From positions 1 through 27,595 of the IMG/VR virus record IMGVR_UViG_3300038825_000244: 27,595 nt of DNA. One strand, 5' to 3'. Positions 1 through 27,595 of the stretch are shown here, piece after piece. Position 1 is the first letter of the stretch. Every line of letters begins with the position of its first letter. A program made the translations under genes and the position numbers. A model generated the notes under the pieces. That model searched no databases. It saw nothing but the letters and a program-made list of their open reading frames with translations, and was not told where the DNA came from. This stretch comes from a virus.

Positions 1-39
1 GTCGCGAATAACCCACATAGGTTGTTGTAGAAGAACCTA

Positions 40-657
40 TCATTTGGCACTCTTGAGTGCTTTAGTAAATTCTTCAGCAAAGTTCTTATCAAACCTAGCC
101 TTACTATACTTCTCAGCTATCTTGTAGAAAGGAAACATAGCCTGATAGGTTACGCTGTTCTTAAATGCAACCATCAGCTTAGCTGACCTGTCCTTCTGTC
201 TTTCCCACACACCATCAATACCTTTGATGTTACCAATGAATTGAGTTTGTTTTTTTATTAGACCACTCTTCCTTCCAGCAATATTACCAAACTTATTTAA
301 CTTGGCATTAGGTATGTAAGGTACGCCAACCTTAGATGACTCACCTGACCTAACACCACCATGCACTAAGTATTGCATGAACTTGTTTGCCCATTCAGTA
401 AAACCTAATGTGCCAGTAAGATTTGTTTTCCTTGCACTGATTCTATAAAAGGCTTTAGTTGTTCTTGCCATTGGTCTATCTAGTTTCTTAATCATTTGCT
501 TCTGCATCTCTCTATCTAAACCTTTCATACGATTACCTTTGCCTATGCCTAGTGTTTTGTTGATAGCCATAGCAGTAGCGAATGGCACTTGTTTCTTCTG
601 CACTCCAGTAGTCCACTTAGTTACATCTTTGATATTGTCTTTAATTGATACTCTCAT
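40..657 (-). CDS. Putative minor virion protein (gpZ / neck-tail completion-like)
   Basis: A 205-residue basic protein. The N-terminal stretch VPFATAMAINKT, the central GVWERQ element and the C-terminal FPFYKIAEK...RFDKNF...ALKSA pattern resemble phage minor tail protein Z or tail-completion proteins, which sit at the head-tail neck; this is a judgement from memory of the family. An in-frame TTG at 669 is possible, but I chose the ATG at 657 because GGAG lies 6 nt upstream and the ATG overlaps the stop of the preceding HTH gene (ATGA). It is odd for a virion protein to sit at the end of the early gene chain. If the genome is circularly permuted, the next genes beyond the window edge could be terminase and portal, which would make it the first gene of the morphogenesis block. 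Confidence 0.55.
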   Translation of the reverse strand: MRVSIKDNIKDVTKWTTGVQKKQVPFATAMAINKTLGIGKGNRMKGLDREMQKQMIKKLDRPMARTTKAFYRISARKTNLTGTLGFTEWANKFMQYLVHGGVRSGESSKVGVPYIPNAKLNKFGNIAGRKSGLIKKQTQFIGNIKGIDGVWERQKDRSAKLMVAFKNSVTYQAMFPFYKIAEKYSKARFDKNFAEEFTKALKSAK

Positions 658-812
658 CTCTTTCTCCAATATGATTGAGTCTCAAACTTTAATCCAAACT
701 CTTTAGCCTTTCTTCTTACAGTAGATGGATGCACATCATAAGTCATAGCTATATCATGGCTAGACTTACCCTCTTTTATTTTCTTTTCTAATTTGTTTTT
801 ATCTATCTTCAT
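654..812 (-). CDS. Small helix-turn-helix protein, 52 aa
   Basis: A 52-residue protein read by hand. Residues 14-40 (EGKSSHDIAMTYDV, then HPSTVRRKAKEFGL) have the spacing of a homeodomain-like or resolvase-type helix-turn-helix, with STVRRKA as the recognition helix. It probably binds DNA. It overlaps the upstream DUF3310 gene and the downstream gpZ-like gene by 4 nt each (ATGA), so all three are likely translated in a coupled way. Such short HTH proteins next to packaging genes are sometimes regulators or small-terminase-like proteins; which applies here cannot be told. Confidence 0.7.
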   Translation of the reverse strand: MKIDKNKLEKKIKEGKSSHDIAMTYDVHPSTVRRKAKEFGLKFETQSYWRKR

Positions 813-1027
813 AAGTTCTCGTAATGTTCTTTTAATTTATTAATATACCAAATACTCTTCTCTAAGTCCTGAATGTTAGCATCTTTGTACTTATGCCTAT
901 GTAGATACTTGATAGCATTACCCTCAAGATATGCAGGGAAGTTGCTCCCTAACTGTTGTTTAATGTAGTCAATACATTCAATGCCACCATTGTTGTAATG
1001 TGGTGGATGGTTTACTGGGTCACTCAT
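809..1027 (-). CDS. DUF3310 family protein
   Basis: A 72-residue protein with the hallmarks of DUF3310, also called the protein of unknown function SaV-like family. It has the N-terminal VNHPPHYNNGGIECID, the core GNAIKYLHRHKYKD and the closing DLEKSIWYINKL. The family is common among phage nucleotide-metabolism and replication genes, but its biochemical role is not settled. The start ATG follows the upstream stop directly and has AAGGAG 6 nt away. Its own stop overlaps the start of the HTH gene by 4 nt. Confidence 0.88.
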   Translation of the reverse strand: MSDPVNHPPHYNNGGIECIDYIKQQLGSNFPAYLEGNAIKYLHRHKYKDANIQDLEKSIWYINKLKEHYENL

Positions 1028-1387
1028 TTATCTCTCCTTCAATTTTTTATTATATTCTTCACATAATTTTTTAACATTAAACTTTTTATTTTCTCCACTT
1101 GAACAGCAATTTGATTGTGGATATAGAATACAATCTAAAGCCTTAATTAAATCTTTTACACAATTAGAATCCCAATTTCCATTATCTTTAGTATTGAGTT
1201 GAAATATTAAATTTAATAATTTTGCATTTGTATTATATCGCAGGAGGTTAACTGGATAAAAATGTTTATATGTTAAATAAAATTCTTTTGGGTCATAAGA
1301 CCAATAACCCCATTTTGTTTTAGGTTTAGTTCTGCCAAACCATTCAGGTAAATTATTTGATAAATAAACAGTCTTTTCTAAATTCAT
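1028..1387 (-). CDS. Hypothetical protein, 119 aa
   Basis: I do not recognise this protein. It is soluble, rich in Asn, Lys, Tyr and Trp, with an aromatic N-terminal half (EWFGRTKPKTKWGYWSYD) and a cysteine cluster near residue 95 (SNCCSSGE). It is even more AT-rich than its neighbours, which could hint at separate acquisition. The start ATG overlaps the stop of the preceding gene (ATGA) and has AAAGGAG just upstream, so expression looks coupled and efficient. Confidence 0.65.
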   Translation of the reverse strand: MNLEKTVYLSNNLPEWFGRTKPKTKWGYWSYDPKEFYLTYKHFYPVNLLRYNTNAKLLNLIFQLNTKDNGNWDSNCVKDLIKALDCILYPQSNCCSSGENKKFNVKKLCEEYNKKLKER

Positions 1388-1569
1388 TTTTTTCTCCTTT
1401 TAGTTATTTCATTCTTACATTTTTGTATGACCTTTTTCTTAGCACTTGGCGATTCAATGTAATCATTTAGTTCCTGAAGTGTCATACTCTTCAAGTAGTA
1501 GTGTTCTGTTGTTATCTTGCCAGTAGCTCTATCTTTTACTTTGGCACTTTGTTTTAGTTTAATTGGCAT
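1384..1569 (-). CDS. Conserved small phage protein, 61 aa
   Basis: A 61-residue basic protein starting MPIKLKQSAKVKDRATGK, then TTEHYYLKS and a lysine/arginine-rich end (NEITKRRKK). This pattern recurs in small conserved proteins of marine and enteric phages, without a known function. GAGGAG lies 6 nt before the ATG, inside the end of the upstream nuclease-like gene, which it overlaps by 16 nt. Its high net charge suggests nucleic-acid contact; that is inference. Confidence 0.75.
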   Translation of the reverse strand: MPIKLKQSAKVKDRATGKITTEHYYLKSMTLQELNDYIESPSAKKKVIQKCKNEITKRRKK

Positions 1570-2015
1570 ATCTGCTCCTCAGTTAGTGTATCTATTCTCA
1601 TACAATAGTTCTTAAATATATCTATAGGTATCAGGTAAGCATCAATTATCTTTCCATCAATCATGTAGTTCTTACCTTCAGGTATATTGTTTTCTAATAT
1701 ACATATCTTTAAATCATTTGACTTAATCCAATACAACATAGACTTAGTTAGATATGCCCAATAGTCTGCTGTACTTGCATTAATACCTGATTCAATCTTA
1801 TTACAGTAAGTTTCTATAAAAGCATTATTAGTTCTGTCAGTGTGCTTATCTCTTTTAACCTCTATTGTTTTATCTATCTCAGGAATCATAATGTCATATT
1901 CTTTAAAGTTGCCTTCCATCTTGTACGCCATTGGATGCTTCCTGTTGATAATATTAAGAACAAACCTTTCACCAGCTTCTCCATAAGGTAGGTCTTCATT
2001 ATAAAATTTATTCAC
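1554..2015 (-). CDS. PD-(D/E)XK nuclease-like protein
   Basis: A 153-residue protein. E16 (GEAGERF), D41 (EYDIMIP) and E52-V-K54 fit the E...D...ExK active site of PD-(D/E)XK nucleases. A middle stretch, NAFIETYCNKIESG...TADYWAYLT, resembles restriction-endonuclease-fold phage proteins that act on DNA ends or branched DNA. The start is GTG at 2015, read through the stop of the upstream 38-residue gene, so coupling is likely; no ATG alternative keeps the first catalytic Glu. Specific substrate unknown. It is one of four proteins with this nuclease fold in the early half of the window. Confidence 0.7.
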   Translation of the reverse strand: MNKFYNEDLPYGEAGERFVLNIINRKHPMAYKMEGNFKEYDIMIPEIDKTIEVKRDKHTDRTNNAFIETYCNKIESGINASTADYWAYLTKSMLYWIKSNDLKICILENNIPEGKNYMIDGKIIDAYLIPIDIFKNYCMRIDTLTEEQICQLN

Positions 2016-2128
2016 TTCTTCTTTTTTTCCTTTTTCTTTTTACCAAAGATTTTATCCCAATTATCATCAATCTTTTTCTTATCTTCTTTACGTCTTTTAG
2101 ACCCCTTACCACCATGCCACTTAGACAT
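2012..2128 (-). CDS. Small basic phage protein, 38 aa (KWHGGKG type)
   Basis: A 38-residue lysine-rich peptide, MSKWHGGKGSKRRKED, then DDNWDKIFGK and a poly-lysine tail. Small proteins with the same layout, W-H-G-G-K-G at the start and NWDKIFGKK at the end, recur in T7-like and marine phages with no assigned role. It overlaps the upstream gene by 8 nt and the downstream GTG start by 4 nt, so it is a link in a translationally coupled chain. Confidence 0.75.
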   Translation of the reverse strand: MSKWHGGKGSKRRKEDKKKIDDNWDKIFGKKKKEKKKK

Positions 2129-2615
2129 AATCAACCTTCTGTATATTAACTGACTTATCTAATTTGCTTAGTAATTCTTTAGCTCTCATAAAATCACTGG
2201 GGATGCATCTAAATAATTCCTCAATACTAAATATCATTATATCCTTCTCATCTTTGTGTATTTTCTCCAGTATAGGTTTGTCAGAATCAGTATCACAAAC
2301 CAGTGCTGTTTTATTATCAAAGTTAAAACACTTGGCACTGGGTTGTATTTGCATGTAACCACTTTCCTCACATTTGATATTTAACTGCTCATAAGCTCTT
2401 AACATCATTTCAGCCATCTTAAGTTGCTTTTGTTTAGAATCATTAATCATAGAATCTTTTAACATTTGCTCTGCTCTACAAAACTTAATCTCAAACTTAA
2501 CACCAACAATCTTAAAGATGCGTTTACGATTACCCCACTTAACATAAGTCTCATTCTCATAAGTTCTTAAATCTTTTAATCTATCTTTTAATGTTTCATC
2601 TAAATATATTTTCAT
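2121..2615 (-). CDS. Hypothetical protein, 164 aa
   Basis: I do not recognise this protein. It is probably alpha-helical and soluble, beginning MKIYLDETLKDRLKDLRTY and ending LLSKLDKSVNIQKVDYV, with several separated Cys residues and no clear catalytic motif. An upstream in-frame ATG at 2630 has no ribosome binding site. The ATG at 2615 has AGGAAG at the right distance, so I start there. It is the first ordinary gene after the repeat block that follows the primase-helicase gene. Confidence 0.65.
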   Translation of the reverse strand: MKIYLDETLKDRLKDLRTYENETYVKWGNRKRIFKIVGVKFEIKFCRAEQMLKDSMINDSKQKQLKMAEMMLRAYEQLNIKCEESGYMQIQPSAKCFNFDNKTALVCDTDSDKPILEKIHKDEKDIMIFSIEELFRCIPSDFMRAKELLSKLDKSVNIQKVDYV

Positions 2616-2646
2616 AAACTTCCTTATCATTTAGAAGGGAAGTAAG

Positions 2647-2665
2647 GGAAGTATTACATACTTCC
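2647..2665. repeat. Perfect 7-bp inverted repeat
   Basis: GGAAGTA and TACTTCC flank a 5-nt centre (TTACA). The element lies between the direct-repeat block and the next gene. In RNA it would form a 7-bp stem without a following U-tract, so it is not a standard terminator. As DNA it could be a dimeric protein site, using the same GGAAGT core as the direct repeats. Confidence 0.5.
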
Positions 2666-2752
2666 TTCCCTTCCTTCCTTCATAATTGTTGATATTTGAC
2701 CAAAACTTCCTTCAAAACTTCCTACCAAACTTCCTTCAAACTTCCTTCTCAT
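2654..2752 (-). CDS. Candidate repeat-encoded peptide, 32 aa
   Basis: An open frame of 32 codons begins at the ATG that overlaps the primase-helicase stop (TAATG). It reads MRRKFEGSLVGSFEGSFGQ and ends REGSM. The Gly-Ser repeats are spelled by the 12-bp direct repeats, so the frame could be a by-product of a DNA-level repeat. Starting exactly at a coupled stop and having a repeat period divisible by three are the only arguments for translation. Confidence 0.35.
   Translation of the reverse strand: MRRKFEGSLVGSFEGSFGQISTIMKEGREGSM
2704..2745. repeat. Four short direct repeats, 11-12 bp period
   Basis: The heptamer AACTTCC (GGAAGTT on the minus strand) occurs at 2704, 2716, 2728 and 2739, mostly within a longer GGAAGTTT context. 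The spacing is 12, 12 and 11 bp, about one helical turn. The block lies directly after the primase-helicase gene. An iteron-like protein-binding site or replication origin is possible; a repeat in a small coding frame is the alternative. Confidence 0.6.
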
Positions 2753-4692
2753 TAGAACTCATCCTCAAAGTTTGGCTGTCTATTTTTGAATTTCATGTGC
2801 TGCCAGCCAAATTTATCATGCTTAAACACCTGTCCTTTTTCTTTTAAAGCATCTAAATGTTTACCAATATTATTGGCATTTATACTATCCCCAGCTTTGT
2901 TCTTTACAAATCCTTCTAAGTCACTAGGCGTTAAGAATTGGTCTTGGGGATTCTGATTATCTTTAATATAAGCAACAGTCTCTAATGCAGTTAAGGTTCT
3001 ATCTTGCATCATAGGTAGTTTATCTGTCCTCTTAGTCTTAAAATCAATTGTAGTCTCTTCTAAGAAGCCTGACGTTAGGTTCAAGCCTTCGCCAATAATC
3101 TCTACTTCTTTAAATACAAAGGACTTCTCAGACATTCCCTGACCATCTTTGTTTAAAGTCTGCTCAAAGGTCACAAACATTTGCTCTTCCAAAGTATCAC
3201 CTACAGCCTTATCTTCTCTATCTACCTTAAATTCATAATCTAAAGAAGCACCCATAACACTAGAACCTCTACCTCTATCTGAGTTTCCATGACCAGTATG
3301 ATGAACCAAACATACACAACACTTATAATGTGATATAAGTCCATCTAATTTATTAATAAAGTTACCAACATCCTCTGCACTGTTCTCATTACCTACAAAG
3401 TTTCTTTGGAACGTATCAATAACAATCATGCCTATCTCACCAACCTGTTGTGTAAGAGCTTCTATCTCTTCTTCTAACATCTTAAAGTCATCAGCATCAT
3501 TAACCCTGACAGCTCTATCTGATAGATATAAAGGTACGCCAGTTAAATCAAACATACCTTGTTGCCAAGCTGCTAACCTTCTTTTAACACCCCTTTGACC
3601 TTCACCACATACATACATAACTGGTTTAGAGAATGATTCATTGCCATAAAAGCTCTCACCCTTAGCAATAGCAGCAGCCATAGCTATAGCAATAAATGAC
3701 TTACCACTCTTAGGTTTACCAAAGATACACATTAATGATTCTTTTTCTACTACATCTCTTATTAACCAATCAGGATTATCTACCTGTTTTAATACTTCAT
3801 CAGCTCTAGTGAAAGTAACCATACCTTTTGGCTTCTTCTCTACACAACTGTTTATATAATCTTCTAAATCTTTAGACTCCTTAAAATCTCCTCTTACAAA
3901 TGCATCATATAAATCATCCTTCTCTTTAAAGTATGCTGGTGGTTGAGCTACCTTAACTTTACAACCATTCTTCTTGAGCATAGATGCGATTTCATTAGCA
4001 CACTTTAATCCTGCTTCATCATTATCAGGAAATACCCAAACCTCTCTACCAAAGATAGGACTCCAATCTGCCTTCTCCCAGCTATTAACACCACCATGCC
4101 AAGTACAACTATCTCCATCATATATTGCCTCACAACCCCTTAAGGCCTTCTCACCCTCGTTTAACAACAAAGGCTTGTCCTTAGCTTTGTCAGTGTAATA
4201 AATAGGTAATAAGCCTTCAGGACGTTTCATAGACCATGAACCATCTTGGTTTAAGCTAAAAGGTGCATACTTCTGTTTAATATAATGTCCTTCAGGAAAT
4301 CTTAATACCATAAAAGTATCAGAGTACTTGACCTTCACAACAGCGTTCTTGTAAAGGTCAATCATTTGTTCCCTAGAGAATGACCTAGCATTACTTTTCT
4401 GTTTGATAGTAGGGGTACTATCAACAGTGATTAAGGAGTCATTAGAATATAATGCTAAGTCATGACCAAACTGTTTTAAAACTGTATTCACATCTTGATT
4501 CATGTGTTTAATTAAATCTATGATGCCACCACCAGTATCATGCTCAAAGCTATACCAAGTGCCTGACTCTAAATTTAATGTTAATGACCCATGAGTCCCC
4601 CATCTAAGTTCTTTAGATGAGGAGCTACTAGGTTCTCCAAGAAGTTGCTTTGCAACATCAGGAGCTATTCTTTGCCAATCTACTGACTGCAT
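2752..4692 (-). CDS. Primase-helicase: Toprim plus RepA-like RecA/AAA ATPase
   Basis: A 646-residue replication enzyme. Residues 1-80 resemble a primase N-terminal domain without an obvious zinc finger. A Toprim-like region follows (E179 in LLLNEGE, D223 and D225 in FPDNDEAG), expected to hold the metal for primer synthesis or to act in regulation. From about residue 300 comes a RepA/AAA_25-type ATPase: Walker A GKPKSGKS at 325-332, Walker B MIVIDT with D426, then LVHHTGHG near 463-469 and GRGSSVMGA. The C-terminal 80 residues look like a winged helix. It should unwind the phage origin and may prime synthesis. It follows the SSB-like gene, with a shared base at the junction. No DNA polymerase is visible nearby, so the host enzyme is probably used. 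Confidence 0.9.
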   Translation of the reverse strand: MQSVDWQRIAPDVAKQLLGEPSSSSSKELRWGTHGSLTLNLESGTWYSFEHDTGGGIIDLIKHMNQDVNTVLKQFGHDLALYSNDSLITVDSTPTIKQKSNARSFSREQMIDLYKNAVVKVKYSDTFMVLRFPEGHYIKQKYAPFSLNQDGSWSMKRPEGLLPIYYTDKAKDKPLLLNEGEKALRGCEAIYDGDSCTWHGGVNSWEKADWSPIFGREVWVFPDNDEAGLKCANEIASMLKKNGCKVKVAQPPAYFKEKDDLYDAFVRGDFKESKDLEDYINSCVEKKPKGMVTFTRADEVLKQVDNPDWLIRDVVEKESLMCIFGKPKSGKSFIAIAMAAAIAKGESFYGNESFSKPVMYVCGEGQRGVKRRLAAWQQGMFDLTGVPLYLSDRAVRVNDADDFKMLEEEIEALTQQVGEIGMIVIDTFQRNFVGNENSAEDVGNFINKLDGLISHYKCCVCLVHHTGHGNSDRGRGSSVMGASLDYEFKVDREDKAVGDTLEEQMFVTFEQTLNKDGQGMSEKSFVFKEVEIIGEGLNLTSGFLEETTIDFKTKRTDKLPMMQDRTLTALETVAYIKDNQNPQDQFLTPSDLEGFVKNKAGDSINANNIGKHLDALKEKGQVFKHDKFGWQHMKFKNRQPNFEDEF

Positions 4693-5327
4693 CAGAATGG
4701 TATATCGTCATCAGATAATTCATTCTTATCAACCATCTCTTGCACTTTATCTGCAAGACCATCATTAGGACTTTTAAATGTGTCCTCTACTGGTGCTTCT
4801 TGGTCTATATACCATTGAGGTATTACAAATCCATCAGCTCTTGGTGCAAACTTAGCAAAACTAAATGATAGCTCTGAAGAGTTACCCATACCAACCTGTA
4901 TTGGCTTAGAGCCTTCATACTTCACTACAGGTAAGTTAGATGAACTTGCATCCATTTGATTCCAAAAGCCACCTAGTATGCTGTTAAAAGCACTAGATTC
5001 AGCATAAGTAAATCTTTGCCATAGATAAGCATGTTGTGCTCCTTGTGGCATTACCCAAGCACTGAAGGCTCTTTTGTAATCATCTGCTGGTTTAGGATTA
5101 ACTACACCAAATTTATCATCCCAAGTATATTCAAATCCATCAGCTTTAGTATATCTACCCCATCCTGATTTGAATGTTGCAGGGTCAAGCTGTAGATATT
5201 GAAAATCTACTGGTGTTTCACCATTAGCAAAGAACTGCTGATGGGAAGTTTTGAAAGCAAGATAAACTTGCTGACTCTCATTGGAACTACTCATTCCACC
5301 TAATATATCCATAATATATTTCTCCAT
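4692..5327 (-). CDS. Probable single-stranded DNA-binding protein
   Basis: A 211-residue protein ending in an acidic tail, NELSDDDIPF. This matches the DDDIPF tip by which bacterial SSB recruits replication and repair proteins. The body, with many aromatic residues, fits a beta-rich DNA-binding domain, although I cannot confirm an OB fold by eye. Its place between a resolvase-like nuclease and the primase-helicase supports a replication or recombination role. The first ATG overlaps the upstream stop (TAATG). A second ATG at 5312 is placed 9 nt after GGAG and could be the main start. Confidence 0.78.
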   Translation of the reverse strand: MEKYIMDILGGMSSSNESQQVYLAFKTSHQQFFANGETPVDFQYLQLDPATFKSGWGRYTKADGFEYTWDDKFGVVNPKPADDYKRAFSAWVMPQGAQHAYLWQRFTYAESSAFNSILGGFWNQMDASSSNLPVVKYEGSKPIQVGMGNSSELSFSFAKFAPRADGFVIPQWYIDQEAPVEDTFKSPNDGLADKVQEMVDKNELSDDDIPF

Positions 5328-5536
5328 TAATGTATTGTTTTATCAATACTGTTTAAGTAATCAGCTTCAAGTTGGGTATAGCACCTTTCCTTAAAACTGT
5401 AATAATCCTCATCATTGACTATGCCAAATACGTCACAAGCAATGCTGATTCTTTCGTAGGCTTTCCTACAAAACTCTTCAAAATCCTCTTGAAGCAAATA
5501 ACTATTTAAATCCATTTGCTTTTTGTAAGATTTCAT
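5327..5536 (-). CDS. Hypothetical protein, 69 aa
   Basis: I do not recognise this small acidic, helical protein (LLQEDFEEFCRKAYERI, then NDEDYYSFKERCY). It overlaps the end of the nuclease gene by 35 nt and its stop overlaps the start of the SSB-like gene (TAATG). The ATG at 5536 has no clear ribosome binding site; the in-frame ATG at 5515 would give 62 residues and has none either, so the start is uncertain. Confidence 0.6.
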   Translation of the reverse strand: MKSYKKQMDLNSYLLQEDFEEFCRKAYERISIACDVFGIVNDEDYYSFKERCYTQLEADYLNSIDKTIH

Positions 5537-5924
5537 CTAAATTTTCACATATTTCTGATAGTGGGCAGAGGTAAGTACATTCCCAATTTGGCGTATCAAC
5601 TGACGTAACCAAGAACAAGGGAATCACACACATTATTTGCTTCCTATCATATTTATAAATTAGTATAGGAATTAGGTTGTCACCAGCACTCTCAACTGCT
5701 TGTTTCCACCATTCATTCTTATACATTGATTTCTTAGCACTAGCTTTATATCTTTTACATTCGATTGCGAACTTATCAAAATATATGTCAGCCATGCCTT
5801 TTGTTTGATACTGGTCAAGGTTTCTTTTAACCCTAGTATCAATACCTTTAGATTCAAGGACAGTATTAAGTTTGTTACATATAACTCTCTCAAATGCTGC
5901 TCCTTTGTTTCTACTGTTTACCAT
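5502..5924 (-). CDS. PD-(D/E)XK nuclease, Holliday junction resolvase-like
   Basis: A 140-residue protein. E12 (NKGAAFERVI), D46 (GMADIYF) and E55-C-K57 (FAIECKRYK) form a clear PD-(D/E)XK active site. WWKQAVESAG and IPILIYKYDRKQIMCVI follow, as in small Hjc-like resolvases and related phage nucleases. In this setting, before the SSB-like protein and primase-helicase, it could resolve branched intermediates from replication or recombination before packaging. The ATG overlaps the stop of an upstream membrane peptide gene (TAATG). Confidence 0.8.
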   Translation of the reverse strand: MVNSRNKGAAFERVICNKLNTVLESKGIDTRVKRNLDQYQTKGMADIYFDKFAIECKRYKASAKKSMYKNEWWKQAVESAGDNLIPILIYKYDRKQIMCVIPLFLVTSVDTPNWECTYLCPLSEICENLDEILQKANGFK

Positions 5925-6031
5925 TAATCTAGCTTATTAAGTATGTAAATTGCAGCTACTACACTTATTATTGTAGCTATTGCTAACAACCCAACAAAGC
6001 CACCCAATATATATAGAATCCAGTCAAGCAT
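5924..6031 (-). CDS. Single-span membrane peptide, 35 aa
   Basis: A 35-residue peptide read by hand. Residues 3-32 are almost entirely hydrophobic (ILYILGGFVGLLAIATIIS, then VVAAIYIL), ending NKLD. It is expected to lie in the inner membrane with a single helix. AAGGA lies 9 nt before the ATG, inside the upstream gene, and the stop overlaps the nuclease start (TAATG). Function unknown. Confidence 0.65.
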   Translation of the reverse strand: MLDWILYILGGFVGLLAIATIISVVAAIYILNKLD

Positions 6032-6188
6032 TAAAATCAGTCCTTACAACCCTTCCACTTTGGTATTGTATTTCTCTGTAATGACTACCAGCTCCCTTTT
6101 GAAAATAGTAATAAGCAATCTGCTTATCTAACTTTTCAGCCTTTAACTCTTCTCTTCTCTTAGCTACTGCTTTGCTATTTTGACCCAT
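6024..6188 (-). CDS. Hypothetical protein, 54 aa
   Basis: A 54-residue basic protein read by hand: a charged helical N-terminus (AVAKRREELKAEKLDKQ), then an aromatic patch IAYYYFQKGAGSHY. I do not recognise a family. A GAGAAG element precedes the ATG, which comes 1 nt after the stop of the ribbon-helix-helix gene. The gene overlaps the downstream membrane peptide gene by 8 nt. The coding call rests mainly on this tight packing. Confidence 0.6.
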   Translation of the reverse strand: MGQNSKAVAKRREELKAEKLDKQIAYYYFQKGAGSHYREIQYQSGRVVRTDFNA

Positions 6189-6189
6189 G

Positions 6190-6339
6190 TTACTTCTCTG
6201 ACTTATAAGAACACATACCTAGCTTCAGCAATAGCTGAGTAGCTGATTCAATGTTCATATTGTTTACAATTGCGAACACCTTAATTTCCTTATGTAGTTC
6301 TTCAGGAATCCAAAGTGCTTTTTTAGTTTTATCGTCCAT
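6190..6339 (-). CDS. Ribbon-helix-helix (Arc/CopG-like) regulator candidate
   Basis: A 49-residue protein. KKALWIPEELHKEIK fits the beta strand and first helix of ribbon-helix-helix DNA-binding proteins, and NNMNIESATQLLLKLG fits the second helix. Such proteins bind operators as dimers and usually repress transcription. A strong ribosome binding site (AAGGAGAG) precedes the ATG. The gene begins a new block after a 130-bp, very AT-rich gap downstream of the methyltransferase gene, so it could control its own block or its neighbours; the operator is not identified. Confidence 0.7.
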   Translation of the reverse strand: MDDKTKKALWIPEELHKEIKVFAIVNNMNIESATQLLLKLGMCSYKSEK

Positions 6340-6364
6340 TTAACTCTCCTTTTTTATATTAATA

Positions 6365-6451
6365 TTAATTTAAGATTTTTACCACTTCTTTTGTGTTTAT
6401 ATCCGTTTCATGCCCTATAATCTTGTTAAGGGCAATTGATAAACTCTCCAT
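6365..6451 (-). CDS. Candidate peptide ORF, 28 aa
   Basis: A 28-codon frame, MESLSIALNKIIGHETD then INTKEVVKIL, lies in the gap between the methyltransferase and ribbon-helix-helix genes. GAGAG elements lie upstream but not at ideal spacing. It is reported because the gap is otherwise empty and the sequence has a plausible helical composition. The gap may instead be untranslated leader or promoter DNA. Confidence 0.3.
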   Translation of the reverse strand: MESLSIALNKIIGHETDINTKEVVKILN

Positions 6452-6471
6452 ACTCTAAATACTCTCATTAT

Positions 6472-7605
6472 CTATTTGCCCTTACTTATATCCATATTCT
6501 TTAAAATATGAGTTATAACTTCAATCGTCCAACCATTACCTAACATCTTGTATCTCTGAGTATTTGATACATGATTTGTGTAGTTGTCAGGAACTGTTTG
6601 TAATCTTTCACATTCTAGAGGTGTAAGTTTTCTCCAGTGAACACTGTCATTTATTTTTACCGGTTCTTTTCCACCACCACTATTACCTGCCATTAATGTA
6701 GGTGACTTTCCTTCAGGAGAATAAACTCTACTACTTGAATGACTTGGATTATTTAATTGTATGATTCCGTTTGCTGATGGTTGTGGATTCTCTTTTAATG
6801 TTTCTTTAAATTTATTTATTCTATCTTCAGAAAATACAGGAATCATAGACCTTTGCTTTTTTTCTATACTATTCCATGCAACAGCACCATTATAAGAAGC
6901 TGTAAGAGCAAACGCCTTACCTTCTTTAGTTGTCATCTTTGATAAGTTTTTATCAAAATCTTTTAATTTTATATTTGGTATTGAGCCACCACCTGAATTA
7001 GCTCTTATGGTTACTGATTTATTAAAATGCTCTCTTGGTTTTTTCTCACCAAACCCACCATAAATATTTGAATACATTGGCTCTTCTGCATCATTTTCCA
7101 ATATATCTCTTAAAACTATACCTCTTTGTTCAGGTTGTTCTATTTCAGGAATGTTAGTCCAATAATATCTAACTCTATTCTGTGCTGATACTAATGCTGA
7201 ATTAATCATTATTGGCTCAACACCCATGTATTCAGATATGACATCTAAATATTCTTTCTTCATTCTTACATTTTCTAATAAAAAATATTTTGGTTTTAGT
7301 TCTTCTACACATCTAACAAACTCAAAGAACAATGCACTTCTAGGGTCATTAAACGCTAATTGTTTACCAGCAAAACTAAACCCTTGACACGGACTCCCAC
7401 CCATAATTAAATCAATCTTTGGTAGTGTAGATGTATCTAATTCAGTTACATCGCCAACTTGTATAATGTCAGGGTAATTTGCTTGACTCACTTGAATAGC
7501 ATATTTATCTATCTCACTTGCATAATAATTATCTACTGGTATGCCAAGACGTTCTAAAGCAATCATGCCACAACTCATTCCGTCAAATAAACTTAATACA
7601 TTCAT
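6472..7605 (-). CDS. C5-cytosine DNA methyltransferase
   Basis: A 377-residue enzyme that transfers methyl groups from S-adenosylmethionine to cytosine C5. Motif I is LFDGMSCG (residues 6-13). Motif IV is GGSPCQGFS with the catalytic Cys at 73. Motif VI is ENV at 111-113. Motif VIII is QNRVR at 142-146. Motif X is MLGNGWTIEVI near 354-364. Residues of about 170-320 hold the target-recognition region, so the recognised sequence cannot be read off. The short motif I to IV spacing recalls Dnmt3-like phage enzymes. No partner restriction enzyme of a known type lies next to it, so it is probably an orphan that protects phage DNA or marks it for regulation. It lies 9 nt downstream of the exonuclease gene. 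Confidence 0.93.
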   Translation of the reverse strand: MNVLSLFDGMSCGMIALERLGIPVDNYYASEIDKYAIQVSQANYPDIIQVGDVTELDTSTLPKIDLIMGGSPCQGFSFAGKQLAFNDPRSALFFEFVRCVEELKPKYFLLENVRMKKEYLDVISEYMGVEPIMINSALVSAQNRVRYYWTNIPEIEQPEQRGIVLRDILENDAEEPMYSNIYGGFGEKKPREHFNKSVTIRANSGGGSIPNIKLKDFDKNLSKMTTKEGKAFALTASYNGAVAWNSIEKKQRSMIPVFSEDRINKFKETLKENPQPSANGIIQLNNPSHSSSRVYSPEGKSPTLMAGNSGGGKEPVKINDSVHWRKLTPLECERLQTVPDNYTNHVSNTQRYKMLGNGWTIEVITHILKNMDISKGK

Positions 7606-7614
7606 TTCTCTCTC

Positions 7615-8445
7615 CTATAAAACCAAATCAACAACATTAGGACTATTATAAATACTCAGAGGTTTACCCTTTTGATATTCTTTATAGTCATTTAAATAAG
7701 TCTCCATGATTGCCCAACCACTATCCATTTGCTCGTCAGTGATTTTAAATACTTTAGATGCATAAGGATAAGTTTTTTCCTGAGCAACAAATACAAACTC
7801 CTGAACATCATATCCAGCCTTTCGCATACCTCTTCTATACCAAGCTGCTTGCATATCATAGCCATACTTCTTAACTGACCTAGCAAACATATAAGGTTCA
7901 CATGATTGAGTAGTCTTATAGTCTATGACCACAATGCTGTTCTCAGTATCACGAGTAATAAGAGGGTCACATATAGCATCAGGTCTACACTTACAAAGCA
8001 CATCATCTTCATACCAGTAAAAACTTGCTTCAGCTATCTTGCCCTTAGCATTAAGATAAGCATTACCCTCATAAACCATGTTGGCTTTCATGCCTTTTAT
8101 AGTCTCTAGGTCAGCTTCTTTTATAACAGTCATACCCTTCTCTTCACATTCTATCTTCTGCTCCTTGTATGCCTTTGTATATGGAGAACCCTCTAAGACT
8201 GTTATCTCTTTATTAAAAGCATCTTCTCCCTCAACTAACATTGAATGAGCAGCAGTTCCAAAGGTCATAGCTGGTGTAGTCTCTTGCTTGTGTTCTAAGG
8301 CATGGAGCTGTGACTCACCAAACCTTCTAATGAAACTACTACTAATACCTACATTGGCGTGATACTCCTCATTAGGTATATCTTTATAAATAAGTGCATC
8401 CCAACGTTTTTCTGATTCAAAGTTCTTTAGCTCTTCTATCTTCAT
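7615..8445 (-). CDS. RecE/exonuclease VIII-like PD-(D/E)XK exonuclease
   Basis: A 276-residue protein of the phage exonuclease VIII-like group. The N-terminus has NEEYHANVGISSS and the helical TFGTAAHSML (H67), as in RecE. The active site fits E139, D156 (CRPDAI), D175-Y-K177 (VIDYKT) and Q199 with Y203 in the closing helix. It should digest one strand of duplex ends to give single-stranded tails for recombination. No RecT-like annealing protein is visible; the SSB-like protein 2 kb downstream could bind the product. It overlaps the upstream gene by 4 nt (ATGA). Confidence 0.85.
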   Translation of the reverse strand: MKIEELKNFESEKRWDALIYKDIPNEEYHANVGISSSFIRRFGESQLHALEHKQETTPAMTFGTAAHSMLVEGEDAFNKEITVLEGSPYTKAYKEQKIECEEKGMTVIKEADLETIKGMKANMVYEGNAYLNAKGKIAEASFYWYEDDVLCKCRPDAICDPLITRDTENSIVVIDYKTTQSCEPYMFARSVKKYGYDMQAAWYRRGMRKAGYDVQEFVFVAQEKTYPYASKVFKITDEQMDSGWAIMETYLNDYKEYQKGKPLSIYNSPNVVDLVL

Positions 8446-8621
8446 CTTTGCTCACCCATTAGATAAGCAATCTCTGTCAATGAATCCCTAACAGTATATT
8501 CCCTGTTTGCTGTTTGTACTTTGTTCTCACCAGTCAGGTAATCTTTGTAGTAACCCCTGATTTGTCTCTTAGTTAATATTAAAGGCTTAACCCTTCCTAC
8601 TTCGTTTAATCTAATATCCAT
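8442..8621 (-). CDS. Hypothetical protein, 59 aa
   Basis: A 59-residue protein, MDIRLNEVGRVKPL, then ILTKRQIRGYYKDYLTGEN and a helical end with MGEQR. I do not recognise it. A longer frame starts at 8663, but the ATG at 8621 has AAGGGAG upstream and overlaps the stop of the membrane peptide gene (TAATG), so I use 8621. It ends in a 4-nt overlap with the exonuclease gene, which suggests co-expression with it. Confidence 0.65.
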   Translation of the reverse strand: MDIRLNEVGRVKPLILTKRQIRGYYKDYLTGENKVQTANREYTVRDSLTEIAYLMGEQR

Positions 8622-8710
8622 TACATACTCCCTTTTTGTAATAAGTAAATTAACCATAAGCACACCACCATTCCTAGTAGTGCTAGTCTCATCATTAGTT
8701 CATGCTTCAT
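8621..8710 (-). CDS. Single-span membrane peptide, 29 aa
   Basis: A 29-residue peptide read by hand, MKHELMMRLALLGMVV then CLWLIYLLQKGSM: a short basic start and one hydrophobic segment. It starts 3 nt after the stop of the upstream gene and its stop overlaps the next start (TAATG). Inner-membrane location is expected; function unknown. Confidence 0.55.
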   Translation of the reverse strand: MKHELMMRLALLGMVVCLWLIYLLQKGSM

Positions 8711-8713
8711 AAA

Positions 8714-8968
8714 TCAACCCTCCCTCTTGTTTGCTTTATGCAATTTATAAATGCTTTTCTGATACTCAAAATCAGATTGCATATCTTCCCAAATCTCATC
8801 TTTGACTTCTTGCCTGATAGAAGCATCAACCTTAGTAACTAACTCAAAGTCTGACTTCTTAGGAATCCACCATTGATGATTCAATGATTTGTAAGCTGGA
8901 GATGGTTGACCTAAGTCCTTCCATCTCCATTGAATAGCACCATGTTCTGTATTGCACATTAGGTTCAT
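8714..8968 (-). CDS. Hypothetical protein, 84 aa
   Basis: I do not recognise this protein. Its first half is rich in Trp and aromatic residues (GAIQWRWKDLGQ, NHQWWIPKK) and its second half is a charged helix (EVKDEIWEDMQSDFEYQKS). The ATG sits in the shared junction sequence described at 8965-8978, with AAGGGAG as ribosome binding site. It belongs to the early chain of small genes between the two promoters and the exonuclease gene. Confidence 0.7.
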   Translation of the reverse strand: MNLMCNTEHGAIQWRWKDLGQPSPAYKSLNHQWWIPKKSDFELVTKVDASIRQEVKDEIWEDMQSDFEYQKSIYKLHKANKREG

Positions 8969-9186
8969 TACTTACTCCCTTCTAAATAAGCATCTACTAT
9001 TCTTTCAAAGAACTTAGAAGACCATTGTGTGTAAAATACTGATTTCAATAACTCATAATGCTCACCTTTTTTTCTTATTAGAGCATCATGGAATTTAGGA
9101 TTCTGATTAACAACCTTAGCTAATCTTTTTACATAGTCAGCTTTGGTTGTTTGATTTCCTCTACCTCTTTTTCCTACTCCTATCAT
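8968..9186 (-). CDS. Hypothetical protein, 72 aa
   Basis: A 72-residue basic protein beginning MIGVGKRGRGNQTTKADYVKR, with helices through the rest (FFERIVDAYLEGSK). The glycine- and arginine-rich start could contact DNA, but no family is recognised. Both its start and its stop lie in copies of the same junction sequence, so it is coupled to the genes on both sides. Confidence 0.7.
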   Translation of the reverse strand: MIGVGKRGRGNQTTKADYVKRLAKVVNQNPKFHDALIRKKGEHYELLKSVFYTQWSSKFFERIVDAYLEGSK

Positions 9187-9332
9187 TACTTACTCCCCAT
9201 AGTTAATTGAACTTCATGTCCTTGCTTGATTAATCTTGCCTTTTTTTTTCTCATGACTGTTAAGTCGCTAGTCTTAGTTGCTAGTGCCCAACCAAAGTTA
9301 GGCACGTTTACTTTTAGTGTGTATCTAGTCAT
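9186..9332 (-). CDS. Hypothetical protein, 48 aa
   Basis: A 48-residue basic protein read by hand: MTRYTLKVNVPNFGWALATK, a cluster RKKKARLIKQ, and the end VQLTMGSK. The alternating start suggests a small beta sheet followed by a helix; no family is recognised. Start and stop both sit in copies of the junction sequence (TAATG overlaps). Confidence 0.65.
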   Translation of the reverse strand: MTRYTLKVNVPNFGWALATKTSDLTVMRKKKARLIKQGHEVQLTMGSK

Positions 9333-9511
9333 TACTTACTCCAAACACCAGCAATTGCTTGTTGGAATTTAGGGCATTTAAAAACTTTTAACATTTGCTT
9401 ATAGTTTGCAATTGCTTCGTTAATGTCTGAGTCTCTGTACTCAACACCATTTGCTTTATGCTCTTCAGCAACAGCTAACCAGTTCTCGTATTTTTTTATT
9501 ACTTTATCCAT
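9332..9511 (-). CDS. Hypothetical protein, 59 aa
   Basis: A 59-residue helical protein, MDKVIKKYENWLAVAEEH, then DINEAIANYKQMLKVF and an end in VWSK. I do not recognise it. The frame is open to 9556, but the ATG at 9511 has AAGGAG 9 nt away and lies at the end of the leader of the promoter at 9548-9577; starting at 9556 would put translation inside that leader. Confidence 0.7.
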   Translation of the reverse strand: MDKVIKKYENWLAVAEEHKANGVEYRDSDINEAIANYKQMLKVFKCPKFQQAIAGVWSK

Positions 9512-9547
9512 GTTATTTAACTCCTTAATTTTATTTAACATACACTC

Positions 9548-9577
9548 ATTATACATAAATATATATAAATGTGTAAA
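9548..9577 (-). promoter_or_regulatory. Sigma70-type promoter P2 and leader
   Basis: The -35 TTTACA (9572-9577) and a perfect -10 TATAAT (9548-9553) are separated by 18 bp of AT-rich DNA. From -10 to the ATG at 9511 there are 36 nt, ending AAGGAGTTAAATAACATG. The same leader end and the same 36-nt distance occur at promoter P1, so the two are probably copies of one module. It should drive the early genes from 9511 on. Confidence 0.72.
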
Positions 9578-9588
9578 AAAATATTAAT

Positions 9589-9912
9589 TTATTTTTCTAG
9601 GGTATCTATCTCAGCCTTGCACTCTTTCATAGTATTGCAAGTGATGCTGTTGACCCTCATAGATAAGATAAGACTTTGTATTTGCTCATTAATCTTTCTG
9701 TTGTGTTCATGGTCTTGCTCAGTGTAAGTACACTCAGAACAGAAGCACTCATTACCATGAAAAGGTCTAGTTATCTTCTGCTTCTCTAACTCCCCTCTTT
9801 TATTAAGAAAATCCTCTTGTGGTTTAGCAGTCCATAGTGTCATCCTGCCATTCTCATCAAAGTCCTTCTCTATCTTGTAGCCTTTGTATTTATATGCTTT
9901 ATCCCATCTCAT
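9589..9912 (-). CDS. Hypothetical early protein, 107 aa
   Basis: The first gene after promoter P1. It starts MRWDKAYKYKGYKIEKDFD and has three cysteines and a histidine in GNECFCSECTYTEQDH, which could bind zinc, followed by a helical C-terminus with one more Cys pair separated by five residues. I do not recognise a family. Its ribosome binding site AAGGAG lies 9 nt from the ATG, in the leader shared with P2. First position in the early region is often held by host-takeover proteins; that is inference. Confidence 0.7.
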   Translation of the reverse strand: MRWDKAYKYKGYKIEKDFDENGRMTLWTAKPQEDFLNKRGELEKQKITRPFHGNECFCSECTYTEQDHEHNRKINEQIQSLILSMRVNSITCNTMKECKAEIDTLEK

Positions 9913-9948
9913 GTTATTTAACTCCTTACTTTTAAAAACATAAGTAAG

Positions 9949-9976
9949 ATTATATATATAAATATATAAAGAGCAA
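9949..9976 (-). promoter_or_regulatory. Sigma70-type promoter P1 and leader
   Basis: The -35 TTGCTC (9971-9976) and a perfect -10 TATAAT (9949-9954) are 16 bp apart. The leader to the ATG at 9912 is 36 nt from the -10 and carries a 7-bp inverted repeat (CTTACTT with AAGTAAG) just before the ribosome binding site. The -35 begins 4 bp after the stop of the upstream nuclease gene, marking the border between late and early genes. Confidence 0.7.
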
Positions 9977-9979
9977 GAA

Positions 9980-10426
9980 TTAAATTATAGGATTTAGAAC
10001 AGGGACTGAGCTTAGGGTGTCAAGTGATTCTTGAAGTGAATCTAATTCCATAGATTCAGTAATAGCTTTCTTATCAAAGGTGAAATAGTTTTGTGAGGAT
10101 GTATTGGATTTAAACATAATTCTCTTCTGACCATCAAAGAAGAATACAAAGGCTAGAATATCGCAATGGTAGTTTTTATAAGTTCCTGACATTGACCTTG
10201 AGTTCTCAGCAGCAAAGACAAACTTCTTTTCTTTAGTAGCTCTTCTGCTTTTAACTTGAACTGTATATATAGCGTTGCCAAACTCTACTATTAAATCTGC
10301 TGGATGTTTTTCTTGGGTTGGAAAGCAGAAGTCTGCATACTCCAAAAGGAATGTTTGTACTAAGGATTCACCCAAAGCACCTAGTCTTGAATTATTTTGA
10401 TGTTGGTCTGATGTCTTTCTTGGCAT
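9980..10426 (-). CDS. PD-(D/E)XK endonuclease-like protein
   Basis: A 148-residue protein. E20 (LGALGESLV), D44 (HPADLIVE) and Q57-V-K59 (YTVQVKSRR) form a PD-(D/E)XK site in which the usual Glu of ExK is Gln, a change known in some families. YHCDILAFVFF follows, as in I-SspI-like homing and related nucleases. It lies between the lysozyme gene, which it overlaps by 35 nt, and promoter P1, so it would be expressed with late genes. No ribosome binding site is visible at its ATG. It could be a free-standing homing endonuclease or act on host or phage DNA. Confidence 0.65.
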   Translation of the reverse strand: MPRKTSDQHQNNSRLGALGESLVQTFLLEYADFCFPTQEKHPADLIVEFGNAIYTVQVKSRRATKEKKFVFAAENSRSMSGTYKNYHCDILAFVFFFDGQKRIMFKSNTSSQNYFTFDKKAITESMELDSLQESLDTLSSVPVLNPII

Positions 10427-10838
10427 TTTGACATAAGGCTAATTGCCTAGAATTGTAAGCTGCTCTGTTAGGTGTTTGTGTTGCATACTTACTTCTAAGT
10501 ATTTCTTCTGATGCTTCTAACCAGCACTCCATTTCCATAAGTGCTCTTGTATGTCTAAAAGCCATCCATCCTGTTATCCCCATTTGAAAGGTGCAATCAA
10601 TACAAACTAATTGAGCCTTCTCAGGGAAACTTCTCCAAACATGCCAGTGTTTGTCTAGGCTCTCTATGACTCTTTTAATATCATTATCAAGTAGATACAT
10701 AGCTTCATCTTCTGATATGCCATTGTCATCAAGATTACGCCCTACACCTATTGTATTTCTAGGCGGATTTGCGGTGCATTTGTATAAATTACAAGATAAG
10801 CCTTCATGCTTGACCAACATTTCTTTTATTTTATCCAT
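10392..10838 (-). CDS. Endolysin, T4-type lysozyme (GH24)
   Basis: A 148-residue muramidase that would cut the peptidoglycan sugar chain at lysis. Catalytic Glu is E12 (VKHEGLS). The position of T4 Asp20 holds C21 (LYKCT) and the Thr is T29 in TIGVGRNL. Glu-eight residues-Cys is a known working variant in this family. There is no signal peptide or signal-anchor segment, so it needs a holin to reach the wall; a holin gene lies directly upstream. The frame is open to 10949, but the family start MDKIKEMLVKHEG begins at 10838. That ATG has no good ribosome binding site and lies 1 nt after the holin stop, which suggests re-initiation. Confidence 0.88.
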   Translation of the reverse strand: MDKIKEMLVKHEGLSCNLYKCTANPPRNTIGVGRNLDDNGISEDEAMYLLDNDIKRVIESLDKHWHVWRSFPEKAQLVCIDCTFQMGITGWMAFRHTRALMEMECWLEASEEILRSKYATQTPNRAAYNSRQLALCQNAKKDIRPTSK

Positions 10839-10839
10839 A

Positions 10840-11232
10840 TTATTTTGTGTGTACGCCTTTTGTTTTCTCAAAGGTTCTAAGTGATGACATCCCAAGAAGG
10901 GACAGAAGGATTGTAGTAAGTTGTGAAAAATCAAACTCAAGAGCTTCAAGTTTTAAATCAACTCCATTGGCAACAGCTAACCAAGTTGCAATAGGCAATA
11001 TACAATAATGTACAGCCAAACTAAATGAACAAATCCATAAGATAGAGGGTCTTGCTCCTGATACAAACCAGTTCCTGTTTTTGGCTTCTTCAGAATTAAG
11101 AGCAATTTGTGCTTTATCCAAAGATATAAGTTCTTTTTGTAAGTCATGTGATAGTTGTTCTTTTAAATCTTTATCTTGAACAAATTTGTCCAAGACATTG
11201 TTTGCCACTTCGGCTATTTTTGTAATACTCAT
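10840..11232 (-). CDS. Three-helix holin (GTA_holin_3TM-like)
   Basis: A 130-residue protein with a charged helical first half (KDLKEQLSHDLQKELI), then the family-like NRNWFVSGARPSILWICSF. Hydrophobic segments lie near residues 62-78, 76-90 and 103-120. This layout matches the 3-TM holins of gene transfer agents and many Gram-negative phages. It should form inner-membrane holes that release the downstream lysozyme. The start lies 3 nt after the upstream stop without a clear ribosome binding site, implying coupling to the XhlA-like gene. Confidence 0.8.
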   Translation of the reverse strand: MSITKIAEVANNVLDKFVQDKDLKEQLSHDLQKELISLDKAQIALNSEEAKNRNWFVSGARPSILWICSFSLAVHYCILPIATWLAVANGVDLKLEALEFDFSQLTTILLSLLGMSSLRTFEKTKGVHTK

Positions 11233-11235
11233 ATA

Positions 11236-11436
11236 TTAAATTATATAATCTTTAAGAAGAATCAATAGCATTGATATTACTATTGTTGTAAGACCACCCT
11301 TAATCCAGTTATTTAAACCATTGATATCATCATCTAATTTTTCAAAGTGTTTAAATGCTGTAGTCCACCTTTCTGCACATTGTGTCTCATGTACTTGTAA
11401 AGATGCATGAACTTCTTGGGCGGTCTTTCTAGCCAT
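11236..11436 (-). CDS. XhlA-like lysis-associated membrane protein
   Basis: A 66-residue protein. Residues 10-42 are a charged, probably coiled-coil helix (HETQCAERW, HFEKLDDDI). Residues 46-63 are a C-terminal membrane helix (GGLTTIVISMLLILL). This is the layout of XhlA/haemolysin-like proteins often found beside holins, and it precedes the holin here. It may help or regulate hole formation. Start overlaps the upstream stop (TAATG), with GAGGAAG just before it. Confidence 0.65.
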   Translation of the reverse strand: MARKTAQEVHASLQVHETQCAERWTTAFKHFEKLDDDINGLNNWIKGGLTTIVISMLLILLKDYII

Positions 11437-11696
11437 TATTCTTCCTCTACTACCTCAGCTACATCTTCAGCATTAACAGCTCTATCAAATGACTCGATAC
11501 AAATGTTTTTATATTCATTTGTAATGACATAGTCATCATAGGCTTCCTGAAGTCTAGCCAATTTTTTACCAGCTACATTTAGCTTTGCAGCTATAGCCAT
11601 TTGGTCTTCATTCAAATCAGCAGCTCTGTATTCAGTGCCATTAAATGTAATGATTACTGGTTCTTGGTTTTCCATCTTGTTTTCTTCGTTACTCAT
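11436..11696 (-). CDS. Small phage protein, 86 aa (DUF6447-like)
   Basis: An 86-residue acidic protein. The central ITFNGTEYRAADLNEDQ followed by a helix rich in Ala, Lys and Leu and an acidic C-terminus recalls DUF6447-type phage proteins found near fibre and lysis genes; the assignment is from memory of the pattern. Function unknown. AGGAGAG precedes the ATG, and its stop overlaps the XhlA-like start. Confidence 0.65.
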   Translation of the reverse strand: MSNEENKMENQEPVIITFNGTEYRAADLNEDQMAIAAKLNVAGKKLARLQEAYDDYVITNEYKNICIESFDRAVNAEDVAEVVEEE

Positions 11697-11734
11697 TAGT
11701 CTCTCCTATAAGTTTATTAAAATTAAATTATATA

Positions 11735-12046
11735 CTAAGATTCTAAAGTTTTAGTAACTGAGGTTGGATTTTTTTCACTTTCTATTTGTGCATTTAATCC
11801 TGCTTCTAAATTAGCAACCTCTTCTTCACCCATAGCATCAACAACCCATCCTATAACAATATCTGATGTTAGTTCATCAAAAGGTTTAAAGTTGGTTAAA
11901 TCTGATGTGTCTATGCTCTGCGTACCATAAGAGGATGCAGTAAATTCACCATCTTCTTTAGTTACACGCCAGTGAATATTATAGACAACATCATCATGCT
12001 CTTCTTTATTAGGGTGTACGTCAACTGTATTTACATTCCATTCCAT
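11735..12046 (-). CDS. Phage protein downstream of the tail fibre, 103 aa (DUF7936-like)
   Basis: A 103-residue acidic protein. VVYNIHWRVTKEDGEFTASS then YGTQSI, and later DIVIGWVVDAMG, match a family of small phage proteins commonly encoded next to tail-fibre genes (DUF7936-like). Role not known; a fibre-associated or decoration function is possible. The frame is open to 12091, but the ATG at 12046 has AAAGGAG at good spacing, the ribosome binding site being inside the last codons of the fibre gene. Confidence 0.7.
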   Translation of the reverse strand: MEWNVNTVDVHPNKEEHDDVVYNIHWRVTKEDGEFTASSYGTQSIDTSDLTNFKPFDELTSDIVIGWVVDAMGEEEVANLEAGLNAQIESEKNPTSVTKTLES

Positions 12047-12047
12047 T

Positions 12048-15000
12048 TTATTCTCCTTTAAGTAGGTTAATTTCAGATTGTAAGGCTTCAATTTGTATTT
12101 GTTGTTCTTGTATAGCTTTGACTAGTAATGGTGTTATTCTTCCATAGTCCATACCTTGCATTTCTTCAGCATCTTTTTCACCTGTTACAGCATCACTAAA
12201 TATTTCTTGTACTTCGTGAGCTATAAAGCCTTCTGAAGTCTCTCCTGAATTTTTCCAATCAAATTGTACAGGGTTAAGTTGCTGTAATCTTGTTAAACCA
12301 TTTTGTATTGGTGCTACATTTTCTTTTAATCTGTAGTCTGAAGATGTGTTGTATTGTGTAGCATTGTTTCCTGTTGAGGTTATAGAACCTACTGTAGTTG
12401 CACTACCACCTGACCTAAAGAGTATTTGATTACAAGTTCCACCTGCATTATTCCACATATCTATTGAATAGAATGATGCACCACCTACTGTATTTAGTGC
12501 CAACGTATTTCCTCGTTGACCATTATTAAAACTAAAAACTTCTCCTGCTGTTAGTTGAGCAGACGTACATCCAAATCTTGTGTCCCCACTGGCTTCTATT
12601 CTCATGCGTTCTGAGCCATTAGTGTTGAACCACATATCGTGAGTAGTAACACCAATTTTATTATGTGCAGATGTACTATTTACATCACCAATAGTTATAT
12701 AAGCATTTGCATCTGTAGAAGTAAATCTAGCCAAACCATCATCAGCAGATGCAACATCTAGTATAAAAGCTGGACTTGTTTTTCCAATTCCAACCGAGCC
12801 TGCAGAATTAATTCTCATTTTTTCAGAGCCATTTATATGCCAAGTATGTGCTGCTGATGCACTACCTGTTCCAATATCGTGAACATTTACAAAATCAGAA
12901 GCTAAGTACCAATTATGTGCTTGAGCACCTGCTGTTAAAGTAATTCCACCTGTGTTATTTTCTGCACCATCAATATGGAGTTTTGAAATAGGACTAGTCG
13001 TTCCAATTCCAACCCTTGAATTAACACCATCAAAAGTGGCTATTGTACTTTGTTTTCCATTACCGATATGTAAGTTTCTAAACTGAGTATTCCCATCTTG
13101 ATACCCACGAAAATTTATGTAACCATCTGAAGTTTCGTTTCTACCATAATTAAAGTTAAAAGCATTTTGAGCAGCTACATAAACTCCATAACCACTACCA
13201 TCATCAATAATAAAATTTGCTCCACTTGTTGCACCCTCTACATGAAGTTTACCTGAAGGACTAGTCGTTCCAATTCCAACATTGCCACCTCTAAGATTCA
13301 TAGTTTCTGTTGTACCAGCAATAAATCTCATTCTGCCACCTTCACCAGCAGAAGATGCAAATTGAGTTATGCTTCCATAATTAATATCACCACTATCTCC
13401 TAAATTTAAAATAGCACCATGACTTGTAGTTCCTGCTTGAATTGACATGGTGGTATAATCAGAATCTAAAATATGAAGTTTTGTTGAAGGACTAGTCGTT
13501 CCAATTCCAACCAAACCAGCACTTGTAATTCTCATGGCTTCACTCATAGCTCCAACAGAAGATGTGCTGAAAGTTAAGTAACTACTTCTGCTATTACCTG
13601 ATGTACCACTTAAAATAGTAGAAATAGTGTTATCAGTATTATTACCCCAATGTATTGCACCTAGATTATCTGTGGTGTTGTTGTTATTTACCTGAAGGAA
13701 TAATTCTGCTCCATTTGAGTTTGTTTCTCCTCTTACGTGTAAAGTACCACTTGGGTTGTCTATTCCTATGCCCACCAATCCAGCAGATGTAATTCTAAGG
13801 CGTTCTGTGCCACCAGTTGCAAAACCAATTACATCACCACCTGAAGGTGGAAACATTCCTGTATTTGTATCAGTGGCAAAGCGAAAAGCTGGAGCTGCTT
13901 CTGTACCATCGCCTGTAATTCTATCGTTACTTGTAACAGCACCACTAGTTATAGTACCTGTAATATTAATATCACCAGTGCCTGTTATATCGCTTGAATT
14001 TAAGTCTAAATTCCCACCTAATTGTGGAGTTGTATCTTCAACAACATTGTTTATAGAAATAGCTTGTACTCTAGCATCAGTGTAATAAAGGTTAGAGCCT
14101 TCTGATAAATCACTTGTAGACTTGCCACCAAATGCAGAATCAAATCTTGTAGAAGTATAGTAAAGATTGCTAGTGCCTTCAGATACATCATCAGTATCTT
14201 TACTTGCTAGTCTTGTATCAAATCTAGCATCAGTATAATAAAGATTAGTACCCTCTGATAAATCACTTGTAGACTTAGCAGTAAAGGCTGAATCAAATCT
14301 TGCTTGAGTATAGTAAAGGTTACTGCCTTCAGTTAAATCATCAGTGTCATGATTAGATAGACTAGAGACAGTTCCAGTAACATTACCTGTTAAGTTACCC
14401 TCAACATTAACCACTAAAGTTCCTAGTGAGTTAAGTGTTATGTTTCCTGTAGCACTACCATCTGCTGTAGTAAGACCCATTGTAAATTTATCAACTGATT
14501 CATCCCACATAAAGATACTATTATCAGCAGTACCTCTATTAATAAGCATACCTGAGTCATTGACAGGACTTCCTGTAAGACCTGCATTAAGTTGGAATAG
14601 GTTATCTTCTATATCTAAATTGGTTGTGTCTAAAGACGTTAGAGTTCCATTTACTGTTAGATTACCTGCAACTGTTAAGCTATCTGCAATTTGTACATCA
14701 TCAGGTAATGATAATGTTACGTCTGCTGATTCACTACCACTACCTGACACTGTAATCTTGTTAGCAGTTCCTGTTACTGTTGCAACATAGTTGCCTACTG
14801 TATCAGTACCCAATGCAACTGAATTAGCAGCTACAGTATTTGCTTGTATTCCTAATGCATCAACAAATGCTTTAGTTACTCTTGCATCTATAGCTGAATT
14901 TGCTCTTGTATCTGTATAGTATAAATTTGTGTTTTCAGTTAAGTCAGCAGTTGTCTTATTACCAAAAGCAGAATCAAATCTAGTAGTTGTGTAATAAAGG

Positions 15001-16532
15001 TTAGTAGTTCCTTCACTTAAATCATCTGTATCTTTAGATGTAAAAGCAGAATCAAATCTAGCTGATGTGTAATATAAATTAGTTCCTTCTGCTAAATCAG
15101 AAGTAGACTTGGTTGCAAGTCTAGTATCAAAATCTGTATTTGTTCTTGATGTTGTGTAATAAAGGTTAGTAGTTCCTTCTGATACATCATCTGTATCTTT
15201 AGTGGCTAGTCTAGTATCAAATGCAGAATTTACTCTTGCATCTGTATAGTAAAGATTAGAGCCTTCAGATAAGTCACCTGTATCTTTAGTAGCTAACCTA
15301 GTATCAAAATCTGTATTAACCCTAGCTGTTGTGTAATATAAATTGCTACCTTCAGTTAAGTCTCCAGTATCTTTAGTAGCTAATCTTGAATCAAAATCTG
15401 TATTTGCTCTAGCAGTTGTATAGTAAAGGTTAGTATTTTCAACAACAATAGAAGTATCTAAAGTTGCAGTAGTTGATTGATTAGAACCATTACCTATAAA
15501 TATCTTGCCATTATCTAAGTTAGGAGTGGCGTTACTTCTTCCAGCACCACCTACTTTAATAGAACCATTAACAGCATGACTTCTTAACACTTTACCTATG
15601 TTTTGTATTTGTGATGATTCTCCAGTTGGAGCTGTTGTGGAATATTCACCTGCTGTTGTAGATACATAAAGTATTTCACCAACTGATTCATTTGAAGTAT
15701 CAACATTAATTAAGTTACCCAGTGTAACTATTTGCAAATTAGTATTAGCATTAGCATCTTCAGCAGCTATACCAAATGCAGGCATTTTAGAAGCATCATC
15801 AGCTTTTGCTTTGCCTACTGTTGGAGTGTTTCCTGATACTCCTGATACATAAATAATATCTCCCTTAGAGAGTGCTTCATCAGCTTTTGCACTAAATCTT
15901 ACAGCACCATCAATATCTCCAACAAATTCATCAGTAGCAGTAACTAAATTAAATGTGACATTATCAGTAGTAGCTACAGATTGACCTATAGCAATACTAG
16001 GGGTAGAACCTTCTCCAGTTCCACCTGTTACTGTTACACCAGTACCACCTGACATAGATTCAACATAATCACCAGTTGTATCAGTTCCTAAAGTAATAGA
16101 GTTAATTTGCACAACTGTGTCTATATCAACATTAGTACTACCATCAAAAGATACTGAACCCACTACATCACCTGATAAAGATATGGTTCTAGCTGTAGTT
16201 AATATATCAGCAGAATCTGCATTACCTGTTAAGTCTCCAGTAACATTACCTGTAACATTACCTGTTAAGTTACCAGTAACATTTCCTGTTAAATCGCCTG
16301 TGAATGTATTAGATGCAGTAATACTAACACCTGTAGTAATCCAAGCATTGTCAGCAGAGTTTCTAATCTTTAATACACTGCTAGATGTATCTACCCATAA
16401 TTGATGAGCAAATGTAGTTGATGGTTCTGTTGCTCCACTATTAACAGTTGCAATAGCTAAAAGAGCATTGTTTAAATCTGCTCTAAAGTCTGCACCTGAT
16501 TGGTTCGCTATGTTGTAATCGTGTTGTGCCAT
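12048..16532 (-). CDS. Repeat-rich tail fibre with peptidase S74 chaperone domain
   Basis: A 1494-residue fibre protein. The N-terminus (residues 1-90) probably attaches to the tail. A Gly-Asn-Val-Thr stretch (LTGNVTGNVTGD) leads to a shaft with 11 copies of an NLYYT(T/D)AR motif. The second half has VGIGTTSPS...LHV blocks, typical of trimeric beta-structured fibres. The last 97 residues are an intramolecular chaperone of the S74 type: SDYRLKENV with Ser1398 and Lys1403 as the expected self-cleavage dyad, then FIAHEVQEIF and a C-terminal coiled coil. It should trimerise, fold, cut off its chaperone and bind the host surface. AGGA precedes the ATG at 8 nt. Confidence 0.9.
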   Translation of the reverse strand: MAQHDYNIANQSGADFRADLNNALLAIATVNSGATEPSTTFAHQLWVDTSSSVLKIRNSADNAWITTGVSITASNTFTGDLTGNVTGNLTGNVTGNVTGDLTGNADSADILTTARTISLSGDVVGSVSFDGSTNVDIDTVVQINSITLGTDTTGDYVESMSGGTGVTVTGGTGEGSTPSIAIGQSVATTDNVTFNLVTATDEFVGDIDGAVRFSAKADEALSKGDIIYVSGVSGNTPTVGKAKADDASKMPAFGIAAEDANANTNLQIVTLGNLINVDTSNESVGEILYVSTTAGEYSTTAPTGESSQIQNIGKVLRSHAVNGSIKVGGAGRSNATPNLDNGKIFIGNGSNQSTTATLDTSIVVENTNLYYTTARANTDFDSRLATKDTGDLTEGSNLYYTTARVNTDFDTRLATKDTGDLSEGSNLYYTDARVNSAFDTRLATKDTDDVSEGTTNLYYTTSRTNTDFDTRLATKSTSDLAEGTNLYYTSARFDSAFTSKDTDDLSEGTTNLYYTTTRFDSAFGNKTTADLTENTNLYYTDTRANSAIDARVTKAFVDALGIQANTVAANSVALGTDTVGNYVATVTGTANKITVSGSGSESADVTLSLPDDVQIADSLTVAGNLTVNGTLTSLDTTNLDIEDNLFQLNAGLTGSPVNDSGMLINRGTADNSIFMWDESVDKFTMGLTTADGSATGNITLNSLGTLVVNVEGNLTGNVTGTVSSLSNHDTDDLTEGSNLYYTQARFDSAFTAKSTSDLSEGTNLYYTDARFDTRLASKDTDDVSEGTSNLYYTSTRFDSAFGGKSTSDLSEGSNLYYTDARVQAISINNVVEDTTPQLGGNLDLNSSDITGTGDINITGTITSGAVTSNDRITGDGTEAAPAFRFATDTNTGMFPPSGGDVIGFATGGTERLRITSAGLVGIGIDNPSGTLHVRGETNSNGAELFLQVNNNNTTDNLGAIHWGNNTDNTISTILSGTSGNSRSSYLTFSTSSVGAMSEAMRITSAGLVGIGTTSPSTKLHILDSDYTTMSIQAGTTSHGAILNLGDSGDINYGSITQFASSAGEGGRMRFIAGTTETMNLRGGNVGIGTTSPSGKLHVEGATSGANFIIDDGSGYGVYVAAQNAFNFNYGRNETSDGYINFRGYQDGNTQFRNLHIGNGKQSTIATFDGVNSRVGIGTTSPISKLHIDGAENNTGGITLTAGAQAHNWYLASDFVNVHDIGTGSASAAHTWHINGSEKMRINSAGSVGIGKTSPAFILDVASADDGLARFTSTDANAYITIGDVNSTSAHNKIGVTTHDMWFNTNGSERMRIEASGDTRFGCTSAQLTAGEVFSFNNGQRGNTLALNTVGGASFYSIDMWNNAGGTCNQILFRSGGSATTVGSITSTGNNATQYNTSSDYRLKENVAPIQNGLTRLQQLNPVQFDWKNSGETSEGFIAHEVQEIFSDAVTGEKDAEEMQGMDYGRITPLLVKAIQEQQIQIEALQSEINLLKGE
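12991..13511 (-). repeat. Three exact 23-nt repeats in the fibre gene
   Basis: An identical 23-nt sequence occurs at 12991-13013, 13258-13280 and 13489-13511. It encodes Val-Gly-Ile-Gly-Thr-Thr-Ser-Pro in the distal shaft. Nearby related blocks (for example near 12775) differ at several bases, so exact identity at these three goes beyond protein similarity and suggests recent duplication or gene conversion. Confidence 0.8.
14050..15440 (-). repeat. Degenerate NLYYT repeats in the fibre shaft
   Basis: Eleven copies of a unit of about 25-29 residues share E-G-(S/T)-N-L-Y-Y-T-x-(A/S/T)-R, then F-D and K-(D/S)-T. Seven are nearly contiguous (about 14.9-15.44 kb) and four lie nearer the C-terminus (about 14.05-14.34 kb), with a different 550-bp segment between them. 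At DNA level they are similar but not identical. They probably form a repetitive trimeric shaft whose copy number sets fibre length. Confidence 0.85.
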
Positions 16533-16561
16533 AATAAAAATCCTATTTTATATATCTTAAA

Positions 16562-16930
16562 TCATTCAGGGATAGTTGGAAATATCACATCAGCAATATT
16601 ATCAGTTGCTTGTTCTGTAAATGGTAAATCCCTTAATTCCTGTCTATATGTTGCCCATTCTTGTTTCTTAGAATCAGATAAAGGACAGTCATTTACTTGA
16701 GTCCAATCTGATTCATTTAGTAATTCGTTTCTTTTATTTCTTAATATCTCTAATACATTATCAGTTCTTTGTATTGCTTCACCATTAACAATCTTATAAT
16801 CATTAGGCTGATAATCTCCCTCAATAATTCCCTGTCCTTCTGATAGTCCTACTTCATTTATTTCTGCAACAGTAGAGGTTGAATGCTCTATTTCTCCTGT
16901 TTCTAAATTGTATATAGTAAATATGTTCAT
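16562..16930 (-). CDS. Tail fibre assembly/chaperone-like protein (Phage_tail_APC)
   Basis: A 122-residue protein. The C-terminal half, RNKRNELLNESDWTQVND and then WATYRQELRDLP, is the signature of the Phage_tail_APC family of tail assembly chaperone-like proteins that accompany fibre genes. The first 60 residues (MNIFTIYNLETGEIEHST) are variable in the family. It may help fold or attach the fibre encoded next. Its ATG overlaps the tip protein stop (TAATG). Confidence 0.8.
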   Translation of the reverse strand: MNIFTIYNLETGEIEHSTSTVAEINEVGLSEGQGIIEGDYQPNDYKIVNGEAIQRTDNVLEILRNKRNELLNESDWTQVNDCPLSDSKKQEWATYRQELRDLPFTEQATDNIADVIFPTIPE

Positions 16931-19900
16931 TATCTTGTGTTATCCATCATTACATTAAGTGAAAGCTGAGTGTGATTATATCCACCTGAGAAATATACTC
17001 TCCAATAAACAGTAGATTGAGATGTAGATAATGTGGTTATCTGACCTGTATAAACATAAGTATATCCCCTATAAGTTCCAGCACTCCAAGATATATTTGT
17101 ATTACCACTTGCATTGACCCAAGTAGAATTATTTAAAGAATATTGAACCCTTCCACCACTTACATCACCAAGCACTCCTGAGAATATAGCAACATAACCA
17201 GCATTGTCTCTAACCTGAGTAATTGTTACTGGTACAAAAGAAGCATTACTACCTGTATATGGTGATGTTCTTTGCACATAAGTTTGACCATCTCTAGCTA
17301 GTGGGAATTTAGTTCCTGCTGTTAAATGACTAACAATAGTAGAGCTTACATTATCAAAGCTCTTAACATTTAAAGTATCAACATTAATTCTTGCTGAATC
17401 TAATTGGTCTGTTGTTATCTTGGTGGCTGATATGCTTTGTACTTTATCGTTGGTAACAGCATTACTAGCTATCTGAGTTGTATCTACTCCACCTGATTTA
17501 ATAATTAAATTACCACTTCCATCAGTATCAATAGTGACATTATCTATTTGTATTCTATTAGCGTTTAAAGTTCCTGCTGATACATTATCTGCATTAATGT
17601 TAGTTACATTAACTACTGAAGCATTAATAGTTCCAGTAGTAATTACATTGCCTGATATAGAAGTAACATTAGTATTTACTTGAGTTCCATTTATAAAAGA
17701 AGAATCGTTAGTTAGTGTAGAAATATTATCTCCACTTACAATAATACTTCCTGCTGTTATAACTCCTGATACATCTATTCTTGCTGCTGCTACAGTTCCT
17801 GTAGTAATAGCACCACCTGATATAGAAGTAACATTAGTATTTACTTGAGTTCCATTTATAAAAGAAGAATCGTTAGTTAAGTCTGATATATTATCTCCAG
17901 TAACAATAATATTTCCTGTAGCGATAATATCTGAAACATTAAGTCTTGCAGTATTTACAGTACCTGTTGTTATAACCCCACCTGATATAGAAGTAACATT
18001 AGTATTTACTTGAGTTCCATTTATAAAAGCAGAATCATTAGTTAAGTCTGATATATTATCTCCAGTAACAATAATATTTCCTGTAGCGATAATATCTGAA
18101 ACATTAAGTCTAGCTGTAGCTAAAGTACCTGAAGTAATATTGGTTGCGTTTAAGTTAGTAACTGTAATAACTGAAGCATCTATAGTTCCTGCTGTAATTT
18201 TATTAGCTGTTATAGAATTTATCTTTGCATCAGTAACATTTCCATCTAATATTTTATTTGTAACAATAGCATCATCTTTAATATCAGGAGTGCCTGTTGG
18301 AGCATCACCAATAGTAAAGGTTAAAGTAGCGGCAGATGATTCAGAGCCTAATGTATTAAGTGAGGTAACACTTGCAACATAGTTAGCATCAACAGGTAAA
18401 AAGTTTAAATCACAATTAGTAACATCAACAATAGTATTTTTAACTTGATTGCTTGAACCATCAACTATATTAACTCTATATTGATAATCAGGAAAATCTG
18501 TTGGTTCATTCCAAGATAAGAATGGTCTGCCTGTAGAACTAGAATCAGTATCAGTAAATGATAATCCTGCTGGAGCTTTAACTGCATAAGCAGAAGGTAA
18601 GTTAGATAACTCCTCTACTGGTTCTTGAGGTGGCACTTCCCATGTATAAACATCAAAGTATTCTATTAAGCTAACTGCAACCAATCCATTTGGTTGTAAT
18701 TCTAACGCCTCTACTCTACAAACTTTTCCTGAAAATCCTAAACCTGCATAAGTTAAATCTACTATATCTCCAACATTTAATTTATACATCTCAGGAGTTC
18801 CTAAGAACTGCATGGTGGTCTGATTTCTACTTCTAGTTAAGATTGCCTTACCCATGTTGTAGGCTATGTAGGGGTCGCTTATATAAGGGAACTCAGCTTT
18901 TATTTCTAATATCTCATCACCATCATCTGAATAATATTCAGGCGTTGCATCATGTAAAACAGTAGCTGTATCTAATTCATATTTTTTATTAGCATTAAAA
19001 AATTCAACTATTACCTTATTAGCTTTTTTATCTTTATTTCCATAATCAACTGATATACCAGCATCAGCAATAATATGATTGTCATTTATACTAAATGTAG
19101 ATGACCCTGTATCTTCTATTGATAATTCATACTTACCATCTATATAAAGAAAGATACCACGCATATTTGCAAGTAATTCTTTTGCATTATCCATAACATT
19201 TTTATTAGCATCTAAATAACCATTACAATGAAATCTTTTTACTTTAACTAAAGATGAGCCTGTTTGTGAAGAATATGTTGAGCCTAATGTGTCATTTATA
19301 TAAACAATATATTCATCATTTTGGTCATAGAATCCATTTCTCTGAACATCTTTAATTTCTTTGCCATCTACAATAAGATTCCCATTTGCATCATTGATAT
19401 CTACTACTTCCCCAACTTTGTTTTGCCACCAATTAGTGTTAGGGTCAGTTCCACCAATAGTTATAAAGTCATCTCCAGCATTTCCTGACCAAGTAAGAGA
19501 TTGTGCTGAGCCATTAAAGTAAGGTTGGTCAACTTCTGTATCACAAACATTAGCAGCAGCAGTAAATGTGCTCATGTTTATTTGTGACTGAGTTAAACCC
19601 TTACCATAATCATTATTGGTTATGTAATCTAAAAAGGTTAAAGCTGGATTATCTGAGTATTCATAAGTAGATACAGTTCCAAAGGTTTGATTTGTGTCTC
19701 TTGGGTCAAACACTTTTTTACCTCTAACCTGAACTGTTAGTTGAGGTACTCCTGACCATATGCCCTCTTTATCATAGCCATAATGAGCTGCTATATAACA
19801 AACACCATTTAGTTTGTGTGCAGAAGTCCAATTAGGCATAGAAGCTACAAGCATAGGGTCTGCTGTTTGTGTTGCAGCTCCGTGATGTAGATTCATAACA

Positions 19901-20400
19901 TATCTATATTTTTGTGTAGGACTAGAGCCAAAACCACCAGCACCAGCATCTATACCAGTACCATTTTGTGAAACTGTATTTAGTGAACCTGAACCTGAAG
20001 ATATTTTATCTGAACCTATATAGCCACCATCTCTAAATCTTGCTGAGTCTCTTAAAGAATTACCATCAAGCTCAATTGTTGTTCCAAGTATTTCATCACA
20101 TTCGCCAACTGATAAGGCATAAACTACATATAAGTCCCTTGAGTCATTAGCAGAAACATCCATGTAAATTATTTGAGCACCTACTCTTCTAGTGCCGTAT
20201 ATAACAGGTATCTTACCTCCAGCAGAAGTCTTATTAGCCATAATGACCTGACCTTGTGCCTGCATGTCTTTAGCTTGTCTATAACCTTTTACTCCAACTG
20301 CCAAAGTAGCAAGTGTTACAGTCCAAGAAACAACAGTGGCTATGGTTGCTGCTGTTGTAGCTCCAATTCCTAAAAATGTTAAAAATGCAGTTAAACTCAT
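16930..20400 (-). CDS. Tail tip / host specificity protein (lambda J-like)
   Basis: An 1156-residue protein. Residues 1-45 contain a hydrophobic segment. The tip core follows, with GGKIPVIYGTRRVG near 60-75 and YGYDKEGIWSGVPQLTVQVRG near 210-230, as in phage tail proteins of the J/TipJ group. A fibronectin type III-like domain lies near 615-700. Three 55-residue repeats and related NATNITSGTL blocks follow to about residue 1000, and the last 130 residues form an Asn-, Ser- and Tyr-rich end domain. It should sit at the tail tip and contact the host or anchor the fibre. TAATG overlaps link it to the genes on both sides. Confidence 0.85.
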   Translation of the reverse strand: MSLTAFLTFLGIGATTAATIATVVSWTVTLATLAVGVKGYRQAKDMQAQGQVIMANKTSAGGKIPVIYGTRRVGAQIIYMDVSANDSRDLYVVYALSVGECDEILGTTIELDGNSLRDSARFRDGGYIGSDKISSGSGSLNTVSQNGTGIDAGAGGFGSSPTQKYRYVMNLHHGAATQTADPMLVASMPNWTSAHKLNGVCYIAAHYGYDKEGIWSGVPQLTVQVRGKKVFDPRDTNQTFGTVSTYEYSDNPALTFLDYITNNDYGKGLTQSQINMSTFTAAANVCDTEVDQPYFNGSAQSLTWSGNAGDDFITIGGTDPNTNWWQNKVGEVVDINDANGNLIVDGKEIKDVQRNGFYDQNDEYIVYINDTLGSTYSSQTGSSLVKVKRFHCNGYLDANKNVMDNAKELLANMRGIFLYIDGKYELSIEDTGSSTFSINDNHIIADAGISVDYGNKDKKANKVIVEFFNANKKYELDTATVLHDATPEYYSDDGDEILEIKAEFPYISDPYIAYNMGKAILTRSRNQTTMQFLGTPEMYKLNVGDIVDLTYAGLGFSGKVCRVEALELQPNGLVAVSLIEYFDVYTWEVPPQEPVEELSNLPSAYAVKAPAGLSFTDTDSSSTGRPFLSWNEPTDFPDYQYRVNIVDGSSNQVKNTIVDVTNCDLNFLPVDANYVASVTSLNTLGSESSAATLTFTIGDAPTGTPDIKDDAIVTNKILDGNVTDAKINSITANKITAGTIDASVITVTNLNATNITSGTLATARLNVSDIIATGNIIVTGDNISDLTNDSAFINGTQVNTNVTSISGGVITTGTVNTARLNVSDIIATGNIIVTGDNISDLTNDSSFINGTQVNTNVTSISGGAITTGTVAAARIDVSGVITAGSIIVSGDNISTLTNDSSFINGTQVNTNVTSISGNVITTGTINASVVNVTNINADNVSAGTLNANRIQIDNVTIDTDGSGNLIIKSGGVDTTQIASNAVTNDKVQSISATKITTDQLDSARINVDTLNVKSFDNVSSTIVSHLTAGTKFPLARDGQTYVQRTSPYTGSNASFVPVTITQVRDNAGYVAIFSGVLGDVSGGRVQYSLNNSTWVNASGNTNISWSAGTYRGYTYVYTGQITTLSTSQSTVYWRVYFSGGYNHTQLSLNVMMDNTR
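17636..18130 (-). repeat. Three tandem 165-bp repeats in the tip protein gene
   Basis: A 165-bp unit occurs three times. A marker segment begins at 17654, 17819 and 17984, exactly 165 bp apart. Each unit encodes 55 residues including SGDNIS or TGDNIS, then LTNDS(A/S)FINGTQVNTNV and TSISG. The copies at 17801-17965 and 17966-18130 are almost identical; the one nearest the C-terminus differs more. The period is a multiple of three, so copy number can change without loss of frame. Confidence 0.88.
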
Positions 20401-20948
20401 TACTTACCCCACCTAACATCATCTTTTGTTTGAGTTGCAAACTCAAAACCTTTATCACCTGTACTAAACGCCTGTTGTGACTCATCAGAAAAATGTCTGC
20501 CTTTAGTTAAATTCCAGTTTGCCCAATGTGAAGCAACAATTAGATTTATAACTGAGTCAGTTACAGTTTCATTAATCCCAACATTTCTTATTTGACCTGT
20601 AAAAAAGTTTATTGCACCCACAAGAGTTTCATCTGAATTAAAATAAGCCAAATAAATATCTACTGTCTTATCTGTAAATTCACCATTTTCTACAAGGCTT
20701 CTAATTTGGTTCGTAACATTAGATAACCTAATACCGATTTCATTGACTTGTAATTGACCTGTTTCAGTTGTTGAGTCTACTTGCAAAAAAGAACCACCAG
20801 CTTCATAAGAATTAGAATCATATGTAATATCTGAATACCAATCAGTTAATCTGATAGTAGATGATAAATTAAGCTCAACTAGAAAAGCTGTCTTAGTTGC
20901 TGTTGATGATACTTGAGTTTGTAAATCAGTAGATAGGCTTCTTGGCAT
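20400..20948 (-). CDS. Distal tail / hub protein (DUF2163-like or gpL-like)
   Basis: A 182-residue protein of the tail-tip module. TAFLVELNLSSTIRLTDW, then ITYDSNSYEAGGSFLQVDS, and an end GDKGFEFATQTKDDVRWGK, match small phage proteins of the DUF2163 or minor-tail group that bridge the tail tube and the tip. Position between the 201-residue tail protein and the J-like protein agrees with this. Both ends are TAATG overlaps. The exact family is a judgement from pattern and position. Confidence 0.65.
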   Translation of the reverse strand: MPRSLSTDLQTQVSSTATKTAFLVELNLSSTIRLTDWYSDITYDSNSYEAGGSFLQVDSTTETGQLQVNEIGIRLSNVTNQIRSLVENGEFTDKTVDIYLAYFNSDETLVGAINFFTGQIRNVGINETVTDSVINLIVASHWANWNLTKGRHFSDESQQAFSTGDKGFEFATQTKDDVRWGK

Positions 20949-21553
20949 TAGGCTATAACCTCTCTAACGTCAAATGAAATACTGTAAAAACCATTAGCAC
21001 CTGTTGAATACATGATTTCATTGTTTTCTAAATAAACAGTAAAACTTGGTTTGTTTACAGTAACAGCTTCATTATCTGCTAGAGATGCTACTAGGTTTGG
21101 CGATACAAGAACAGTTAATGCTCCACCACCATCAGAATCAATATCTGATTGAACCATGTATACCTTGCTATGATTTGCAAACTTGATTAAATCTCCAGCT
21201 TTTAAAGCACCTGTTTGGTTAGCTGTAAAGCCATCTAAGGCTATAGAAGCATCTCCTGATACATGTGCTCCAACCACTTGAATATCTGTTTCTGACTTAC
21301 CTGCACCTAAGTTATCTATTGGTGCAACTATTGTAAAGTCCTCAAAAGAACCTTTTTGTTTTTGTAAAAATGCAAATATTTCCTGAGCTTTTTCTTGTTG
21401 TAATGGTGGCATTGCAACTGTAAAAGAAAAATACTGAGCACCTATTTGTCTAACTTGTTTTTTACCTGATAGTGTTTGATTCAATAGAGTAGGTCTATTA
21501 TCTTTAAAGTTAAGACTTCTAAAATTTGGGTCTGTTGGAAATTGTCCTGACAT
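20948..21553 (-). CDS. Minor tail protein, 201 aa (distal tail-like)
   Basis: A 201-residue beta-rich protein directly after the tape measure gene. The N-terminus has PNFRSLNFKDNRPTLLNQT and LPPLQ-like VAMPPLQQEKAQEIFAFL; the end has a NGFYSISFDVREVI strand. This is the usual size and place of the gpM or distal tail protein that caps the tube at the baseplate. The stop and start overlap its neighbours (TAATG). Confidence 0.65.
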   Translation of the reverse strand: MSGQFPTDPNFRSLNFKDNRPTLLNQTLSGKKQVRQIGAQYFSFTVAMPPLQQEKAQEIFAFLQKQKGSFEDFTIVAPIDNLGAGKSETDIQVVGAHVSGDASIALDGFTANQTGALKAGDLIKFANHSKVYMVQSDIDSDGGGALTVLVSPNLVASLADNEAVTVNKPSFTVYLENNEIMYSTGANGFYSISFDVREVIA

Positions 21554-23286
21554 TATACTATTCCCATTTTGCCTTGATTATTCATGGCATTGTTTATGAT
21601 TGATGTTATTAATCCTTTTCTTGATGCTAATAATTGGTCAAAACCAGCAGCATCTACTGTTGATATGTTGAAGTTTACTGTAGCACCCATGCTTTGACCT
21701 TTGGTATGGTCAATAACAGTCTCATTTGGATGTAATATTGCAGGGAAGCCACCTTTTCCATCTACACCACCTGCTCTAGCACCCATTCCTGTATATCCAC
21801 CACCATTAAATGATAAGGAGTCAGTTAAGGCAGCAGCCTTTGCTGAAGAGCCATCATTAGCCATAGAAGTACCAAACATACTAAAAGCATTTAAAAGGTT
21901 TTTAACCACTAACTGCTGTACTGCAACTCTTAATAATTCAGTTACAACCACATCAGCAAAGTTTTTAAATGATAGTTTTCCATTTTTTAAACCATTTACT
22001 ATTGCATCTTCAAATGACTTCATAGACTTAACGCCTATCTGTTGTATTGTTTTACCAACATCTTCTATTTGTGCAATATATAAATCCATAGGACTTTGTA
22101 TGTTTGTAAGCTGTAATCCTGTATTGCCTAAAGATTCATTAAAGTCATCATTAGAGCCAATTAACTCATCAATATTTGTTTTATATTTCCTTACACTATC
22201 TGCTGTTACTTTTGCTTCTTTGCCATAACTGGTTGTACTACCCTCTAAGTCTTTCATGGCTTTATTATTAAAAATAATGGTATATGCCATGTCATTCATT
22301 TCTTTTGTAAAATCACCTAATTTTGCAGGTAACTTCATTAAAATATTTCTTATAAGACTTAAAAATGAATTTTCTACCTCAATTAATTTAATTTTTACAT
22401 CATTAACAAAAGCAGCTACCTCATCTCTAAATATTCCAAACTTTTCTATGCCAACAGCAACAAATTCAATAATAGCTTTAGCAATTTTTGCACCTAATTT
22501 GTCCATACCACCAGCATCATCTACAATTTGTTGTATCTTTTCGGCTATAAATTTTTGCATATTTTCAAATACAGGCAAGAATGATGTTGTAATATTATTA
22601 ACAAAAGAACCTATCTGCATTTTGATAACACCAATAGCATCATTGAATTCTTCAGTTCTTCTTATAACCTTTTCACTTAATACAATACCTAAGTCTTTAG
22701 CTCTTTGTATAAAGTTCTTCATGCCACTTTCAGACAAGTCGTTGATAGCACCAGTTAAGATTACACCCTGTCTACCAAATAAATTAGCTAATGCTGTTGC
22801 TCTAGCTGTTTGGTCTCCAAGTTGTGTAATTCCTTTTGCTGTATCTCCCAATATTTCATCAAAAGAACGCATTGAACCATCAGCATTTTTTAAATTAACA
22901 TTTAAATCTTTAAATATATCTGACTGTGTTTTAACTCCCCTTTGTGCATCACCAACACTTCTAGCAAATTTGATAAGAGCTGTATTGGCTCCCTCAACAG
23001 TTGTTCCTGATTCTCTAGCAGCTAAGTGAAATGCTTGTAATGTATCTGTAGCTATACCTGTTTGAGTTGCAGTTTTTCCAATAGCATCTACAGTTTGAAA
23101 TGATTTATCTACTAATACTGCTAATGCAGTTGCAGTAGCAGCAGCAGCCAAACCAACACCAGCAACGCCTTTAGCTGCTCCACCAGCAACTGAGCCAACG
23201 CCTTTAAGACCTCTAGTAACTTTATCAAAAGCTGCTTTAGTCTTATCTACTGCTGTTAATTCAAACTTTACTTTTTTATTTGCCAT
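21553..23286 (-). CDS. Tail tape measure protein
   Basis: A 577-residue protein that sets tail length and is ejected with the DNA. It begins ANKKVKFELTAVDKTKAAFDK, followed by an Ala/Gly-rich hydrophobic segment (about 35-62), long helical regions with phage tape measure traits (TQTGIATDTLQAFHLAARESG, ANLFGRQG), and the C-terminal GGGYTGMGARAGGVDGKGG and ILHPNETVIDH common in lambda-type tape measures. By the usual rule of about 0.15 nm per residue the tail would be near 85 nm. Its start lies within the end of the frameshifted chaperone frame. Confidence 0.93.
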   Translation of the reverse strand: MANKKVKFELTAVDKTKAAFDKVTRGLKGVGSVAGGAAKGVAGVGLAAAATATALAVLVDKSFQTVDAIGKTATQTGIATDTLQAFHLAARESGTTVEGANTALIKFARSVGDAQRGVKTQSDIFKDLNVNLKNADGSMRSFDEILGDTAKGITQLGDQTARATALANLFGRQGVILTGAINDLSESGMKNFIQRAKDLGIVLSEKVIRRTEEFNDAIGVIKMQIGSFVNNITTSFLPVFENMQKFIAEKIQQIVDDAGGMDKLGAKIAKAIIEFVAVGIEKFGIFRDEVAAFVNDVKIKLIEVENSFLSLIRNILMKLPAKLGDFTKEMNDMAYTIIFNNKAMKDLEGSTTSYGKEAKVTADSVRKYKTNIDELIGSNDDFNESLGNTGLQLTNIQSPMDLYIAQIEDVGKTIQQIGVKSMKSFEDAIVNGLKNGKLSFKNFADVVVTELLRVAVQQLVVKNLLNAFSMFGTSMANDGSSAKAAALTDSLSFNGGGYTGMGARAGGVDGKGGFPAILHPNETVIDHTKGQSMGATVNFNISTVDAAGFDQLLASRKGLITSIINNAMNNQGKMGIV

Positions 23287-23760
23287 TGTTTCGTTTCTCT
23301 TCAGCTAACTCTAGGTAAGCTATCCATCCTTGATATTCTTGGACACTAATTTCTTGGAGTTCCTCTAAGGTTTTACCAAGTTTTTCAGCTAGTGCATATT
23401 GCACATATAAATTAGCATCCTTTGTTAGTTTTTTTTGACATCCTCAATGGGTTCTTGACCCATGATTTGTTGTGCAACGCTAACTAATATCTCTCTATCA
23501 ACATTGTTTAATAAAGCATTTTTATCTGCTAAATCAAAAAGTTTATCTCCATTTTCATCTAGTGCTTTGTAAATAAGAACATAAGCCATCATTGTTAAAT
23601 CATCTTCTTTACTCATTTTATAGAGCTTAGAAGTTTCAGCTAACGTTAATGGCTTACTATATATTTTTAAGGCTTTGTCATCTTCACCCCATTCAGGCAC
23701 TTCGATTACTTTGACATCTTGCTCTGCAAAATGCTTTTTTGCGTTATCTATTGCTGACAT
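23276..23760 (-). CDS. Tail assembly chaperone, long form by -1 frameshift (gpGT-like)
   Basis: The 111-residue short form runs to a slippery heptamer immediately before its stop. A -1 shift there continues for 50 more residues, from LTKDANLYVQYALAEKLGK through LEELQEISVQEY and GWIAYLELAEE, to a stop at 23276, giving about 161 residues. That extension has the helical look of gpT-type domains, which bind the major tail protein, while the gpG-like domain coats the tape measure. The extension frame ends 11 nt inside the tape measure gene, as in other siphoviruses. Confidence 0.88.
23425..23760 (-). CDS. Tail assembly chaperone, short form (gpG-like)
   Basis: The unshifted 111-residue product: MSAIDNAKKHFAEQDVKVIEV, a helical middle with YSKPLTLAETSKLYKMS and MMAYVLIYKALDENG, ending IMGQEPIEDVKKN. 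Size, fold pattern and position between the major tail protein and the tape measure gene fit the gpG-type chaperone, which keeps the tape measure soluble during tail assembly and is absent from the virion. It is 4 nt downstream of the major tail protein gene. Confidence 0.88.
   Translation of the reverse strand: MSAIDNAKKHFAEQDVKVIEVPEWGEDDKALKIYSKPLTLAETSKLYKMSKEDDLTMMAYVLIYKALDENGDKLFDLADKNALLNNVDREILVSVAQQIMGQEPIEDVKKN
23428..23434 (-). promoter_or_regulatory. Programmed -1 ribosomal frameshift site (A AAA AAC)
   Basis: The chaperone reads GTC AAA AAA AAC TAA, so the zero-frame codons AAA AAC form a canonical X XXY YYZ heptamer directly before the stop. A -1 slip leads into the 50-codon frame ending at 23276. 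A weak GTGC/GCAC stem lies about 25 nt downstream; whether it stimulates shifting is unclear. Confidence 0.88.
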
Positions 23761-23764
23761 TTTC

Positions 23765-24154
23765 TTATACTGTTGTTGATGTTAAAGCACCATTGCCTTG
23801 TACTGAAATACTAGCTTCAATTAATCCATCAAATGATGCACTTCTTGAAACGCCAGTAACAATAGCTGAACCAGTATAATAAGTATCACCTGATGTATCT
23901 CCTTCAGGATAAACATTTAGTGTTACTTCTGAGCCAATAGTTAAAGCACCTTGACCACTAGTATCAGTCTCATCCCAAAATACATCTAAACTTCCTGAGA
24001 AAGAAGTCAATGATGATTTATATGTTCTAGCAGAATCACCCATTGAAGTATCTTCTAAAGTATCAGCAGATTCCTCGATTGAGTAAGACCTAATTTCAGC
24101 TACAGCATTAGAACCGACTTTAACAGTTCCTTCACTTCCTTTATGTGTTGCCAT
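23765..24154 (-). CDS. Major tail protein
   Basis: A 129-residue beta-rich protein: ATHKGSEGTVKVGSNAVAEI, then YSIEESADTLEDTSMGDSA, TSFSGSLDVFWDE, and the end SVQGNGAL. This matches the short major tail tube proteins of siphoviruses, which stack as hexamers around the tape measure. Length and position before the chaperone pair agree. It overlaps the upstream 55-residue gene by 14 nt. Confidence 0.88.
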   Translation of the reverse strand: MATHKGSEGTVKVGSNAVAEIRSYSIEESADTLEDTSMGDSARTYKSSLTSFSGSLDVFWDETDTSGQGALTIGSEVTLNVYPEGDTSGDTYYTGSAIVTGVSRSASFDGLIEASISVQGNGALTSTTV

Positions 24155-24308
24155 TTTCTACCTCGTCTTTCGACTTTTTCTTAGAAGAAGGTTTAATTTT
24201 ATCTTGCGAATGGACTGCTTCTTCTTTCCAACCCATATTCAATAAAGACTCAACCTTTGAAGGGTGAGCTTCTATCAAAACTTTTCCATCAGGACTAATC
24301 ATTTTCAT
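24141..24308 (-). CDS. Small tail-module protein, 55 aa
   Basis: A 55-residue protein read by hand: MKMISPDGKVLIEAHPSKVE, then SLLNMGWKEE, and a lysine-rich tail (SSKKKSKDEV). The pattern of a short beta hairpin, a helix ending in G-W and a charged tail recurs in small phage proteins of the head-tail region, of unknown role. AGGAGA precedes the ATG. It overlaps the major tail protein gene by 14 nt. Confidence 0.75.
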   Translation of the reverse strand: MKMISPDGKVLIEAHPSKVESLLNMGWKEEAVHSQDKIKPSSKKKSKDEVENGNT

Positions 24309-24317
24309 AATTGTCTC

Positions 24318-24758
24318 CTATACAGCTACGTCAGGATTAGTTTCCTTGACATAGTAATTAGTTAAAAAGGTCAAACTCACATATCCTAGTGGTTTCTCAC
24401 CTTCACCATTAAACTCTATTTCAGTTGATTCTAAATAACAGTCTTTAGCTAATCCATCTAAAGTTCTATCTGCTGCTATTGCTTCTTCAACTTCTTTGCT
24501 TATTGTATCAATAGTATCATCAAAGTTGCTAGTAGCTTTTGCATATCCTTCTACTACTACTGATAATTCTCTACTCATAACTCTATCAGTACCTATAACT
24601 ATAGGTTCAGATGTTTCTGACTTAGTGTAGATAACTAATGCTGGTACTGTTTCTAGTGGATAAACTCTTGACTCATAGACTCTTGAACCAGTAGTAGTTA
24701 AGCCAGTTAAAGTAGTGCCAAACTTTTCTCTTATTTGTTGTCTAATATGATTTGCCAT
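24318..24758 (-). CDS. Tail terminator-like protein (gpU-like)
   Basis: A 146-residue protein: HIRQQIREKFGTTLTGLTTTG, ESRVYPLETVPALVIYTKSE, VVVEGYAKATSNFDDTID and EAIAADRTLDGLAKDCYL. The alpha/beta arrangement and order are those of gpU-type tail terminators, which cap the tail tube and join it to the head. Located between the joining-like paralogues and the major tail protein, as expected. The start overlaps the upstream stop (TAATG), with GAGGAAA as ribosome binding site. Confidence 0.8.
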   Translation of the reverse strand: MANHIRQQIREKFGTTLTGLTTTGSRVYESRVYPLETVPALVIYTKSETSEPIVIGTDRVMSRELSVVVEGYAKATSNFDDTIDTISKEVEEAIAADRTLDGLAKDCYLESTEIEFNGEGEKPLGYVSLTFLTNYYVKETNPDVAV

Positions 24759-25108
24759 TATATTTCCTCTAACATTAATGCACTAAACCCTGTTCTGTCT
24801 GCTTGTATGTTTACTACAGTATAGTTTTGTGCTGCTTTGAGTATATTACCATTAGTATCTTTTATTGCAGATACGTTTAAAGTATTTCCAAATGCAATAT
24901 TTGGAACATCTATAGTTCTGCAATAGGCTATTGGTTTTAATGCTTCCACACCAATGCCTTCTTCTTGTTCTACATATTCATTATTTAGAATCACGTTGAT
25001 TGTTGATGATGTTCCATTGTTTGTATAAACAGCACTTACACCATGACCAAAATTAATATCTAAGTAACCTAGCATATCTTCTTCAGTTTCTAATCTAAAT
25101 TGAGACAT
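24758..25108 (-). CDS. Head-tail joining-like protein, copy 2
   Basis: A 116-residue protein. The motifs GHGVSAVY, INVILNNEYV, DVPNIAFG, NGNILKAA and TGFSALMLEE place it with small head-tail joining proteins (lambda gpFII-like beta folds), an assignment from pattern and position. It is clearly related to the protein encoded directly upstream at 25108-25509. Its last codons, GAG GAA, double as ribosome binding site for the next gene. Confidence 0.7.
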   Translation of the reverse strand: MSQFRLETEEDMLGYLDINFGHGVSAVYTNNGTSSTINVILNNEYVEQEEGIGVEALKPIAYCRTIDVPNIAFGNTLNVSAIKDTNGNILKAAQNYTVVNIQADRTGFSALMLEEI

Positions 25109-25509
25109 TACTCTTCCTCAAGAACCAAAGAAACTAAGCCTGTATTGTCAGGCTCAACTGTTCTAACTATAAATGTTGTAGCTGGTTTTAATACATTGCC
25201 ACGATTGGTTGTAATTGCATCAACTAATAATTTATCTTCTTGGGATATATAAGGCACATCAGATGCTTTAACTATTGCTCTTGGTTGATAACCAGCAACA
25301 GGCACTGTTCCACCCTCTATGTTGAAATACTCTTGGTCAATAATAATGTTAATGTTTTTAGAAAAACCTGAATCAATATCAAAAAGAGTATCTATTAATG
25401 GGAAATCATCCCATAAAGACTGTTGCACTTCAAAGAATGTAGCAGTAACACCATGACCTGTTGTTGTATCAACATAGGCGTTAAAATCTAATGCACTCTC
25501 TAAAGGCAT
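25108..25509 (-). CDS. Head-tail joining-like protein, copy 1
   Basis: A 133-residue protein with GHGVTATF, INIIIDQEYF, ASDVPYIS, RGNVLKPA and TGLVSLVLEEE. It shares motif order with the next gene, plus an insert of about 18 residues near residue 30-50 (WDDFPLIDTLFDIDSG). It probably binds the head-tail interface, like gpFII, but two copies suggest divided roles. TAATG overlap at its 3' end with GAGGAA as shared coding and ribosome binding site. Confidence 0.7.
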   Translation of the reverse strand: MPLESALDFNAYVDTTTGHGVTATFFEVQQSLWDDFPLIDTLFDIDSGFSKNINIIIDQEYFNIEGGTVPVAGYQPRAIVKASDVPYISQEDKLLVDAITTNRGNVLKPATTFIVRTVEPDNTGLVSLVLEEE

Positions 25510-25512
25510 GAT

Positions 25513-25728
25513 TTACTTTTTAGCTCTAGTTTTAGGAGCTTTAACTTTTGATGTTTCTAAACCAACACTTCTATCTTCTTTTTTAGCTTTTGGTTTAGCA
25601 ACATGGATTTCTGCTTTTTTATAAGCACATAAAGAATGACCTTCAACTTCATTAAGTTCTACTATATCTCCAGCATGAACCTTTGAACCACCAGCCATTG
25701 TATCTTGTAATATTGTATATTTTTTCAT
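25513..25728 (-). CDS. Small protein after the capsid gene, 71 aa
   Basis: A 71-residue protein: MKKYTILQDTMAGGSKVHAG, then DIVELNEVEGHSLCAYKKAE, and a lysine-rich tail with KAPKTRAKK. The beta-rich start is common in small proteins next to phage capsid genes; a basic tail could touch DNA. An in-frame ATG at 25770 would add 14 residues encoded by the hairpin at 25739-25754. I prefer 25728 because similar proteins begin MKKY; neither start has a good ribosome binding site. Confidence 0.6.
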   Translation of the reverse strand: MKKYTILQDTMAGGSKVHAGDIVELNEVEGHSLCAYKKAEIHVAKPKAKKEDRSVGLETSKVKAPKTRAKK

Positions 25729-25738
25729 ATTTAAGGTA

Positions 25739-25754
25739 GGGGTGTTTCCACCCC
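25739..25754 (-). other. GC-rich hairpin after the capsid gene
   Basis: In the minus-strand RNA, GGGGTG and CACCCC pair around a GAAA tetraloop (GNRA type), with a possible extra G-U pair. It lies about 25 nt downstream of the capsid stop and is the most stable stem in a very AT-rich region. No U-tract follows, so it is more likely an RNA-stabilising end or attenuator than a standard terminator. Confidence 0.65.
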
Positions 25755-25777
25755 CATTCCATTTAAGCATCAGTTAA

Positions 25778-27586
25778 TTAGTCGCTTGATTTACAGAAAG
25801 ATACTGCGTGTCTTACAGCTACATCAACAGTTTGTAGAGCAACAATTCTTACTCCACCTGAAGTTGATAATGCATAAGGGTCAACAGTAATATCTAGTCC
25901 ACCATACATACCAATTAATAAGTCTGCAAAGTTACCAAAGTAGAAATCACCACTTGTTACTTGATTACTTCTAACAACATTATAACCATTCATAGTGTTA
26001 TCAGGAGAAACAACAAACTGAGCAGTACCAGTAGCCTTTTCAGTTGTTTTTAAAGTACCAAAGTCAGCAGGTCTACATATGTAACCTAAAGAACCAGTTA
26101 ATGCGTTGTCATTAGCAACAGCACTTTCCATAGCTACGATTTCTGCCCATGTTGGGTTAGCAGCAGCGAAAGTTGTAGTGTTAATACCTGAAGTATTAGC
26201 AATACCTGTTGGTTGACCACTTGAACCTGAACCAGCTAAAGCACCTAAGTCAATTGCAGTAGCGATTGATTTTGTTAGGTCATCTCTGATTAAGTTCTCA
26301 ACATCTAAAGAAGATTGTTGTAATAACAGTCTTGTTACATCAGTAAAAGCACCAATTACTTTAGGAGACATAGTTACTGAACCAGCAGTAAACTCAGACT
26401 CAGCAGCAGCACTTCCTTCTGTTGCAATCCATCCAGCAGATGCACCAGCGGTTTTCTTAGGTATTACCACATTCCCCTGAATTCCACGCAATAATGTCGC
26501 CCCAGCTTGCATTACTGATGACTCATTTCTAAGTACATCAATAAAGTCATTTCCTCTGTAATCTTCAGCTACTAGAGTTGAATCATCAGATGTGTTGAGG
26601 TCTCTTTTACCCCAGCTTCTTAGCACTTCAGCAGGAAGCATAATGCCTTGTGCATCTTTGCCATACTGTCTTGCAGCTTCAGCAGAACATTCAAATTCAA
26701 ATGCTGCATCTTCTTGTGCTCTTCTGTCAGAAGGATTAGCCATAGCTCTAATTGCTTTAACTAAACTAAATTCTCTTACTTCTGATTTGCTCATGCCTAT
26801 TTCTGAAGGAGTTTCTAAAGGAGTATTATTAGATATTTCATTTAATAATTGTCCTCTAAATTCTTCAATTGATACGCCTTCGCCAATTGCTTTGTCAGCT
26901 AAATCTCTTTTATTGTGTCTAGCTGCTAAATCTATAATCTCTTTTGAGTTTCTTTTAAATTCAGCTTTAGCTTCATCAATAGTCTGAGTTCTAACTTCAT
27001 CAAGATTAATATCTTGTTTCTTTTCGTTTTCCATTATTCTCACCTTTGTGTTATTTATTTGTTTTTCTTTAGAACGACCAACACCAACAAGTCTTGACTG
27101 GTCAGCAGGGACTGATACAGAAGAAACTTCCATAGGAGTCCATTGAGCTTTGTAGTAAGTCTCATCATTGTCTTGATATCGTTCCAGTTTATCAATTCTG
27201 TAACCAACTGAAATGTTCATGCGTATACCATCAGTTACATCTTCAAATACTTCACGAGCTAAAGCAGATTTACCAAATCTAACTACAGCAGTTGTCCTTT
27301 TTGCTGTCTCATCTAATTTGAATTCTTCAATCACACCAATTTGCTTAGTCATATCATGGTCAAGCAATAATGGTGCTCTGCCTGAATTTATAAACTCCAT
27401 GTTTATATCATCAGCAGAATGTCCTAGCACTTCCATGCCAAAACTACGTTCTACAGGCTCTTCACTAGAAACGCCTACGCGAACTATTCTCCTTTCTTCA
27501 TCAAGATAAGAGTGTTTAGATAAATCAATAGTTCTATATTTCATAGGCATATCAATTACTTTTCTTTCCTCATCTGATTCAGTCAT
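25778..27586 (-). CDS. Prohead protease fused to HK97-type major capsid protein
   Basis: A 602-residue fused protein. Residues 15-175 are a U35/S78 prohead protease: LLLDHD with H77, MNISVGYR with S126, and PMEVSSVSVPAD at 151-162. Residues 185-265 are a charged helical delta-like scaffold segment. The rest is an HK97-fold capsid protein (AEVLRSWGKRDLNTSDDSTL, VIPKKTAGASAGWIATEGSA, MSPKVIGAFTDVTRLLLQQS). The protease should cut the scaffold segment away during head maturation. No stop lies between 27586 and the window edge, so the start may be further upstream. An internal start at 27034 has its own ribosome binding site. Confidence 0.9.
   Translation of the reverse strand: MTESDEERKVIDMPMKYRTIDLSKHSYLDEERRIVRVGVSSEEPVERSFGMEVLGHSADDINMEFINSGRAPLLLDHDMTKQIGVIEEFKLDETAKRTTAVVRFGKSALAREVFEDVTDGIRMNISVGYRIDKLERYQDNDETYYKAQWTPMEVSSVSVPADQSRLVGVGRSKEKQINNTKVRIMENEKKQDINLDEVRTQTIDEAKAEFKRNSKEIIDLAARHNKRDLADKAIGEGVSIEEFRGQLLNEISNNTPLETPSEIGMSKSEVREFSLVKAIRAMANPSDRRAQEDAAFEFECSAEAARQYGKDAQGIMLPAEVLRSWGKRDLNTSDDSTLVAEDYRGNDFIDVLRNESSVMQAGATLLRGIQGNVVIPKKTAGASAGWIATEGSAAAESEFTAGSVTMSPKVIGAFTDVTRLLLQQSSLDVENLIRDDLTKSIATAIDLGALAGSGSSGQPTGIANTSGINTTTFAAANPTWAEIVAMESAVANDNALTGSLGYICRPADFGTLKTTEKATGTAQFVVSPDNTMNGYNVVRSNQVTSGDFYFGNFADLLIGMYGGLDITVDPYALSTSGGVRIVALQTVDVAVRHAVSFCKSSD
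27032..27046 (-). promoter_or_regulatory. Internal ribosome binding site and start for capsid precursor
   Basis: AAGGTGAG (27039-27046) precedes an in-frame ATG (27032-27034) at ordinary spacing. Starting here would give a 418-residue capsid precursor with its scaffold segment but without the protease. It would let the phage make many capsid subunits per protease from one frame. Confidence 0.65.
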
Positions 27587-27595
27587 AGATACTTC

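Follow-up and report, generated by a model that had tools for sequence, protein, structure and literature searches.

Positions 2626–2750 of the window (the whole stretch of DNA analyzed, 27,595 nucleotides, corresponding to bases 1–27595 of a 32,983-base virus record) probably constitute a phage replication-initiation site composed of iterons and a hairpin, which would be bound by the predicted winged helix fused to the adjacent primase-helicase. The arrangement, its conservation, the turnover of the repeated word, the covariation of the C-terminal domain and of the hairpin, and the predicted winged-helix fold were computed here. An origin had been one of the readings offered in the initial annotation; it is backed by the layout, the conservation, and the covariation of the word with the predicted winged helix, and from these we infer origin activity. 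GC skew, suggested there as a check, was monotone in all five records of 33–35 kb with no turn at the site, and neither supports nor refutes an origin.

Organization of the Repeat Block

The genes flanking the repeat block are all located on the minus strand, and the element, which lies in the gap of 2631–2751 that separates the helicase stop from the following ORF in the list, sits within what looks like a single operon (Table 1). Four GGAAGTT-type repeats had been described in the initial annotation, and the four copies of GGAAGTTT were confirmed at that place with spacings of 12, 12, and 11 bp. Tandem Repeats Finder reported the array at 2701–2748 with a period of 12 and a score of 75. The window contains eight copies of GGAAGTTT against 1.03 expected, a number reached in none of 100 shuffles, and five of the eight fall at 2616–2745. 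An A/T-rich spacer is present beside the repeats, and an A-rich spacer also recurs in relatives; the block thus shows one feature of iteron origins, namely, several short direct repeats in phase (four copies), and the spacer would be a candidate unwinding region.

For the downstream gene, which gave no PHROG or Pfam match, relatives suggest the ATG start given in Table 1 over the listed one at 2630, and the AAGGAAG ahead of this ATG serves both as a ribosome-binding site and as a fifth GGAAGTTT. The replication region of the window also carries a C-5 cytosine DNA methyltransferase gene (6472–7605; Pfam DNA_methylase, 1.8e-50). Tandem repeats of 75, 87, and 165 bp at 14079–14340, 15120–15433, and 17629–18139 sit inside the large ORFs 12048–16532 and 16930–20400.

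Table 1. Position of the block elements and neighboring genes in the window.
Feature	Position	Strand	Remark
Iteron 1, GGAAGTTT	2738..2745	-	
Iteron 2, GGAAGTTT	2727..2734	-	
Iteron 3, GGAAGTTT	2715..2722	-	
Iteron 4, GGAAGTTT	2703..2710	-	
A/T-rich spacer, CAAATATCAACAATTAT	2682..2698	-	Proposed unwinding element
Outer stem 5' arm, ATCA	2690..2693	-	Compensatory changes across 39 hairpins
Middle helix 5' arm, GAAGGGAA	2666..2673	-	
Apical stem 5' arm, GGAAGTAT	2658..2665	-	
Apical stem 3' arm, ATACTTCC	2647..2654	-	Loop GTA at 2655-2657
Middle helix 3' arm, TTCCCTTC	2634..2641	-	
Outer stem 3' arm, TGAT	2626..2629	-	Compensatory changes across 39 hairpins
Primase-helicase gene, 646 aa	2752..4692	-	TOPRIM primase part, RepA/DnaB-like ATPase, and C-terminal winged helix (predicted); proposed initiator
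C-terminal domain, aa 553-646	2755..3036	-	Predicted winged helix; proposed word reader
Third helix, aa 606-618	2839..2877	-	Predicted; putative recognition helix (DSSP)
Downstream gene, 169 aa ORF	2121..2630	-	Start likelier ATG at 2613-2615
32-residue open frame from TAATG	2654..2752	-	Judged a by-product of the repeats

Conservation of the Arrangement and Turnover of the Word

Relatives were collected from IMG/VR with the window helicase (best 80 of 99 confirmed relatives kept), and further scans with the helicases of L063 and L055 and with alignment A1 (best 80 of 410 confirmed relatives fetched) extended the fetched loci up to L185. Of the resulting 185 sequences (184 loci and the window), six were dropped because they end less than 150 bp after the helicase stop, leaving 179, and a further 61 because a retained sequence matches them exactly over 550 bp, leaving 118 distinct loci. 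L017, L056, and L073 were omitted from one of the locus comparisons. A genome-contig scan with the window helicase confirmed no host or prophage copies. One contig of 65,678 bp (IMGVR_UViG_3300050343_000089) carries the helicase and the element twice, nearly identical and ∼33.9 kb apart (L094 and L095), i.e., two genome lengths in one contig, as an assembly artefact or a concatemer.

The array, the A/T-rich spacer, and the hairpin were found in all 118 distinct loci. The array follows the helicase stop directly in 115 of these and lies behind an intervening gene in three (L172, L173, and L174), in which array, spacer, and hairpin are intact behind a methyltransferase gene and just ahead of the usual downstream gene. 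Since the element remains intact after inserted methyltransferase genes, the block is a separate unit and not a mere tail of the helicase gene. Pfam identified the intervening genes as Dam methyltransferase (L172:4878–5324 and L173:4884–5336) and MT-A70 (L174:4898–5404); the 3' ends of the two Dam genes overlap the first repeats.

The word itself is replaced wholesale between lineages, and the hairpin arms follow it. We drew 14 word classes, some of which grade into each other: AGGAAGTTT (23 loci), GGTTTGG (16), CAGGGAATT (13), AGTGTGTGT (12), GAGGGAAGT (12), TTGGGTGT (11), TCGGAAGTG (6), CGGAATT (5), GTGGGGTAA (5), TTAGGTGT (5), AGTGTGTAA (4), ACTCTGCC (3), GAGTTAGTT (2), and a variant confined to L012 (1). 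Conservation of the repeat spacing, which the initial annotation had named as a check on its reading, was borne out, as among the 270 core-to-core spacings of the 83 distinct elements, 212 measure 10–13 bp. Repetition of 6-mers exceeded all 30 shuffles in 78 of the 83, and the element's own repetition score was attained by 35 of 1978 control windows taken at these loci. Each of the five records of 33–35 kb contains one word cluster. G-quadruplex repeats were considered and dropped on inspection, the array of the AGTGTGTGT class having no GG runs.

The hairpin DNA alone was also used as query against IMG/VR. Three hairpin patterns retrieved 88 stretches with one copy each, and the C-terminal domain was encoded upstream in all 84 contigs with at least 400 bp of upstream sequence, many of them already known from the helicase scans; no orphan element lacking the helicase was found in these 84 testable contigs with the three patterns.

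A Hairpin Built From the Same Word

The initial annotation had noted a 7-bp inverted repeat on the repeat core. An inverted repeat made of the GGAAG core is indeed present, but it is larger, comprising an apical stem of 8 bp, a further helix of equal length, and a short outer stem, which form an interrupted hairpin of ∼70 nt built from the same word as the iterons. In each class displayed, the stem consists of the class's own word. The DNA fold of 2625–2685 has an energy of -13.1 kcal/mol (z -4.6). Among the relatives, 80 of 83 distinct hairpins fold below all 15 shuffles, with a median z of -4.5, the identical window search having been applied to the shuffles.

Covariation was evaluated in an alignment of 39 hairpins, drawn from 50 distinct segments with at most four per class. 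In the outer stem, 85.1% of the cells are paired compared with 66.1% in shuffles and 17–35% in slid controls, and 30 cells are altered on both sides; this pattern is equally expected from the half-sites of a two-fold protein site, and a cruciform is not proven by it. Pair 10–77 is T-A in 21, A-T in 16, and C-G in 2 hairpins, and pair 11–76 is C-G in 33, G-C in 4, and T-A in 2, both without a break. Pair 8–79 is unpaired in 25 of the 39 hairpins. Two of five covariation measures were not above shuffles, namely, both-side-changed pairs (48/500) and further pair types (224/500). RNAalifold added six pairs, each showing compensatory change, at a consensus energy of only -1.15 kcal/mol.

The apical loops of 3–4 nt contain TA in 73 of the 83 distinct elements, i.e., in all classes except GGTTTGG; TA is common in A/T-rich DNA. 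There is a hint here that the loop TA might serve as a primase start site.

The C-Terminal Domain Tracks the Word

Among the 118 distinct loci, 107 have a helicase ORF of at least 600 aa and 106 of these also have the downstream ORF; 64 loci were left after removal of those within 5% of each other, and 60 have a class-mate. Word k-mer distances, which are independent of the 14 classes, were compared with the distances of each protein part by partial Mantel (rank) correlation over the 64 non-redundant loci. The C-terminal domain gave the highest partial correlation, 0.446 (0/500 permutations), followed by the N-terminal part with 0.247 (0/500), the linker with 0.098 (7/500), and the ATPase with 0.005 (226/500). 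A reader in the downstream gene was rejected, its partial correlation being not positive (-0.121, 491/500; -0.03 in a second analysis). One-nearest-neighbor prediction of the word class was correct in 60/60 cases with the C-terminal domain, 58/60 with the ATPase, 56/60 with the linker, 48/60 with the downstream gene, and 41/60 with the N-terminal (primase) part. On addition of the upstream ssDNA-binding-type gene (available in 54 of the 64 loci), this gene predicted 32/51 compared with 51/51 for the C-terminal domain, and the partial correlations were 0.446 for the C-terminal domain, 0.343 for the N-terminal part, 0.088 (5/300) for the ATPase, and -0.241 for the upstream gene, which was likewise rejected as the reader. 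The word therefore covaries with the C-terminal domain more closely than with the primase part or the downstream gene, and the ATPase is nearly as good a predictor.

Pairwise comparisons pointed in the same direction. At an ATPase identity of at least 85%, identity of the C-terminal domain averages 68% in 153 same-word pairs versus 41% in 93 different-word pairs. As far as residue 520, the window and CAGGGAATT-type helicases share 74–97% identity in most bins (56% at 81–120); identity falls to 41% at 561–600 and 31% at 601–640. L031 is a natural mixture: its ATPase is 94% identical to that of L018 (word TCGGAAGTG) and 85% to that of the window, its C-terminal domain, in contrast, is closer to the window (67%) than to L018 (48%), and it carries the word of the window, AGGAAGTTT. 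For the TTGGGTGT and GGTTTGG classes, replacement extends to the ATPase part, and the first 240 residues are 67–95% identical to the window. L012 and L113 share a downstream gene of 97% identity and differ in their words, with ATPase and C-terminus 35 and 26% identical, respectively.

The putative recognition helix (aa 606–618) varies between word classes. Of the 30 columns most associated with the word, 16 are in 561–632, three of them in this helix, but nine lie at aa 472–524, in the ATPase part and outside the winged helix, which speaks against a pure winged-helix reading. Also counter to it, a partial correlation (0.25 and 0.34 in the two analyses) persists for the N-terminal part as well, and L063 and L094 carry related words (AGTGTGTGT and AGTGTGTAA) with C-termini only 30% identical. 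Taken as a whole, the sequence comparisons suggest that the word would be read by the winged helix of the primase-helicase.

Domain Structure of the Primase-Helicase

The protein matched Pfam AAA_25 (7e-36) and Toprim_2 (22.9 bits, just over the cut-off of 22.1), and the A2 profile matched RSF1010 RepA (1g8y, E 3.9e-10) and a DNA primase (5guj, E 0.0087). Its AlphaFold2 model has a pLDDT of 82.6, and the best structural match of the ATPase was again RSF1010 RepA (Z 23.5 over 233 residues, 2.9 A). For the C-terminal domain, the model projected helices at 561–577, 589–592, and 606–618 followed by a strand pair at 622–632; modeled alone, the domain reached a pLDDT of 87.1. Most of the 50 VIA-align matches listed for it (Z 7.3 to 9.3) are DNA-binding proteins of the winged-helix type, including Fur/Nur, LexA, MntR, and Z-alpha, and the domain is accordingly predicted to be a winged helix. 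Foldseek gave no match to the C-terminal domain with E <0.001 (best 0.025). No match named P4 alpha or RepC was among the 50 VIA-align matches listed, which excludes nothing.

Other Explanations for the Element

The block could be an accessory cis site like P4 crr, to which the initiator binds and which replication requires, the start itself being located elsewhere. In the P4 record NC_001609, repeats likewise stand just after the alpha gene (crr repeats 4291–4590; alpha gene 4636–6969, minus strand) while the annotated origin is distal (9086–9809). However, P4 has two repeat clusters, the second of the same repeats at its origin, whereas the five records scanned here have one cluster each, and this cluster is accompanied by a hairpin, no comparable annotated one being seen at crr in the P4 record. 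An accessory role is, hence, considered unlikely.

Still less probable is an operator, at which the primase-helicase or another protein would bind the repeats and control downstream transcription. The position of the element in the intergenic gap ahead of the next gene would suit such a role, and winged helices are often transcription regulators; however, promoter-like matches in 2400–3000 are at chance level (3 versus 2.1 in shuffles) with none in the array, and the word does not track the downstream gene. Moreover, a plain operator array needs no covarying outer stem, although a two-fold operator could have one.

That the hairpin acts in mRNA, as an attenuator, a processing site, or a terminator after the helicase gene, appears very improbable. 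It does lie on the coding strand inside the apparent operon, but no terminator-like site was found, Rfam gave six matches to unrelated families, all below gathering scores, and the RNA fold over the whole block (2625–2755) reached a z-score of only -1.6. An mRNA element also leaves unexplained the direct repeats at helical spacing and their covariation with the predicted winged helix.

Finally, the initial annotation had read a Glu/Val-Gly-Ser-Leu/Phe peptide in the repeats; the TAATG overlap and the 32-residue frame that it opens do exist, but a functional peptide was not borne out and is hardly credible, since a frame of at least 25 residues is kept only in the window haplotype, i.e., in one of 10 distinct same-word elements (7–21 residues in the others), and other word classes encode unrelated peptides or none. 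Some frame of at least 25 residues from any start codon is present in 30 of 74 distinct elements across all classes; these encode different word-derived peptides, and three of the 30 are the inserted methyltransferase genes.

Analogous Arrays in Distant Phages and Cultured Roseophages

To return to the proposed initiation site, in all, 11 of 20 records from more distant phages showed an analogous array behind the homologous gene. Sixteen records were picked from 924 tblastn matches and the 300 bp following the homologous gene were scored; seven of them, every one with a word of its own, scored above 100 shuffles and above every control window, namely, Roseobacter CRP-406, Alteromonas XX1924, Idiomarinaceae 1N2-2, Verrucomicrobia P8625, Salicola CGphi29, Wolbachia WO, and EBPR siphovirus 5. 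The roseophages CRP-811, CRP-821, CRP-823, and CRP-831, added for a match to the window's capsid protein, all carry arrays by the same measure. CRP-811 and CRP-823 share the word TTTGTAGT, CRP-821 and CRP-831 share TTTATACAA, and the C-termini of the two pairs differ in line with the words. The nine records with no clear array were ct76p945, Evaa, KayaCho, BFK20, Mahdia, CTH7, Vibrio 1244, Mae-JY30, and Pepe25, the last being above shuffles but not above controls (four of 52 controls equal it). In most of these array-less records the match was confined to the ATPase, and their replication proteins may thus be built differently.

Judged by the major capsid protein (CRP-811, 61%), the CRP-822-type roseophages are the nearest relatives in culture, and in five of seven isolates examined a word array and hairpin follow the primase-helicase. 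The main text of the paper on these phages contains no "repeat," "iteron," or "primase," and its single match to "origin" concerns auxiliary genes (PMC12629253). No paper on this element was found in the open-access PMC literature. The element thus provides both an uncultured group of marine phages and the cultured roseophages, whose origins are not described in that main text, with a concrete origin candidate.

Proposed Mechanism and Possible Exchange of the Cassette

In the proposed mechanism, modeled on P4 and RSF1010 (PMC4234260), the four direct repeats, positioned one helical turn apart on one face of the DNA, would be the binding site of the C-terminal winged helix. Binding to the repeats would load the RepA-like ATPase ring, and the A/T-rich spacer would melt. 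One strand could then fold into the hairpin, the stem of which would re-create the word as a duplex on single-stranded DNA, and the primase part would start a primer on this hairpin, possibly in the apical loop.

The lineages may carry different, internally matched words because the site and its putative reader are neighbors that are inherited and exchanged together. More speculatively, and as a tentative proposal, the winged helix and the word (iterons plus hairpin stem) might form an exchangeable lock-and-key cassette that changes or swaps as a unit and yields many mutually incompatible origins within a single family of marine phages and, independently of it, in distant phages; the hairpin might re-display the word on the displaced strand so that the same domain reloads the primase-helicase, with the apical loop as primer start, and the turnover may stem from attack on the origin (as with PLE and Odn) or from competition between co-infecting phages. 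The data suggest that origin specificity in phages may turn over by large-scale cassette exchange, which bears on superinfection, satellites, and origin-directed defense, and the matched series of words and predicted winged helices in related proteins would be useful for learning a winged-helix recognition code.

Comparison With Known Replication Systems

New here are the fusion of a RepA-like helicase to the primase and the putative reader, the repetition of the word in the hairpin, and the scale of word turnover. Parts of the arrangement have counterparts in known systems. The iteron words of the IncQ plasmid RSF1010 are about 20 bp apart; those here are closer, at 11–12 bp. In oriV of RSF1010, the iterons are followed by the stem-loops ssiA and ssiB as primer starts, and three separate proteins, RepA, RepB', and RepC, are employed (PMC4234260), whereas here the counterparts of the RepA helicase, the RepC iteron binder, and the RepB' primase would all be parts of one ORF (2752–4692). 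The RepA-type helicase is common to both (E 3.9e-10, Z 23.5; hexamer putative), and the conserved hairpin found here would be a candidate for primer start sites of the ssi type.

The ATPase of the present protein is RepA/DnaB-like (AAA_25, with RSF1010 RepA as the best structural match), unlike the helicase of P4 alpha, which is of superfamily 3. P4 alpha is similar in that one protein combines a TOPRIM-type primase, a helicase, and a winged helix that binds short repeats (PMC4234260), and the initiator repeats stand directly after its gene. The crenarchaeal plasmid pRN1 (orf904) has its origin downstream of the replication gene, with a stem-loop kept despite sequence turnover, and a C-terminal winged helix (PMC4234260). 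A conserved stem-loop downstream of the replication gene despite turnover was likewise observed here; pRN1 differs in being without iterons and in having an archaeo-eukaryotic prim-pol with an SF3 helicase (PMC4234260), a combination absent from the present protein.

A tested precedent for exchange is the PLE satellite of Vibrio cholerae, in which the origin and the RepA_N DNA-binding domain covary and swap as a module, the ICP1 nuclease Odn, aimed at the iterons, being the proposed driver of this swapping (PMC8263062). In PLE, the iterons are semi-palindromic and ∼30 bp long, and two replicon types are swapped, compared with the 14 word classes and the word-built hairpin found here in phages.
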